Positions 1 through 64,000 of a DNA stretch of 64,000 bases are shown here, one piece after another (the first letter of the stretch is position 1; each line of letters begins with the position of its first letter). The position numbers and the translations under genes were made by a program. The notes beneath the pieces were generated by a model, which worked only from the letters and a program-made list of their open reading frames with translations, was not told the origin of the DNA and did no database searches. The stretch is from Corynebacterium atrinae (lineage in GTDB: Bacteria; Actinomycetota; Actinomycetes; Mycobacteriales; Mycobacteriaceae). Where the stretch lies: positions 682,001 to 746,000 of the forward strand of contig NZ_CP046977.1 of assembly GCF_030408455.1 (NCBI RefSeq), read 5' to 3'.

Positions 1-8
1 CAAAACTC

Positions 9-269
9 CTAAGCGCTGAGTTCTTCCAGCTTGCGGCGCACTGCCGAGGCCTCGGGGTTGGTGGCGTGGGTGCCGTCGGAGTATTTGACGGTGGGGACGA
101 CGCGGTTGCCGTTGTTGACCGATTCGACCCAGGCGGCGGCATCGGTGTCGGCGTCGACGTCGATAAGCTCGTAGGGGGTTTCCGTCCGGTTAAGGCGGCT
201 GATGAGGTTTCGGCAGTAGGGGCACCAGTCGGTGGCGTAGATGGTGACGTGCGCGGGGTTGGCGGTCAT
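9..269 (-). CDS. mrx1: Mycoredoxin 1 (glutaredoxin-like)
   Basis: An 86-residue thioredoxin-fold protein with the redox motif WCPYC, cysteines at residues 16 and 19, and the cis-proline segment RVVPT near residue 58. Mycoredoxins use mycothiol to reduce mixed disulfides, for example on arsenate reductases and peroxidases, in the cytoplasm. The ATG at 269 is chosen because it overlaps the folA stop as ATGA; a much longer upstream reading frame only shadows folA. Size and position beside thyA-folA match the C. glutamicum mycoredoxin. A generic NrdH/glutaredoxin role is the alternative. Confidence 0.9.
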   Translation of the reverse strand: MTANPAHVTIYATDWCPYCRNLISRLNRTETPYELIDVDADTDAAAWVESVNNGNRVVPTVKYSDGTHATNPEASAVRRKLEELSA

Positions 270-802
270 GCGGCTTCCTTTCGTTGGTAACGCAAGAAAC
301 GGTACCGCAAGGGGAGATCGCTGCGGTGACCGTCGAGGGTAAGCCGGCCTTTGTCGGAGATCAGCCAGTCGGTGTCGGAAACTAACCCGAAGCTGGCGGG
401 GATGTCGGGGGCGAAAACGGCGCGGTCGCCGAGAGCATCTCCCAGGTGGGCACCTATGAGGGTGATTTCGAGGACGTCGACGTCGTCGATGGTCGCGGCG
501 TAGACTTGTCCGCCGCCCATGACCCAGGATTCTTGGTCGGGATAGGTCAGGGAAGAAATGACGTGCCCGCCGGCTGACCACTGACCGGGTTCCCTGGAGC
601 AGAGGATGTAGTTGTCGCGGCCCGGCAAGGGGCGAAAGGCTGGCGGCAGGCTCAGCCACGTGTGGCGGCCCATGATGACGGGATGGCCGGTGGTGACCTC
701 GCGGAAGTGGGCTAAGTCTTCGGGCAGGTGCCAGGGCATGGACTGGCCGTCGCCTATGATCCCGTCGAGGGATTGCGCCCAGATGGCCCCGAGAAGTGAC
801 AT
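266..802 (-). CDS. folA: Dihydrofolate reductase
   Basis: A 178-residue protein reducing dihydrofolate to tetrahydrofolate with NADPH. The N-terminus has the DHFR signature MPWHLPED, with the substrate-binding acid at E28, followed by the NADPH-binding segment VIMGRHTW and, later, WVMGGGQVY. Its start codon overlaps the thyA stop by one base (TAATG), so thyA, folA and mrx1 are translationally coupled. ThyA makes the dihydrofolate that FolA recycles. Length is normal for the family. Confidence 0.97.
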   Translation of the reverse strand: MSLLGAIWAQSLDGIIGDGQSMPWHLPEDLAHFREVTTGHPVIMGRHTWLSLPPAFRPLPGRDNYILCSREPGQWSAGGHVISSLTYPDQESWVMGGGQVYAATIDDVDVLEITLIGAHLGDALGDRAVFAPDIPASFGLVSDTDWLISDKGRLTLDGHRSDLPLRYRFLRYQRKEAA

Positions 803-1611
803 TAAACGGACACCTTGGCTTTGATGGTCGGGTGCGGGTCGTAGCCTTCGACGACGATGTCATCGAAGGTGTAATCAAACAGCGAGGGGGCTTTCCGCAG
901 CTTTAGCTGCGGGTAGGGGCGCGCATCGCGGGAGAGTTGCTCGCGGACCTGGGCCAGGTGGTCGTCGTAAATGTGGCAGTCGCCGCCGGTCCAGATGAGC
1001 TCGCCTACCTTGAGGCCGGCCTGCTGCGCGAACATGTGCGTGAGCAGGGCATAAGAGGCGATGTTGAAGGGAACGCCGAGGAACATGTCTGCGGAGCGCT
1101 GGTAAACCTGCATGGACAGAGTGCCGTCGACGACGTAAAGCTGGAAGAGCAGATGGCAGGGGAGAAGTGCCATCTTGTCTAGTTCGCTGACGTTCCACGC
1201 GGAGACGATGTTGCGGCGCGAATCGGGATCTGACTGGAGCAACTCCAAAGCCCCGGCGATCTGGTCGATGTGGGTGCCGTTGGGAGTCGGCCAGGAGCGC
1301 CACTGCACGCCATACACCGGGCCCAGCTCGCCGTCCTCGGAGGCCCATTCGTTCCAAATCCGGATGCTGTTGTCCTGCAGCCAGCTGATGTTGGATTCCC
1401 CGCGCAGGAACCACAGCAGTTCGCCAACGACGGAGTGCAGGTGCACCTTCTTAGTGGTGAGCAGGGGAAAGGACTCGGCGAGGTTGTAGCGTAGTTGCCT
1501 GCCGAACACACTGAGGGTGCCCGTGCCGGTGCGATCACCTTTCTGGGCACCCTGGTCCAAGATTTCCTGGAGGAGATCTTCGTAGGGCGTGTCAATGGCG
1601 GAGTCGGTCAT
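802..1611 (-). CDS. thyA: Thymidylate synthase
   Basis: Converts dUMP and methylene-THF to dTMP and dihydrofolate. The 269-residue protein carries the GDRTGTGT phosphate/substrate loop, the nucleophile in LPCHL (C152), and the family segment around [13 protein letters not shown]. The ATG at 1611 is preferred over one at 1623 because GGTGGAG lies six bases before it. It is the first gene of the thyA-folA-mrx1 operon. Confidence 0.97.
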
Positions 1612-1643
1612 GCGCTCCACCATACCGCTGGGATGAACAGGGA

Positions 1644-2402
1644 CTAGTAGCGGCCGTTTTCAGCCAGGAAGTCCGCGGCAATGCCTAAGATTTCCTCCGC
1701 CATCTCCGGGCGGCAGATGAGCACGTCCGGGAGGAAGGTGTCCTTGTGGTTGTAGGTCAACTCCGAGCCGTCGAGGCGGGAGCAGTGCAGGCCAGCAGCC
1801 TTGGCCACACCCACCGGAGCAGCCGAATCCCACTCGTACTGGCCGCCGGCGTGGACGTAGGCGTCGTAATCACCGAGCAAGACGTGCATGGCCTTGGCAC
1901 CGGCGGAGCCGATCGCCGCCGTCTGGAAGCCCAGCTTCTCTGCGATGTGCAGGGCGACTTTCGGGGGTCGGTTGTGGGAGATGGCGATCTTCTTGGCGTA
2001 GGGGCCTCCGACCGCGCGGGCCTCATCGGAGTGGAAGACCACGCCGAGGTCGGGCAGGCCGACGGCGGCGTGGGTGGGGATGCCGTTTTCCACGAGGGCG
2101 ATGTGCACGGCCCAATCGGAGCGGCCGGTGGCGAATTCTTTGGTGCCGTCGAGCGGATCGATAATCCAGACGCGTTCCTTATCCAGGCGTTCAGGGTTAT
2201 CGGCCGCTTCCTCGGAGAGGAAGCCGTCGTCGGGGCGGTGCTGCTCTAGGACGCGGGCAATCCAGTTCTGGGCGAGGTCATCGCCTGCATCACCGAGGTT
2301 GCGGCCGCGCAGCGCGCCGACGTTGCGGACTCCCTTGAGGATCTCACCCGTGCCTTGTGCGAGGAGGCGGGTGAGGCGGGCGTCGTCAAGCTGAGCTGTC
2401 AT
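1644..2402 (-). CDS. cysQ: 3'(2'),5'-bisphosphate nucleotidase, inositol-monophosphatase family
   Basis: A 252-residue Mg-dependent phosphatase with the family metal motifs SEE (63-65), DPLDGT (82-87) and a C-terminal WDSAAP. CysQ hydrolyses 3'-phosphoadenosine 5'-phosphate formed in sulfate assimilation; some actinobacterial members also cleave inositol or fructose bisphosphates. The start at 2402 (MTAQ) is chosen because the family homology begins just after it; an in-frame extension of 51 residues reads into the divergent helicase gene. It is divergent from lhr with only 34 bp between start codons. Confidence 0.9.
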
Positions 2403-2436
2403 GCAACCGACATTACCGCGCGGGTTAAAGTTGGGC

Positions 2437-5400
2437 ATGGCCAAGGACATCCTCCAGCGTTTCCGCCCCCAAGTGGCCACCTGGTTCACGGAGGTATTCG
2501 CTGCGCCCACCCCGGTGCAGGAGCGAGCATGGCAAGCCATCGCCGATGGCGACAATGCCCTGGTAGTGGCCCCAACTGGCTCAGGAAAGACGCTGGCGGC
2601 TTTTCTGTGGGCGCTAAATTCCCTAGTCGAAAGGCCCGGCCAAACAGCCCTCCCGGTGGCTGATCCGAAGGCCAGTCACGATGGTGTACGCGTGCTCTAC
2701 ATCTCACCGTTGAAGGCGCTGGGAGTGGATGTAGAGAACAATTTGCGCGCTCCGCTAACGGGAATCAGCCGCGTTGCTGATCGCCTCGGACTTGATCTGC
2801 CGGACATCTCCGTTGGTGTGCGTTCCGGTGATACCCCGGCGGCGGAGCGGGCGAGGCAGGTGCGCAAGCCGCCGGACATTCTCATCACTACGCCCGAATC
2901 GGCGTACCTCATGCTCACCTCCAAAGCAGCGGGCATCTTGAAGACGGTGGACACGGTCATCATCGATGAGATCCACGCGTTGGCGGGCACCAAGCGGGGC
3001 GTCCACCTCTCATTGACCTTGGAGCGCCTGGCCCGGCTGACGGGTGGGTTCCAGCGCATTGGGCTATCGGCCACCGTCCGGCCCCTGGAGACTGTCGCCA
3101 ACTTCCTCGGCGGGGACCGGCCCGTGGAGATCATCGCTCCGCCAGCGGACAAGGAGTGGGAGCTCAACGTCCACGTCGGTGTCGAGGACATGTCGGACCT
3201 GCCGGTGCCCGAGATTGCATCGACGATCGGTGAGGCCACCATCGATGATCCGCTGGGGCTCAGCGGCGAGCCGGTGATCGGGCAGCAGCGTTCCATCTGG
3301 CCCTTCATCGAGCAGGACGTTTACGACGAGGTGATGGCGCACCGCTCCACGCTGGTCTTTGTCAACTCCCGTCGCTCCGCCGAGCGCCTGACCAGTCGGC
3401 TCAATGAGATCTACGCCGAGATCCACGATCCAGACTCGCTCTCCCCGGAGCTGCGGCGCCCGCCCGCTCAGATCATGGTTCCCTCGCTCCAGGCGGGGAA
3501 AGCGCCTCCGGTGATCGCCCGGGCCCACCACGGTTCGGTGTCCAAGGACGAGCGGGCCACCACGGAGCGCCTGCTCAAAGAGGGGGCGCTCAAAGCCGTG
3601 GTGTCCACCAGCTCCCTCGAGTTGGGCATCGACATGGGTGCGGTGGAGTTGGTCATTCAAGTGGAGTCACCGCCGAGTGTCGCCTCTGGCTTGCAGCGGG
3701 TGGGCCGCGCCGGGCACTCCGTCGGCGAGGTCAGCCACGGCTCTTTCTACCCCAAGCACCGTTCGGACCTGCTGCAATCGGCCGTCACGGTGCAGCGGAT
3801 GCGCGCGGGCCTCATCGAGGAACTCCACGTGCCGAACTCTCCTTTGGACGTGCTGGCCCAGCAAACCATCGCGGCGGTCTCGGTTAGTGATTGGGATGTG
3901 GAGGAGTGGTACGCCATGGTGCGGCGGTCCTGGCCGTACCGCGACCTCTCTCGGGATGTGTTTGACGCGGTCATCGACCTGGTGAGCGGCGTCTACCCTT
4001 CGACGGACTTCGCGGAGCTGCGCCCCAAGGTCCATTTCGATCGCATCACCGGCCAGCTGCAGGCGCGCCCCGGGGCCCAGCGAGTCGCGGTGACCTCCGG
4101 TGGCACCATCCCTGATCGTGGCATGTTCGGCGTGTTCCTCCTCGGTGGGGAGGGTGCCCCGCGCCGGGTTGGGGAGCTGGATGAGGAGATGGTCTACGAG
4201 TCCCGGGTGGGCGACGTGTTCACCCTGGGGGCGTCGAGCTGGCGCATCGAGGACATCACCCGCGATCAGGTCCTGGTCAGCCCCGCGCCGGGTCACACCG
4301 GTCGGCTGCCTTTCTGGACGGGTGATGCCGCGGGCCGCCCCTTCGAATTAGGGGTGGCCCTGGGCCGGTTCCGCCGCGAGGTCCACACCGATCCTACGAT
4401 CGCCGAGACTCGAGATCTCGACGTTCATGCCCGCAGCAACCTCCTCGCCTTCCTCGAAGAGCAACACGAGGCCACGGGCATTATCCCGGATGAGAAAACG
4501 CTGGTCTTGGAGCGGTTCAAGGATGAGTTGGGGGATTGGCGGGTCGTGCTGCACACCCCCTTCGGCCGCCCCGTCAATGCGGCGTGGGCGCTGGCTGTTG
4601 GCTCGCGCTTCGACATGGATGTTCAGGCCGTCGCCGGCGACGACGGCATTGTCCTGCGCCTGCCGGAGGGGGAGACCGAACCAGACGCGTCGATCTTTCT
4701 TATCGACGCCGAGGACATTGGCGACATCGTCTCCGATCAGGTGGGCAATTCGGCCCTGTTCGCCTCCCGTTTCCGGGAGTGCGCCGCCCGGGCGCTCCTC
4801 CTGCCGCGCCGCAATCCTGGCAAGCGGGCGCCGTTGTGGCAGCAGCGGCAGCGCGCCTCCCAGCTTCTCGACGTCGCCCGGAAATACCCCAGCTTCCCCA
4901 TCATCTTGGAGACGGTCCGCGAGTGCCTCCAGGATGTCTATGACCTGCCCGCCTTGACGCAGGTGTGTGCCGATCTGGGGAGCCGGCGCATCCGCATTGC
5001 GGAGGTGACCACGGAGCAACCCAGTCCCTTCGCTTCATCGTTGCTGTTCAACTACACCGGCGCGTTTATGTACGAGGGAGATAGCCCCCTCGCCGAAAAG
5101 CGCGCTGCCGCCCTGGCGTTGGATCCGGGGTTGCTGGCTAAGTTGCTCGGCACGGTGGAGCTTCGTGAGTTGCTAGACCCGGAGATCATCGCCGAGGTGC
5201 ATGCCCAGTTGCAGCGCACCGCGGCTGATCGGCGGGCGCGCAGCCCCGAAGAGTTCTATGACATCCTCCGCCTGCTCGGCCCCATCCCCGTCGAGACCGT
5301 GCCGGAAAAGATCACGTTCTCCTGGCCCGCGCCGCTCGACGATCGCGCCATGGAGGTCCGGATTGGGGGAGTGCCGCATGTCGCGCAGTCCCTCGACGCG

Positions 5401-7014
5401 CCGCTGCTTCGCGACGCCCTCGGGGTCCCCGTCCCTCCGGGCGTCGCCGCCCAGCAGGGCACCATCCTCGACGCGCTCGATCAGCTGGTCTCCCGCTGGG
5501 CCCGCACGCGCGGCCCGTTCGTCCTGCGGGATCTGGCTGAGGCCTTCGGCCTGGGGGCCAGCGCCGCCCACTCCGCCCTGCAGGCGTTGCTTGCCGACGG
5601 CCGCGTCATCGACGGTCGCTTCCGACAGGGCATCGACGAGCAGGAGTACTGCTCGGCGGACGTGCTGACGATCTTGCGGCGGCGTTCGCTCGCCGCCGCC
5701 CGCGCGGCTACCCAACCCGTATCGCAGACTGCCTTTGCACGCTTCTTGGCGGACTGGCAGCAGGTCGCTCCCGTGGGTAAACGTCCAGCCTTGCGAGGCG
5801 CCGATGGGGTGTACGCGGTCATCGAGCGGCTCGCCGGCGTTCGACTGCCCGCGAGCGCCTGGGAATCCTTAGTACTGCCGGGACGCGTGGGCGACTACCA
5901 GCCCAGCATGCTCGATGAGCTGACCGCGAATGGCGAGGTGGTCATCCAGGGGGCCGGTACCGCGGCCGCCCGGGACCCGTGGATTATGCTGCTGCCAACG
6001 GACATTGCGCCAGAAATCGTCGCCGACATCGAGCCGGAGGGCCTGACGTTCATCCAGGAACAGGTCATGGAGATCCTGCGCCGCGGCGGTGGTTTCCTCT
6101 TCAGTGGCCTGGCGGCGGAACTGACCGACCTAGTGACGGCGGAGCAATTGCGCGAAGCCCTGTGGGGACTGGTGGATGCCGGACTGGTGAGCCCGGATGG
6201 CTTTGGCCCCCTGCGGGCGCGGTTGGCGTCGACGGGAGGAACCACGGCTCATCGCGCCCGTCGTCGCCCCAACCGCACGCGTCGTCGACTGGGACCGCCC
6301 CTGGACATGGCTGGGCGGTGGGCGCTGAGCACCCGGGCGGATCACAATGCGACGACCCGCTCGGTGGCGCTGGGGGAGACGTGGCTGGACCGCTACGGGG
6401 TGGTCACGCGCGGCAGCATCGTCGCCGAAGATGTCCTGGGCGGGTTCGCGTTGGCCTACAAAGTGCTCAGCAGTTTTGAGGAGTCCGGCAAGGCGATGCG
6501 CGGCTATCTCGTCGAAGGACTGGGGGCGTCGCAGTTCTCCACCCCGGCGGTCATCGACCGGCTGCGTGGTTGCGATGATTCCACCGACATCGAAGGGTGG
6601 CCGTCGGGAACCACTGACCCCGATGTGTATGTCCTCGCCGCCGCAGATCCCGCCAACCCCTATGGTGCAGCGCTGCCGTGGCCGGAGACCGGACCGAGCC
6701 GGGCGGCGGGCGCGATGGTCGTCATCGCCGACGGCGTGCTGCTGGCCCACCTCACCCGGGGTGGGCGGACCCTCACCGTCTTCGACGAGCAGCACATCGG
6801 CATCATCGTCCACGCCCTGGCGCAGGCGACGGCTCAGCCATTGACGGTGGAAAAGCTCAATGGTGAACCGGTGTTCAGTTCGCCAATGCTGGAGGCATTG
6901 CGGGAGGCGGGGGCGTCGATAGGCCCGAAGGGGGCACGCATCGGGGGACGCAGTGCGGCCCCTCGCACCCCTGTTAGGGGGAGGACCATGACCCAAGCCC
7001 TGGACGATCTTTAA
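2437..7014 (+). CDS. lhr: ATP-dependent helicase Lhr (long form)
   Basis: A 1,525-residue superfamily 2 helicase. The N-terminus has Walker A APTGSGKT (45-52), DEIH near residue 175, motif III SAT, and motif VI in QRVGRAGHS, followed by a winged-helix region and the long C-terminal Lhr extension seen in actinobacterial full-length Lhr. The family translocates 3'-5' on single-stranded DNA, prefers RNA:DNA hybrids and is linked to repair of mitomycin-type lesions. The ATG at 2437 (MAKDILQRF) fits family starts better than the ATG at 2401. Confidence 0.95.
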   Translation: MAKDILQRFRPQVATWFTEVFAAPTPVQERAWQAIADGDNALVVAPTGSGKTLAAFLWALNSLVERPGQTALPVADPKASHDGVRVLYISPLKALGVDVENNLRAPLTGISRVADRLGLDLPDISVGVRSGDTPAAERARQVRKPPDILITTPESAYLMLTSKAAGILKTVDTVIIDEIHALAGTKRGVHLSLTLERLARLTGGFQRIGLSATVRPLETVANFLGGDRPVEIIAPPADKEWELNVHVGVEDMSDLPVPEIASTIGEATIDDPLGLSGEPVIGQQRSIWPFIEQDVYDEVMAHRSTLVFVNSRRSAERLTSRLNEIYAEIHDPDSLSPELRRPPAQIMVPSLQAGKAPPVIARAHHGSVSKDERATTERLLKEGALKAVVSTSSLELGIDMGAVELVIQVESPPSVASGLQRVGRAGHSVGEVSHGSFYPKHRSDLLQSAVTVQRMRAGLIEELHVPNSPLDVLAQQTIAAVSVSDWDVEEWYAMVRRSWPYRDLSRDVFDAVIDLVSGVYPSTDFAELRPKVHFDRITGQLQARPGAQRVAVTSGGTIPDRGMFGVFLLGGEGAPRRVGELDEEMVYESRVGDVFTLGASSWRIEDITRDQVLVSPAPGHTGRLPFWTGDAAGRPFELGVALGRFRREVHTDPTIAETRDLDVHARSNLLAFLEEQHEATGIIPDEKTLVLERFKDELGDWRVVLHTPFGRPVNAAWALAVGSRFDMDVQAVAGDDGIVLRLPEGETEPDASIFLIDAEDIGDIVSDQVGNSALFASRFRECAARALLLPRRNPGKRAPLWQQRQRASQLLDVARKYPSFPIILETVRECLQDVYDLPALTQVCADLGSRRIRIAEVTTEQPSPFASSLLFNYTGAFMYEGDSPLAEKRAAALALDPGLLAKLLGTVELRELLDPEIIAEVHAQLQRTAADRRARSPEEFYDILRLLGPIPVETVPEKITFSWPAPLDDRAMEVRIGGVPHVAQSLDAPLLRDALGVPVPPGVAAQQGTILDALDQLVSRWARTRGPFVLRDLAEAFGLGASAAHSALQALLADGRVIDGRFRQGIDEQEYCSADVLTILRRRSLAAARAATQPVSQTAFARFLADWQQVAPVGKRPALRGADGVYAVIERLAGVRLPASAWESLVLPGRVGDYQPSMLDELTANGEVVIQGAGTAAARDPWIMLLPTDIAPEIVADIEPEGLTFIQEQVMEILRRGGGFLFSGLAAELTDLVTAEQLREALWGLVDAGLVSPDGFGPLRARLASTGGTTAHRARRRPNRTRRRLGPPLDMAGRWALSTRADHNATTRSVALGETWLDRYGVVTRGSIVAEDVLGGFALAYKVLSSFEESGKAMRGYLVEGLGASQFSTPAVIDRLRGCDDSTDIEGWPSGTTDPDVYVLAAADPANPYGAALPWPETGPSRAAGAMVVIADGVLLAHLTRGGRTLTVFDEQHIGIIVHALAQATAQPLTVEKLNGEPVFSSPMLEALREAGASIGPKGARIGGRSAAPRTPVRGRTMTQALDDL

Positions 7015-7170
7015 TTCCCACCATGATGGGCACGGCTGCTCGGTGGTGGTGGCAAAGGTATGGGCATAATCGGCACCGGCACGGGGCGCGAGGCACACCC
7101 ACAGCCGTCGCACTGGGATACACAATCGGGGGGTTGGTGGCGGCGGGAAACGCGCCCCGTGCAGCGGGAG

Positions 7171-7183
7171 TAGATTAAGGCCC
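7171..7183 (+). promoter_or_regulatory. -10 element for leaderless nei2
   Basis: TAGATT at 7171-7176 lies exactly seven bases before the GTG start of nei2 and no Shine-Dalgarno is visible. This is the spacing expected if transcription starts at the start codon. Confidence 0.55.
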
Positions 7184-7984
7184 GTGCCCGAAGGTGATTC
7201 CGTCCTCCAATTGTCCCAGCGCCTGCAATTCATGGCCGGCCGGGAGGTGGTGGCGTGTTCGCTGCGCGTGCCTTCGGTGGCGCTCGTAGATTTCAGCGGG
7301 GAAACGGTCGACCGGGTGTGGCCCTACGGCAAGCACCTGTTCATGCAGTTCGGCGAGCGGATCTTGCACACGCACCTGAAAATGGAGGGGACTTGGGCAA
7401 TTCACCTCTCGGGAGACCGCTGGCGTAAACCGGGGCACACGGCGCGGGTTGTGCTCCAGCTAGCCGGTACCCCGCACCCCCGTCCGATCGAGATCGTGGG
7501 TCACTCACTGGGCCTAGTCGAGGTGTTTCGCACCGTCGACTATCACGAACGGATGGGCTACCTCGGGCCGGACATCCTGGCGGACGACTGGGACCGCGAG
7601 GAGGCGTGCCGCAGGGTGAGGGGGCGGGCGTCGAGAAGCATTGGGACAGCTTTGCTGGACCAGCACAACTTGGCCGGAGTGGGCAACGAGTATCGCGCCG
7701 AGGCGTGTTTCCTGTGCGGGATTCATCCCGCCACCCCGGTCAGCCAGGTGGACGTGGGGAAGGTGCTCGACGTGACGCGGCGGATCATGTGGGCCAACCG
7801 CACCTCACCCGTGCGGGTGACCACCGGGATCAAACGCGCAGGTGAGACCTCCTACGTGTTTGGCCGCAACGGCAAGCCCTGCCGTCGCTGCGGCACGCCG
7901 ATCGAAAAGGCGATGCTGGGCAATGGCCGCGAAGAGCTGGAACGGGTTATTTGGTGGTGTCCTCGCTGCCAACCGGCGGAGTAG
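7184..7984 (+). CDS. nei2: Endonuclease VIII-type DNA glycosylase/AP lyase
   Basis: A 266-residue Fpg/Nei-family glycosylase that excises oxidised bases. The mature N-terminus PEGDS supplies the catalytic proline (P2) and glutamate (E3) and is typical of Nei rather than Fpg. The C-terminal zinc finger has two CxxC pairs (C233/C236 and C259/C262). The start is GTG. Its 3' end overlaps the convergent DedA gene by 38 bp. Nei2 is the usual actinobacterial name for this clade. Confidence 0.92.
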   Translation: MPEGDSVLQLSQRLQFMAGREVVACSLRVPSVALVDFSGETVDRVWPYGKHLFMQFGERILHTHLKMEGTWAIHLSGDRWRKPGHTARVVLQLAGTPHPRPIEIVGHSLGLVEVFRTVDYHERMGYLGPDILADDWDREEACRRVRGRASRSIGTALLDQHNLAGVGNEYRAEACFLCGIHPATPVSQVDVGKVLDVTRRIMWANRTSPVRVTTGIKRAGETSYVFGRNGKPCRRCGTPIEKAMLGNGREELERVIWWCPRCQPAE

Positions 7985-8600
7985 CCCGCTTGTGCACGCG
8001 ATCCCGGCGGATGAGATAGATGAGAGCCCCGGCCAGAGCGAGGGCCACGAGGGCGTAGATGACCGTGGCGTACTTGCCGATGTAGACCTCCACGAGCTGA
8101 TAACGCTCACCGAGCAGCACGCCGAGCCAGATGAGAAAGGCATTCCAGATCGCCGACCCGGTGGCTGTGAGCGCGCCGAAAGTGAGCAGACTCATGCGGT
8201 CGATACCCGCCGGAATGGAGATGAGCGAGCGGATACCGGGAATGAGTCGCCCGAAGAAGATGGACACCTTGCCGTAGCGATCGAAAAACGCCAGCGACCT
8301 ATCCACGTCCGACGGGTCCACCAGCCACAGGCGACCGGCGATCCGGCGCAGGCGATCCGCACCGACCGCCGCCCCCAACCAATAAAGTAGATACGCGCCA
8401 AGCACGGAGCCCAGCGTGGCGAAGAGGAATGCTGCGTAGACGTTGAGTGTTCCCTGTGTCGACGTGAAGCCAGCGAGCGGCAACACCACCTCGGAGGGGA
8501 TCGGCGGGAAGACGCTTTCCAACAGGATGGCGATACCCACGCCCGGGGCGCCGAGCGACTCCATGAGGGAGACCACCCAATCGACGATCGAATTCAGCAT
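7947..8600 (-). CDS. DedA-family membrane protein
   Basis: A 217-residue polytopic protein with the DedA/SNARE-associated features ESVFPPIPSE near residues 28-37, FFGRLIPGIR around residue 115, and several hydrophobic segments. DedA proteins are proposed lipid carrier flippases or proton-dependent transporters in the cytoplasmic membrane. TAGTCT lies six bases before the ATG, so the transcript may be leaderless. The 3' end overlaps nei2. The substrate is unknown. Confidence 0.88.
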   Translation of the reverse strand: MLNSIVDWVVSLMESLGAPGVGIAILLESVFPPIPSEVVLPLAGFTSTQGTLNVYAAFLFATLGSVLGAYLLYWLGAAVGADRLRRIAGRLWLVDPSDVDRSLAFFDRYGKVSIFFGRLIPGIRSLISIPAGIDRMSLLTFGALTATGSAIWNAFLIWLGVLLGERYQLVEVYIGKYATVIYALVALALAGALIYLIRRDRVHKRATPPVGSEDTTK

Positions 8601-8637
8601 GTCGGAAGACTACCCCGAGTGGGTCGCTGGGGAGCTG

Positions 8638-9162
8638 CTATTCCAATTCGCGCAACCGGTCGGTTGCCTGCTCGAGCCGCAGCTTTCGCTCCTTTTCCTC
8701 GATCTTCTTCAAGTCCTCGTAGGCTTTCTCATCCGCATCCGAGAATCCGCTGAGCAGGCGGGGGATAACCATGACGCCGGCCATCACGGGCCACACCACC
8801 CAGGCCATGGAGACGTTGAAGACAAACATGAGGATGAAAAACGACGCCAGGGTCACGGAGAAAATCGCCCCATCGAGCATCTCGACGCGCTTGCCCTTCT
8901 CCTTGATGGTGGCTAGCTCCTGCAGCTCGCTGTCCGGTATGGCAGGAACCGCCGTGGTGCGCGTCGGTGTCAACGCCTCTTCGATCCCGCCCGGCAAGTC
9001 CGCGAATAAGGGCAGCAAATCAGCATTGATGCGGGCAGTGCTCGCGACCGCCGTGCGCTCATCGAACTCCTGGTACTCCAAGCGACCCTCGGCGTAATGC
9101 GACGCGAGCGCTTGCAGCGCGTTGATGCGATCGTTGTCTGACAGCCGCAGGTTCTCGTCCAT
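8638..9162 (-). CDS. DUF1707 membrane protein
   Basis: A 174-residue protein. Residues 4-60 match the DUF1707 module (LRLSDNDR...L..HYAEGRL....FDER), a domain found fused to membrane regions in actinobacteria. Two hydrophobic segments span about residues 97-134, and the last 35 residues are charged with coiled-coil character. No catalytic motif is seen. It is divergent from the yccF-like gene with a 35-bp shared promoter gap. Function is unknown. Confidence 0.8.
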   Translation of the reverse strand: MDENLRLSDNDRINALQALASHYAEGRLEYQEFDERTAVASTARINADLLPLFADLPGGIEEALTPTRTTAVPAIPDSELQELATIKEKGKRVEMLDGAIFSVTLASFFILMFVFNVSMAWVVWPVMAGVMVIPRLLSGFSDADEKAYEDLKKIEEKERKLRLEQATDRLRELE

Positions 9163-9197
9163 GCCATTTATCGTAGTGAAGGCGCTAAATTGGGGCT
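9163..9197. promoter_or_regulatory. Divergent leaderless promoter pair
   Basis: On the minus strand TACGAT (9170-9175) sits seven bases before the DUF1707 ATG. On the plus strand TAAATT (9186-9191) sits six bases before the yccF-like ATG. Neither gene has a Shine-Dalgarno sequence, so both transcripts probably begin at their start codons from one 35-bp gap. Confidence 0.5.
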
Positions 9198-9611
9198 ATG
9201 AACCTCCTCCTCAACATCGCCTGGTTTATCTTCGGCGGATTCTTCCTCGCGGCCGGCTACTTCCTCTTCGGCATCCTCGCTTGCTTGCTCGTGGTCACCA
9301 TCCCCGCCGGGGTCGCCTCCTTCCGCATGGCCAACTACGCCCTCGCCCCGTTCGGTCGCACCGTGGTGCAGAAAAAGGGCGGCGGCAGCGGCCTCTCCGC
9401 CATCACCAACGTCATCTGGTTCCTCATCGCGGGCCTGTGGCTGGCCATCGGGCACATCACCACCGCCGCCGCGCAGGCCATCACCATCATCGGCATCCCG
9501 CTGGCCATCGCCAACGTCAAGATGATCCCCGTGACCTGCTTCCCCTTCGGCAAGGAGATCGTCCCCTCGGACCGCATCCCCTTTGGCTACGAACCGATGG
9601 TCAAGCTTTAA
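9198..9611 (+). CDS. YccF-family inner membrane protein (DUF307)
   Basis: A 137-residue hydrophobic protein with two copies of the YccF pattern: N..W...GG near the N-terminus with IPAG and FR, repeated after residue 70 as NVIWFLIAGLWLAIGH with IIGIPLAIANVK. The C-terminus has the FPFGKEIV motif of the family. Function is unknown. It ends by a four-base overlap with the convergent ligase gene. Confidence 0.85.
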   Translation: MNLLLNIAWFIFGGFFLAAGYFLFGILACLLVVTIPAGVASFRMANYALAPFGRTVVQKKGGGSGLSAITNVIWFLIAGLWLAIGHITTAAAQAITIIGIPLAIANVKMIPVTCFPFGKEIVPSDRIPFGYEPMVKL

Positions 9612-11092
9612 GCTCCGATGGTCCACGTATGCACGGGCTCATCCGTCGCCTGATGCTGCAGGTAGAGCCGCAACATGCTCGCCAGCGCCTCGCGCCGGGC
9701 CGGTGAATCCGGGACCGTGCCGCCGGGATGAATGGCGTCGAGCGTACGCAACTGCCACATCGCGCCATTCTGGCGCGTCCGAGCCCGCTCCCTGATGATG
9801 CCCAAGTAGTGGTCGATGACATGCTTATCGACGTCGAGGGCCTCCAGCCCGAGCCTCGCCTGCGGTAGCAAGTGCTCACTCACCAGCGTCGCGACGTCGA
9901 TCTTCCCCAGCGTCGGCCACGTCATCCGGGCAAACATGCCCGCCCGCGCCCCCACCTGGAAGTTGGCTTCCGCATCCGCGAATGTCAGCCGCGACCATAC
10001 GGGACGAGTTTCCATCGCGAGGTACTTGGCCATTCCATAGTAGAAAGCGGAATCGGCGATGATGTCGGACACCGTGGGGCCCGCCGGAAGAAGTCGGTTT
10101 TCCACCCGCAGGTGGGGCCTCTCCTTGCCGGGGGCATAAATTGGTCGATTCCAGCGCCATACAGTTCCGTTGTGGAGGTTGAGGTAGTGCAGCGTCGGGC
10201 TGCCCTGGGAGGCGGGGGCGTCGGTTGCCTCTTTGTGCTCGGCGATGAGCGGGGAGAAATACCGCACGTTCTCCTCAAAGAGGTCGAACACGCTGGTAAT
10301 CCACCGCTCGCCGAACCACACCCTGGGGCGCACCCCCTGGTTCACCAACTCCGGGGTCCGCGTATCAATGGATTGGGTGAACACCGGGATGCGGGACTCG
10401 TGCCACACCTTCCTACCGAGGAACAATGGGGAATTGGCAGCCAAGGCCACTTGGATGCCCGCGATAGCCTGCGAGGCATTCCACGCCGCCGGGAAACGCT
10501 CGGGGGCTACCTGGAGGTGCAGTTGCATCGACGTGCACGTAGCTTCCGGCGCGATATTGATGAAGTCGTGCCGGCAATATTCCCGATCGGAGGCATCGAT
10601 GTGGATGAGTTCGCCGCGGGTCTCCATGATGGTGTTGCTCAAGGCCCGATAGCGGTTTTCCGGAGTCATCCACTCCGGGCCCTCAAGCAGCTCCCTGGTC
10701 ACGGTCGGAAGCGTGCCAATCATCGCCACCTGGGCGTCTGCCGCCTTCGCCGCCTCGCGGACTTGATCGAGCCTCGAGGCGATGCCGTCATGCATCTTCT
10801 GCAGGCCGTCACCCTCGACTGACAGCGGCGGATGGTTCATCTCGACGTTGAAGGCGCCGATCTCCGACTGGTACTCCTCATCCAGGCCCTCCAGGACCTG
10901 GCGATTAACCAGCGCCGGTTGCATATTCTCATCGACGAGATTTAGCTCCAGCTCCAGCCCGATAGTGCCCTTGTTCTCGAACTCCGCCGACTGAAGGTGG
11001 GCATCGAAAATTTCCAAGTCAGCTCCGAGGCGTTGGCGGTACCTAGTCCGCTGGCTCGGGGTGTAGTTCTCGGAAGAAATGGCTTCGCCCAT
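9608..11092 (-). CDS. Glutamate-cysteine ligase family 2 (GCS2) protein
   Basis: A 494-residue ATP-dependent carboxylate-amine ligase. The GCS2 hallmarks are GLELELNLVD near residue 45, an HPPLS segment that places glutamates for metal binding, and the central RVENRLLPAGPT stretch. Family members join glutamate to cysteine or another amine. Corynebacteria use mycothiol rather than glutathione, so the product here (gamma-glutamylcysteine, an ergothioneine precursor, or another gamma-glutamyl amide) is not settled by sequence. Confidence 0.82.
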   Translation of the reverse strand: MGEAISSENYTPSQRTRYRQRLGADLEIFDAHLQSAEFENKGTIGLELELNLVDENMQPALVNRQVLEGLDEEYQSEIGAFNVEMNHPPLSVEGDGLQKMHDGIASRLDQVREAAKAADAQVAMIGTLPTVTRELLEGPEWMTPENRYRALSNTIMETRGELIHIDASDREYCRHDFINIAPEATCTSMQLHLQVAPERFPAAWNASQAIAGIQVALAANSPLFLGRKVWHESRIPVFTQSIDTRTPELVNQGVRPRVWFGERWITSVFDLFEENVRYFSPLIAEHKEATDAPASQGSPTLHYLNLHNGTVWRWNRPIYAPGKERPHLRVENRLLPAGPTVSDIIADSAFYYGMAKYLAMETRPVWSRLTFADAEANFQVGARAGMFARMTWPTLGKIDVATLVSEHLLPQARLGLEALDVDKHVIDHYLGIIRERARTRQNGAMWQLRTLDAIHPGGTVPDSPARREALASMLRLYLQHQATDEPVHTWTIGA

Positions 11093-11185
11093 GACGTTGA
11101 GATAACCATACTTTTCGCTGCTGGCATATAGTTTCGCACCAAAATTTCTGAGTGTTTCCCACGCTTGGCCAACCGCTGGAGCGAG

Positions 11186-11226
11186 GAAGAAAAAACGTAC
11201 GCCCCGAACCGGCTGGGCTCGGGGCG
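11186..11226 (-). terminator. Rho-independent terminator of pgi
   Basis: CGCCCCGA (11200-11207) and TCGGGGCG (11219-11226) form an 8-bp perfect stem with an 11-nt loop. On the minus strand it is followed after four bases by six T residues, ideally placed after the pgi stop. Confidence 0.9.
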
Positions 11227-11254
11227 GACGTTGTCGTGCGGTAAGTGGATCTAC

Positions 11255-12892
11255 CTACCGCTTCGACCGGTACCAACGGATCAATGAGTCGGTGGAGGAG
11301 TCGCCGGAGTTAACCTCTTCCTCACCGGACACGGCGGCAGCCAGCTGGTTGGCCTGCGCCTTACCCAGCTCCACGCCCCACTGGTCGAAGGAATTGATGC
11401 CCCAGATTGCACCCTGGACGAAGGTGATGTGCTCGTAAAGGGCGATGAGCGCACCCAACACCGCCGGGGTCAGCTCCTCCGCGAGAATCGTGGTGGAAGG
11501 GCGGTTACCTGGCATGACCTTGTGCTCAACCAACTCAGCTGGAACGCCTTCCGCGGCGATTTCCTCGGAGTTCTTGCCAAACGCCAGGACCTTGGACTGA
11601 GCGAAGAGGTTGCCCATGAGCAGGTCGTGCATGGAGCCTTCGCCCGAGGCAGTGGGCAGGTCATCCTTGGGGCGGGCAAAGCCGATGAAATCGGCGGGGA
11701 TGACGCGGGTGCCCTGGTGCATGAGCTGGTAGAAGGCGTGCTGGCCGTTGGTGCCCGGCTCGCCCCAGTAGATCTCACCCGTGGAGTAGGACACGCGCGC
11801 GCCGTCGCGACGCACGGACTTGCCGTTGGACTCCATGGTCAGCTGCTGCAGGTAAGCGGGGAAGCGGGCCAAATCCTGGGAGTAGGGGAGCACCGCGTGG
11901 GTGTCGCAGCCATGGAAGTTCGAGTACCACACACCCAGCAGGGCCATGAGGACCGGAACGTTCTTCTCAAAAGGAGTCGAGCGGAAGTGCTCATCCATCG
12001 CGCGGAAACCCTCAAGGAAACGGACGAAGTCATGTGGGCCGATGACCGCCATGAGCGACAGGCCGATGGCTGAATCGACGGAGTAGCGGCCGCCCACCCA
12101 ATCCCAGAAACCGAACATGTTTGCCGTGTCGATGCCGAACTCCGCGACCTTCTCAGCGTTGGTGGACACAGCGACGAAGTGCTTGGCCACTGCCGACTCA
12201 TCGCCATCAAACTTCTCCAGCAACCAACGCTTAGCGGCGTGGGCATTGGCCAACGTCTCCTGGGTGGTGAAGGTCTTCGACGCGACGATGAACAGCGTCG
12301 AATTTGCATCGAGACTATCCAACACAGCCGTCATGTCAGCCGGGTCGACGTTGGACACGAACTCGGCGGTGATACCCGCCGTGGCGTAGGGCCGCAGCGC
12401 GAGGGTAGCCATGGCGGGCCCGAGGTCAGAGCCACCAATGCCGATGTTGACGATCTTCTTGATCGTGTGGCCAGTATGACCCTGCCACTTGCCGGAACGC
12501 AGGGCGGAGACGAAGTCGCGCATACGACCCAGGACCTCGTGGACATCGGCCGCAACGTCCTGGCCGTCGACCTCCAGGTCCTGTTCCACCGGCAGACGCA
12601 GCGCCGTGTGGAGCACTGCGCGATCCTCAGTGTTGTTGAGGTGAGCGCCAGTGAACATCTGCTCAATCGTGTCCGTCAGCTCGGCTTCCTTGGCCAAGGC
12701 GATGAGCGCCTCCACCGTCTCCTCATCGATGAGGTTTTTGGAAAGATCCACGTGCAGACCCGCAGCGTCGAAGGTGAGGTTGTGTGCGCGTTCCGGATCA
12801 GCGGCGAACAACTCCCGCAGCGTGGTGGCCTGAGTCCGCTCGTACACGGCCTCCAGGTTCTTCCATTCGGCGGAGAGGGTGATGTCAGCCAT
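11255..12892 (-). CDS. pgi: Glucose-6-phosphate isomerase
   Basis: A 545-residue enzyme interconverting glucose-6-phosphate and fructose-6-phosphate. Both family signatures are present: [15 protein letters not shown] in the middle and [14 protein letters not shown] near the C-terminus, with the phosphate-binding GIGGSDLGP segment near residue 150. The ATG at 12892 (MADITL) is preferred; the upstream in-frame start would add nine unrelated residues. The gene is monocistronic and ends at a strong terminator. Confidence 0.97.
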
Positions 12893-12995
12893 GGTGTGGG
12901 CTCCTAAATCGATGGACAATATGCGTACCTACCCCGAATCTAGTGAAGAACCGACCATCCCGCCGCCAGAGGTAAATAAAAGGCATGATGATCAC

Positions 12996-13298
12996 ATGAG
13001 CATCGTTAAGATCAACGCCATCACTGTCCCCGAGAACGCCGGACCGGAGCTGGAAGCCCGCTTCGCCGCCCGAAAGCACGCCGTCGATTCCTCCCCTGGT
13101 TTCGAGGGGTTCCAGCTCCTGCGCCCCGTCGCCGGCGAGGACCGCTACTTCGTGGTCACCCGCTGGGCCGACGAAGAATCCTATGCTGCCTGGCGCGACG
13201 GTGACGCCCGCGCAGCCCACAGCGGCGAGGCCCGCAAGCCCGTTGCCAGTGGTGCGGAACTTCTCGAGTTTGAGGTCGTCTTCGATTCGACGGACTAG
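12996..13298 (+). CDS. mhuD: MhuD-like heme-degrading monooxygenase (ABM fold)
   Basis: A 100-residue dimeric alpha-beta barrel protein of the antibiotic biosynthesis monooxygenase superfamily. It keeps the three residues essential in M. tuberculosis MhuD at identical numbering: N7, W66 and heme ligand H75. The segments VKINAI, GFQLLRP and YFVVT also match. MhuD degrades heme to iron and mycobilin in the cytoplasm. Its neighbours pgi and chorismate mutase are unrelated. A quinol monooxygenase role is the alternative, but the conserved triad argues for heme. Confidence 0.8.
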   Translation: MSIVKINAITVPENAGPELEARFAARKHAVDSSPGFEGFQLLRPVAGEDRYFVVTRWADEESYAAWRDGDARAAHSGEARKPVASGAELLEFEVVFDSTD

Positions 13299-13322
13299 CA
13301 AGACGCTTATCGACGTCCGCGT

Positions 13323-13631
13323 TTACCCCAATCGTCCCCGCCCCATCTTCAGCAGTGCGGAGGCAATCTCCGGGCCCTCCGGGCCCAGTTCCTCGCGGAA
13401 CTGATTGATGATGGCTAGTTCGCGGGTGTGCACCAGCCGGGTGCCCCCGGAGCCCATCCGCGTCTTGCCGATCGCCTTGGATACTTGGGTGCGGCGCTTG
13501 ACCGCGTCGAGGATCACCCGGTCGAGTCGGTCGATTTCCTGGCGGTACTGCTGAATTTCCGCATCTGACAGTGGGTCTTCGGTGCCGGAGGGCATCCGGA
13601 TTTCAAACTGGTTCTCAGCAGCATCGTTCAT
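13323..13631 (-). CDS. Chorismate mutase, AroQ type
   Basis: A 102-residue all-helical chorismate mutase converting chorismate to prephenate. The AroQ pattern runs from IDRLDR through KRR..VSKAIGK to R.LAIINQFREELG. The C-terminus GRGRLG resembles the tail through which the M. tuberculosis enzyme docks on DAHP synthase and becomes fully active; that interaction is inferred here. Its position next to pgi and uvrD1 is conserved with M. tuberculosis. The start MNDAAE at 13631 is preferred over one nine bases upstream. Confidence 0.9.
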   Translation of the reverse strand: MNDAAENQFEIRMPSGTEDPLSDAEIQQYRQEIDRLDRVILDAVKRRTQVSKAIGKTRMGSGGTRLVHTRELAIINQFREELGPEGPEIASALLKMGRGRLG

Positions 13632-13688
13632 GCCCCACATTGTGCCACGGGGGTTGTGTCGGGTCCTACGAGTAGGTTGTTAGACATC

Positions 13689-16052
13689 ATGGAATCGCCG
13701 TTTACTCCCAGCCCTGCTCCCAGCCCTCAGCCTTCTTCCCAGGATCTCACCCTCGGTCTCAATGAGCAGCAGCGCGCTGCCGTTGAGCACGCGGGCTCCC
13801 CGCTTCTCATCGTCGCCGGTGCTGGTTCTGGGAAGACCGCCGTCCTTACTCGGCGAATCGCCTATTTGATGAGCCAGCGAGGGGTGTCTCCCTTCGATAT
13901 CTTGGCTATTACCTTCACCAACAAGGCTGCGGCGGAGATGAAGGAGCGCGTCGCCGCCCTCGTGGGCCCAGTCGCGGAGCGGATGTGGGTGTCCACGTTC
14001 CACTCGGTGTGCGTGCGTATTTTGCGGCAGCAAGCGCAGCTGGTGCCGGGGTTGAACACCAACTTCACCATCTATGATTCGGATGATTCGCGCCGGCTGC
14101 TCAGCATGATCGCTAAGGATCATTCGCTGGACCTCAAGCGGTTTACGGCGCGAGTTCTGGCGAGCGCTATTTCCAATTTGAAGAATGAGCTGATTGGGCC
14201 GGAGGAAGCCATCGCGGATGCGGAGGCGACTCGCAATCCTTTCGAGATCACCGTCGCGCAGGTGTACAAGGATTATCAGCGGCGGCTGCGGTCGGCCAAT
14301 GCCGTGGACTTCGATGACCTGATCGGTGAGGTCGTGCGGATCTTCACCGAGCATCCGGCGGTGACGGATTACTACCGGCGTCGCTTCCGCCACGTCCTCA
14401 TCGATGAGTACCAGGACACCAACCACGCGCAGTACATGCTCATCGCCCGTTTGGTCGGGGATGGGCCGGATGCCCCGGAATTGTGTGTCGTGGGTGATTC
14501 GGATCAGTCGATCTACGCTTTCCGTGGGGCCACGATCCGCAATATCGAGGAGTTCGAGCGAGACTATCCGCAGGCACGCACGATTCTGTTGGAGCAGAAC
14601 TACCGCTCGACTCAGACGATTCTCAATGCCGCGAACTCGGTCATTTCCCGCAATGATGGCCGCCGGGAGAAGAAGCTGTGGACGGCGCTGGGGACCGGCC
14701 AGGAGATCATCGGCTACGTGGCGGACAACGAACACGACGAGGCGCGGTTTGTTGCTGGGGAGATTGACGCGATCGTCGATAAGGGAAAGACCTATGCCGA
14801 TGTGGCGGTGATGTACCGCACGAACAATGCTTCCCGCGCACTGGAGGACATTTTTATCCGCTCCGGCATTCCATACAAGGTGGTCGGCGGCACGCGCTTT
14901 TATGAGCGCCGTGAGATCCGTGATCTGGTCGCCTACCTGCGGGTCCTGGACAATCCGGATGACACGGTGAGCCTGCGGCGCATCATCAATACCCCCCGCC
15001 GTGGCATCGGCGACCGGGCGCAGGCCTTCATCGCGTTGCACGCGGAGAACAACAATCAGTCCTTCGGACAGGCGCTTATCGACGCCGCGGGGGACAAGGT
15101 GGACTTCCTCGGCGCGCGCGGACGCAATGCGGTAGCAAAGTTCAACGAGATGATGGACGCCGTGCGCGCAGAGATGCCGTCGATGACCAACGAGGTGACG
15201 GGGATGCCGGACCTCGGCGAGTTGATCAGCCGAGTTCTCGACATCACGGGCTATCGCGGTGAACTGGAAGCGAGCAACGACCCGCAAGATGGGGCTCGTT
15301 TGGATAACCTCAACGAGCTCGTGTCCGTGGCTCGGGAGTTTTCCTCAGAGGCGGCGAACCAAGTTGCCTACGCCGAAATGGATGGGGATGAATTCGAGCT
15401 GGAGGAAGGTGAGGCGCAGCCGGGCTCACTCCAAGCCTTCCTGGAAAAGGTCTCGTTGGTCGCCGATGCCGACCAGATCCCCGACAATGAGCAGGGCGTG
15501 GTCACGCTCATGACCCTGCACACTGCCAAGGGCCTGGAGTTCCCCGTCGTGTTCCTCACTGGCTGGGAGGACGGCCAATTCCCGCACCTGCGTGCCCTGG
15601 GAGATCCCAAGGAGCTGGCAGAAGAACGGCGCCTGGCCTACGTGGGCATTACCCGCGCCCGGGAGCAGCTCTACCTCACCCGAGCCATGCTGCGATCTTC
15701 CTGGGGCAACTCGGTGACCAACCCACCGAGTCGCTTCCTGGCAGAGATTCCGCTGGAGCTCATTGATTGGCGCCGGGAGGAACCGGAGCATTCCTTCTCC
15801 GATGCGTGGGGGATGAGCTCCGGCTATCAGCGGCCGAGCGTGCCGAAAAAGAAACCGAGCCTGCCCAAGGCCTCGCGCAATAACAACCTGCAACTGGCAG
15901 TGGGGGATCGCGTTAACCACGATAAATATGGCCTGGGAACGGTCATCGCCGCCGACGGCTCGGGTGCCCGTGCCACGGTGACCATCGATTTCGGGTCATC
16001 CGGCAAGGTGCGCCTCATGCTCATCGGCGGCGTGCCCATGGAAAAGCTCTAA
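13689..16052 (+). CDS. pcrA: UvrD1/PcrA superfamily 1 DNA helicase
   Basis: A 787-residue 3'-5' helicase. After a proline-rich 25-residue N-terminus come LNEQQRAAV (Q motif), Walker A GAGSGKT, Walker B in LIDEYQDTN, QNYRST (motif IV), and TLHTAKGLEFPVVFL (motif V). The last 60 residues (VGDRVNHDKYGLGTV and onward) form the Tudor-like module that in mycobacterial UvrD1 contacts RNA polymerase or Ku. It acts in nucleotide excision and other repair. An in-frame GTG lies 33 bases upstream, but ATG 13689 fits better. Confidence 0.94.
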   Translation: MESPFTPSPAPSPQPSSQDLTLGLNEQQRAAVEHAGSPLLIVAGAGSGKTAVLTRRIAYLMSQRGVSPFDILAITFTNKAAAEMKERVAALVGPVAERMWVSTFHSVCVRILRQQAQLVPGLNTNFTIYDSDDSRRLLSMIAKDHSLDLKRFTARVLASAISNLKNELIGPEEAIADAEATRNPFEITVAQVYKDYQRRLRSANAVDFDDLIGEVVRIFTEHPAVTDYYRRRFRHVLIDEYQDTNHAQYMLIARLVGDGPDAPELCVVGDSDQSIYAFRGATIRNIEEFERDYPQARTILLEQNYRSTQTILNAANSVISRNDGRREKKLWTALGTGQEIIGYVADNEHDEARFVAGEIDAIVDKGKTYADVAVMYRTNNASRALEDIFIRSGIPYKVVGGTRFYERREIRDLVAYLRVLDNPDDTVSLRRIINTPRRGIGDRAQAFIALHAENNNQSFGQALIDAAGDKVDFLGARGRNAVAKFNEMMDAVRAEMPSMTNEVTGMPDLGELISRVLDITGYRGELEASNDPQDGARLDNLNELVSVAREFSSEAANQVAYAEMDGDEFELEEGEAQPGSLQAFLEKVSLVADADQIPDNEQGVVTLMTLHTAKGLEFPVVFLTGWEDGQFPHLRALGDPKELAEERRLAYVGITRAREQLYLTRAMLRSSWGNSVTNPPSRFLAEIPLELIDWRREEPEHSFSDAWGMSSGYQRPSVPKKKPSLPKASRNNNLQLAVGDRVNHDKYGLGTVIAADGSGARATVTIDFGSSGKVRLMLIGGVPMEKL

Positions 16053-16834
16053 CGAACGGTAATCCCGTTCCGCGCGAACCAAGCGGTGGGGTCGGTCGGG
16101 CTTGCGCCGTCGGGGCGGATCTCGAAGTGGAGGTGGGGGCCGGTGGACTGGCCCTCGTTGCCCATGCCGGCGATGCGCTGACCGGCAGTGACTCGCTCGC
16201 CGACGTTGACGTCCAGGGTGGACATGTGGCCGTAGACGGAAATGGAGCCATCGTCGTGGCGGATGCGGATCCAGTTGCCGAAGCCCTGCGCGGGTCCGGA
16301 ATCGATGACCGTTCCGTCCATGACGGCGAGAACGGGTGTGCCGACCGAGTTGCCGATGTCAATGCCCTCGTGGGTCGCGCCCCAGCGGGAGCCGTATCCC
16401 GACGTGTAGGTGCCGCTGGTGGGGAACACGACGGTGCGTCCGTCGGCGGTTTGACCGCGGACGGGTCGCATGGTGGTGGTGACCCCGAGGAGGTCACTGA
16501 GATCCTTCGGCAGGATGTCAGGACCGGAGCTGCCGAGGAGGAGCATGAGGGGGTCGATGATGACATTAGCGTCCGAGCTGCCCGCATCTCCGGCATCTGC
16601 CTTGGGGTCGACCGCGGCGGCGACCTTGCCCTCGTTGGCGGCCTCTGCGAGTCGAATGATCGCCTTGAGGGCGGTGCTAGCGTCATCGGCGTCGAAGCCG
16701 CTCACTCCGTTCTGATTGACCGTAAAAGAAGCCTCCTGGGCGGAGGCGGAAGGGGCAACCAGGGTGGAAGTGATTCCGATGGTGGCGATGGCGGTGGCAG
16801 CAAGAAAAGCCTTGCCTCCGAAGCGTGTGAACAT
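16049..16834 (-). CDS. Secreted M23 (LytM) peptidase
   Basis: A 261-residue protein with a signal peptide ending near ASAQ (residue 33), a 100-residue linker, and a C-terminal LytM domain. The zinc-binding motifs are H...D in THEGIDIG and HLHFE. M23 enzymes cleave peptidoglycan cross-links outside the membrane. It is convergent with uvrD1 (four-base overlap), as its homologue is in M. tuberculosis. Paired GTNAC sites lie 138 bp upstream. A close paralogue sits at 21.4 kb. Confidence 0.9.
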   Translation of the reverse strand: MFTRFGGKAFLAATAIATIGITSTLVAPSASAQEASFTVNQNGVSGFDADDASTALKAIIRLAEAANEGKVAAAVDPKADAGDAGSSDANVIIDPLMLLLGSSGPDILPKDLSDLLGVTTTMRPVRGQTADGRTVVFPTSGTYTSGYGSRWGATHEGIDIGNSVGTPVLAVMDGTVIDSGPAQGFGNWIRIRHDDGSISVYGHMSTLDVNVGERVTAGQRIAGMGNEGQSTGPHLHFEIRPDGASPTDPTAWFARNGITVR

Positions 16835-16971
16835 GCGTCAACCTTCTCGTGATTGGGAACGAGTTAAAGCTACCTGTAATCCTCCGCAGGATCAACGGAT
16901 AAATGTGCAGGTAGAGAGGTTTTCGCTCTTCAACGTCCAGGAAAATGGCAGGTCAGGGCTATGTTTTCTAT

Positions 16972-16985
16972 GTTACTAATGTGAC
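16972..16985. promoter_or_regulatory. Paired GTNAC site upstream of M23 peptidase
   Basis: GTTAC and GTGAC are separated by four bases. Three other genes in the window that belong to known MtrA-regulated types have similar pairs. Assignment to MtrA is inference. Confidence 0.4.
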
Positions 16986-17053
16986 TAAAATTAACTTGTG
17001 TTGCATCGAGTTGGGGGTGAAAATATGGACTAGTCGGCCCGCAAAGGCGTGAG

Positions 17054-17085
17054 AAAACCCCACCCGACAAAACCTAGGTGGGGTT
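17054..17085 (-). terminator. Terminator of the ABC exporter operon
   Basis: AACCCCACC (17056-17064) pairs perfectly with GGTGGGGTT (17077-17085) across a 12-nt loop. On the minus strand the stem runs into TTTT just after the permease stop. Confidence 0.85.
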
Positions 17086-17100
17086 CGCGGAGGAAGAACC

Positions 17101-19770
17101 TTAGGTCTCCCGATACTCCAATTCTCTACGGCGGCGATGGAACAAGGAGCCCACCCCAGCGGCTAGGAGCGGGGCAACCACCACCAACGCGATGACGGGG
17201 TACCAGCTGATCTGGAAGAAGCGCAGATCTCCATTGCCGATCACCTGGCCGGTGGAGGAATCGATGAAGTCGGTTTGCAATGTCAGCCAGGTAAACAACA
17301 GCCCGGTGGCGGTGCCCGTGAGGGTGCCGGCGAGGGTCAAGCCGCCCGCAAACAGGGCTGTGGCCCGGGAGGGGAGTGACGGTGAGGCTCCGAGGGCGTC
17401 GATAAGCGCGAAGTGGCGACGCGATGTTTGCATCGACAGGGCCAGGACCAGGGCGACCACCACAACCACCCCGAGCGCCAGAATCGCGGCCACCAGTGGC
17501 GCAGTGTACTTCCAGCTGACGCCATAGGAGGGAGTGAAGTTCACGTTAAGACCGATAGTCGATTCTTGGAGCGATTTCGTGATCTCGGAGCGCTGCTCGT
17601 AGGTCAACTTGTTCAAGGGCAGCAGAGTGGTGCCCAGGTACTCGTAAGGGAGCTTAATCTCCTCGGCGGTTGCGGGCGGAACGATCGAGCCGCCTGCACC
17701 GGCGGGCAGGATCGCCTTCGCCGGGAGTTGGATGGGCTCGGAGGTGTCTCCCGTCTGGATCTCAAACAGCGCCGTTCCATCAGCCTCGATGAGGGGTGCC
17801 TGGGCTGTGGGGATGAGAATCACGCCCCGTTCCAGTGCGGCTGTAGCCTCCTGGCGCTCTGCGTCGCTAAGGGTGAACATCTCCAGCAAGTCAGATCCCC
17901 CGATGAAGGTGTTCATAAATCCCAAGCTGAATGGGCCAGATACCCAGGAAGTGTCGTACAGCTCCGAGCATGTTTCTATCGCCAGTTCCTCAGGCGAATT
18001 GCAGTCCGGGAACTTGATGGCGAGGGTCGCGTTGGGCAGCCCGGTGGAATAGGACATGCGTGTGCCGTACAGGTCTACCTCCTTGGCCGGACCAGTAATC
18101 ACCTTGACGCTGTCGAGGGTGCTTTGCAGCTCCTCCTTCTTCACTTCCTGGGACAAGTAGCGAGACGACGCGATAGTTGCAGTGTCATACTGGTACACCG
18201 CTGCGGTCTCCGTGAGCTGCCGATTGTTCGATGTCTCCGCGCTCGTCCACACGTTGACAGCCACGAACGACACGGACATGATCGCGGCGAGTGCCGGAGC
18301 CGTCTTCATCATCTGCCGTCCGGCATCACGGGCGGCAAGACGCATGATGAGCGGCGCGGATCGGCCGAGCCGGGCAATAATCCACCCCAAGGCCGGCGCC
18401 GAAGCGGCCAATGCGGCGACGACAACCAGCTTGCCGAAAGAATCATAAAACATGTACCAAACCGGGATGGCTTTCCGCATCACTGCCAAAACCGCGAAGG
18501 TCAGCACAAGAACGACAGGGCCGACCGCCATCCACGGTCGCCAGCGCATCATGCGGTCCGGTGTTGCCCCGGCGATGCCGGCGCTTATCGACGCCCGCGA
18601 TGCCAGCACCGCCGGCAAGAATGCCGCCACGACCGAGCCAATCACCGCCGCCGCCCAGGCGGCACCGACAATCTGCCACGGGATATCCATCGGCCATCCG
18701 GGATAGCGATACATCCACCAACCGGTGGCTGTGGCGAGGCCGATAACCCCGCCGAGGGTCGCACCAACCAAGCCTGCGCCAAGGCCATAGGCGAGCACTG
18801 CCCAGCGGATCTGACGCGGAGTCGCCCCCTGGGAACTCATCAGGGCGAATACCTTCGTCCGGCGAGAGACTGCGATGGTGAACACAGGCGAGATTAGAAG
18901 AAGGATGAGCATCCCGATCAATACGATGCTCGGAATGATGAAGGAGAGGAAGAAACTCCACGACTGGTCGGGATAGATGGGATCCAATCCGCGCATCGCC
19001 GGATCGATGTCCTCCTCCGCAGGCGGATTGGCCTTGACATCCATGGAGTTGACCACGAAGCCCGCGGAGTTGAGGGTCTGCACATCCTCCCAAGTGAACT
19101 TCCGGTCGCCGGATATCACCCACGAAATACCCGAGCCGAAGCCTTCAGACTCCGTGGAGACCGATTCCGGGGAGAGCAAGGTGGGTTGGATGGTCAGCGG
19201 CCAAGCGCCCGGCATCGTGCCAGAAATGCGCAGCGGACCAGAGGCTGCCTCGTGATCGGGGGCAGTGAAGGTGATGGAGTCCCCTACGGAGACTTGTAGT
19301 TGGTCCGCGATACTCGGCGAAATCATGATCTCGCCGGAGCCAGGCAGGGTGCCGGTGCGCGGCTGCAGGTTATGCGGTAGTGACTCAGCCGGAAGCTGCT
19401 GAATTGAGGAATAGACGGTCCGATTATTGTCGGCCCGAAGTTCACCTGGGAGGAGGACGCTCAGCTCGGTGTGAAAGCCGGAAGGCAGGGCCCGCTCCAG
19501 TTCCTCGCGCTCGTTCCCAGTGCTGGAGGTGCCGGTGCACTCGGAGTTCGATCCGGAAACCGTCTGGACGCACGACGCGCCCCCGCCCTTCCACGCCGTG
19601 GTGTGAACCTCCGCGGTGCGCAGGGCATTGTTTGTCGAGGTCTCGGACGTACCCATGGAGACGATGAGAAACACCGGCAGGGCGACGAGCAACATCGCCG
19701 CGAACAAACGCCAGGGGTGTTTCACCATGTCGCGCCGGGTCGGCCGAGTGGCGGCTAGGAGCGTGCTCAT
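17101..19770 (-). CDS. FtsX-like ABC transporter permease
   Basis: An 889-residue membrane protein with an N-terminal transmembrane helix (about residues 24-42), a large extracellular MacB-like domain, a first FtsX block of several helices from about residue 270, a second extracellular region, and a second FtsX block at the C-terminus. It partners the ATPase encoded immediately upstream (ATGA overlap). Such exporters move lipoproteins, peptides or antibiotics, or provide mechanotransmission; nothing in the sequence gives the substrate. PadR control suggests inducible efflux. Confidence 0.9.
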   Translation of the reverse strand: MSTLLAATRPTRRDMVKHPWRLFAAMLLVALPVFLIVSMGTSETSTNNALRTAEVHTTAWKGGGASCVQTVSGSNSECTGTSSTGNEREELERALPSGFHTELSVLLPGELRADNNRTVYSSIQQLPAESLPHNLQPRTGTLPGSGEIMISPSIADQLQVSVGDSITFTAPDHEAASGPLRISGTMPGAWPLTIQPTLLSPESVSTESEGFGSGISWVISGDRKFTWEDVQTLNSAGFVVNSMDVKANPPAEEDIDPAMRGLDPIYPDQSWSFFLSFIIPSIVLIGMLILLLISPVFTIAVSRRTKVFALMSSQGATPRQIRWAVLAYGLGAGLVGATLGGVIGLATATGWWMYRYPGWPMDIPWQIVGAAWAAAVIGSVVAAFLPAVLASRASISAGIAGATPDRMMRWRPWMAVGPVVLVLTFAVLAVMRKAIPVWYMFYDSFGKLVVVAALAASAPALGWIIARLGRSAPLIMRLAARDAGRQMMKTAPALAAIMSVSFVAVNVWTSAETSNNRQLTETAAVYQYDTATIASSRYLSQEVKKEELQSTLDSVKVITGPAKEVDLYGTRMSYSTGLPNATLAIKFPDCNSPEELAIETCSELYDTSWVSGPFSLGFMNTFIGGSDLLEMFTLSDAERQEATAALERGVILIPTAQAPLIEADGTALFEIQTGDTSEPIQLPAKAILPAGAGGSIVPPATAEEIKLPYEYLGTTLLPLNKLTYEQRSEITKSLQESTIGLNVNFTPSYGVSWKYTAPLVAAILALGVVVVVALVLALSMQTSRRHFALIDALGASPSLPSRATALFAGGLTLAGTLTGTATGLLFTWLTLQTDFIDSSTGQVIGNGDLRFFQISWYPVIALVVVAPLLAAGVGSLFHRRRRELEYRET

Positions 19771-20465
19771 CGCTGATCATCCTCATCAAAGATCCGACCG
19801 TCGCGCACCATGACGACTCGGTCAGCCCAGCCGGCGAGGCGCGGCTCGTGGGTCACCAGAAGGCCAGCGGCTCCGGAGTCGACGCGCTCGCGCAGGATGC
19901 GCAGGACGGCGTCGCCAGTGGTGGTGTCGAGGGCGCCGGTGGGCTCATCGGCAAGGAGCACGCGCCGCTCACCGATGAGTGCCCGGGCGATAGCCGCGCG
20001 CTGGGCCTGCCCGCCAGAGATCTCATCGGGGAAGCGCGCCGCCAGGCCCTCGAGTCCGACCTCGGCCAAAGCGATCTCCGCAGCGTCCCGGCACTGGGTG
20101 GGGGAGACCCCGTCGAGTTCGAGGGGAAGCGTCACGTTCTCGCCGATGGTGAGGGTCGGAACGAGGTTGTAATGCTGGAAGACCAATCCGATGCGGCTTC
20201 GCCGCAGCTGTGCGGACCGGGATGGGGAGAGATCGGCGGCATCGGCGCCGTCGATAAGCACTCGACCGGAGGTCGGCGTTTGGAGGAGCCCCGCAACATT
20301 GAGCAGGGTCGACTTGCCGGAGCCGGACGGGCCCATGACAGCCACGAGCTCGCCAGGGGAGACCGCCAGCGACACATCATCGAGGGCGACGACCTGACGG
20401 GGACCCTGCCCGTACACGCAGGAGACGTTCTGGAGCTCGATGGGGTAAGGGGACGTGGGTGACAT
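19767..20465 (-). CDS. ABC transporter ATP-binding protein (LolD/MacB type)
   Basis: A 232-residue ATPase with Walker A GPSGSGKST (45-53), Q-loop in LVFQHYNLVP, signature ISGGQAQRAAIARAL and Walker B VLLADEPTGALD. This composition is typical of the MacB/LolD branch that works with FtsX-like permeases. It begins three bases after the padR-like stop and overlaps the permease start, so the three genes form one operon. Confidence 0.94.
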   Translation of the reverse strand: MSPTSPYPIELQNVSCVYGQGPRQVVALDDVSLAVSPGELVAVMGPSGSGKSTLLNVAGLLQTPTSGRVLIDGADAADLSPSRSAQLRRSRIGLVFQHYNLVPTLTIGENVTLPLELDGVSPTQCRDAAEIALAEVGLEGLAARFPDEISGGQAQRAAIARALIGERRVLLADEPTGALDTTTGDAVLRILRERVDSGAAGLLVTHEPRLAGWADRVVMVRDGRIFDEDDQR

Positions 20466-20468
20466 GGG

Positions 20469-21014
20469 TCATGCCTCCTTGGTTGCGGGGTGGGTGCCTG
20501 GACGGGAAAGGGCCTCAACGCGGTCGAGCCAGCGAACCTCGGACTCCAAATCGTGAATCCGGCGCTCAACCTGGAGGCGCTCGGCGGTGCGCGTATCGGG
20601 CAAATCGCGGGAAGTAATGGTGAGCGCGCGCAGATCAGCTATCGCAGCGCGGCGCTGCCTATCGAGGAGGGCAATGAGGTCGATCTCGTCGAATTGCGAG
20701 GCCAAGGCTACTTTTATCACCAACTCATCGCGTTCAGCCTTCGGGCGGACGACCGGCTCGGTCCACCACGAGGCGAGGAGAGCCCGGCCGGCGTCAGTGA
20801 GCTGGTAGGTATCCGTGGGGTGCCCGTTGGCGCCGATGGTCTGCTCGGCTGATTCAAGGAGGCCGTCGCGTTCGAGGCGGGAGATCGTCTGCGTGACTTG
20901 GCCGATATTCAGTGGCCAGAATTCATCAGTAAGCTGGCGAAACTGGTTTTGCAGCTGACTGGCGGAGCAGGGGCTCTTGGCCAGCAGGGCGAGTATCGAG
21001 TATTTGATTGACAT
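20469..21014 (-). CDS. PadR-family transcriptional regulator
   Basis: A 181-residue regulator. Residues 1-75 form the PadR winged helix (ILALLAKSPCSASQLQ..., then a wing with DTYQLTDAGRALL), followed by a helical Vir-type C-terminus with coiled-coil character for dimerisation. It leads the ABC exporter operon and is preceded by two operator-like palindromes overlapping its own promoter, so it very likely represses its own operon until a ligand, probably the exported compound, binds. Confidence 0.92.
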   Translation of the reverse strand: MSIKYSILALLAKSPCSASQLQNQFRQLTDEFWPLNIGQVTQTISRLERDGLLESAEQTIGANGHPTDTYQLTDAGRALLASWWTEPVVRPKAERDELVIKVALASQFDEIDLIALLDRQRRAAIADLRALTITSRDLPDTRTAERLQVERRIHDLESEVRWLDRVEALSRPGTHPATKEA

Positions 21015-21038
21015 CGTGACGTCCTTTACGGGAGACGG

Positions 21039-21055
21039 AGGTTACTGAGTAACCT
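21039..21055. promoter_or_regulatory. PadR operator 1
   Basis: A perfect palindrome AGGTTACT-G-AGTAACCT (8-bp arms, one central base) placed about +3 to +19 relative to the predicted start of the padR-like transcript. Confidence 0.75.
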
Positions 21056-21064
21056 TCGACGTTC

Positions 21065-21081
21065 AGGTTACTGGGTAATCT
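21065..21081. promoter_or_regulatory. PadR operator 2
   Basis: AGGTTACT-G-GGTAATCT, a near-perfect copy of operator 1 whose centre is 26 bp away. It covers the predicted -10 hexamer and part of the spacer of the padR-like promoter. Confidence 0.7.
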
Positions 21082-21093
21082 GCGGGGCGTCAA
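21065..21093 (-). promoter_or_regulatory. Promoter of the PadR-ABC operon
   Basis: On the minus strand TTGACG (21088-21093) and TAACCT (21065-21070) are separated by exactly 17 bp. Operator 2 overlaps the -10 and operator 1 lies just downstream, the expected geometry for autorepression. Confidence 0.65.
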
Positions 21094-21113
21094 TGGGGTC
21101 GGGTGCTGTTATC

Positions 21114-21243
21114 GTCATCGCGACGGGCTGACCCCGACTTTTAGCGCACTATGTGTTGTGTGCCGGCCCTTAATCGCCCGCGGAAGCGTTCCGGTCGCGA
21201 TCAGGGGGTCGGGATCACGCGCCGGGCATGAGAAAAGGACCCG
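21114..21243. repeat. 130-bp tandem repeat, copy 1
   Basis: First of two nearly identical 130-bp units, period 147 bp, in the only gap above 300 bp in the window (21015-21431). It begins GTCATCGCGACGGGCTGAC and ends GAGAAAAGGACCCG. Differences between copies are about half a dozen bases. It contains the near-palindrome GGAAGCGTTCC. I do not recognise it as a known mobile element. Confidence 0.85.
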
Positions 21244-21260
21244 GCAGGCTCGGCTGGATA

Positions 21261-21390
21261 GTCATCGCGACGGGCTGACTCCGACTTTTAGCGCACTATG
21301 TGTTGTGGGCTGGCCCTTAATCGACCGCGGAAGCGTTCCGGTCGCGATCAGGGGGTCGGGATCACGCGCCGGGCATGAGAAAAGGACCCG
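21261..21390. repeat. 130-bp tandem repeat, copy 2
   Basis: Second copy, separated from the first by 17 bp of unique sequence. Its 3' end forms the left arm of the terminator of the neighbouring M23 gene. The unit includes the longer imperfect hairpin CGACC/GGTCG enclosing GGAA/TTCC, which copy 1 has only in part. Confidence 0.85.
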
Positions 21391-21413
21391 ACCACCCTGG
21401 TCGAGTCCTTCTC
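21377..21413 (-). terminator. Terminator of the second M23 peptidase gene
   Basis: AAGGAC (21382-21387) with GTCCTT (21405-21410), and inner CGACCA (21389-21394) with TGGTCG (21398-21403), form a long stem with a 3-nt loop. On the minus strand it runs into CCTTTTCTC after the M23 stop at 21432. Confidence 0.8.
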
Positions 21414-21431
21414 GAAGATAACTAACAAGAT

Positions 21432-22163
21432 TTAGGCGATGACGATGCCGCGCTCTGCAAACCACGGAACAGGATCGACCGCTCCGCCACCGGCGGGGTG
21501 GATCTCAAAGTGCAGGTGTGAGCCGGTGGAGAAGCCGCGGCTACCCATGCCGGCGATCTGCTGACCGGCGTGAACGGTCTCGCCGACGGAGACGTTGAGG
21601 GTCTCCATGTGGCCATACACGGAGATGGAGCCGTCAGCGTGCTGGATGCGGATCCAGTTGCCGTAGCCGGAGGCCGGGCCGGAGTCGATGACGGTGCCGT
21701 CCATGACGGCGAGGATCGGGGTATTAATGGCGTTGGCAATATCGATGCCAGCGTGGAGAGCACCCCAGCGCATGCCGTAGCCGGAGGTGAAAGCACCCTC
21801 GGCGGGCTTGACCACGGCCGGTCCGCGCTGTGCGAGGTCAGCCTGGACGCGGCTAACGTTGTACTCGATGGCCTTGTTCAGCTGGTCCTGAATGTTGACG
21901 ACCGGCTTGAATTCTGCGATGGCCAGGATCTGCGGGGAAGCGTTGAGAGCGCCCGCCAGGTCGCCTGCGTTGGCGGCGAGCGCAATTCCGTTGTCGGCCG
22001 GTGCATCCTGATTGTGAAGGGTCGCGGCTGCGGCGCCGCCGATACCTGCGGTGGATACAGCGCCAGTGGCTACTGCCACGAGCGCGATGCGACCTTTGGT
22101 CGTCTGCGAGGTGGAGATCTTGCGGTGCCTACCTCGAGCTGACCGCTGAGTCGTCTGTCGCAT
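21432..22163 (-). CDS. Secreted M23 (LytM) peptidase, second copy
   Basis: A 243-residue exported protein: an arginine-rich N-terminus, a hydrophobic signal segment (about residues 25-47), a linker, and a C-terminal LytM domain with H...D in LHAGIDIA and HLHFE. The domain is closely similar to the enzyme at 16.0 kb (both contain LAVMDGTVIDSGPA), so the two are paralogues that likely share cell-wall cross-link cleavage. The ATG at 22163 is chosen because GAAGAGGG precedes it by five bases. Paired GTNAC sites lie 150 bp upstream. Confidence 0.88.
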   Translation of the reverse strand: MRQTTQRSARGRHRKISTSQTTKGRIALVAVATGAVSTAGIGGAAAATLHNQDAPADNGIALAANAGDLAGALNASPQILAIAEFKPVVNIQDQLNKAIEYNVSRVQADLAQRGPAVVKPAEGAFTSGYGMRWGALHAGIDIANAINTPILAVMDGTVIDSGPASGYGNWIRIQHADGSISVYGHMETLNVSVGETVHAGQQIAGMGSRGFSTGSHLHFEIHPAGGGAVDPVPWFAERGIVIA

Positions 22164-22312
22164 GAAGCCCTCTTCCATTTCGCCACGTCCCAATTGGGTT
22201 ATGGGATTGTGACAATCTTGTTATCTACGGATGGTAACGATAGCGTCTCGATTGCCCCAAGGCAACTGGATCGAGAAAAAACCTTAAGTATTCGTAAAAG
22301 TTGTCACCAGTG

Positions 22313-22326
22313 TTACAACCCGCGCG
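22313..22326. promoter_or_regulatory. Paired GTNAC site upstream of second M23 gene
   Basis: GTCAC and GTTAC are separated by four bases, the same arrangement as at the first M23 gene (16972-16985). It is a candidate MtrA-type operator, also within reach of the divergent perM promoter. Confidence 0.4.
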
Positions 22327-22381
22327 GGCATCGGACGCGCCAACCGTTTTCCGATGGGCCATCGTGGCACAGTAGGCAGTG

Positions 22382-23812
22382 ATGAGCAAAAAGACGAGTC
22401 CCCAGTCGCGCCCCAGCAGGCGCCTTCGTAATCTTCGGGTGGGCGGAAAATCATCGGCTAGCTCGAGCCGCACCCCGGATGTCGCCCCGGAGGCACCCCT
22501 GACGATCGCGGGTCGTCTCCGCCGTTATGTCCCGGTGGTTGCCATTCCCCTCGGCATTGTTGTGCTCGGCCTCATCGTTGTTTCTCTGGCTGGCCTCATG
22601 GTCACTGGGCTAACGCTCACTGCCTTTTCGGCCACTGTTGCGCAATTGTGGTTGGTGCTCAACTTGGTGCCCGTCAACGCGGCTGATATCTCCATTGGTG
22701 TCTTGCCGCTCTTGCCCACCATCGCTTTGATCGCTTTCTTGGCTCGCCGCATCCATCGGGCGGTCCGTGATCGGGTGAGCGTCGCCGACCTGCTTGTCTT
22801 GGCGGCGGCCACGTTGTTCATTCCGATCGTCCTCACTCTCATTGCCTCCGGCATGATGTGGGATGCAGGCCGCGTCTTTGACGTCGGCGCCCCTCCGCTC
22901 GGTCACGCCATCGGCCGAACTCTGCTCGTCCATGCCATTGCGCTGGTCATTGGCATGGGCGGTCGGCTGTGGCGAGCGTTGCTCAGCCGCTATGGGGCTC
23001 CGGAATGGCTTGTCGACGCCGCCGTCGTCGCCGTCCGCATTTTCACCTGGCTGGCTCTCGCCTCACTGGTCCTCTTCGCCATTTTGCTGGCGACCGGGTG
23101 GTCCCGCCAGGTCGAGATGGCCCAGGCCTACTCGAGTGCGGGCGGCGTCGTCGGCGCCATCATTGTCTCCCTGCTCTATTTGCCCAACGCGCTCATCTGG
23201 TCAATCGCTGTGTTGTTGGGCTCTGAGTTTCACTTCGGCGCCGCCTCCATTTCCCTCTACGCCATCAACTTGGTGTCCCTGCCTCCGCTGCCTCTCCTCG
23301 CGCTCATTCCGGGCGCAGTTCAGCAATGGGCCATTGGACTCTTGGCTGTCGTTGCGGCGGTGTGCGCCTACGTGCACGGGCGCATGCGCCCAGGTTTCCG
23401 GCAGGCACTTGCCTCGGGGGCTATCGCAGCTCTGGTAGCACTCGTCGCCTGCTATCTCACGTCCGGGGGTGTTGGCTACTTCGGCAAGGTCGGGCCGATG
23501 CTGTGGATGACGGTGGGGCTGGCTTTCGTCTGGGTGGCGGGAGTTGGACTCGTCGCGGCGGCCGTCGGGTTGATCGCTGATCGCCGTGCCCCGGCGGTGG
23601 AAGTCATCGAGCCGGAGCCGGAGCCGGAGCCAGAGCCAGAAGCTGAGCCGGAGCGGGAAGAAGAAGAGGAAGAGATTCTCGAGGGTGAGATCGTCTCCGA
23701 GGAAGCTCCGGAAGAAGTCTCAGAAGAACCAAAAGACACTGTAATAACAGAGGACACTTCAGTCACCGAAGATGGGGGAGAAGACGACGAGAAAGACCCG
23801 CCCACGGGCTAG
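22382..23812 (+). CDS. perM: PerM-like polytopic membrane protein (DUF6350)
   Basis: A 476-residue protein with a basic N-terminus, about ten hydrophobic segments between residues 45 and 400, and a very acidic cytoplasmic tail of about 75 residues rich in Glu-Pro repeats. The position directly before purN-purH is that of M. tuberculosis PerM, a membrane protein needed for division and persistence under low magnesium. The acidic tail and topology support this, but family membership rests mainly on synteny and general character. ATG 22382 is chosen; a GTG directly precedes it. Confidence 0.75.
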   Translation: MSKKTSPQSRPSRRLRNLRVGGKSSASSSRTPDVAPEAPLTIAGRLRRYVPVVAIPLGIVVLGLIVVSLAGLMVTGLTLTAFSATVAQLWLVLNLVPVNAADISIGVLPLLPTIALIAFLARRIHRAVRDRVSVADLLVLAAATLFIPIVLTLIASGMMWDAGRVFDVGAPPLGHAIGRTLLVHAIALVIGMGGRLWRALLSRYGAPEWLVDAAVVAVRIFTWLALASLVLFAILLATGWSRQVEMAQAYSSAGGVVGAIIVSLLYLPNALIWSIAVLLGSEFHFGAASISLYAINLVSLPPLPLLALIPGAVQQWAIGLLAVVAAVCAYVHGRMRPGFRQALASGAIAALVALVACYLTSGGVGYFGKVGPMLWMTVGLAFVWVAGVGLVAAAVGLIADRRAPAVEVIEPEPEPEPEPEAEPEREEEEEEILEGEIVSEEAPEEVSEEPKDTVITEDTSVTEDGGEDDEKDPPTG

Positions 23813-23822
23813 TATCAGACGC
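23810..23822 (+). promoter_or_regulatory. -10 element for leaderless purN
   Basis: TAGTAT (23810-23815) overlaps the perM stop and lies seven bases before the purN GTG. No Shine-Dalgarno is present, so purN-purH probably has its own leaderless start besides read-through from perM. Confidence 0.5.
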
Positions 23823-24428
23823 GTGACTTTTCCTCCCGCGCATACCCGACTCAACGTTGTCGTCCTGGTATCCGGAAGCGGCACTCTATTGCAGTCGCTT
23901 CTAGATAACCAGGACGATTCCTATCGGGTCTCCCTCGTCATCGCCGACGTCCAGTGTCCGGCGCTGGACCGTGCGGAAGGGGCGGGCGTCGATACGCGAG
24001 TCGTCGAACTCGACGGCGACCGTGCCGCCTGGAACATCACACTCGCCGACGCGATAGCGGAGGGGCACCCCGACCTCATCGTCTCCGCCGGATTCATGAA
24101 AATCCTCGGTGCTGGCGTGCTCGACCGCTTCGGTGGGCGCATCATCAACACCCACCCGGCTCTGCTCCCCTCATTTCCGGGGGCCCATGCCGTCCGCGAC
24201 GCGCTGGCCCACGGGGTGAAAGTCACCGGCTCGACCGTCCACTTCATCGACGCGGGAGTGGATACGGGGCCGATCATCGCGCAGCAAGCGGTGAGCATAA
24301 AACCAGGGGAAGATGAAGATTCCCTCCATGAACGGATTAAGCAGATCGAACGCCAGCTCATCGTTTCGGTGCTGAAGGCGGCAACCATTGACCACACCAC
24401 CAGGAAGGTTGAGTTCATCCATGAGTGA
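23823..24428 (+). CDS. purN: Phosphoribosylglycinamide formyltransferase
   Basis: A 201-residue enzyme transferring formyl from 10-formyl-THF to GAR in purine synthesis. It has [12 protein letters not shown] at the N-terminus (phosphate binding), the catalytic [12 protein letters not shown] with Asn and His, and [12 protein letters not shown] with the catalytic Asp. The GTG at 23823 is chosen because family homology begins a few codons after it; a longer frame starting at 23772 is inside perM. It overlaps purH by eight bases. Confidence 0.95.
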
Positions 24429-25992
24429 TGATCGCAAGGCAATTAAGCGCGCACTGATCAGCGTCTACGACAAGACAGGCCTCGAGCAGCTAGCTACCTC
24501 GCTTCACCGCGCCGGCGTGGAAATCGTCTCCACCGGCTCCACCGCGGCGAAAATTGCCGAGCAAGGCATCCCCGTCACCCCCGTGGAACAACTGACCGGA
24601 TTCCCCGAGTGCCTCGAAGGCCGCGTCAAGACTTTGCACCCGAAGGTGCATGCCGGAATCCTCGCCGACACTCGCAAAGACGACCACCTGGCCCAGCTCG
24701 CGGACCTCGGAGTTGAGCCCTTCCAGCTCGTCGTGGTCAACCTCTACCCCTTCTCCGAGACGGTCGCCTCCGGCGCCTCCTTCGACGAATGCGTCGAGCA
24801 AATCGACATCGGCGGTCCCTCGATGGTCCGCGCCGCCGCGAAAAACCACCCATCAGTGGCCGTCGTCGTCTCACCGTCCCGCTACGACGACGTTGCTGCC
24901 GCGCTTTCCGACGGCGGCTTCACCCGCGCCCAGCGCACCCACCTCGCCCTCGACGCCTTCCGCCACACCGCAGCCTACGACGTCGCCGTCGCCACCTGGC
25001 TCGGCGAACAGGCCGACCGGGACGAGACCTTCCCCGCCTGGATCGGTTCCTCCCACGAGCTGTCCCACACCCTTCGTTACGGTGAAAACCCCCACCAAGC
25101 GGCAGCCCTCTACGCCGACAAGGGTGCCGGAGGATTGGCCAACGCCACCCAACTCCACGGCAAGGAAATGAGCTACAACAACTACCAGGACGCCGACGCC
25201 GCCTGGCGCGCCGCCTGGGACCATGATCGTGCCTGCGTCGCCATCATCAAGCACGCCAACCCCTGCGGCATCGCCGTCTCCGATACCTCCATCGCCGACG
25301 CCCATCGCCGCGCCCACGCCTGCGACCCCATGTCCGCCTTCGGCGGCGTCATCGCAGCCAACCGCGAAGTCACCGTCGCCATGGCCGAGCAAGTCGCCGA
25401 TATCTTCACCGAAGTCATCATCGCACCGTCTTATGCCGCCGGCGCCGTCGACGTCCTCGCCCGCAAAAAGAACATCCGCGTCCTTCAAGCCGAGCCTCTT
25501 TCCCGCTCCGGCCTTGAGCGCCGCGAGATCTCAGGCGGCGTCCTCGTCCAAGAGCGCGACGCCCTGCACGCCGAGGGTGACGATGCCGCAAACTGGACGC
25601 TGGCTGCCGGTCCGGCCGTCTCCGACCAGGTCCTCGCCGACCTGCAATTCGCCTGGGCAGCTGTTCGCGCCGTCAAATCTAACGCCATCCTCATCTCCCG
25701 CGACGGCGCCACCGTCGGCGTTGGCATGGGGCAGGTCAACCGCGTCGACTCCGCCAAACTCGCTGTCGAACGCGCCAACACTCTCGCCGGCGACGTCAAC
25801 CGAACCAAGGGCTCCGTCGCAGCCTCCGACGCCTTCTTCCCCTTCGCTGATGGCTTCGAAGTGCTTTCCGACGCCGGCGTCACCGCCGTCGTTCAGCCCG
25901 GCGGCTCCATCCGCGATGATGAAGTCATCGCTGCTGCCGAAAAAGCCGGAGTGACGATGTACTTCACCGGGGCACGTCACTTCGCGCACTAG
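24421..25992 (+). CDS. purH: Bifunctional AICAR transformylase / IMP cyclohydrolase
   Basis: A 523-residue two-domain enzyme for the last two steps to IMP. The N-terminal cyclohydrolase domain has [16 protein letters not shown] and GRVKTLHPK; the C-terminal transformylase domain has LRYGENPHQ, the catalytic KHANPCG and [10 protein letters not shown]. Start ATG 24421 overlaps purN, indicating coupled translation. Length is normal. Confidence 0.97.
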
Positions 25993-26024
25993 TTGGCTCT
26001 TCCTGCCCTCCCGTGAGGGAGCGA

Positions 26025-26113
26025 GTGCCAAAATTCTCTAGAATGTAAATCCACCCGAGCCGCGACCTGGGAAAACGGGCAACGCTCGCGCGCATTCGAG
26101 AGAATTTTGGCAC
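26025..26113. repeat. 89-bp element with 21-bp inverted repeats
   Basis: The left arm 26025-26045 (GTGCCAAAATTCTCT...) and right arm 26093-26113 are reverse complements at 20 of 21 positions, separated by 47 bp. It fills the gap between the convergent ends of purH and amtR. No run of T follows either arm, and the AT-rich arms are unlike the nearby terminators. It could be a bidirectional terminator, a small MITE-like insertion, or a protein-binding site. Confidence 0.85.
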
Positions 26114-26155
26114 CCAGCAGAGTCCTTCCGACCGGAAAGCTGAGCTCGAGAGGTA

Positions 26156-26836
26156 CTAGGCGTCTTCCGGGGTGCTGACCTGAGCAATGAGCTCTAAGGT
26201 GCGAGCCTCGCGGTCGTCCGGAAGGGTGGTGTGGAGGACGTCGAGGGCGGCGTCGGCAAGCATGACTGCCGTTGACGGCAACGATGACTCCGAAAGGGGC
26301 TCGGGGACGGTGCCGTCGTTGGGCCGCATCTCGATCGCGGAGAGGGCGATGTGGAAGGGGAGGTCGATGCGGGGGTCGTCGGCGCCGACGATGTCAGAGG
26401 CGAGTGAGCGGAAGATGTCGTGGAGCTCAGTGCGCTGAGCGTGGTAATCAGAGAATTCTTCCGAGGCGGCGACCGGGAGCTGGTAAAGGCGGCCGACGTT
26501 CCAGCGGCTAGACAATAACAAGCGTGCTTCGGCGGCGACAAGGGCCCAGAGTCGGAGGGTGGGGGAGGCGTCGGATTCGCCAAGCGAGACGGCCAGCTGG
26601 AAGGAGGGCTCGATGGTGGACTTCAGCAGGGTGAGGAAGATTTCCGTCTTGGAGGGGAAGTGATAGTAGAGGGAGGCTTGTCTGATTCCCACGGCGTCGG
26701 CGATTTGGTGGGTGGAAGTGGTGGCGAAGCCTTTGGTGGTGAATAGTTCCGCGGAGGCGTCGAGGATCTCTTCCCGGGCGGTTGAACCGCGGCGTCGGGG
26801 GCTGTTTTTGCGGGGACGGCCGACTGCTCCTGCCAA
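26156..26836 (-). CDS. amtR: AmtR, TetR-type nitrogen regulator
   Basis: A 226-residue TetR-family repressor. The N-terminus MAGAVGRPR, the helix-turn-helix stretch TTSTHQIADAVGIRQASLYYHF and the ligand-domain segment SRWNVGRLYQLP match C. glutamicum AmtR closely. AmtR represses nitrogen-assimilation genes (amtA, amtB, gltBD, glnK and others) and is released by adenylylated GlnK under nitrogen limitation. Location just before the DUF294-like gene and rpsR operon is also that of C. glutamicum. Confidence 0.93.
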   Translation of the reverse strand: MAGAVGRPRKNSPRRRGSTAREEILDASAELFTTKGFATTSTHQIADAVGIRQASLYYHFPSKTEIFLTLLKSTIEPSFQLAVSLGESDASPTLRLWALVAAEARLLLSSRWNVGRLYQLPVAASEEFSDYHAQRTELHDIFRSLASDIVGADDPRIDLPFHIALSAIEMRPNDGTVPEPLSESSLPSTAVMLADAALDVLHTTLPDDREARTLELIAQVSTPEDA

Positions 26837-26905
26837 GATTCACTCAACTCCTTTCTATTGACCAAAAGGCGATTAATCCATGAATTATAACCACAGGCGG
26901 CAGTG

Positions 26906-27742
26906 TCACTGTCCCTGGCTGTCGGTGAGCGGGATGTCGTGTCGTGCGGCGAGGGAGCGGAGTGCTCCAGCGAGGAGACGGGCGGCGGCGGAGTAGGCGC
27001 TGCGGTCGACGGCGGAGAGGTGGGCGAGGGCGGTGGTGGGCCCAGAGAGGTGTTCGTACCAGCGACCCATTTCTAGGGCGGCGCCGGTGGTCCAGGCCTG
27101 GGTGAGGGAGTCGGCTTCGTCGGCGGTAAGGATGTCTAGGCGGTGGGCGTCGCCGAGCCGGGCGCGGGTGGTTGACTCGGTGGAGGAGGCGAGTAGGCCC
27201 GCCCAGCGGGCGACGTCGACGGCCGGGGACATGAGGGTGGCTTGGATGTTGACGTGCGCGTCGTAGTCGGGGCGGCCCTCGGTAAGTCGCAGCGCCGGGG
27301 GACGGCGCGCGATGGCCCGCTCCAGGAGGGTGGGCAGGAGGTGGGCGTCGATAAGCATGCCATCGGCATCGGTGACGGATGCGGCGTCCTGGGGGCCGTC
27401 GACAGGCAGGCCGGCGTCGAGGAACAACTCGGTGAGGGCCGAGTTGGCGGAGGAGGAGTCGAGGGGGATCCAGCCAATTGGATCGGTGGGGAGTGCCTCG
27501 AGGCGAGCGAGGGCGCCGATGGGGCGGACCGTCTCCCCGGCCAGGAAAGATTCCACGGCGGGGCTGGCCAGTGTTTCGAGGATGGTTCGCGAGTACCAGG
27601 CGGTGAGCTCACCGACGGGCTCCTGGTGGGAGATAGCGTTGCGCAGGAGGTCGTGGGACTCGGCGAGGACGCCGCGAACCATGGCGGGGGAGCGGCTGGT
27701 GCGGGCTTGCTCGGTGAGGTCGATGAGGGATGGGTGGAGCAT
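26906..27742 (-). CDS. DUF294-like putative nucleotidyltransferase substrate-binding protein
   Basis: A 278-residue protein next to amtR. The central segment around residues 75-92 (IGALARLEALP...IGWIP) resembles the nucleotidyltransferase loop of DUF294/GlnD-like proteins, normally G.LGR.EALP...DW, but the catalytic Gly-Ser and aspartates look degraded. The C-terminal helices fit the DUF294 substrate-binding domain. AGGAGG precedes the ATG at 27742. A role with AmtR or GlnK adenylylation is tempting but unproven; a structural relic is equally possible. Confidence 0.6.
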   Translation of the reverse strand: MLHPSLIDLTEQARTSRSPAMVRGVLAESHDLLRNAISHQEPVGELTAWYSRTILETLASPAVESFLAGETVRPIGALARLEALPTDPIGWIPLDSSSANSALTELFLDAGLPVDGPQDAASVTDADGMLIDAHLLPTLLERAIARRPPALRLTEGRPDYDAHVNIQATLMSPAVDVARWAGLLASSTESTTRARLGDAHRLDILTADEADSLTQAWTTGAALEMGRWYEHLSGPTTALAHLSAVDRSAYSAAARLLAGALRSLAARHDIPLTDSQGQ

Positions 27743-27813
27743 GGGCAGCCTCCTGGCGGGAGTGAATCTGGTGTAGCAGTGAAATTACCAGCGCCCGGAC
27801 CCTGTGAATGCAA

Positions 27814-27849
27814 CAACCCGCCCCTCCCGTAATTGGGAGAAGCGGGTTG
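27814..27849 (-). terminator. Terminator of the rpmB-rpmG-rpsN-rpsR operon
   Basis: CAACCCGC (27814-27821) pairs with GCGGGTTG (27842-27849) and the stem continues inward with CTCCC/GGGAG. It lies 67 bp after the rpsR stop. The T tract on the minus strand is short. Confidence 0.75.
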
Positions 27850-27915
27850 AGTGTCTTTTACCGTGTCACACTAAGGGGCAGCGGCAAAAGTGCGCTGTTG
27901 TGCCCTGCAGCCGGT

Positions 27916-28167
27916 TTAGCGGCTGGTGAACGGCAGGAGTGCCATTTCGCGTGCGTTCTTCACGGCGGTGGCGACCTGACGCTGCTGCTGCGGGGTCAGG
28001 CCGGTGACGCGGCGGGAACGGATCTTGTGGCGATCGGAGATGAACAGACGAAGGGTCTTGACGTCCTTGTAGTCCACCTTCTCAATGCCCTCAGCCTTGA
28101 GGGGATTCTTCTTGGGGCGACGGGACTGCTCGATCCGCGCCTTCTTGTGGTTGGTGCGCTGCTTCAT
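27916..28167 (-). CDS. rpsR: 30S ribosomal protein bS18, cysteine-free form
   Basis: An 83-residue S18 protein beginning [14 protein letters not shown], with the family core [25 protein letters not shown]. It has no cysteine, so it is the zinc-independent (C-) form. ATG 28167 is preferred over GTG 28176 because GAGAGGG is directly against the GTG but nine bases from the ATG. It is the last gene of the rpmB-rpmG-rpsN-rpsR operon. Confidence 0.95.
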
Positions 28168-28182
28168 GTTTGCCACCCTCTC

Positions 28183-28488
28183 TTACCAGCTGGACTTACG
28201 GACGCCCGGGAGCTCACCGCGGTGAGCCATCTCGCGCATGCGGACACGGGAAAGACCGAACTTGCGGAGGAAGCCGCGGGGGCGACCATCGTGAGCGTCG
28301 CGGTTGCGGACGCGCACCGGCGAGGCGTCGCGGGGCTGGCGGTTCAGCTCGAACTGAGCCTCCAGGCGGTCCTCGTCGTTGGTGTTCGGGTTGCTGATGA
28401 TGGCCTTGAGCTCAGCGCGACGCTCCGCGTAGCGGGCGACGATTTCCTTGCGCTGCTCGTTCTTGGCGATCTTGGACTTCTTAGCCAT
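28183..28488 (-). CDS. rpsN: 30S ribosomal protein uS14, cysteine-free form
   Basis: A 101-residue S14 of the long, zinc-free type: no CxxC motif, the N-terminus [13 protein letters not shown], and the conserved C-terminal [19 protein letters not shown]. It binds 16S rRNA in the small subunit head. It lies three bases after rpmG and 15 bases before rpsR. Confidence 0.96.
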
Positions 28489-28491
28489 AGA

Positions 28492-28656
28492 TTATCGCTC
28501 CTCGCGGAATTCGACGTGCTTGCGGACGACCGGATCAAACTTCATCAGCGAGATACGATCGGGGTTGTTGCGCTTGTTCTTACGAGTGACGTAGGTGTAA
28601 CCCGTGCCAGCCGTAGACTTCAGCTTGATGATCGGACGAATGTCATTACGTGCCAT
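28492..28656 (-). CDS. rpmG: 50S ribosomal protein bL33, cysteine-free form
   Basis: A 54-residue protein beginning [19 protein letters not shown], followed by [15 protein letters not shown] and ending KHVEFREER. It is the zinc-free (C-) form of L33: no cysteine is present. It lies three bases after rpmB and three bases before rpsN. It is short but certain, because the whole sequence fits L33 and the operon order is conserved. Confidence 0.95.
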
Positions 28657-28659
28657 TAC

Positions 28660-28896
28660 TTAGATCTTCTCCCCACGTGCGCGAATCTTGGCGACAACGG
28701 ACTCAATGCCATCGCGATCGATGATCTTGATTCCCTTGGTGGAAACAGTCAGGGTGATGGTACGGCCCAAAGAGGGCACAAAATACCGACGACGCTGCAC
28801 GTTGGGGTTCCAACGGCGCGAAGTGCGGCGGTGCGAGTGCGAGACGGACTTACCGAACTGCGGCTTGCGTCCCGTGACCTGGCAAATAGCCGACAT
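28660..28896 (-). CDS. rpmB: 50S ribosomal protein bL28, zinc-free form
   Basis: A 78-residue L28 beginning [15 protein letters not shown]. Only one cysteine (C5) remains, so it cannot form the four-cysteine zinc site; the sequence matches the C- paralogue of M. tuberculosis ([15 protein letters not shown]) rather than the C+ form. It is first in the rpmB-rpmG-rpsN-rpsR operon and has its own promoter and a leader of about 95 nt. Confidence 0.96.
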
Positions 28897-28939
28897 GGAC
28901 TTTCTTTCTCCTAGCCGCCCACATCACAGCAATCTGATT

Positions 28940-28970
28940 GCGCCGCACCAACTGATAAAGGTTGGGGCGC
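28940..28970 (-). promoter_or_regulatory. Hairpin in the rpmB leader
   Basis: GCGCC (28940-28944) pairs with GGCGC (28966-28970), and CCAAC (28948-28952) with GTTGG (28961-28965), leaving an 8-nt loop and a 3-nt bulge. It sits in the 5' untranslated region of rpmB, about 45 nt before the start codon. It could be an autoregulatory site; that is inference. Confidence 0.5.
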
Positions 28971-28999
28971 CATCGAACAGCCAGCTGACGGGGCGTAGA

Positions 29000-29028
29000 C
29001 GTATACTTTCGACAACAGCAAGGGACAA
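29000..29028 (-). promoter_or_regulatory. Promoter of the ribosomal protein operon
   Basis: On the minus strand TTGTCC (29023-29028) and TATACG (29000-29005) are exactly 17 bp apart, giving a transcript start about 95 nt before rpmB. No Zur-box-like palindrome is seen nearby. Confidence 0.6.
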
Positions 29029-29065
29029 CCCTACAGAATTTCGGCCCGAAATCCTAATCCCGCGT

Positions 29066-29689
29066 TCACTGCCCGAAAGCCTTGGATAGCCGCAGCGCCA
29101 GCATCGTCCGATCTCGGGCATGAAGCTTGCGTAATAGCGCCGAGACATGGTTTTTCACCGTCCCCTCCGCGAGGTGGAGGTTGGCGGCAATTTCCTGGTT
29201 GTTGAGCCCCTGTGACACCAGCTTGGCGACGACGCGTTCGGTCCGGGTCAGCACCGCCAGCTCTCCCTCCCGGTCGTTGCTTTTCGACGCCCAAGCGTGT
29301 CGCGCAATGCGGGGGTCCAGGACCAGGCCGCCGTCCACGGCGGCCCGGATTGCTTCTGCCAGGTCGTCGGGGGAGACGTCTTTGAGAAGGTAACCCGCGG
29401 CGCCGGCTGTGAGGAGCCGGTCGACGAGGGAGGCGTCGTCGAAGGTGGTGAGCACGAGGGTCGGGATGTGAGGGGCGCATAGGGTGACCACAGCGAGGCC
29501 GTCGGTGTCGGGCATGGCGGCGTCGGTGATGACGATGTCCACGCGGTGCTCCCGAGCCAGGGTCAACGCCTGGGAGCCGTCGGTGGTGGTGGCGACGATG
29601 TCGATGCCATCGATAGTGTCGAATAACAGAGACAGGCCGCGGAGCAGCATGAGGTGGTCGTCGATAAGCAATGCTTTGATGGAGGTCAT
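29066..29689 (-). CDS. NarL/LuxR-family response regulator
   Basis: A 207-residue regulator. The receiver domain has DD at residues 10-11, phospho-acceptor D56 in IVITDAAMPD and the K in YLLKDVSP. The C-terminal LuxR helix-turn-helix is LTRTERVVAKLVSQGLNNQEI...VKNHVSALLRKL. Its start overlaps the sensor kinase stop (ATGA). Palindromes near the divergent protease start are candidate targets. Confidence 0.93.
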   Translation of the reverse strand: MTSIKALLIDDHLMLLRGLSLLFDTIDGIDIVATTTDGSQALTLAREHRVDIVITDAAMPDTDGLAVVTLCAPHIPTLVLTTFDDASLVDRLLTAGAAGYLLKDVSPDDLAEAIRAAVDGGLVLDPRIARHAWASKSNDREGELAVLTRTERVVAKLVSQGLNNQEIAANLHLAEGTVKNHVSALLRKLHARDRTMLALRLSKAFGQ

Positions 29690-30774
29690 GGTGCCTCCGA
29701 GATGACGAGGCTAAGGCGGCTGCCGCCACCGAGGCCGCCGTGGGGGTGGATATCCAACCGATAGCCGTGGGTTGCGGCGGATTGTTGGAGATGACGCAGG
29801 CCGAAGCTGGGTTCCGCGTCGTTGCCGCGGCCGTTGTCGGACACTGAGATGCTCCCGTCCGACACAATGATGTGCGCGTGATCGGCGCCCGAGTGCCGAA
29901 GAACGTTGGTGAGTGCTTCCTGGACAAAGCGGACTTTGAAGGCGACGCAACCGGGATCGGTCTCAGGCTGGGACTGCTCATCGACCACGGTGACTGACAG
30001 GCTCGTGGTGTCAAACGTGGCGGCAAACTCCCGCAGGGTCTGCGCCAGCTCGGGTGCATCGTTGGCGTGGTCGACGGCGACAGGTCGCATGGCCCGCACA
30101 GTCGCGCGCATGAGATCCAGCGCTTCGGTGGTGGAATGCCGTGCCCGCTGGACTTCCTCCCGCGCGCGCTGGGGATCTCGGTCGATCATGCGGGAGGAGA
30201 AATCGAGGCCGAGCCCAATCGTGGTGAGCCGATGCCCCAGCCCGTCGTGCAGCGAGGCCGCAATTCTCTCGCGTTCGTGGGCGTAGGCCAGTTCCGTGGA
30301 ATGCCGCAAGTTTTCCCGCAGCTCCTCGAGCATGCGTTGATTGCGTTGAAAAAGCTCGGCGAGAGCGAGACCGGCGGCGGCGACGAGGACAGCGGCGGTC
30401 GTTTCGAGGAGAATGCGTTCGATAGGGCTGCCAATGCCGATGTGGGCTGTCATGGTAGTGAGCACCACAACTAACGCATAACACGCAGCTGCGACTCTTC
30501 CCAGACTGATGAGCAGAACAACGAGTGTGATCCATTGAATACCGATGCTCACCATCGAATCCGCGATGATGAAGGAGGCGAAGGAAATCACAGAGAAGAC
30601 GACAGCGGTGCTGGGGCGCGTGAGCCTGATCCATATGACCCAGGCGACCAAGAGGAGGACGGCGCTGGCTATTCCGGCCAGCTGCCACTTCGGTGGACGG
30701 TCTTCGGAGAGGACGGCGCTGAGGAATAAGAACATGGCAGTGCCGAAAAAGAAGCTAAGGAGCCTTCGGTCCAT
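29686..30774 (-). CDS. Sensor histidine kinase, HisKA_3 (NarX/DesK) type
   Basis: A 362-residue kinase: about six predicted membrane segments in residues 5-150 with little extracytoplasmic sequence, then the HisKA_3 box ERIAASLHDGLGHRLTTIGL with the phospho-accepting His, and a C-terminal ATPase with VRFVQEALTN.LRHSGA and SDNGRGN. It likely senses a membrane or intramembrane signal and phosphorylates the LuxR regulator encoded downstream. ATG 30774 is used; a GTG lies nine bases upstream. Confidence 0.9.
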   Translation of the reverse strand: MDRRLLSFFFGTAMFLFLSAVLSEDRPPKWQLAGIASAVLLLVAWVIWIRLTRPSTAVVFSVISFASFIIADSMVSIGIQWITLVVLLISLGRVAAACYALVVVLTTMTAHIGIGSPIERILLETTAAVLVAAAGLALAELFQRNQRMLEELRENLRHSTELAYAHERERIAASLHDGLGHRLTTIGLGLDFSSRMIDRDPQRAREEVQRARHSTTEALDLMRATVRAMRPVAVDHANDAPELAQTLREFAATFDTTSLSVTVVDEQSQPETDPGCVAFKVRFVQEALTNVLRHSGADHAHIIVSDGSISVSDNGRGNDAEPSFGLRHLQQSAATHGYRLDIHPHGGLGGGSRLSLVISEAP

Positions 30775-30799
30775 ACCTCCCACGCTACCGGCGGGAGAC

Positions 30800-30815
30800 C
30801 ATGACTCGGGTCATG
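30800..30815. promoter_or_regulatory. CATGAC palindrome between kinase and CPBP genes
   Basis: CATGAC-TCGG-GTCATG is a perfect 6-bp-arm palindrome in the divergent gap. A related stretch, TCATGACCCGA, overlaps the start codon of the protease gene (about 30884-30894). It could be the operator of the LuxR-type regulator. Confidence 0.45.
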
Positions 30816-30885
30816 ACTTTGGGGCCTAAAAACTCGTGACCCACGGGGGTTCTGCAATGAGTGGTGGGGTCATAGCGTCGAACTC

Positions 30886-31770
30886 ATGACCCGAAACAAC
30901 ACCTTCGAGCCCGTTCAGCCACTGCTACCAGCTAACTGGTGGGGGCTGGCACTTCGGGCGGTACTCGGAACCCTGCTCATTGTCGTGGCCAACCTCGTTC
31001 GCTTGCCTTTCCATCATTGGGCGGAGGCCGCCTTCCCAAGCCCTAATGCCAATCTCGCCGCGACGACCGTCATCTTTCTGCTCACCCCGGCGGTGGTCAT
31101 TCCAGCGGTGGCGGCATGGATGCGCTGGGTAGAGAAGGCCCCGATCGGTGTCACGGGCCTCCTGCGAGTTCGCAAGATCATCCCTGGCATGGCAGGCGGC
31201 ATAGCGCTGGCGGCTGTGGCGGTGGCCGCGGGGTGGGCGATCCTCGTCCTCGTCGACGCTGCCAGCACCTCAAACCCGCCTCTGGACGATCTCGCAGCAT
31301 CGAACCTAGCTCTCATACTGCTTTTCATGACTACCCGTGCCTTCCTCCTGCAGGGGTTGCCCGAAGAACTCATCTTCCGCGGTTGGCTCTTTCACCTCAC
31401 GCGGCACCGTCCCCTCCTTACCGTTGCGTGGACTACCGTGGCGTTTACCGTCATCCACCTCACTTCCTCCGGCGGGCAACAGAACTTTGGTGATCGCCTC
31501 TTCTACCTCATGGTCCCGTTCGGCATGGGATTGCTGGCTGGATCCGTGGTGTTGTGGAAGGGACTGTGGTGGGCCGTGGGCACCCACGGCGGCTTTCACG
31601 TGTCATTGGAAATCGCCTCCGCCATCTATCCCCTGGAGTTAGGCCGTATAGCTTGGGTGACGTTGGGAGTATCGCAAGCCCTCGTTGGTGCGGGAATCGT
31701 CTGGTGGTGGTTACGTGCCCGCACAGCAGCGGAGGCGGGAGCGAAGGCGTCACAGCAGGTAATTTCATAA
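30886..31770 (+). CDS. CPBP-family intramembrane metalloprotease
   Basis: A 294-residue polytopic protein with the three CPBP (Abi/CAAX-protease) motifs: LPEELIFRGWLF (EExxxR), FTVIHL, and a final HGGFH. Bacterial members are intramembrane proteases, some tied to bacteriocin self-immunity. It is divergent from the HisKA_3/LuxR pair and shares palindromic sequences with it, so it may be a target of that system. The substrate is unknown. Confidence 0.88.
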   Translation: MTRNNTFEPVQPLLPANWWGLALRAVLGTLLIVVANLVRLPFHHWAEAAFPSPNANLAATTVIFLLTPAVVIPAVAAWMRWVEKAPIGVTGLLRVRKIIPGMAGGIALAAVAVAAGWAILVLVDAASTSNPPLDDLAASNLALILLFMTTRAFLLQGLPEELIFRGWLFHLTRHRPLLTVAWTTVAFTVIHLTSSGGQQNFGDRLFYLMVPFGMGLLAGSVVLWKGLWWAVGTHGGFHVSLEIASAIYPLELGRIAWVTLGVSQALVGAGIVWWWLRARTAAEAGAKASQQVIS

Positions 31771-31906
31771 ATCCGATGCTCACGGGTAGTATGTTCCGAG
31801 TTGTCAATCTCCAACCCAACTCAGGCACGATCGTGGCCTCTGCTGAGCATGTATTCGGCACGCTGTGAACCGACCTGATGTTCCATCCTGAGGGAATCGA
31901 GAATTT

Positions 31907-32173
31907 ATGAAGAAGGATATCCACCCCGACTACCACCCGGTGGTCTTCCAGGACGCCGGCACTGGTTTCCAGTTCCTGACCCGTTCTACCGTCAAGAGCG
32001 AGCGCTCTGTGACCTGGGAAGACGGGAACGAGTACCCGTTGATCGTCGTTGACGTCACCAGCGAGTCCCACCCGTTCTGGACCGGTGCGCAGCGTGTCAT
32101 GGACACCGCTGGTCGCGTCGAGAAGTTCGAGAAGCGTTTCGGCGGCATGGCCCGTCGCAAGAAGAAGGCTTAA
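31907..32173 (+). CDS. rpmE2: 50S ribosomal protein bL31, type B
   Basis: An 88-residue type-B L31, starting [14 protein letters not shown], with [23 protein letters not shown] and a basic tail. Type B lacks the zinc cysteines of type A. It is followed after 15 bp by rpmF. A transcript start some distance upstream is likely since a TAGTAT hexamer lies near 31788. Confidence 0.96.
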
Positions 32174-32188
32174 GGAGGGTAAAGAACC

Positions 32189-32362
32189 ATGGCAGTTCCG
32201 AAGTTTAAAAAGTCCCGCGCTAACACGCGCATGCGTCGCTCCCAGTGGAAGGCCGACAACGTCGCCCTCCAAGAGGTGAAGATCGATGGTCAGACTGTTC
32301 GCGTTCCGCGTCGTCTGGTCAAGGCTGCACAGCTTGGCCTGGTTGAGGTTGAGCAGTTCTAG
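32189..32362 (+). CDS. rpmF: 50S ribosomal protein bL32, cysteine-free form
   Basis: A 57-residue L32, [20 protein letters not shown] onward, with no cysteine and hence no zinc site. GGAGGGT lies ten bases before the ATG. It forms an operon with rpmE2 and ends before a strong terminator. Confidence 0.95.
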
Positions 32363-32390
32363 CCTTTACCTGTAGCTATGCAAGCGATTG

Positions 32391-32434
32391 CACCGGTTGT
32401 TCCCGTATTAAAGCGGAGGGCAACCGGTGTTTTT
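32391..32434 (+). terminator. Terminator of rpmE2-rpmF
   Basis: CACCGGTTG (32391-32399) pairs perfectly with CAACCGGTG (32421-32429), with inner CCC/GGG, followed by TTTTT. A textbook rho-independent terminator 29 bp after rpmF. Confidence 0.95.
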
Positions 32435-32448
32435 GTTTCCGCGTGATA

Positions 32449-32461
32449 CATAATGGCTTCT
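32449..32461 (+). promoter_or_regulatory. -10 element for leaderless mprA
   Basis: CATAAT (32449-32454) precedes the ATG at 32462 by seven bases, and there is no Shine-Dalgarno. This spacing favours the downstream ATG over the one at 32453. Confidence 0.5.
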
Positions 32462-33157
32462 ATGAAGATTCTTGTAGTCGATGACGAACAGGCCGTCCGC
32501 GAGTCTCTGAGGCGGTCCCTGGCGTTCAACGGATATGATGTTGTGCTGGCCGAAGATGGCGTTGAGGCCCTCGAGGAGATCCCGCGCGTTCAGCCAGATC
32601 TGATCATCGTCGACGTCATGATGCCGCGGATGGATGGTCTGGAAGTATGTCGCAACTTGCGCAGTTCCGGGTATGACCGACCGATCCTCGTGCTCACCGC
32701 GCGTGATGGAGTTTCCGATCGGGTGGCTGGCCTGGACGCGGGCGCGGATGATTACTTGCCTAAGCCCTTTGCACTGGAGGAGCTCTTGGCCCGTGTACGT
32801 TCCCTTTTGCGGCGCGCCGCCGTGGAAGCTGCTCCGCAGATTGAGGACACGAAGAAGCTCGAGTTCGAGGATTTGACCTTGGACCCCGAAACTCGGGACG
32901 TGATGCGCGGGAAGCGGGGGATCAGCCTGACCCGTACGGAGTTTTCCCTTCTACGCCTGCTAATGCAGAACCCGCGGCGCGTGCTCTCCCGGAACACCAT
33001 CCTCGAAGAGGTCTGGGGTTATGACTTCCCCACTTCTGGCAATGCACTCGAGGTCTACATTGGCTATCTTCGTCGCAAGACCGAGGCTGACGGCGAGATC
33101 CGCTTAATCCACACTGTTCGCGGTGTAGGTTACGTCCTGCGGGAAACCGCTCCGTGA
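32462..33157 (+). CDS. mprA: MprA-type (CgtR2) OmpR-family response regulator
   Basis: A 231-residue OmpR-family regulator with receiver D51 in [13 protein letters not shown] in [13 protein letters not shown], and a winged-helix DNA-binding domain ([20 protein letters not shown]...GYLRRKTE). With the kinase and HtrA-like protease that follow it matches MprAB-PepD of mycobacteria and CgtRS2 of C. glutamicum, which respond to envelope stress. Its stop overlaps the kinase start. Confidence 0.92.
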
Positions 33158-34641
33158 TTTTGCGCCGTCTGGCTATCAACGCTGAGACCGCTGCTCCTGA
33201 GAAGGAGACTCCAGCGTCGGCGGCCGCCGGCCCGCGTGGTTCCTGGTCTCAGCGAGCCACGCTTAAGATGCGCTTGGCGGTATTCACGGCCGCCATGGTG
33301 ACTATAGCCGTGGGCACGATCTCGATCATTGCCTATTGGACGGTGTCGTCCGCCTTGACTGCTTCCGTCGATCGGGAGCTCGAGGCGAAGGCTGGCATCC
33401 TCATGCGCCAAGCGATCGATCCGCTGCGCCTGCCGTATTTGAAGTCAGATTTGGAGCAGTTTAAGCAGTTCAACCCCAATACTCGCGTGTCTGTCTCGCC
33501 GCCGGGGTGGACTTTTAGCACGGGCGATACTATCCCCATCGGCGGGGACTTTAAGGTGATGGGGGATTCGTCCATCCAGTCCATCCGTACTGTCGCTGGT
33601 GAGCGGATTTTGGCTCGTTACGACACGCTGGGCACCACTGTCGTCGTTGCTCAAAACATGGACCCGACTCACCAACTCATCACGTCTTTGGGCATTGTGT
33701 TGTTGGTCATTTCCTTCATCGGCGTGTTGGTGGCTATTACCGCAGGCGTTGTTATCTCCACCGCGGGGTTGACTCCGTTGTGGCGCTTGCAAAGGGCGGT
33801 GGACTACGTGACCCGGACGGACGATCTGCGTCCGATCGCGGTCGTCGGAAATGACGAGCTTGCTCACCTCACCCGCTCCTTCAATGCCATGCTGGCCACA
33901 CTCCAGGAATCGCGAGTGCGGCAGGCCCAGCTGGTGGCAGACGCCGGGCATGAACTCAAAACCCCGTTGACGTCGATGCGGACCAATATTGAGTTCCTCA
34001 TGATGCTCAATCGGCCTGGGGAGCCCAACCGCCTCAGCGAGCAGGACCGGCAGGATTTGGAAAGAGATGTTCTTGCGCAGATGGAGGAGCTTTCTACCCT
34101 CATTGGCGATTTGGTTGACTTGGCCCGCGAGGATGCCCCCAGCGCTGTGACCGAAGAGGTTGATGTGGAAGAGATCATTGGTTCCTCCCTGGAGAGGGTC
34201 AAGCGCCGTCGCCCCGATGTCACTTTTGAGCTGCACACCATGCCGTGGATGCTGTACGGGGATCCCTTCGCGTTGGGGCGTTCCGTGGTCAATCTCATGG
34301 ATAACGCGGCTAAGTGGTCTCCGCCGGATGGCACCGTGGTCATCACCATGCGCCAGGTGGGGGACAATGTCGAGATATCCTTTGTCGATTCCGGCCCGGG
34401 TATTAAGGAAGAAAACCATGAGCGAGTGTTTGAGCGCTTCTATCGCGCCCCCGAGGCTCGGGCTTTGCCGGGTTCGGGTTTGGGCCTGGCCATTGTCAAG
34501 CAAGTCAGTGAGCGGCATGGTGGCAGCATTCGCGTCGAGTCTTCCGATGACAGCGGTACCGACATGCGCTTGGTCCTCCCCGGTCTCAGCAACGGGTCGC
34601 CGGGGCGAATGGCCCACCTAAATGTAGACTCACCCAGGTAA
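33154..34641 (+). CDS. mprB: MprB-type (CgtS2) sensor histidine kinase
   Basis: A 495-residue kinase: transmembrane segment about 41-62, an extracytoplasmic sensor of about 110 residues, a second transmembrane segment about 177-203, HAMP (to about 255), the HisKA box with H266 in [12 protein letters not shown], and an ATPase domain with [16 protein letters not shown] and [14 protein letters not shown] start overlaps mprA by four bases. In mycobacteria MprB senses unfolded envelope proteins and is restrained by DnaK and tuned by the HtrA protease. Confidence 0.93.
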
Positions 34642-34694
34642 CGTACAGATTGAGTCCAGCGCTACCTCAGTGGACAAGAGAACAATGAGGATCC

Positions 34695-35888
34695 ATGAAC
34701 GACGAGACCAATCCCACCAATGAGCCGACGGCTCGCTCACCTTATTCTTCGTGGGGCCAACAGGAAGAACAGCCCCAAAGTGTAAACGAAGCTCCCGCCC
34801 CCGAATCCCAACAGTCGCCCAAGCGCACCGTCGGTTTGGGCACCGCACTGGCGCTCATGCTGGTCGGCTCGGTGGCAGCAGGCAGCATCACCGGAGTTGT
34901 AGCGTCCAACATGGCGGGGAACGAGTCCGCGGAGGTTGTCAACTCCTTGCGGGAACCGAGCCAGCCCGCCGCCTCTGCACCCGCCGGTGGCGTCGAACGG
35001 GTTGCGGCTAACGTCCTGCCGACGGTGGTGTCTATTCAAGTAGCCACCCGTACCAGCGGCAGCGAAGGTTCCGGGTCGATCATCTCCTCCGACGGCTATG
35101 TGCTGACCAATCACCACGTCGTGTCCGGCGCCGATGTTGGCGGTCAGATACAGGTCACGCTAAACGACGGCCGCGTCGTCCCCGCCGACTACGTCGCCTC
35201 CGACGCGGACACGGACATCGCCGTCATCAAGATGCGGGATGTGTCCGGGCTGCCGACCATCACGTTCGGCGACTCTAACTCGCTCAGCGTGGGGCAAGAA
35301 GTCGTGGCGATTGGTTCGCCGCTGGGTCTGAGCTCGACCGTGACTTCGGGCATTGTTTCCTCGATGAACCGCCCCGTGCGTGCCTCGGACAGTGGTGGGG
35401 AGTCCTCTCTTATCGACGCCATCCAGACAGACGCCGCTATCAACCCCGGCAACTCGGGCGGGCCTCTCGTCGACATGGAAGGCCACTTGATCGGTATGAA
35501 CTCTGTGATTGCCTCCATGAGTAGTGGAGGAGAGGCTGGTTCTATCGGTCTGGGCTTTGCTATTCCTTCGAATTTTGCCAAGCGAGTGGCGGATCAGTTG
35601 ATGACGACAGGCAAGGCGACTCAGCCCATGCTTGGCGTGCAGGTTGCAGCCCGGACTGATGTGGAAGGGGCGCTCATCGCTTCTGTGGAGCCCAATGGGC
35701 CGGCTGCGCAGGCGGGGCTCGCCACTGGTGACGTGGTCACCCGCCTCAATGATCGCAAGATCGATGACCCCGACTCGCTGATCGCGGCGGTACGTTCCCA
35801 GGGCTTCGGGGACACGGTCAGCCTTGAGGTAGTGCAGACTGATACGGGTCAGACTCGAACGGTAGAGGTTACGCTGACCTCGGAGTAG
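34695..35888 (+). CDS. Membrane-anchored HtrA/PepD serine protease
   Basis: A 397-residue protein with a disordered cytoplasmic N-terminus, one transmembrane helix (46-70), a trypsin-like domain with the triad H141 (TNHHVV), D174 (DTDIAV) and S254 (GNSGGPL), and one PDZ domain (about 300-395). It degrades or refolds damaged envelope proteins outside the membrane. The gene directly follows mprAB, as pepD does in mycobacteria, so it is a likely MprA target. The symbol pepD is avoided because it names other enzymes. Confidence 0.93.
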   Translation: MNDETNPTNEPTARSPYSSWGQQEEQPQSVNEAPAPESQQSPKRTVGLGTALALMLVGSVAAGSITGVVASNMAGNESAEVVNSLREPSQPAASAPAGGVERVAANVLPTVVSIQVATRTSGSEGSGSIISSDGYVLTNHHVVSGADVGGQIQVTLNDGRVVPADYVASDADTDIAVIKMRDVSGLPTITFGDSNSLSVGQEVVAIGSPLGLSSTVTSGIVSSMNRPVRASDSGGESSLIDAIQTDAAINPGNSGGPLVDMEGHLIGMNSVIASMSSGGEAGSIGLGFAIPSNFAKRVADQLMTTGKATQPMLGVQVAARTDVEGALIASVEPNGPAAQAGLATGDVVTRLNDRKIDDPDSLIAAVRSQGFGDTVSLEVVQTDTGQTRTVEVTLTSE

Positions 35889-35950
35889 ATTTAGCTCCAA
35901 CAGCCCTCCACTCAGGCCCCACGACTTATGAATTGCAGGATGGATAGAAG

Positions 35951-36532
35951 ATGATGATTTCATCCCCGGATGTGTCGCGTTCCTCGGCGTTGCTCGATGT
36001 CGGAGAGCCGGATGAGGAGTTCCTTTTCGCCTCTGAACAGGAGGAAAGGCGCCAAGCCCAGCGTCGAGCCCTCGTTGTCCTCATCTCAGATCACGCTATC
36101 GGATCAGGAGAGGACACGGACCGGGTCGTCGCCGAGCTCTTAGTCGAGGCCGACTTCGCGGTGGACGCTGTGGTGTCGGTGAAGTCGAAGAAGTCCCAGA
36201 TTCGGCAAGCGATTGAGACTGGGGTGGTCGGCGGCGTTGATCTCGTGCTCACCATTGGTGGTACGGGGGTAGGCCCGCGAGACAAGACTCCGGAGGCCAC
36301 GCGGGTCTTGCTGGATCAGATGGTCCCGGGCATTGCTCAGGCGCTGCGTTCCTCAGGGTTGGCGTGCGGCGCGGTGGATGCCTGTACCTCGCGGGGAATC
36401 GCTGGGGTGTCGGGCTCGACGGTGATCGTTAACCTCGCCGCTTCCCGCTCAGCGGTGCGTGACGGGATGGCGACGTTGACGCCACTGGTTCATCATCTGA
36501 TTGATCAGCTGCAAAAGTACAGCGTTGAGTAG
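35951..36532 (+). CDS. mog: MoaB/Mog-family molybdopterin adenylyltransferase
   Basis: A 193-residue protein with the MoCF-binding fold: LVVLISDHAIGSGEDT, LVLTIGGTGVGPRDKTPEAT and the C-terminal SGSTVIVNLAAS. Mog adenylylates molybdopterin before metal insertion. The first 30 residues extend beyond the usual N-terminus. In this chromosome region it follows the HtrA gene as in C. glutamicum. Whether it serves true molybdenum cofactor synthesis is not shown by the neighbours. Confidence 0.88.
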   Translation: MMISSPDVSRSSALLDVGEPDEEFLFASEQEERRQAQRRALVVLISDHAIGSGEDTDRVVAELLVEADFAVDAVVSVKSKKSQIRQAIETGVVGGVDLVLTIGGTGVGPRDKTPEATRVLLDQMVPGIAQALRSSGLACGAVDACTSRGIAGVSGSTVIVNLAASRSAVRDGMATLTPLVHHLIDQLQKYSVE

Positions 36533-36722
36533 AAAGCGGCGGCGGGTGGAGCGGCGTTCCGACGCCGTGGACTATGACCGCACGGCGGATACTCCGAGTG
36601 CCTTTTTAGACAAAGAAAAACCCGCTGATGATCAGCGGGTGGTGATCCTCGACCCAGAGGCCGAGGACCAGTTAGTGGGAGAGGATTTCTGGCGCGAGCA
36701 GCGCCCTCCCCACTACGAGTGA
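36525..36722 (+). CDS. Small acidic hypothetical protein
   Basis: A 65-residue protein conserved in position after mog in corynebacteria. It starts basic (SRKRRRVERR) and becomes acidic with the ending GEDFWREQRPPHYE. The TTG at 36525 overlaps the mog stop by eight bases; ATG 36501 and GTG 36546 are alternatives. It has no transmembrane segment or known motif. Its coding sequence contains a perfect palindrome serving as terminator for convergent mscL. Function unknown. Confidence 0.6.
   Translation: MSRKRRRVERRSDAVDYDRTADTPSAFLDKEKPADDQRVVILDPEAEDQLVGEDFWREQRPPHYE
36616..36639 (-). terminator. Terminator of mscL embedded in the convergent gene
   Basis: CCCGCTGAT (36621-36629) and ATCAGCGGG (36631-36639) form a 9-bp-arm palindrome. 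On the minus strand it is followed by TTTTT, 87 bp after the mscL stop, while on the plus strand it encodes part of the small hypothetical protein. Confidence 0.8.
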
Positions 36723-36725
36723 GAT

Positions 36726-37124
36726 TTAGGACTTCTGCAGCAGGTCGCGGATCTCGGTGAGCAGCTCGACGTCGGTCGGGGCCGGAGCCTCTTCCTCGTT
36801 GGTGATGCCGCGGCGACGCTCCTGGAGCTCCTTCATCTTGTTCATCGGCATGACGATGACGAAGTAGACGACAGCAGCGATCATCAGGAAGTTGATGGCA
36901 GCAGTGATGACGGCGCCGAAGTCAAGGAAGGTGGCGGGGTTGCCGGAGATGACGTGGAAGCCGAGGCCGCTCACGTCGGAGCCGCCGAGGGCGGCGATGA
37001 GGGGGTTGATCAGGTTATCAGAGAAGGCGGTGACGATGGCGGTGAATGCGCCGCCGATGACCACGGCAACGGCCAGGTCAACGACGTTACCGCGCATGAT
37101 GAAGTCCTTGAAGCCTTGCAGCAT
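36726..37124 (-). CDS. mscL: Large-conductance mechanosensitive channel MscL
   Basis: A 132-residue channel: MLQGFKDFIMRGNVVDLAVAVVIGGAF (amphipathic helix and TM1), a short periplasmic loop with DFGAVI, TM2 ending FVIVMPMNK, and a charged cytoplasmic helix. It opens under membrane tension to release solutes during hypo-osmotic shock. AAGGAGAA precedes the ATG at 37124. With BetP at 47 kb it covers both sides of osmotic adaptation. Confidence 0.96.
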   Translation of the reverse strand: MLQGFKDFIMRGNVVDLAVAVVIGGAFTAIVTAFSDNLINPLIAALGGSDVSGLGFHVISGNPATFLDFGAVITAAINFLMIAAVVYFVIVMPMNKMKELQERRRGITNEEEAPAPTDVELLTEIRDLLQKS

Positions 37125-37167
37125 GGTGAGTTCTCCTTGATTGCTTGAAAATGAGGACACGTGAACT

Positions 37168-37800
37168 TTAGTCCATATTGCTCAAGTTTGCGCGGTCCCC
37201 AGTCAGCACAACCGCTAAAGGTGTAGACAGAGAAGCCGCGGCGACGGCACGGGCGGCATCATGGGGTAATGCGACGAGGAGGGTGTGGGGGGTACCCTCA
37301 GTGGTCGCTAGAAGCACCCTGCCACCTGCGGCAACAATTTCCGGGGACAGTTCTTCGCCGCGATGGGTCACGATGGTGACGGTGTCTCCGTGGCGTGAAA
37401 GCGGAACAATTTCGGGTTCTGCCAGCCGCACTGGGACTATGTTGGTGATTTCACCCACAGAGCCGCCCGAAAAGGCCACATCGACGAATTTTGACGTAGT
37501 TGCCACTTCACCGGCTTCGGCCGCGGCAACGATCACCTGACCCTCGATATCGGACAGGGAGTTCAGTGCCGTGCGGGGTAGGAGATGGGCGGGGACGCGG
37601 GCCACCGCGACGTCATCAAGCGAGAGCGCCGTACCCGCCTCGACGTCGCGGGCGAAGACGACGGCGGGCGGGTCGCGGTGGGCGACCTCCATGACTGAGA
37701 CCACCAAGGCGGCCAGGAGTAGAGCGGCGGCCGCAGCGCGGCGCACAAGCAGGCTGCGGCGCCAGCCAGGGGTTTGCACTATCTGGCGAAAGGGCACCAT
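37168..37800 (-). CDS. SAF-domain membrane-anchored protein (CpaB/RcpC-like)
   Basis: A 210-residue protein with one N-terminal transmembrane helix (about 20-40) and a SAF domain beginning VVFARDVEAGTALSLDDVAVARVP, as in FlgA, CpaB and antifreeze-like proteins. No Flp pilus or flagellar genes are nearby. The conserved neighbours are mscL and the folate cyclo-ligase, as in other corynebacteria. Function unknown; an extracytoplasmic cell-wall role is a guess. Confidence 0.75.
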   Translation of the reverse strand: MVPFRQIVQTPGWRRSLLVRRAAAAALLLAALVVSVMEVAHRDPPAVVFARDVEAGTALSLDDVAVARVPAHLLPRTALNSLSDIEGQVIVAAAEAGEVATTSKFVDVAFSGGSVGEITNIVPVRLAEPEIVPLSRHGDTVTIVTHRGEELSPEIVAAGGRVLLATTEGTPHTLLVALPHDAARAVAAASLSTPLAVVLTGDRANLSNMD

Positions 37801-37847
37801 GTCCTATTGGACTGCCCACATCGGCCTAAGGTTCCCCGGCTACCTCG

Positions 37848-38441
37848 CTAACTAAAGGTTCGTATCCCCGTGGGAGTAATTGCAAGGTCGACGGGCATGT
37901 CGTGGGCTTCGGCCGGTATGTCATCGCGAATCTCGCCGTTATATAACAGCATCGCGGTGCGTGGCGGGTGGGGGAGATTACTTAAGGCCGATAGCGCGCG
38001 GTCGTAGAATCCACCACCCTTTCCCAGGCGAATGCCGGTGGGGCTGACCGCCAAAGCAGGGACGAACACAAGGCTGCAGGACTGCAAGGCGTCGGGGCCT
38101 AGGCGCGTGCCCGTTGGCTCGGCGATGCCCAACGCGCCGGGGCTCAAGGCGAGGCGGCCTTCGTAGCGGGCCCAATCGAGCTTTCCGCCCGGGAGGGAGA
38201 CGGGTAGGAGGAGTGCGGAAGCCTCGCCATGCAGGGCGTCGAGAAGCAGTTTTCCGCCGGGCTCACCGACGAGAGGTGCGTAGGCGGCGACCGCCGTATC
38301 GGCGGGGGATAGGGATCGCAGCAACGAGGCGGCGTGGGCGATGAGTGCGGAGTTTTCGCGGTGGGTATCCTCCATCGACATGGCGCGGCGGGCCTGCTGG
38401 AGGAGTTCGCGCAACTGTGTCTTCCGCTCCCGGGTGTCCAT
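37848..38441 (-). CDS. 5-formyltetrahydrofolate cyclo-ligase
   Basis: A 197-residue ATP-dependent enzyme returning 5-formyl-THF to the folate pool as methenyl-THF. Family motifs are YAPLVGEPG near residue 55, the ATP/substrate segment LVFVPALAVSPTGIRLGKGGGFYDRAL, and R/K residues in the N-terminal helix. TAGGCT lies seven bases before the ATG at 38441, again suggesting a leaderless transcript; GTG 38447 is the alternative start. It is divergent from galU. Confidence 0.92.
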   Translation of the reverse strand: MDTRERKTQLRELLQQARRAMSMEDTHRENSALIAHAASLLRSLSPADTAVAAYAPLVGEPGGKLLLDALHGEASALLLPVSLPGGKLDWARYEGRLALSPGALGIAEPTGTRLGPDALQSCSLVFVPALAVSPTGIRLGKGGGFYDRALSALSNLPHPPRTAMLLYNGEIRDDIPAEAHDMPVDLAITPTGIRTFS

Positions 38442-38507
38442 GGGCACCAGCCTAACCGCGGCGGGGGTCGCTCAACCACCCTGAGGTGGCAGGTAGGATG
38501 AGCTGTT

Positions 38508-39461
38508 ATGAGCTTGTCATCTCACGAACACCCCCATGGGGTGAAGACGGTTATTGTTCCCGCCGCGGGCATGGGTACTCGATTCCTACCGGCGACCAAA
38601 ACTGTCCCGAAGGAGCTGCTCCCGGTCGTCGATACCCCGGGCATCGAGCTGATCGCGGAAGAAGCCTCCGCGCTGGGGGCCACGCGGATGGCCATCATCG
38701 TGGCTCCCGACAAGCAAGATGTCATGCGCCATTTCGGGGAGTTTCCGTCGTTGGTGGAGACGTTGAGCGAGCGGGGCAAGGACGAGCAGGTGGCCAAGGT
38801 GCAGCGGGCCGGGCAGCTGATCTCCCCGGTGGCAGTGGAACAGGTCAAGCCGTTGGGCCTGGGCCATGCCGTTGGTTTGGCGGAGTCCGTGCTCGACGAG
38901 GATGAGGACGTGGTGGCTGTCATGTTGCCCGATGACCTAGTCCTCCCCGTCGGCGCTTTGGAGAAGATGGCGGCGGTGCGCGCTGAATTGGGCGGCACCG
39001 TGTTGTGCGCCTTCAACGTCTCCCGCAGCGAGGTGGTCAACTACGGAGTCTTCGACATTGAGGAGATTCCGGCGGATTGCTCCCTGTCCGCGGGTGAGGT
39101 GAAGCGCGTGGTGGGCATGGTGGAAAAGCCATCCGTCGAAGATGCCCCCTCCACCTTGGTGGCTACCGGCCGCTACTTGCTGGATCGTGCGGTATTTGAT
39201 GCTTTGCGCCGCATCGCCCCCGGTATGGGCGGGGAGATCCAACTCACCGATGCCATTGAATTGATGATCCAGGAGGGCCACCCGGTCCACATTGTCATTC
39301 ATGAAGGCAAGCGCCACGACCTCGGCAATCCCGCCGGATACATCCCGGCGTGCGTGGACTTTGGCCTTGGTAACCCGACGTATGGCCCGGCCCTGCGTCG
39401 CGCTATCACGCAGATCCTCGCCGAGCATGATGCCGGCGAGGCACTCACCGCCCAAGACTGA
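38508..39461 (+). CDS. galU: UTP-glucose-1-phosphate uridylyltransferase
   Basis: A 317-residue enzyme making UDP-glucose. It has the nucleotide-binding signature PAAGMGTRFLPATKTVPKE, LGLGHAV, and the C-terminal GKRHDLGNPAGYI. UDP-glucose feeds trehalose, glycogen and galactan precursors in this envelope. TAGGAT sits eight bases before the ATG without a Shine-Dalgarno. It is followed by glp after 16 bp. Confidence 0.96.
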   Translation: MSLSSHEHPHGVKTVIVPAAGMGTRFLPATKTVPKELLPVVDTPGIELIAEEASALGATRMAIIVAPDKQDVMRHFGEFPSLVETLSERGKDEQVAKVQRAGQLISPVAVEQVKPLGLGHAVGLAESVLDEDEDVVAVMLPDDLVLPVGALEKMAAVRAELGGTVLCAFNVSRSEVVNYGVFDIEEIPADCSLSAGEVKRVVGMVEKPSVEDAPSTLVATGRYLLDRAVFDALRRIAPGMGGEIQLTDAIELMIQEGHPVHIVIHEGKRHDLGNPAGYIPACVDFGLGNPTYGPALRRAITQILAEHDAGEALTAQD

Positions 39462-39477
39462 TTGAAAGGAGTTCGCC

Positions 39478-40752
39478 ATGCGTTCCGTGGAGCAACAGCT
39501 TGCCCTGGTCACCGAGGCCACGGTTTCCCCTGAGCCGGTCCGCATTGCGATCGCCGATGCCCTCGGCCTCATGTGCGCCGAAGAGGTCCAGGCCACCCGC
39601 TCTCTGCCGGGTTTCCCGCAGGCGGCCATTGATGGCTATGCCGTTCGCGCCGTCGACATCGGGGGTGAACGGGGCCTGGGGGTGCCTGAACCCGATCCCG
39701 AGGCACCCATCGAGCCCATCGAACGTTCCCTCCCCGTCGTCGGGGAGGTCGCGGCCGGTTCCCAGCAGCCCCTACGTCTGCAGCCGAAGCAGGCCGTGCG
39801 CGTCCACACGGGCGCGCCTTTGCCCACGCTTGCCGACGCCGTCCTTCCCCTCGAATGGACCGACCGCGGACGTAGGCGGGTGACTGCCCACCGGGTGGTC
39901 CGATCCGGGGATTTTGTCCGCCGCGCTGGCGACGATATCCAGCCCGGTGATGTGGCGGTGACCGCCGGATCCGTGCTTGGTCCCGCCCAAATCGGCCTGC
40001 TCGCCGCGGTGGGTCGCTCAAAGGTGTTGGTGTACCCCCGTCCGCGCCTGTCGGTCATTTCGGTGGGCCGCGAGCTGGTGGACATTGACCGAGACCCGGG
40101 CCTGGGCCAGATTTTCGACGTTAACTCCTATTCTCTCGCCGCAGCAGGCAAAGAGGCGGGCGCCGACGTCTTCCGAGTTGGTATCGCCATCGGCGAGCCG
40201 CGGCGGCTGAAGGAGATCATCGAGGCGCAGATTTTGCGCAGCGAGGTCATCGTTATCACCGGGGCGGTCGGCGGGCAGGGCTCGGAGATGTTCCGTCACG
40301 TGATCGAGGAGCTCGGGACCATAGATACCTCCCGCGTGGCCATGCACCCTGGTTCGGTCCAAGGCTTTGGACTGCTCGGTGAGGAACAGATCCCCGTCTT
40401 CCTGCTGCCCTCGAACCCGGTCTCGGCGCTGGTCACCTTCGAGGTCTTCATCCGCCCGCTCATCCGGATGTCGCTGGGCAAGCGCAATGCCCAGCGCCGG
40501 GTCGTGCGGGCGCGCGCCGTCAACCACGTCGCCTCCCGGGAAGGCCGACGTGGGTTCGTCCGGGCCCGGCTCATGCGCGATGCTGACACCCACGACTATT
40601 TGGTGGAGGGCCTTGGAGGCGCCACCGGTGCACCCGCTCATCTGCTCGCCGGCCTCGCTGAGGCCAACGCCATGATCCGCGTGCCGGAAGAGGTCACGGA
40701 AATCCGGCCCGGAGACGTCGTCGACGTCATGTTCTTGTCGCAGGGCAGCTAG
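39478..40752 (+). CDS. glp: Gephyrin-like MoeA-family protein (Glp), probable divisome scaffold
   Basis: A 424-residue MoeA-fold protein. The canonical catalytic motif TSGG.S.GD.D is replaced by ITGAVGGQGSEMF, and the usual MKPGKP loop reads MHPGSVQGF; LLPSNPVSALV is retained. In C. glutamicum a repurposed MoeA-like protein (Glp) binds FtsZ and a membrane receptor GlpR, linking divisome and polar elongasome. Degraded catalytic loops plus the glpR-type gene two positions downstream support this. A working molybdotransferase is the alternative. AAGGAG lies nearby before the ATG. Confidence 0.8.
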   Translation: MRSVEQQLALVTEATVSPEPVRIAIADALGLMCAEEVQATRSLPGFPQAAIDGYAVRAVDIGGERGLGVPEPDPEAPIEPIERSLPVVGEVAAGSQQPLRLQPKQAVRVHTGAPLPTLADAVLPLEWTDRGRRRVTAHRVVRSGDFVRRAGDDIQPGDVAVTAGSVLGPAQIGLLAAVGRSKVLVYPRPRLSVISVGRELVDIDRDPGLGQIFDVNSYSLAAAGKEAGADVFRVGIAIGEPRRLKEIIEAQILRSEVIVITGAVGGQGSEMFRHVIEELGTIDTSRVAMHPGSVQGFGLLGEEQIPVFLLPSNPVSALVTFEVFIRPLIRMSLGKRNAQRRVVRARAVNHVASREGRRGFVRARLMRDADTHDYLVEGLGGATGAPAHLLAGLAEANAMIRVPEEVTEIRPGDVVDVMFLSQGS

Positions 40753-41444
40753 TGCTCGACCCGCTCGGCTTGTCCTATCGCCGCGTCAGCCGTCCCGGCT
40801 CCGGCCCGCGAGACCTCGTCCACCCCGGTTGGCCCGAATCCACCCCGCTGGTGCAGCTGACGGATGGCTCCCGCCTCCGCCTCCGGCCCCTCATGCGTCG
40901 AGATGGCCTCGATTGGTCCGAGTACCGCACCCTCGACGAGGCCTTTCTCAAGCCAGTGGAACCAACCATGCCCGAGGATTGGGAGGACGCCCACTCGCGG
41001 TCTGCATTCTGGCGTTTCCTCACCGGCCTGCGTTCAGCGGCCCAGCGTGGCCAGGTCGTCCCCTTCGCCATCGAGCTGGAGGGAAAGTTCGCCGGGCAGG
41101 TCACCCTCGGCAGCATTCAGCATGGCAGCATCTCGGACTGTTGGATCGGCTACTGGGTCCACTCCGCCTTCATGGGCCGCGGGGTAGCCACCGCCGCCTG
41201 CGCTTTGGGCACCGACCACGCTTTTCTTCGCATCGGCCTGCACCGGGTGACGGCGACCTATTTGCCTGATAATCCCGCTTCCGGCCGAGTCCTGGCCCTC
41301 AATGGCTTCCGCCAGGCGGGTTTCCTCCACGGCAACCTGCACATTGACGGTCGTTGGCAAGACCATCACCTCGTCGCCCAAAACCGGGAGGACTACCGCG
41401 GCACGTGCGTCTCTCGCCTGCGCGAACAGGGTCGCTTGCTCTAA
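40752..41444 (+). CDS. rimJ: RimJ-type GNAT N-acetyltransferase
   Basis: A 230-residue GNAT protein. The acetyl-CoA region is YWVHSAFMGRGVATAACALGTDHAF followed by LHRVTATYLPDNPASGRVLALNGFRQ, typical of ribosomal-protein acetyltransferases RimJ/RimL. Start GTG 40752 overlaps the glp stop by one base (TAGTG). The order glp-rimJ-membrane protein is conserved in Corynebacteriales, and the true protein substrate is unknown. Confidence 0.88.
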   Translation: MLDPLGLSYRRVSRPGSGPRDLVHPGWPESTPLVQLTDGSRLRLRPLMRRDGLDWSEYRTLDEAFLKPVEPTMPEDWEDAHSRSAFWRFLTGLRSAAQRGQVVPFAIELEGKFAGQVTLGSIQHGSISDCWIGYWVHSAFMGRGVATAACALGTDHAFLRIGLHRVTATYLPDNPASGRVLALNGFRQAGFLHGNLHIDGRWQDHHLVAQNREDYRGTCVSRLREQGRLL

Positions 41445-41550
41445 GCCAAGTTGCCGGTCGACACGGCGGCGTGGCAGGGCTGGGAGAGCAGTTCGCGGGA
41501 TTAGTCTGGACACATTCGACGTCCCCGTCCCCAGGAAGGTGGCACGACGC

Positions 41551-42591
41551 GTGTCCGGAAGCCTGATCATTGTCCTGATCATCGTGGTGTGGCTCTTTGT
41601 GCTGGCACCGCTGCTTTTGCGTGGTCAAAAGCCCATCCGCAAAGCGGGCGAGGCCTTCGACGACACCCGGGTGCTCTACGAGGGCGGCTCCGGTCGGCTC
41701 CTCGGCAGCATTCGCCGTCGGCCTAAGCTGCCGCAGGTCAGCGAGCACACGGGGGAGTCCTCCGAGGATTACGAAGAGGTCCCCGCCGAAGACGTATTGC
41801 TTGACGATGCCCGTCCCTCCCGCCCCTTCCTCGGCATGTTCACCCGCCGTGACTCGGCCGACGAGGAGCCGGGCATCATCGACGGCGCCGTCGTCCACGA
41901 ATTGGAAGCCGTCCCCGACTCGGTCGAGGAGCCGGTGGAGGAGGATGAGTTCTACTACGACGAGGACGACACCACCTACGCCTACGACGATTCCTACACC
42001 GCGCCGGCTGACCTGATGTACCCGGATGACACGGTGGTCGAGGTACTCGACGAAGAGCCGGTCGACGAAGACGCGGAGTTTGAGGTGGGGGCCGAAGAGA
42101 ACGACCTCACCGACGAAGAAATCGAGTTCGCCGAGAGCCGACGCGGGCGTGGTGGCTATGATCCCGTCGCCGATGCCGAGCACTCCACCACCCGTTACCA
42201 GCGCCGCCAGCGCACCCTCATTGGCTTGATCGCCGCGGTCGTGGTCACCCTGGTTCTCGGGTTCTTCCTCGGTGGGTGGGCCTGGGCCCTCCCGAGCGCT
42301 GCCGCCCTGGTCACCGCGGTGTACCTGGTCGCCCTGCGCACGCAGACCCGGCAGGAGGAAGCGTTGCGTCGCCGCCGTATCCAGCAGTTGCGCCGCGCCC
42401 GTCTCGGCGTGCGAAACGTCGCCGACGAAGAGCTTTCCATCCCGCGCAACCTCCGCCGTCCAGGTGCTGTCGTGCTCGAACTCGATGATGAATCACCGGA
42501 TTTCGAGTACCTGCCAGTGGCCGAGGCGCACTTCGAAGAAGACATCGATGTCACCCCGGCGCGACGCCGTCCCTTCCGCCGCGTGGGTTAA
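41551..42591 (+). CDS. glpR: GlpR-type membrane receptor of Glp
   Basis: A 346-residue protein: transmembrane helix at residues 3-22, about 190 mostly acidic, low-complexity residues (with EEPVEEDEFYYDEDD), two adjacent helices at about 226-266, then a basic cytoplasmic tail. GTG 41551 is chosen because AGGAAGGTGG precedes it by eight bases; GTG 41539 and longer starts lack this. Location after glp and rimJ matches the C. glutamicum receptor GlpR and M. tuberculosis Rv0996. The receptor role is inferred by synteny and topology. Confidence 0.72.
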   Translation: MSGSLIIVLIIVVWLFVLAPLLLRGQKPIRKAGEAFDDTRVLYEGGSGRLLGSIRRRPKLPQVSEHTGESSEDYEEVPAEDVLLDDARPSRPFLGMFTRRDSADEEPGIIDGAVVHELEAVPDSVEEPVEEDEFYYDEDDTTYAYDDSYTAPADLMYPDDTVVEVLDEEPVDEDAEFEVGAEENDLTDEEIEFAESRRGRGGYDPVADAEHSTTRYQRRQRTLIGLIAAVVVTLVLGFFLGGWAWALPSAAALVTAVYLVALRTQTRQEEALRRRRIQQLRRARLGVRNVADEELSIPRNLRRPGAVVLELDDESPDFEYLPVAEAHFEEDIDVTPARRRPFRRVG

Positions 42592-43199
42592 CTAGCGCGG
42601 GCTCCCCAGACCCCGGAGGAACCGCGCCTCCACGATCCCACCAGGTGGGTATCCACGATCCCGATCGCTTCCATGAGCGCGTAGATGGTCGTCGGCCCGA
42701 CAAAAGAGAAGCCCTCTTTCTTCAGCGCCTTCGCCAGCGCGACCGACTCGGCCGATTGCGAAGGGACCTCCGCCGCAGTGACGGGTGCGGGGGTCTTGGC
42801 TGGTTGATAGGACCACACGAACTCCGCCAACCCCTCCCGGTCCCGCAGCCCAATCGTTGCTTGAGCATTGCGGACGGTGGCCTCGATCTTGCGGCGGTTG
42901 CGGATGATCCCGGCGTCCGCCATGAGACGGTCCACCTCGGTGCTATCAAAACCCGCCACCGCGTCAACGTCGAATCCGTGGAAGGCCGCGCGGAAGTTCT
43001 CGCGTCGACGCAGGATGAGCTCCCAGGACAACCCGGCTTGAAATCCTTCGAGGCAGAGGCGTTCGAATACGCCCTGTTCTGAGCGGACGGGCATGCCCCA
43101 TTCGGTGTCGTAATAGTTGCGGAGAAGGGAGGAGCCGGACGCCCACGTCGGACGGGCGAGGCCGTCGGGGCCGATGATGAGATCAGGTGAGTGAGTCAT
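42588..43199 (-). CDS. tag: DNA-3-methyladenine glycosylase I
   Basis: A 203-residue Tag-family glycosylase removing 3-methyladenine. It has YYDTEWGMPVR with the substrate-pocket residues, FQAGLSWELILRRRENFR, and late KKEGFSFVGPTTIYALMEAIG. The zinc-binding residues are fewer than in E. coli Tag because the N-terminal Cys is not obvious. It ends by a four-base overlap with glpR and complements ogt and alkB at 62-63 kb. Confidence 0.93.
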   Translation of the reverse strand: MTHSPDLIIGPDGLARPTWASGSSLLRNYYDTEWGMPVRSEQGVFERLCLEGFQAGLSWELILRRRENFRAAFHGFDVDAVAGFDSTEVDRLMADAGIIRNRRKIEATVRNAQATIGLRDREGLAEFVWSYQPAKTPAPVTAAEVPSQSAESVALAKALKKEGFSFVGPTTIYALMEAIGIVDTHLVGSWRRGSSGVWGARAS

Positions 43200-43294
43200 G
43201 GTCTATTGGACTCCACCGGTGGTGTCCCGGTTCCCCACGTTCGTCGACGCCACCATGAGGTCCTCCTTCGATTGCTTAGGGGTAGTCTATGCAC

Positions 43295-43702
43295 ATGGAT
43301 AAACCGGCTGTGAGGGATGCAGCGCTGCTGTTGCTGCGCGTAGTCCTGGGCACCGTGTTTGTGGCGCACGGGTGGGACAAGCTGCTCATCACTGGCCTCA
43401 CGGAGACTACGGGCCAATTCAGTGCCTGGGGGATACCGCAACCGAAGTTGTCGGCCTACGTGGTCATGGTGGTGGAACTGCTTGGTGGGGCGATGCTGGT
43501 GGTGGGGTTGTTGACCACCCTCGTGGCTGGCATTCTCGCGCTGCTCATGGCGGCCGCCTTGTGGTTTGTGCACGTGCCCCAAGGCTTTTTCGTTGCCGAC
43601 GGGGGAGTGGAGTACCCCGTGGTGATCATCGCCGCGCTGTGCATGGTCGTGGTGTTCGGTGCGGGGCGGGCGAGCTTAGACCGGGTGTTGGTTCGTGATT
43701 AG
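43295..43702 (+). CDS. DoxX-family membrane protein
   Basis: A 135-residue, four-helix protein with the DoxX pattern LLLLRVVLGTVFVAHGWDKL and VELLGGAMLVVGLLT. In mycobacteria a DoxX homologue forms a membrane complex with SseA and SodA linked to oxidant resistance. TAGTCT lies six bases before ATG 43295; the ATG at 43289 is an alternative. The next gene starts eight bases before its stop, so the two are coupled. Confidence 0.87.
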   Translation: MDKPAVRDAALLLLRVVLGTVFVAHGWDKLLITGLTETTGQFSAWGIPQPKLSAYVVMVVELLGGAMLVVGLLTTLVAGILALLMAAALWFVHVPQGFFVADGGVEYPVVIIAALCMVVVFGAGRASLDRVLVRD

Positions 43703-44396
43703 CCATGACCAGGTGCAGGCCGCGTTGTCTGCCCGCATCGACGGGGAACCGGCGCCCTTGAGCGACGATGTTGTCGATGCGCATGTGGCCGGGTGCCAGC
43801 AGTGCCGGGAATTTTGGGAGAACTCTTTGGTGTTGAGCCGCCAGCTCAACTTCGCCGAGCCTGCGGATGGGGGTATGTCGCCGCCAGATCTTTCGGCGGT
43901 GATCATCGCGGGGGTGGAACCCGAGTGGCGTCGTACTGCCAATGCCCGGGCGGTGGGACTCGTCGTCGCCCGCACGTTGCTTATCCTCGCGGGCGTCGCG
44001 TGGGTGGTGTGGGGTGTGCAATTGCTCGGCGATGCCGGCGGGCTCACCCAGGTTTCCGCCGACGGGTCTACCTTGAGTGTGGGCGCGGATCCACGGACCG
44101 CGGATTTGCTCGTGGATGCGGCTGCTCAGCGCTTTGCTTTTGCCTTCGGGTTGTTCGCTGTGGCGTGGAAACCCCGCCTGGCTTCCGGCGTGTGGCCGAT
44201 CATGGCAGCGCTGTGGATGTTCAAGTTCGGTTTCTTGGTGCGTGACATGGTGCTGGGGACGGTCGGCGAGGGCCAGGTTCTTGGCTTGGTGTTGTTGCTG
44301 TTCACCCTCGTGGCTGTGATGTGGGCCTGGCTAACGCACCACGGCTTCCTGTTGCTGCGCACCGGGTGGCGAGAATTGGGTGCTCGCCCGATTTAG
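43695..44396 (+). CDS. Zinc-finger (ZAS/HC2-like) membrane protein
   Basis: A 233-residue protein. The N-terminus has the anti-sigma zinc motif H30-x3-C34-x2-C37, and residues 90-220 contain about four membrane helices. ZAS domains usually bind ECF sigma factors in the cytoplasm in a redox-sensitive way, but no sigma gene adjoins it. GTG start overlaps the DoxX gene. It may sense thiol or redox state together with DoxX; that is inference. Confidence 0.7.
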   Translation: MISHDQVQAALSARIDGEPAPLSDDVVDAHVAGCQQCREFWENSLVLSRQLNFAEPADGGMSPPDLSAVIIAGVEPEWRRTANARAVGLVVARTLLILAGVAWVVWGVQLLGDAGGLTQVSADGSTLSVGADPRTADLLVDAAAQRFAFAFGLFAVAWKPRLASGVWPIMAALWMFKFGFLVRDMVLGTVGEGQVLGLVLLLFTLVAVMWAWLTHHGFLLLRTGWRELGARPI

Positions 44397-45946
44397 CTCC
44401 AGCTGGGCAGCCACATGAGCTGGTGATACCAGGTGTCGGGGATGAGGTAGCCGTAGAGGATCGGGGAGAAGTAGAGGAACATCGCCACCGCCGTGGCGAG
44501 GTAGACGATGACGGCCAGTGTGCCAGTTTGGAGGCTACCTCCGGCGAGGATCTTTAGCCAGCGCCATTCCACCTGCTTGCCCCGTCCGTGGAGCTGCCCC
44601 AGGGTTAAGGCAATAAGCGCAATGGTGAAGGGCACCAGGGCGGTGGCGTAGAAGAAGTACATTTGCCGGTCATAACCCACTAACCAGGGAAAAAATCCGG
44701 CGGCGAAAGCGACCAAGGGGATGAGGAAGCGGTCGTCGCGGCGGATGACGAGACTCCATAGGCCCCACAACAGGATCGGGACGGTCAGCCACCAGATGGC
44801 GGGCGTCCCGAACAGGTAGATCATGCGTCGGCAGGTGCCGCCCAGGCAGGAAATGTCGGTGGAGGAGAAGTACAGCACGGGTCGGGTGCCTGCGAGCCAG
44901 GACCACGGTTTGGAATCCCAGGGGTGGGAATGCCCGCCGGAGGTGGTCAGGGAGGCATGGAACTCGAGCACGGTCCGGTGGTAGTAGAGGAAAGACTCCA
45001 GGGAATCAGGCAGGATGCCGTCTTTTTCTGCATGGCGGTAGACGGAGGTCTCTGAGGCGAACCAGGCTCGCCACGACCAGAAGTATGCCAGGACGGGGAC
45101 GATGACGAGGGAGGCGAAAGCCGGGAGGGCGTCGCGAAGCAGCATGCCCCGCAAGGGGCGACGCACGCCGTAGCGGCGGCGCAGGGCCCAGTCGAGGGCG
45201 ACGCTCATGATTCCAAAAAAAGCCATGTAGTACAGCCCTGACCATTTCACCCCGAGGGCGAGCCCGAGGAAAACTCCGGCGCTAAAACGCCACCAGCGAA
45301 AGCCCAAGCGCGGCCCCCAGGGCGAGGTGCCGAGCATCCCGCGGCTCCAAGCATCGTGCATCCGGGCGCGCATTTGCTCCCGGTCGCAAGCCAGGGCCCA
45401 CGCGGCGGAGACGATGAAAAAGACCTGAAAAATGTCGAGCATGCCGAAGCGGGAGCTGACCAGCAACACCCCATCCACCACAGCGAGCAAGCCAGCGAAG
45501 AAGGCAACCTGCCAGGTGCCGGCGAGGGGGCGGACCAGCAGCATCGTCATCACGACGGTGCCAGCGCCGAAGAGTGCGACCATGAAACGCCAGCCCAGCG
45601 GGGTGTATCCGAAGACCCACTCGCCGAGGGCAATGATCTGCTTGGCCAGCGGGGGGTGGACCACGAGGCCGTAGCCGGGGTTGGATTCGATGCCGCCAAT
45701 GAGCGGGTTGACCTGCGAACGCACCATGTCCCACGCCTGCGGGACGTAGTGCTTCTCGTCGAAGACGGGAGTGCCGGAGGCGACCGCACTGGTCAAGCCG
45801 ACGAACCGGGTAAACAGGGCGAGAATCCCGATGAAAAGGACCGACCAAGTGTCCTCGCGAGTCCACGCCAGTGGGCGGGGCGAAAGGGGGCGCACCGAAG
45901 GCGCAAACCGGGGGCCGGGGTACCTGTCGGCGATGGCGGAGCTCAC
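44393..45946 (-). CDS. pmt: Protein O-mannosyltransferase
   Basis: A 517-residue GT39 membrane enzyme that transfers mannose from polyprenyl-phosphomannose to secreted proteins, working with the Sec pathway. The first extracytoplasmic loop holds the catalytic Asp-Glu in FDEKHYVP, and about ten further helices follow. GTG 45946 is preferred, with TAGACT five bases upstream; an in-frame ATG at 45997 would extend over the divergent rsmI start. The divergent pmt-rsmI pair is as in C. glutamicum. It ends by a four-base overlap with the ZAS membrane protein gene. Confidence 0.92.
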   Translation of the reverse strand: MSSAIADRYPGPRFAPSVRPLSPRPLAWTREDTWSVLFIGILALFTRFVGLTSAVASGTPVFDEKHYVPQAWDMVRSQVNPLIGGIESNPGYGLVVHPPLAKQIIALGEWVFGYTPLGWRFMVALFGAGTVVMTMLLVRPLAGTWQVAFFAGLLAVVDGVLLVSSRFGMLDIFQVFFIVSAAWALACDREQMRARMHDAWSRGMLGTSPWGPRLGFRWWRFSAGVFLGLALGVKWSGLYYMAFFGIMSVALDWALRRRYGVRRPLRGMLLRDALPAFASLVIVPVLAYFWSWRAWFASETSVYRHAEKDGILPDSLESFLYYHRTVLEFHASLTTSGGHSHPWDSKPWSWLAGTRPVLYFSSTDISCLGGTCRRMIYLFGTPAIWWLTVPILLWGLWSLVIRRDDRFLIPLVAFAAGFFPWLVGYDRQMYFFYATALVPFTIALIALTLGQLHGRGKQVEWRWLKILAGGSLQTGTLAVIVYLATAVAMFLYFSPILYGYLIPDTWYHQLMWLPSWS

Positions 45947-45970
45947 GGCACAGAGTCTAAGGTACAAGGC

Positions 45971-46813
45971 ATGTCTCAGGTCGAATCTCTTCCCCACGGT
46001 GTGGTTCTAGCCGCGACTCCGCTCGGAAATGTTGGCGATGCTTCACCCCGGCTGACCCACGCCCTGGCCACCGCGGACGTCATTGCCGCGGAGGACACCC
46101 GCCGCGTGCGCAACCTGGCCGCCGCGCTCGGGGTGGAGATCTCGGGCAAGGTGGTGTCCAACTTCGATCACAATGAGGTCGGTCGCGCCCGCCAGCTTCT
46201 CGACGCCGCCCGAACCGGCACCGTCCTCGTCGTCACCGATGCGGGCATGCCCCTGGTGTCTGACCCGGGGTTCTCGCTTGTCGACGCCGCGCACAACGCC
46301 GGCGTTCCTGTCACCTGCCTGCCCGGCCCTTCGGCCGTGCCCACCGCCCTGGCCCTGTCGGGCCTGCCGGTGGGACGATTCATCTTCGACGGCTTCGCCC
46401 CGCGCAAGGGTGGCCCGCGCCGGGCCTGGCTGGAATCGCTGCGCACAGAGGAAAGAGCCGTGTGCTTCTTCGAATCCCCGCATCGCCTGGCGGAGACACT
46501 TGAACTCGCGGCGGATGTCTTGGGGGAGCAACGCCGCGTGGCGGTATGCCGCGAACTGACCAAAACCTACGAGGAGGTCCGCCGCGGTAGCCTCCCGGAG
46601 CTGGCGGCGTGGGCTGCCGAGGGCGTCAAGGGTGAGATCACCGTCGTCATCGAGGGCGGAAGCGCGGCAGACGTCAGCGTGGAGGAGCTCGTCCCCGTCG
46701 TGGAAGCGATGGTGGCGGACGGCGTGCGCTTGAAGGAGGCGTGTCGCCAGGTGGCGGCCGGTCGCGGGGTGTCCAACCGTGACCTGTATGAGGCTGTGCT
46801 GAGCGCACGATAG
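45971..46813 (+). CDS. rsmI: 16S rRNA (cytidine-1402 2'-O) methyltransferase
   Basis: A 280-residue tetrapyrrole-methylase-fold enzyme with VLAATPLGNVGDASPR, IAAEDTRRVRNL, VVTDAGMPLVSDPGF and the SAM-binding CLPGPSAVPTALALSGL. It methylates C1402 in the decoding centre. ATG 45971 is chosen: TAAGGT lies seven bases upstream and overlaps the divergent pmt promoter. A long in-frame extension upstream only shadows pmt. Confidence 0.94.
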   Translation: MSQVESLPHGVVLAATPLGNVGDASPRLTHALATADVIAAEDTRRVRNLAAALGVEISGKVVSNFDHNEVGRARQLLDAARTGTVLVVTDAGMPLVSDPGFSLVDAAHNAGVPVTCLPGPSAVPTALALSGLPVGRFIFDGFAPRKGGPRRAWLESLRTEERAVCFFESPHRLAETLELAADVLGEQRRVAVCRELTKTYEEVRRGSLPELAAWAAEGVKGEITVVIEGGSAADVSVEELVPVVEAMVADGVRLKEACRQVAAGRGVSNRDLYEAVLSAR

Positions 46814-46877
46814 GTCATACGAAAGGAAATGGTTATGCTTTTGTGACTTCCCTGACGCCAATCCGCGCCTCACCTGT

Positions 46878-46893
46878 GGTGATCCGTGTCACG
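46878..46893 (+). promoter_or_regulatory. GlxR/CRP-like half-conserved site upstream of betP
   Basis: GGTGA-TCCGTG-TCACG keeps the GTGA-N6-TCAC core of the GlxR/CRP consensus TGTGA-N6-TCACA. It lies about 100 bp before the betP start and overlaps the paired GTNAC site. Confidence 0.4.
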
Positions 46894-46903
46894 GGGAGGT
46901 AAC
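46888..46903. promoter_or_regulatory. Paired GTNAC site upstream of betP
   Basis: GTCAC and GTAAC are separated by six bases (11-bp repeat period), 85 bp before the betP ATG. betP of C. glutamicum is an MtrA target; this is a candidate MtrA site. Confidence 0.45.
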
Positions 46904-46988
46904 GGCGGCGTCGATACGCTGTTTTGAGGGTTGGTGGAGGTGTCCGCCTAGTTGGTGACATGCCCTCGAATGCTCAACAGTTATAGGC

Positions 46989-48749
46989 ATGACCACTCCT
47001 GAGCAGGCGGAGCCCAGTACCGCCACTGAACAGCTGGCATCGATGATGTCGGATGCCGAGCTCATCGGCGACCGCATGGATGAAACCTCTGACGCCGTCG
47101 ATCGGCCAGTAGAAGACGACAACCCCAGCTTCGACTGGGCAATCATTCTTCCCACTGCGGGCGTCATCGTCGCGGTGGTGTTGTGGGGTCTTCTCCGGCC
47201 AGATAGCTTCGCCACCGTCGCGTCCTCTGCCCTGAGCCTGGTGGTGAACAACCTCGGGTGGGCTTTCGTGCTCTTCGGCACCGTATTCGTGGCCTTTATG
47301 ATCATCATCGCCGCGAGTAAGTTCGGGCAGATCAAACTAGGCGGCAACGACGAGGCCCCGGAGTTCCGCACCGTCTCTTGGATCGCGATGATGTTCGCCG
47401 CAGGCATGGGCATCGGCCTGATGTTTTATGGTGCCACCGAACCGCTGACCTTCTACCGCGATGGCGTGCCAGGACGATCAGAGCACGAGGTGGGTGCCGC
47501 CATGGCCACCTCGCTGTTCCACTGGACTCTCCACCCCTGGGCGATTTACGCGGTCGTCGGCCTGGCCATCGCGTACTCCACCTTCCGCCTCGGCCGCCCG
47601 CAGCTGATTTCCTCGGCCTTCATCCCGCTGTTGGGCGAGAAAGGTGCCCGCGGATTCTGGGGCAAGCTCATCGACATCCTGGCGATCATCGCCACCGTCT
47701 TCGGTACCGCCACCTCCCTGGGCGTGGGAGCCCTCCAGATCCGCGCCGGGCTCTCGGCCTCCGGGATCATTGATAATCCGGGCAACGCGACGATCATTGG
47801 CATCATTCTTGTGCTCACCTTGGCGTTCATTGTCTCCGCGCTCTCCGGCGTGGGCAAGGGCATCCAGTACCTGTCCAACACCAACATGGTCATCGCGGCC
47901 ATCCTGGCCATCTTCATCTTCATCATGGGCCCGACCGTCGCCGTGCTCAACCTCATGCCGACCTCTATGGCCAGCTACTTCTCGCAATTCTTCGAGATGG
48001 CCGGCCGCACCGGAGTATCTGCCGACGGCACCGCCGGCGAATGGCTGAACTCCTGGACCATCTTCTACTGGGCCTGGTGGATCTCCTGGTCGCCCTTCGT
48101 CGGCATGTTCCTGGCACGCATCTCCCGTGGGCGCACCATCCGTGAATTCACCATCGGTGTCCTCGTCGTGCCCTCGCTGGTCTCCGTCGTGTGGTTCTCC
48201 ATCCTCGGCGGCACCGCCATTACCTTTGAGCAAGAAGGTCGCTCCATCTGGGGCGACGGCTCCGCCCCCTCCCAGCTGTTCAACCTGCTGCACGAGCTGC
48301 CGGGCGGCACCATCATGGGCGTGGTGGCCATGATCTTGCTGGGCACCTTCTTCGTCACCTCCGCAGACTCCGCCTCGACCGTCATGGGCACCCTGTCCCA
48401 GCATGGCCGCAGCAACGCCACCCCCTGGGTCTCCGCGCTGTGGGGCGTGCTCACCGCCGCAATCGGCATGGTGATGCTCACCTCCTCGGAAGATTCCCTG
48501 GGCAACCTGCAGTCCATCACGATCATCGCGGCCAGCCCCTTCCTGCTAGTCATCATCGGCTTGATGGTGGCGCTGGTGAAGGACCTGCGTAACGACGTCA
48601 TCTACCTCGACTACCGTTCCCAGCAGGAGTTTGCGGCCCGCCTCGCGCGCGAGCGCCGGGTCCACCAGGAGCACCAGCGGGCCGCGGCGAATAAGGCCCG
48701 CCGTCAGCAGCGTCTGGCCAAAATCAACAAAAGGGAACCGATGAAATAG
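46989..48749 (+). CDS. betP: Glycine betaine transporter BetP (BCCT family)
   Basis: A 586-residue sodium-coupled betaine importer of the cytoplasmic membrane. The N-terminal 47 residues are acidic, then twelve helices include [19 protein letters not shown] (sodium/substrate unwound helix) and [22 protein letters not shown] with the substrate-binding tryptophans. The C-terminal tail after [13 protein letters not shown] is long and arginine-rich, the region that senses potassium and osmotic stress in C. glutamicum BetP. The sequence matches that protein over most of its length. rsmI lies upstream and metG directly downstream. Confidence 0.96.
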
Positions 48750-48759
48750 GGTGTAGGAC

Positions 48760-50598
48760 ATGACCCAATCTGTGCTTGTCTCCGTCGCCTGGCCGTATGC
48801 AAACGGCCCCCGCCACATCGGACATGTCGCCGGTTTCGGCGTCCCCTCCGATGTCTTCGCCCGCTACCAGCGGATGGTGGGCAACGAGGTCCTCATGATC
48901 TCCGGCACGGACGAGCACGGCACCCCCTTGTTGGTCCAGGCCGACAAGGAAGGCGTGACCGTCAAGGAACTCGCCGATCGCTACAACCGCCAGATCGTCG
49001 AGGACCTCGCCGGTCTGGGCCTGACTTACGATCTGTTTACCCGCACCACCACCCGTAACCACTACGCGGTGGTGCAGGAACTATTCAAGGGCCTTTACGA
49101 CAACGGTTACATGATCAAGGAGACGACCCAGGGTGCGGTCTCCCCGTCGACCGGGCGAACCCTGCCCGACCGCTACATCGAGGGCACTTGCCCGATCTGT
49201 GACTACCCCGAAGCCCGCGGCGACCAGTGCGACAACTGCGGCAACCAGCTCGACCCCTCCGACTTGATCAATCCGGTGTCTAAGATCAACGGTGAGACCC
49301 CGGAGTTCGTCGAAACTGAGCACTTCCTCCTCGACCTGCCGTCCTTGGCGGAGGCGCTGGGCGAGTGGCTGCGGGGGCGCGAGGACTGGCGCCCCAACGT
49401 GCTGAAGTTCTCCCTCAACCTCCTCGATGACCTCCGCCCCCGCGCCATGACCCGCGACATTGACTGGGGTGTGCCGATCCCGGTCGAGGGCTGGCAGGAC
49501 AACAACGCCAAGAAGCTCTACGTGTGGTTCGACGCCGTCGTCGGCTACTTGTCTGCCTCCATCGAATGGGCGTGGCGCACGGGCCAACCGGATGCGTGGA
49601 AGCAGTGGTGGCAAAACCCCGAGGCCACCGGCTACTACTTCATGGGCAAGGACAACATCACCTTCCACTCCCAGATCTGGCCCGCCGAGCTGCTCGGTTA
49701 CGCCGGCAAGGGATCGAAGGGCGGTACCCTCCACGAGTACGGCGAAATCAACCTCCCCACCGAGGTCGTCTCCTCCGAGTACCTGACCATGTCCGGCTCG
49801 AAGTTTTCTTCCTCCAAGGGCGTGGTTATCTACGTCAAGGACTTCCTCGCCGAGTTCGGGCCCGACCCCTTGCGTTACTTCATCGCCGTCGCCGGTCCGG
49901 AAAACACCGACACCGATTTCACCTGGGACGAGTTCGTCCGTCGGGTGAACAACGAGCTGGCCAATGGTTGGGGCAACCTGGTTAACCGCACCGTCGCCAT
50001 GGCGAACAAGAATTTCGGTGAGGTGCCTGCGCCGGGGGCTTTGACTGAGTCGGATCAGAGGATCCTCGACCTGGCGGCCTCGACTTTCGACGTCGTCGGC
50101 GAGGCGTTGGCCGCCTCCAAATTCAAAGCCGGAATCACCGCCGCCATGCACGTCGTCGGTGAGGCTAACGCTTACATCGCTGAGCAAGAGCCCTGGAAGC
50201 TGGCCAAGGACGAGACCCAGCGCGAGCGCCTGGCCACCGTCTTGTGGACAGCCCTGCAAGTCGTCTCCGATTGCAACGTCCTGCTCACCCCCTACCTGCC
50301 GCACATCGCCCAGCAGGTCCACGAGACCCTTGGCGGCGATGGCGTGTGGGCTGCCTCCCCGGTGATCGAGGAAGTCACCGATGACATGCCGGTCGAGCTC
50401 GTCGGCGTCGACCTGCCCGAGGCCGGACAGTCCTACCCCGTCATCACCGGCGACTACACCGCCCAGCAGGCAGTGTGGAAGCGTATCGACGTCGTCGCCG
50501 GCACTCCGCTGGACAAGCCTAAGCCGCTCATCCAAAAACTTGATCCCGAGCTCGCCGAGACCGGCCCGGAGTGGGCACCGATCCTTGGCGAAAGCTAG
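48760..50598 (+). CDS. metG: Methionyl-tRNA synthetase
   Basis: A 612-residue class I synthetase with [12 protein letters not shown] (HIGH motif), a zinc knuckle with [17 protein letters not shown], the KMSKS-like KFSSSKG, and an anticodon-binding helical domain. It ends without the C-terminal dimerisation domain of the E. coli enzyme. Start ATG is ten bases after the betP stop, so metG may be co-transcribed with betP. Confidence 0.96.
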
Positions 50599-50607
50599 CT
50601 GATTTGG

Positions 50608-51810
50608 GTGAGCCGTAAAGCACTTCCCGCCGCGCTCCTTTTCGTCGCGGTATTCATCGCGGCAGTCAACCTCCGCGCCGGCATCACCTCGCTTGGAGCA
50701 GTGCTTGCCGACGTCCTCCTGGCCTTCCATGCGGGAGGCACCATCGCCGGCATCATCACCGCCATCCCCGGCCTCCTCTTTGCCCTCTTCGGGCTCGTGG
50801 CGGTCCCGGTGGCCACGCGGCTGGGTTTGACCCGGACCCTGTGCTTGGGCATGGCCCTCACGCTGCTGGGCCTGGCCCTGCGCCCGTGGATTGGCACCAT
50901 TTCCCTGTTCATCCTGCTCACCGCTTGCGTTGGCGTGGGCATCGCGCTGGGCAACGTGTTGCTGCCAGCCTGGATCAAAAACCACGGTGGCCGGCACATC
51001 GTGGCGCTCATGACGATCTACGGCTCGGTTCTCGGCTTGTCCGGTGCCCTGGGGCCGCTGACCGCGCTGTGGGGTTTCGACTTCCGCTGGGCCCTGGTCC
51101 TCTGGGTCATTCCCGCCGCAGTGCAGCTGTTGGTGTGGCTGGTCTTCCTGCCGAAGGTGGGGCGCGACGTACCCCGCTCAGGTGCGGTGGATCTGTCGGA
51201 GGCTGGACGGGCGAAACCAATCTCCCTCTGGCGCGCTCCCACGGCCGTCTACCTCATGTTCTTTTTCGGGCTGCAGTCGATGAATGCCTACATCCAGATG
51301 GGGTGGCTGCCCAAAATCCTCGTCGATAGTGGGGCAAGCACGAACGCAGCGAGCGTGGCCCTCGCCATCACCGCTGGCTGCGGGATCCTCGGCGGGCTGG
51401 TCATGCCCGTGGTGATTGACCGGTGGCGCAACATTCAGTGGCTACCGATCCTCTTCGCCGTCCTCATGGCCTTGGGATACCTCGGACTGTGGTGGGATGC
51501 CACGGCTGCCCCCTTGGTTTGGTCAGTGCTCCTCGGCGTAGGTGGCTTCTCCTTCCCGATGGCCATCGCGCTCATCCCCGCCCGCAGTCGGGTCCCCATG
51601 GTCACGGCCCGGCTCTCCGGATTTGTCCAACCAGTCGGCTATCTCATCGCTGCCGTCGGCCCCTTCGCAGTGGGCATGGCGCGTGAGGCGCTGGGCGGCT
51701 GGGACCTCATTCTCCCTGTGCTCGCGGCCTTGTGTGCGCTCATGGGTGCGGCTGGTTTCCGGGCCGCGCGGCGTGGGTTCATCGATGATGAATTAGCAGC
51801 TCAGGGCTAA
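50608..51810 (+). CDS. MFS transporter, CynX/NimT (cyanate permease-like) family
   Basis: A 400-residue twelve-helix transporter. The start NLRAGITSLGAVLADV and the central GVGIALGNVLLPAWIK are typical of CynX/NimT-type carriers (cyanate, nitroimidazole resistance). No cyanase gene is present nearby. GTG 50608 follows the metG stop by nine bases, so translation may be coupled to metG. The substrate cannot be told. Confidence 0.85.
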   Translation: MSRKALPAALLFVAVFIAAVNLRAGITSLGAVLADVLLAFHAGGTIAGIITAIPGLLFALFGLVAVPVATRLGLTRTLCLGMALTLLGLALRPWIGTISLFILLTACVGVGIALGNVLLPAWIKNHGGRHIVALMTIYGSVLGLSGALGPLTALWGFDFRWALVLWVIPAAVQLLVWLVFLPKVGRDVPRSGAVDLSEAGRAKPISLWRAPTAVYLMFFFGLQSMNAYIQMGWLPKILVDSGASTNAASVALAITAGCGILGGLVMPVVIDRWRNIQWLPILFAVLMALGYLGLWWDATAAPLVWSVLLGVGGFSFPMAIALIPARSRVPMVTARLSGFVQPVGYLIAAVGPFAVGMAREALGGWDLILPVLAALCALMGAAGFRAARRGFIDDELAAQG

Positions 51811-51826
51811 TGTCGGGGGCATCGTC

Positions 51827-51839
51827 TAGCGTGTAGTCC
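51827..51839 (+). promoter_or_regulatory. -10 element for leaderless recQ-like gene
   Basis: TAGCGT (51827-51832) precedes the ATG by seven bases, and no Shine-Dalgarno is seen. Confidence 0.4.
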
Positions 51840-53906
51840 ATGGAGCTTACTCGGGGTACAGCAAACGAACTGCTCGTCGGCATCGCGGGGCAGGGCGCCC
51901 ACTTGCGCGATGATCAGTGGACGGCCATCCAAGCACTCGTCGAGCAGCGGCGGCGGATGCTCGTGGTGCAACGAACGGGCTGGGGCAAGTCGGCGGTGTA
52001 CTTCATCGCGGCGAAATTGCTGCGGGAGGCGGGGAGGGGTCCAACGCTCATCATCTCCCCGCTGTTGGCGCTCATGCGCAACCAGGTGGAGGCGGCAGGA
52101 AAAGCGGGGATCGTCGCCGCCACCCTCAACAGCGCGAACATGACTGAATGGGAGGAGATCCAAGCCCAGGTGGTGTCGGGTGAGGTCGATGTCCTGCTTA
52201 TCTCGCCGGAGCGGCTGAACAACCCCGGCTTCCGCGAGGAGGTTCTGCCCCACATCGCCCACACCGTGGGCATGGTAGTCGTGGATGAGGCGCACTGTAT
52301 CTCGGACTGGGGGCATGATTTCCGCCCGGATTATCGGCGCATCCGCACGCTCTTGACCGAGCTCCCGGAAGGAGTGCCGGTGTTAGCCACGACGGCGACG
52401 GCCAACGACCGCGTGGTCGCCGATGTCCAGGCCCAGCTGGGAGCGGAGACCGGTCTGCTGCGGGGCGGGTTGGACAGAGAGTCGCTGCACTTATCTGTGG
52501 TCCAGCTGGATGATTCGACCCAACGCCCGGCCTGGCTGGCCACGCACCTGAGCGAACTCGAAGGCTCCGGCGTCATCTATTGCCTGACGGTCGCCGCGGC
52601 TGAAGACCTGGCGGAAGCTCTCGACGCCGCTGGCTGGAACGTCGCCGCGTACACCGGCCGAACAGAGGCGGGGGAGCGGGAGCGCTTGGAGCAGGCGCTG
52701 ATAGCCAATGAGCTCAAGGCGTTGGTGGCCACGTCGGCGCTGGGCATGGGGTTTGATAAACCGGATCTGGGATTCGTCGTCCACGTCGGGGCACCGAGCT
52801 CCCCGGTGTCCTACTACCAGCAGATTGGCCGCGCCGGCCGAGGCACGGACCGAGCCGACGTCATCCTCCTCCCCGGTGCGGAAGACCGCGACATCTGGCG
52901 CTACTTTGCCTCCGTGTCATTCCCCGAAGAGCAGACGGTTCAGCAGCTCCTCTCGGTACTAGGGGATGAGCCGCAGTCGACGATCCGACTGGAAAGCCAG
53001 GTAGATCTCAGTCGTTCTCGCCTCGACCAAGTGCTAAAGGTCCTCGACGTCGATGGCGCGGTCAACCGGGTCCGGGGCGGTTGGGTGTCCACCGGCCAAC
53101 CGTGGACCTACGATGCCGCACGCTACCAAGGTCTGGCTGCCGCCCGCACTGCCGAGCAAAACGCCATGATGGAATACCAGCGCACTTCTGGCTGTCGCTT
53201 GCTCTTCCTGCGCCGCCAACTGGATGACGTCACTGCGACTAGTAACTGCGGCCGCTGTGACAACTGCACGGGCCAGGCCTGGGACACGGGCGTCGATGCC
53301 TCCGTGGCTAGCCGGGTGTCCACCCGACTCACCGCGCCGGGAGTGCGACTGACCCAGCGCAAACAATGGCCGACCGGCATCAGCGTCAAGGGCAAGATTC
53401 ACGGCGTCGAGCCCGGTCGAGCACTCGGTCGCCTCAATGACATCGCTCGTGGCCCGGCATTGAGAGAGTTGCTCGGCGACAAAGCGTGGCGGCCGACGTC
53501 ACCGTGGCAAGAAGACACGTGGTTGCCCCGAATCGTTGCTGTGTTGGCTGAATGGGATTGGAATCAACGGCCCACCAGCGTCATTGCGCTTGGCACAGTC
53601 GATCCGGAGGCCACAGCTCAGGTGACGGCTCTGGCGGAAGCGGTCGCCGGGGTGGGCCGGATGGCCTTCGTGGGTACGCTGCCCGTGCGCCCCGGCACGG
53701 GAGAAGTCACCGCGCAGAACTCTGCCTATCGGGTGAAAGGCCTCCTGGAGCACTGGGACTTCACGGGCCTACCCACCGTGGATGGCCCGATCCTGCTGGT
53801 CACGGACCTGGTGGACACCGGGTGGTCCGTGACGGTGGCGGGCGAAGCCCTCGCCAGAATCACCGGGCAGGTGGTGCTACCTCTCGCCCTGGCCAGCCGG
53901 GGTTAG
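51840..53906 (+). CDS. RecQ-family helicase with phosphoribosyltransferase-like C-terminus
   Basis: A 688-residue SF2 helicase: LRDDQWTAI, Walker A-like QRTGWGKS, Walker B VVVDEAHCISDWGHDFR, TATAN, motif VI YYQQIGRAGRG, and the RecQ zinc cluster (NCGRCDNC with an upstream Cys). Instead of an HRDC domain, the last 150 residues contain ILLVTDLVDTGWSVTVAG, which resembles the PRPP-binding loop of type I phosphoribosyltransferases. RecQ-PRT fusions occur in some bacteria, and the tail's activity is unknown. The 3' end overlaps the convergent cyclase gene by 30 bp. Confidence 0.88.
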   Translation: MELTRGTANELLVGIAGQGAHLRDDQWTAIQALVEQRRRMLVVQRTGWGKSAVYFIAAKLLREAGRGPTLIISPLLALMRNQVEAAGKAGIVAATLNSANMTEWEEIQAQVVSGEVDVLLISPERLNNPGFREEVLPHIAHTVGMVVVDEAHCISDWGHDFRPDYRRIRTLLTELPEGVPVLATTATANDRVVADVQAQLGAETGLLRGGLDRESLHLSVVQLDDSTQRPAWLATHLSELEGSGVIYCLTVAAAEDLAEALDAAGWNVAAYTGRTEAGERERLEQALIANELKALVATSALGMGFDKPDLGFVVHVGAPSSPVSYYQQIGRAGRGTDRADVILLPGAEDRDIWRYFASVSFPEEQTVQQLLSVLGDEPQSTIRLESQVDLSRSRLDQVLKVLDVDGAVNRVRGGWVSTGQPWTYDAARYQGLAAARTAEQNAMMEYQRTSGCRLLFLRRQLDDVTATSNCGRCDNCTGQAWDTGVDASVASRVSTRLTAPGVRLTQRKQWPTGISVKGKIHGVEPGRALGRLNDIARGPALRELLGDKAWRPTSPWQEDTWLPRIVAVLAEWDWNQRPTSVIALGTVDPEATAQVTALAEAVAGVGRMAFVGTLPVRPGTGEVTAQNSAYRVKGLLEHWDFTGLPTVDGPILLVTDLVDTGWSVTVAGEALARITGQVVLPLALASRG

Positions 53907-54494
53907 GGCGATGACGCGCGCCGGGAAGGCGGAACCACCGGCGGGCAAGGGCCAGGTGACCATGATCCAGGCGCCGATGGTGGGCAAGCCCGTGAGGGGG
54001 CGGAGGTTCTCGATCTGCCAATGGTCATGCTCCAGCCACCAGCGTTGGGCAGGGAAAGAGCCTGAGGCGACGACATCCGCCGAATCAGTGTTGAGAGTGT
54101 CGTGGCCGATGGCGATGACGCCGCGTGAGTGGATGACTTCCAGCGCGGGCACGGTCCAGCCTCCGCCGCGAAGCGCAGCGAAACACCCGGCGGGAACCCG
54201 ACCGTGGCGTTCCTCCCAACCCGCGATATCGGGGGAATCGAGGACGATCAACGGCAGGAGCGATTGAGATGCGGGAATGCCTTCGAGTGTGCGTCCGCCC
54301 GGGACGACGTGGGCTGGGGCATCCACGTGCGTGCCGGTGGGCCCGACCACCTGGTAGGACGTCACCTCGAAACCATCGTCAGCGGCGGTGCTCAGGGGGC
54401 GAACGGTCATTGGCGGGTCGGTGGGGAAACGCTCCTGGTCTGGGTGCAGGGGGCGGGTGAGGTCGTGGAACACCCAGTCGCTGGCAGTGAACAT
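53877..54494 (-). CDS. Cyclase-family (kynurenine formamidase-like) hydrolase
   Basis: A 205-residue metal hydrolase of the cyclase superfamily. It keeps FHDLTRPLHPD near the N-terminus, the metal motif GTHVDAPAHVVPGG (HxGTHxDxPxH type) and a later GHDT stretch. Members hydrolyse N-formylkynurenine or related amides. The sequence is somewhat short and no kynurenine pathway genes adjoin it, so the substrate is open. ATG 54494 is preferred because family homology begins there and GGGAG precedes it. Confidence 0.8.
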   Translation of the reverse strand: MFTASDWVFHDLTRPLHPDQERFPTDPPMTVRPLSTAADDGFEVTSYQVVGPTGTHVDAPAHVVPGGRTLEGIPASQSLLPLIVLDSPDIAGWEERHGRVPAGCFAALRGGGWTVPALEVIHSRGVIAIGHDTLNTDSADVVASGSFPAQRWWLEHDHWQIENLRPLTGLPTIGAWIMVTWPLPAGGSAFPARVIALTPAGQGER

Positions 54495-54512
54495 GGCTCC
54501 CACGCTAATCCC

Positions 54513-54525
54513 TACAATGACAGCC
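54513..54525 (+). promoter_or_regulatory. -10 element for leaderless tatD
   Basis: TACAAT (54513-54518) lies exactly seven bases before the tatD ATG at 54526. No Shine-Dalgarno is present. Confidence 0.55.
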
Positions 54526-55359
54526 ATGTCGAAGAAGAAGCCCCGTCCAGTACCGATCCCCGCAGAAACGATCCCGGGGATCGTTGACGCGCACACGCAC
54601 CTCGCCTCGGCGGGGGCCCGGACCCCCGACGAGGTGGATGCGATGGTGGCGCGGGCGGTAGGGGCGGGCGTCGAGAAGCTGTGTACCGTCGGCGACGGAT
54701 TGGCGGAGGCCGAGTTGGCGCTGGCCGCCGCCCAGCACAACGAGCGGGTGTTTGCCGCGTGCGCGATTCATCCGACGAGGGCACTGGAACTCGACGAGGC
54801 AGCTCGGGCGCGCTTGCGGGACATGGCCGCGGACCCGCGATGCGTGGCGGTGGGGGAGACGGGGTTGGATACCTATTGGATCCGCCACGAGCCGGAGTCG
54901 ACGGCGCCGCTCGATGTGCAGGAGGAGGCGCTGCGCTGGCACATTGACTTGGCGGTGGAGTCGGGGAAGGCGCTGATGATTCACAATCGGGAAGCCGATG
55001 AGGAGCTCATGCGGGTCCTCGCCGATGCCCCGCAGCCCAATCACACGATCTTGCATTGCTTTTCTTCGCCACTGGACATGGCTGAGGAGGCATTGGCGCG
55101 TGGTTACGTGCTGAGTTTCGCGGGCAACGTGACGTTCAAGCGCAACGAGGAGCTGCGGGAGGCGGCCAGGCTGGCTCCGCGGGGCCAGCTGCTCATCGAG
55201 ACGGATGCGCCGTACATGACGCCGGAGCCCTTCCGGGGTGGCCGGAATGAGCCGGCGATCATTGGGCACACGGCGTTGTGTGTGGCGAAGGCACGGGGGA
55301 TGGAGCCGGAGGAACTAGCGGTAGAACTGAGCGAGACTTTCGACACCGTGTATCTCTAG
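54526..55359 (+). CDS. tatD: TatD-family metal-dependent DNase
   Basis: A 277-residue TIM-barrel hydrolase with GIVDAHTHL (metal His pair), GETGLDTYW, MIHNRE, LHCFSS and the late ETDAPYM. TatD enzymes are 3'-5' exonucleases for DNA and RNA, or quality-control deacylases. Start MSKKKPRP is chosen by the promoter spacing; longer upstream frames shadow the cyclase gene. It precedes rpfB-ksgA-ispE as in M. tuberculosis. Confidence 0.94.
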   Translation: MSKKKPRPVPIPAETIPGIVDAHTHLASAGARTPDEVDAMVARAVGAGVEKLCTVGDGLAEAELALAAAQHNERVFAACAIHPTRALELDEAARARLRDMAADPRCVAVGETGLDTYWIRHEPESTAPLDVQEEALRWHIDLAVESGKALMIHNREADEELMRVLADAPQPNHTILHCFSSPLDMAEEALARGYVLSFAGNVTFKRNEELREAARLAPRGQLLIETDAPYMTPEPFRGGRNEPAIIGHTALCVAKARGMEPEELAVELSETFDTVYL

Positions 55360-55425
55360 GTGCGCATGTGGCTTGAGTGTTGCAAGAGGTATCGCGCGGG
55401 AAATGATACTGGACGATCGGCGAAT

Positions 55426-55441
55426 GTTACCGTACTGTGAC
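55426..55441. promoter_or_regulatory. Paired GTNAC site upstream of rpfB
   Basis: GTTAC and GTGAC are separated by six bases (11-bp period), 60 bp before the rpfB ATG. rpf-type genes are MtrA targets in actinobacteria, so this is a candidate MtrA site. Confidence 0.45.
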
Positions 55442-55492
55442 CATTGGCCGATTTTCCACAGTGAGAAAACACGACTGAGAAAACGAGACTGA

Positions 55493-56632
<1,140 letters not shown>

Positions 56633-56650
56633 GCCGCCTAAGGCGTGCAC

Positions 56651-56663
56651 TAGATTGGTCTCT
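56651..56663 (+). promoter_or_regulatory. -10 element for leaderless ksgA
   Basis: TAGATT (56651-56656) is seven bases before the ksgA ATG. No Shine-Dalgarno is present, so ksgA may have its own leaderless transcript in addition to read-through from rpfB. Confidence 0.5.
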
Positions 56664-57530
56664 ATGACCTCCAGCAGCGCGCAGCCCGCCGACCTCCTCG
56701 GCCCCGTGGAGATCCGCACTCTGGCGGAGAAGCTCAACGTCACCCCGACGAAGAAGCTCGGCCAGAACTTCGTGCACGATCCGAATACGGTGCGCCGCAT
56801 CGTCGCGGCCGCGGACCTGGACCCCAGCGATCACGTCGTCGAGGTTGGCCCCGGCCTGGGATCACTGACCCTGGCGTTGCTGGATACCGCGGACAGGGTC
56901 ACCGCCGTGGAGATCGACGATCGCCTCGCCGCCGAGCTCCCACACACCGTGGCCTGGCGCGCGGCCCCCTACGCCTCACGCCTGACCATCGTCGGCCGGG
57001 ATGCCCTCAAAATCACCGCCGATGACCTGCAGGAACCGACCGCCCTGGTGGCCAACCTCCCGTACAACGTCTCGGTCCCGGTGTTGCTGCACCTTCTGGC
57101 GACTTTTCCGTCGATCCGCCGCGTCCTCGTCATGGTCCAGGCCGAGGTCGCCGATCGCCTCGCGGCCACCCCAGGTTCCAAAATCTACGGCGTGCCCAGC
57201 GTCAAAGCCGCCTTCTATGGCGATGTCAAGCGCGCCGGGGCCATCGGCAAAAGCGTCTTCTGGCCCGCCCCAAAGATCGAATCGGGACTGGTCCGCATCG
57301 ATCGCTACGTCAATCCGCCGTGGCCGATCACGGAAGAATCCCGGGCCCGCGTGTGGCCGCTTATCGACGCCGCCTTTGCCCAGCGCCGCAAAACCCTCCG
57401 TGCCGCACTGTCCGGCCACTACGGCGGCGGGGCCGCCGCCGAAGCGGCGCTGCACGCCGCCGGGATCGACCCGCAGCTGCGCGGGGAGAAGCTCTCCGTC
57501 GCCGACTTCGTCCGGCTGGCTGGGCTGTAG
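56664..57530 (+). CDS. ksgA: 16S rRNA dimethyladenosine transferase (RsmA/KsgA)
   Basis: A 288-residue SAM-dependent enzyme dimethylating A1518 and A1519. Motifs: [26 protein letters not shown], the catalytic NLPYN (VANLPYNVS), and a C-terminal helical domain ending [12 protein letters not shown] 56664 is chosen by homology and promoter; a long in-frame upstream extension shadows rpfB. The stop lies two bases before the ispE ATG. Confidence 0.95.
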
Positions 57531-57532
57531 CG

Positions 57533-58483
57533 ATGCGTGAGATCGCTGCCCGCGCCCACGGCAAGGTCAACCTCCACCTCGGGGTGGGGGACGCGCGCGA
57601 GGATGGATTCCACGAACTGGTCACCGTCTTCCAGTCCCTCGACCTCCACGACACCCTTTCATTGCTCATCGACGAGGACGTTGAGGTGCGCGAGGGCAGC
57701 ATCGTCTCCGACCTGACGGTGACTGGCCTCGACGCGAGGTACGTGCCGTGCAATCCGACGAACCTGGCGTGGCGGGGCGTCGATAAGCTCGTGGACGCCT
57801 ACCGGGCCCGGGGGCTCGAATCCGCTCCCTCGGTGCGCATCCACATCCGCAAAGGCATCCCGACGGCCGGCGGCATGGCCGGCGGATCGGCCGACGCGGC
57901 GGCCGCGCTGGTGGCCACCCAAGCCCTGCTCAGCGACTACCTCCCGCCCCTCGACCCGGCGGACCTGGACGCCCTCGCCGGCGAACTCGGCTCCGATGTG
58001 CCCTTTACCCTGCGCGGCGGGACGATGCTGGGCACCGGGCGCGGCGAGCAGCTCACCCACATGCTCTCGCGCGGTAATTACCACTGGGCGCTGGTTTTTT
58101 CTAAGAAGGGTCTGTCCACCCCGCGGGTGTTCAGCCACCTCGACGAACTACGCGCGCAGGGCCGTGACCTGTCGCCTTCCCTGGACACGACGGAACTGTC
58201 GAAGGCGCTGATGAGTGGTTCGCCGGAACAACTCGCACCCTGGTTGGTCAACGACCTGCAGGCTGCGGCCGTGAGCCTACGCAGTGACATTGCCCGCACC
58301 CTGAAGCTGGGCCAACAGGCCGGGGCACTGGCCGCGATCGTGTCGGGATCGGGCCCCACCTGCGCCTTCCTCTGCTCCTCTGAGCTGCACGCCCGCGACC
58401 TCCTCGACGACCTCTTGGCCGAGGGACTCTACTCCGGAGCCGTCGCACACGGCCCCACCAAGGGCGCGTACGTCCTCGACTAA
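57533..58483 (+). CDS. ispE: 4-diphosphocytidyl-2-C-methyl-D-erythritol kinase
   Basis: A 316-residue GHMP kinase of the MEP isoprenoid pathway. It has AHGKVNLHLGVG at the N-terminus, the ATP-binding PTAGGMAGGSADAAAAL, LGSDVPF and the C-terminal SGSGPTCAFL. It begins two bases after ksgA and ends 22 bp before the ABC-F gene, the usual actinobacterial order. Confidence 0.96.
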   Translation: MREIAARAHGKVNLHLGVGDAREDGFHELVTVFQSLDLHDTLSLLIDEDVEVREGSIVSDLTVTGLDARYVPCNPTNLAWRGVDKLVDAYRARGLESAPSVRIHIRKGIPTAGGMAGGSADAAAALVATQALLSDYLPPLDPADLDALAGELGSDVPFTLRGGTMLGTGRGEQLTHMLSRGNYHWALVFSKKGLSTPRVFSHLDELRAQGRDLSPSLDTTELSKALMSGSPEQLAPWLVNDLQAAAVSLRSDIARTLKLGQQAGALAAIVSGSGPTCAFLCSSELHARDLLDDLLAEGLYSGAVAHGPTKGAYVLD

Positions 58484-58492
58484 CCATTCGAC

Positions 58493-58505
58493 TAGGCTCA
58501 CCGGC
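58493..58505 (+). promoter_or_regulatory. -10 element for leaderless ABC-F gene
   Basis: TAGGCT (58493-58498) is seven bases before the ATG at 58506, without a Shine-Dalgarno. Confidence 0.5.
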
Positions 58506-60317
<1,812 letters not shown>

Positions 60318-60406
60318 GCACCTCGAGAATCGATGAGCCGTCGGGGACAACATGGTGGGCATTGTTTCCACCAGTAGAAGACTCCCATAGAAAGGCAGGT
60401 TAAGTA

Positions 60407-60805
60407 ATGAAAAGACGACAATTGATTATGGGCGCTACCGTGGTCGGGCTGGCGGTCGCTATGACAGCGGTGTTGTCGGCATGTCGCGGACCAGCACCGA
60501 TCTCAGACATTGACTGGCACCTAGAGACCGACCGCACCGCCAACTTCCGAATCGAGGGAGACAAGCTGAGCGGCACGGATTCGTGCAACCGGATTTTCGG
60601 TGAGGCTGTCATTTCAACTGGTGAACCAAAGACCATCGATTTCGGCCTTTTAGGATCGACCCGTATGGCCTGCCCCGATACAACCAACGCGCAGGAAGAC
60701 ATGCGGAATGCGTTGAGCGGGCAACGTCTCGTCGAGCAGCCCGACCCTTCGACTCTGGTGCTAGTGGATGCGGAGACCAACGAGCGATGGCGGTTCGTTC
60801 AATAG
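60407..60805 (+). CDS. META/HslJ-domain lipoprotein
   Basis: A 132-residue exported lipoprotein. The signal peptide ends in the lipobox LSAC (C26). The mature part has the META pattern: SDIDWHLETD..., GDKLSGTDSCNRIFGEA, STRMACPD and a final ETNERWRFV. META proteins in other bacteria accompany heat-shock or antibiotic tolerance. The gene stands alone between the ABC-F gene and the radical SAM gene, with no visible operon. Function unknown. Confidence 0.82.
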   Translation: MKRRQLIMGATVVGLAVAMTAVLSACRGPAPISDIDWHLETDRTANFRIEGDKLSGTDSCNRIFGEAVISTGEPKTIDFGLLGSTRMACPDTTNAQEDMRNALSGQRLVEQPDPSTLVLVDAETNERWRFVQ

Positions 60806-60838
60806 GGGCACGCATGAAGTAGAGCAGGACACCCGATC

Positions 60839-62068
60839 CTAAATCGACGTCGGACCTTCCACGACAGTGAGTTTCAACGGCGGGGTGCGCACCCCCGACT
60901 CCTTAGCTGTTGAGTCGGCTTCCCACCCGGGTGGGACGTAGACGCAGGTTGGGTCGGAAGCTCGGTAGTCACCGGTCAGTGCGAACGCTGTCGAACGTGA
61001 ACCTCCGCAGACGGTGTGGAATCCGCACACGCTGCACTTTCCGTGCCAATTGTCGGGGTCACGGAGCTCTTTGAACACCGGTGATTCGGTGTAGATCTCT
61101 GGAAAATCGGTATCTTTGACGTTTCCGCAGTGCAGGGGGAGGAAACCGTTGGGGTAAACGTCGCCGACGTGGTCGATGAAGGCGAAACCAGAGCCCGAGT
61201 TCACTGCCATGGGGGAGCGCGGCGGACGTGGCTTCGCCGCGTGTTCGCCAAGCAGGGCGGTGGTCTGTTGGGTGAGGTTCTCGTAAAGCGGCCCGCCCGC
61301 ATACTTCGGTGCTCCGGACTCCTCGGCCTCGCGGCGTTGCAGAACCACCCGGCGGTACTGCGGGGCCTCGGTCGTTTTGATGGCGATGCGGTCCGAGATA
61401 TCAACTAGCCAGTTGAGGACGTCTTCACGCTCTTCCGGTGACAAACAATTGAGTGCTGCTCCTCGGCCAGTGGGTACGAGGAAGAAGACGTACCACATCT
61501 TCGCGCCCATCTCGATGACCTTCTTCAGTAGCGCTGGGGCCTCGTGAATGTTGTCACGCGTCAGGGTGGAGTTGATCTGCAGGCGATAGCCGGCCTCGTT
61601 GATCACCGGAGCCATCTCGATGGTCTGCTCGAAGGTGCCGGAGAATCCGCGGAACGCATCGTGGGTCTGCGCGGTGGCCCCGTCCAGTGACATGGACATG
61701 GCTTTGCCGCCAGCTTCCCGCAGTGATCGAATGCGCTCCGGGGTGAGCTTGGGGGTGACTGACGGGGAGAGCGACACGTTGAGTCCCTTGGACGTGCCGT
61801 AAGCCGTAAGTTCTTCGAGGTCTTCCCGCTCGAAAGGATCGCCACCCGTGAGCACAACCAGGGGAAGGGGCTTCTCATAAGACGACAGCGCGTCGAGTAG
61901 TCGCTTACCCTCGTCCGTCGACAGCTGATCGGGGTGTGGTTCATGCTGGGCGTCGGCTCGGCAGTGCTTGCACACCAAGCCACAGGCTCGCGTCACCTCC
62001 CAAATCACGATGAACGGCTTCGTGTTGATGTCGTGGCGGACGGTGCGGACTGCTGGGGGCCGATGCAC
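60839..62068 (-). CDS. Radical SAM/SPASM-type enzyme
   Basis: A 409-residue iron-sulfur enzyme. The [4Fe-4S]-SAM motif is C29-x3-C33-x2-C36, with GGDPFER and SMSLDGATAQTHDAFRG behind it. The C-terminal SPASM-like cluster includes HCGNV and CSVCGFHTVCGGSR. Related proteins make peptide or heme (AhbD/NirJ-like) modifications. No precursor peptide is seen in the flanking gaps. GTG 62068 is preferred over TTG 62089 because GAGGAAG precedes it by four bases. Product unknown. Confidence 0.82.
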   Translation of the reverse strand: MHRPPAVRTVRHDINTKPFIVIWEVTRACGLVCKHCRADAQHEPHPDQLSTDEGKRLLDALSSYEKPLPLVVLTGGDPFEREDLEELTAYGTSKGLNVSLSPSVTPKLTPERIRSLREAGGKAMSMSLDGATAQTHDAFRGFSGTFEQTIEMAPVINEAGYRLQINSTLTRDNIHEAPALLKKVIEMGAKMWYVFFLVPTGRGAALNCLSPEEREDVLNWLVDISDRIAIKTTEAPQYRRVVLQRREAEESGAPKYAGGPLYENLTQQTTALLGEHAAKPRPPRSPMAVNSGSGFAFIDHVGDVYPNGFLPLHCGNVKDTDFPEIYTESPVFKELRDPDNWHGKCSVCGFHTVCGGSRSTAFALTGDYRASDPTCVYVPPGWEADSTAKESGVRTPPLKLTVVEGPTSI

Positions 62069-62152
62069 GGGACTTCCTCGGGTTGCCAAGAGTGGAAAAG
62101 ATTCTGTTCCCCAGCTACTTTACCCCCGTGCCTCGAGCCCACGGCGGCGTCG

Positions 62153-62824
62153 TCAGTCAGTCAACCCTGTTTCCCGCAGGGTGATGTTGAGCCTGCCTGA
62201 CGCCAGCCCGCAGTCGGGCGGCGCAGTATGCGGATAGATCTTTGGCACGCCGTGATAAGCCAGCCGGGCTGGGCCACCGAAAACGAAGAGATCGCCGGAG
62301 GCGAGATCGATGTCGTGATAGGGCTTACTACGGTTGTTGGTGTTGCCGAAGCGAAACTTGCAGGAATCTCCGATGGAGAGGGAAATGACCGGGGCGGGGG
62401 AGCGTTCCTCCCGGTCTTGGTGCATCCCCATCTTGGCGGTGTCGGCGTAGTAATTCACCAGCGCGGTGTCTGGGGTGTAGGTGGCCCCAGCGTCGTGGTC
62501 GCCAGTGGCGGCAATGAGGGCCTGGCGGCCCAGCCGTACCATCCATTCGGGGAAGTCGAGGACTCGATGTCCGTTCACATCGACGGCGTTGCGGGTGTAT
62601 TCGTAGGGGCGCCAATGCCAGCCAAGGCACACCGTTTGTACGCTCATGTCATGCCCGCGGATCTTTGGGGAGTGGAGGGGGACCGGGCCTTGGATCCATT
62701 CGTGGAAGCGGGCGACGATCCACCGTTGTTGCTCCAAGGTGAGCCAGCCCGGCACATGGTGTGCATCCGCCGGGAGCTCGACCGCAGGAGGCCCAAGTAG
62801 GTCATCACCGAAGAGCGGCTCCAT
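62153..62824 (-). CDS. alkB: AlkB-family 2-oxoglutarate/Fe(II) DNA dealkylase
   Basis: A 223-residue dioxygenase. Iron ligands are H135, D137 (MHQDRE) and H191 (AYHGVPKI), and R211/R217 in RLNITLRETG bind 2-oxoglutarate and substrate. LVNYYADTAKMGMH is the AlkB nucleotide-lid region. AlkB reverses 1-methyladenine and 3-methylcytosine damage. The start overlaps the end of ogt by 20 bp, so sigma, ogt and alkB form one operon. Confidence 0.9.
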   Translation of the reverse strand: MEPLFGDDLLGPPAVELPADAHHVPGWLTLEQQRWIVARFHEWIQGPVPLHSPKIRGHDMSVQTVCLGWHWRPYEYTRNAVDVNGHRVLDFPEWMVRLGRQALIAATGDHDAGATYTPDTALVNYYADTAKMGMHQDREERSPAPVISLSIGDSCKFRFGNTNNRSKPYHDIDLASGDLFVFGGPARLAYHGVPKIYPHTAPPDCGLASGRLNITLRETGLTD

Positions 62825-63413
62825 GGGAGTCTCCCTTCTCGAGGTCCAGCAAGATCGATTTTGCCTCCAGTCCGCCGAGGTACCCGCCCAGGGTTCCATC
62901 GGAACGCAGCACGCGGTGGCACGGAATGATCACCGGCAGGGGATTGGTGGCGCAGGCGGTTCCCACGGCGCGAATGGCCGTCGGCTTGCCCACCAACGCT
63001 GCGACCTCTTTGTAGGACCGGGTGTTTCCGTAGGTGATGCGGGGGAGAAAGCTGTGCACCTCGCGGCGAAATCCCGCGGAGAGGGCGAAATCCAGGGGCA
63101 GATCGAAGACCTGGCGGCGACCAGAGAAGTACTCCTCTAATTCTCCGGCGACCGTGTCCAGCCGCGCGGGAGCCTCCAGCACTCGCGGACTGACCTTGGC
63201 GGCGATGGTCGTCAGGACGGCGTCGAAACCCTCGACCTCGAAGGCCACACGCACGAGGCCTTTCTCCGTCGCGGCCAACAACAGCGGGCCGAGCGGGGAA
63301 TCCACGATGCGATAAGCGACGTCGAGGTTCCCTTCCGCCGCGGCGCGTCGTCCTAGTTCAACGTGGAGTTGGTCGAGGTCCGCGCGGGAAATGGGGAAAG
63401 AGGCAAGGTTCAT
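62805..63413 (-). CDS. ogt: O6-alkylguanine-DNA alkyltransferase (MGMT)
   Basis: A 202-residue suicide repair protein with acceptor C165 in IIPCHRVLR, the helix-turn-helix stretch SYKEVAALVGKPTAIRAVG and the tail GYLGGLEAKSILLDLE. The first 35 residues are an extra N-terminal helix region. It overlaps the sigma gene stop (ATGA) and alkB start, so translation of the three is linked. It directly removes alkyl groups from guanine O6. Confidence 0.92.
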   Translation of the reverse strand: MNLASFPISRADLDQLHVELGRRAAAEGNLDVAYRIVDSPLGPLLLAATEKGLVRVAFEVEGFDAVLTTIAAKVSPRVLEAPARLDTVAGELEEYFSGRRQVFDLPLDFALSAGFRREVHSFLPRITYGNTRSYKEVAALVGKPTAIRAVGTACATNPLPVIIPCHRVLRSDGTLGGYLGGLEAKSILLDLEKGDSHGAALR

Positions 63414-63883
63414 GAGGGCTCCTCCGTCGAGTAGGTCCTGCGCAAGTTCTTGATGCCATCTGCCGACGCCCGCCGCACGGCCTCCGCCGTCCCGCCGATC
63501 AACCGGGCAGTCTCGGTGTGCGGCAGCCCGCCCAGATAGTGGTAGGCGATGGCGAGGCGCTGCCGATCTGGCAGCTGCGCCACGTCCTGCCAGATGCCCT
63601 CGTCCGCGCCGGGATTGCCCCTTGAAGAGGGATGCTCCGGCACTTCAGGAGTCGGGATGGCGCGCCGGGCACGGGTGATGTCGATGGACTTGCGCTGGGC
63701 GACTCGCACGAGCCACGCCTCCACGTTCGCGTCGCCGGGCAGTTCCGGCCACGAGCGCAAGGCGGCGAGAAAGGTCTCTGACCAGGCATCGTCGGCGTCG
63801 GCGCCGTAGCCCAGGACGGTGCGGCAAACCCGAAGGATCGTGGCCCCGTGCTGGTGCACTGCCTGCTCGAATGGACCTTTCAT
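63410..63883 (-). CDS. ECF-type RNA polymerase sigma factor
   Basis: A 157-residue sigma-70 family factor with region 2 (DADDAWSETFLAALRSWPELP...EAWLVRVAQRKSIDI) and region 4 (LPDRQRLAIAYHYLGGLPHTETARLIG...AVRRASADGIKNLRR). No anti-sigma gene is in this cluster; the operon continues into ogt and alkB. ATG 63883 is chosen: TAGGCT lies seven bases upstream. Whether it drives its own operon is unknown. Confidence 0.86.
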   Translation of the reverse strand: MKGPFEQAVHQHGATILRVCRTVLGYGADADDAWSETFLAALRSWPELPGDANVEAWLVRVAQRKSIDITRARRAIPTPEVPEHPSSRGNPGADEGIWQDVAQLPDRQRLAIAYHYLGGLPHTETARLIGGTAEAVRRASADGIKNLRRTYSTEEPS

Positions 63884-63890
63884 CTTTCGC

Positions 63891-63896
63891 AGCCTA
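63891..63896 (-). promoter_or_regulatory. -10 element for leaderless sigma-ogt-alkB operon
   Basis: On the minus strand TAGGCT lies seven bases before the sigma-factor ATG. It directly follows the stop of the upstream MGMT gene (63898), so read-through is also possible. Confidence 0.5.
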
Positions 63897-63897
63897 C

Positions 63898-64000
63898 TTA
63901 GAACAAGCGCTGCCCGGCGGGCTCTTCGAGCTCCAGCAGCCACCGCTTGCGCTCTAGTCCGCCGGCGAATCCGGTTAGGGAGCCGTCCGCACCGATGACG
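63898..64000 (-). CDS. Second MGMT-family gene, partial (C-terminus)
   Basis: The last 33 residues of a protein whose 5' part lies beyond the window. VIGADGSLTGFAGGLERKRWLLELE matches the segment that follows the PCHR active site in O6-alkylguanine-DNA alkyltransferases, and it resembles but is not identical to the tail of ogt downstream. It runs in the same direction as the sigma-ogt-alkB genes with 14 bp between its stop and the sigma ATG, so it may be part of the same operon. Confidence 0.75.
   Translation of the reverse strand, partial: VIGADGSLTGFAGGLERKRWLLELEEPAGQRLF

Follow-up and report, generated by a model that had tools for sequence, protein, structure and literature searches.

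A conserved pair of an ECF sigma factor and a DNA methyltransferase, and its probable alkylation-repair regulon, in Corynebacterium atrinae and other Actinomycetota

ECF122 is a group of ECF sigma factors described as having no anti-sigma factor and a conserved 6-O-methylguanine-DNA methyltransferase (MGMT) neighbour, with the mechanism listed as unknown and the actinobacterium Cellulomonas sp. Root930 as model organism (excerpt of PMC8999054, citing Casas-Pastor 2021). Unlike the present analysis, that excerpt gives no promoter, regulon or role of the MGMT (PMC8999054), and a literature search, whose coverage did not extend to the 2021 classification itself, returned nothing on its promoter or regulon, or on any sigma factor acted upon by an MGMT. 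The SigH/RshA pair of Corynebacterium glutamicum, an ECF sigma factor with a soluble anti-sigma factor, likewise has adjoining sigma and partner genes (excerpt of PMC3489674). In contrast, the partner in the locus described here is an MGMT (MGMT2), for which Pfam returns MGMT models only and no anti-sigma domain. Autoregulation is common in ECF sigma/anti-sigma pairs. The structures 4bhc, 4bhb and 4wx9 of Mycobacterium tuberculosis OGT have the core MGMT fold and catalytic domain in common with MGMT2 and lack its N-terminal extension. The Ada response of Escherichia coli resembles the present system in its set of MGMT, AlkB and AlkA and in a suicide methyltransferase as possible sensor (in part from an excerpt of PMC4437013). 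It uses an AraC-type activator, whereas the system described here has a dedicated sigma factor.

Four genes follow one another head to tail on the minus strand of the window, the whole 64,000-nucleotide stretch of C. atrinae DNA that was analysed (C1:682001-746000 of the genome, G000): MGMT1, an ECF sigma gene, MGMT2 (ogt) and alkB. The window holds the last 103 nt of MGMT1 (63898..64000, minus strand; Pfam DNA_binding_1, 5.7e-35). The original prediction had placed a second MGMT gene ahead of the sigma factor, and the sequence beyond 64000 bears this out, with a complete gene (C1:745898-746401, minus strand; L005:5899-6402) encoding 167 aa and the motif IIPCHRV. MGMT1 ends at 63898, 14 nt ahead of the ATG of the sigma gene (63410..63883, minus strand; 157 aa), whose product has regions 2 and 4 only (Pfam Sigma70_r2, 1.4e-12, and Sigma70_r4, 3.6e-7; 13 rows in the aligned set). 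The stop codon of sigma and the start codon of MGMT2 (62805..63413, minus strand; 202 aa) overlap as ATGA. MGMT2 has the Pfam domains Methyltransf_1N and DNA_binding_1 and the catalytic motif IIPCHRV; its N-terminal extension (residues 1-31; 63321..63413, minus strand) is the proposed sigma-contacting part, and Cys165 of PCHR (codon 62919..62921, minus strand) the proposed damage-sensing residue. The ATG of alkB (62153..62824, minus strand; 223 aa) overlaps the MGMT2 frame by 20 nt, and its product is an AlkB-family 2OG-Fe(II) dioxygenase (Pfam 2OG-FeII_Oxy_2, 1.9e-46, scored on the longer frame 62156-62899).

A TetR gene flanks the locus upstream and a radical SAM/SPASM gene downstream; the latter (window 60839-62089, minus) lies on the same strand, about 60 nt past alkB. 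Among the scanned neighbours (MGMT, AlkB, TetR, amine oxidase and radical SAM) no anti-sigma domain or gene was found. The coordinates and Pfam matches thus confirm the reading of an ECF sigma factor that has no recognisable anti-sigma factor and is joined by the ATGA and 20-nt overlaps to ogt and alkB. Two weaker MGMT-domain matches lie elsewhere in the genome. The sigma factor very probably belongs to ECF122, judged by the described features of the group, namely sigma regions 2 and 4 only, a conserved MGMT neighbour and no anti-sigma gene beside its own locus. A sigma-MGMT2 pair of this kind also occurs in Cellulomonas, with a sigma ortholog of 69% identity (L035).

The pairing was followed through genus, named actinobacterial, class, divergent and phylum sets of loci, which overlap in part. 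Thirteen of 151 genomes of the genus had a sigma match at E<=1e-12; the match in G027 (33%) is another ECF sigma factor, which leaves 12 carriers with 13 genes, and MGMT2 lies directly downstream of sigma at all 13 loci. These short loci have MGMT1 upstream in five cases and AlkB downstream in three. The named loci are the best 80 of at least 575 sigma relatives, with eight duplicate genus loci, and MGMT2 directly follows sigma in 79 of these best 80; the remaining locus (L069) is cut. The class sample (296 genomes, at most 12 candidates scored per genome) contains 37 carriers by our own count, 35 at >=167 bits and two with a split gene, and MGMT2 is next to sigma in 35 of the 36 loci other than our own (L199 is cut). 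At divergent loci, where sigma identity is 28-40%, MGMT2 directly follows in eight of eight, and it stands beside none of the 12 next-nearest ECF relatives that were fetched. In the phylum sample 25 of 306 genomes match the MGMT2 search, six of them also in the class sample, and sigma lies just upstream of MGMT2 in 22 of the 24 non-own loci; L275 is cut and G219 has no sigma. Given these counts for the genus, named (best 80 of at least 575), class and phylum sets, the pairing exceeds chance. The co-occurrence survey proposed in the original prediction finds MGMT2 constant beside this sigma clade in all four sets. The pairing is thus not a peculiarity of one strain: it is seen throughout the phylum, even where sigma identity falls to 28%.

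With MGMT2 as query, the class sample gave an ortholog at >=54% in 41 genomes, namely the 37 carriers and G335, G351, G250 and G219, and in the fetched loci of the latter four no sigma stands beside it. Weak ECF matches only (59-70 bits), located elsewhere in the genome, were found in G335, G351 and G219. The G219 locus (L228) has a MGMT1-MGMT2 row without sigma, then a frame that reads by eye like Tag, and is perhaps a natural loss of sigma. MGMT1 was considered as a constant partner and rejected, being present in 31 of the best 80 of at least 575 loci and adjoining sigma in 29. A loss of its catalytic Cys was also considered and rejected, since the motif variants ACHR and PCHQ among the 33 translated MGMT1 sequences retain Cys; L087 reads frame-shifted. 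Relatives of sigma (53-56%) occur on large actinobacterial plasmids (NZ_LR134464.1, NZ_CP110616.1 and NZ_AP024649.1), and the first of these, from Tsukamurella (L255), carries a whole five-gene module of MGMT1, sigma, MGMT2, oxygenase and AlkB. A search of phage records returned five, one of them a 69.5% match on a 6.5-kb unannotated faecal record that is assumed to be bacterial DNA. A further MGMT family, seen in one actinobacterial family, shares the N-terminal start L[DE]ALLR.TS.TY (L229, L230, L231, L237, L238 and L239), and its 4-kb loci contain no relative of sigma.

Upstream of the first gene of the module, CTCAC-N15..19-CGWCT is present in 79 of 85 non-redundant loci (93 in total), of which 48 are sigma-first and 31 MGMT1-first, and the spacer is 17 nt in 78 of the 79. 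Controls gave 2/85 on the reverse strand, none in the sigma coding region, and in shuffles an average of 0.16 with a maximum of 2. The window's own site (G000:C1:746435-746465, 435 nt past the window end) is the variant CGTTT and one of the six misses; with CGWYT and a 16-17 nt spacer the count rises to 80/85. It is the only site in its genome, where allowing as many as 2 mismatches brings up no further match. Among the 48 sigma-first matches, 43 have their first in-frame start codon 5-8 nt beyond CGWCT, a distance that suggests a leaderless module mRNA.

Scanning of whole genomes of the genus found the site in 11 of 12 carriers (not in G124) and in 12 of 139 non-carriers. The non-carrier matches look like chance because a backward control is equally frequent (12 of 151 genomes), and tblastn found none of four module proteins beside them. 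A stricter pattern in the class sample matched 17 of 37 carriers (the C. atrinae genome not being one of the 17) and 13 of 259 non-carriers; the carrier matches lie upstream of the module (10), before an SDR gene (five) or detached (two). When two mismatches were allowed, 43 of 49 chosen carriers had a match somewhere, against 10 of 49 in the backward control. By our own count, 27 of the 36 class loci have CTCAC-N17-CGWYT ahead of their first gene, and of the nine without the strict motif, six of family f17 show a near variant by eye. The strict motif is found in one of the eight divergent loci (L205), where it is placed between MGMT1 and sigma; motif-less class and divergent loci mostly show variants by eye.

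Across 120 sigma-promoter pairs, uncorrected for ancestry, the A/G choice in the -35 element went best with sigma residues 134, 31 and 145, of which 134 and 145 belong to region 4 and 31 to region 2, not 4. The W choice in the -10 element went best with residue 61 (region 2; same pairs, likewise uncorrected), and other -10 positions in these 120 pairs mostly mark clades. Judging from the motif and its placement, the sigma factor probably recognises CTCAC-N17-CGWYT and reads the promoter of its own operon; what is seen of an autoregulated promoter upstream of the sigma-MGMT2 pair is this conserved motif.

Copies of the site also occur at genes that have left the module. All five genomes with a relocated MGMT1 gene in the fetched loci have a site copy of its own there, whether the gene is divergent (L184 and L185, one genus) or about 2-3 kb off (L044, L061 = L254, and L253; own genus). 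G193 has a detached copy of the site as well, 5 nt ahead of a gene for a PF09859 oxygenase; this gene is 75% identical to one inside the L046 module. The promoter thus appears to travel with module genes, given the copies at relocated MGMT1 (5/5) and at the detached PF09859 oxygenase. Detached AlkB listings lack a site of their own in seven of eight cases, the exception being a remnant in L065, and in four of the site-less cases (L030, L046, L050 and L097) other repair genes intervene. On the same contig as L065 (G118), a second ECF site (L202:3990-4020) precedes a short remnant resembling AlkB, some 0.7 kb beyond alkB. The divergent MGMT gene of L198, which is of another type, has no site. 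In six genomes that belong to a single genus (L192-L195, L197 and L198) a site copy precedes an SDR oxidoreductase gene that follows MGMT2; the copy in L193 is one base off, and the sigma factor of these genomes has a variant site. G422 has a site outside the module, 5 nt ahead of a gene for an EamA-type transporter (L203:1168), either by chance or as a true target.

The repair genes that gather at the module were counted on the same strand downstream in the best 80 of at least 575 loci: Tag in 25, AlkB in 19, PF09859 oxygenase in 12, Ada-Zn in 12 and AlkA in seven. At least one further alkylation-repair gene lies downstream in 40 of these best 80, or in 53 when MGMT1 upstream is counted, and the 12 ECF loci that served as controls, with lengths up to 5 kb, contain none of the five types. 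The conserved pair, the accumulated repair genes and the sigma-type promoter at both the module and relocated MGMT1 lead us, with high confidence for a reading from comparative data, to regard this as a putative autoregulated alkylation-repair operon or regulon run by the ECF sigma factor. This supports the part of the original prediction in which sigma activates repair genes; induction of the regulon by damage is predicted.

A small stand-alone Ada zinc-binding protein is found inside the module in 12 of the best 80 of at least 575 loci (e.g., L050:5903-6214, Pfam 1.3e-6; by tblastn also L030, L046, L048, L067, L074, L090, L095, L097, L099, L103 and L106), and it might serve as an additional sensor or scavenge phosphotriesters. 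The Ada zinc domain as such occurs in 213 of the 296 class genomes and in 25 of the 37 carriers (own count). A general rule that the module replaces Ada was therefore rejected.

Within the pair, several features mark MGMT2 as the likely switch. The catalytic PCHR is intact in 84 of 84 MGMT2 sequences. The N-terminal extension, noted in the original prediction, is real, since the best solved match, 4bhc (5.9e-27), aligns only from MGMT2 residue 32; Ada 1sfe aligns from 28 and a few engineered fusion chains from 17-26. It is gap-free from residue 13 onward in 84/84, and the near-invariant L16 (84/84), L20 (81/84) and A24 (83/84) have a spacing that would place them on one side of a helix. Most often the MGMT2 start overlaps the sigma stop by 4 nt. 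Among the 120 proteins listed (8000 scored), nine are natural fusions that combine the two sigma regions with the catalytic domain of MGMT. Each of the nine is the sole member of its cluster; at least three of them (P0007, P0008 and P0010) appear to be frameshifted, and P0003 and P0004 have in-frame linkers of different lengths. The AlphaFold2 model of fusion P0001 (mean pLDDT 86.9) predicts the extension as helical and, at a pTM of 0.54, has no readable sigma-MGMT2 interface. Among sigma-less MGMT2 orthologs the helix is lost in G335 and G351 and kept in G250 and G219, a pattern that is suggestive at most. The constant partnership, the helix with L16/L20/A24, the invariant catalytic Cys and the fusions together make MGMT2 the likely switch from sequence comparison; the earlier suggestion that Ogt or its extension partners sigma is indirectly strengthened by the extension and the fusions.

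In the mechanism that we propose, sigma would transcribe its own operon (MGMT1-sigma-MGMT2-alkB) from the CTCAC-N17-CGWYT promoter upstream of the first gene, and translational coupling would make MGMT2 in step with sigma. MGMT2 would hold sigma inactive, probably through its N-terminal helix, until an alkyl group on the catalytic Cys caused a shape change or degradation and freed sigma, whereupon the operon would be induced. Once no lesions were left to use up MGMT2, fresh MGMT2 would shut sigma off. Comparison supports the operon, the conserved pair, the promoter that follows module genes and the repair-gene content. The putative contact and induction, with MGMT2 as an anti-sigma factor released by its own alkylation, we judge to be evenly poised between right and wrong. 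The notion that the anti-sigma factor is none other than a suicide enzyme of DNA repair, which lets go when consumed by O6-alkylguanine and so allows the cell to count lesions by its consumption, we put slightly below an even chance.

The constant pair, the coupling, the fusions and the conserved Cys would also fit if MGMT2 were an activator whose alkylated form binds and activates sigma, as methylated Ada does with E. coli RNA polymerase. We consider this unlikely: Ada's activating part is a separate N-terminal zinc domain, of which Pfam finds no counterpart in MGMT2, and a self-activating sigma factor is usually paired with a negative partner. Ada-activated transcription is described, and a reference list names work on the Ada-sigma interaction (excerpt of PMC4437013). 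Equally unlikely in our estimate is a sigma factor that is active as soon as it is synthesised and whose level is controlled by proteolysis or a different regulator; MGMT2 would then be no more than a repair enzyme transcribed along with it, and its helix would have a role in folding or coupling. This would agree with the helix being kept in two of the four sigma-less orthologs, with the lack of a readable interface in the fusion model and with alkB being a LexA target in Streptomyces venezuelae (excerpt of PMC9380542); however, the one strongly conserved element noticed upstream is the ECF-type promoter itself, and the pair is retained while other repair genes come and go. That sigma and MGMT are neighbours merely through clustering of repair genes, without regulation by sigma, is highly improbable, since gene order is fixed over the phylum, the promoter moves with MGMT1, and genus non-carrier sites do not exceed the backward control in frequency and have no module proteins alongside.

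For the genus, a zinc-binding Ada protein (PF02805) is absent from the C. atrinae genome and present in one of 151 genomes, a non-carrier; if carriers within the genus have an inducible response to alkylation, the module would be the foremost candidate for it. For ECF122, the promoter, the repair genes, the conserved helix and the fusions turn a mechanism listed as unknown into an experimentally tractable question. If the reading of MGMT2 as an anti-sigma factor released by alkylation is right, a repair enzyme would double as anti-sigma factor, which would be a second way besides Ada to sense DNA alkylation and would give an adaptive response without Ada's sensor across the Actinomycetota.
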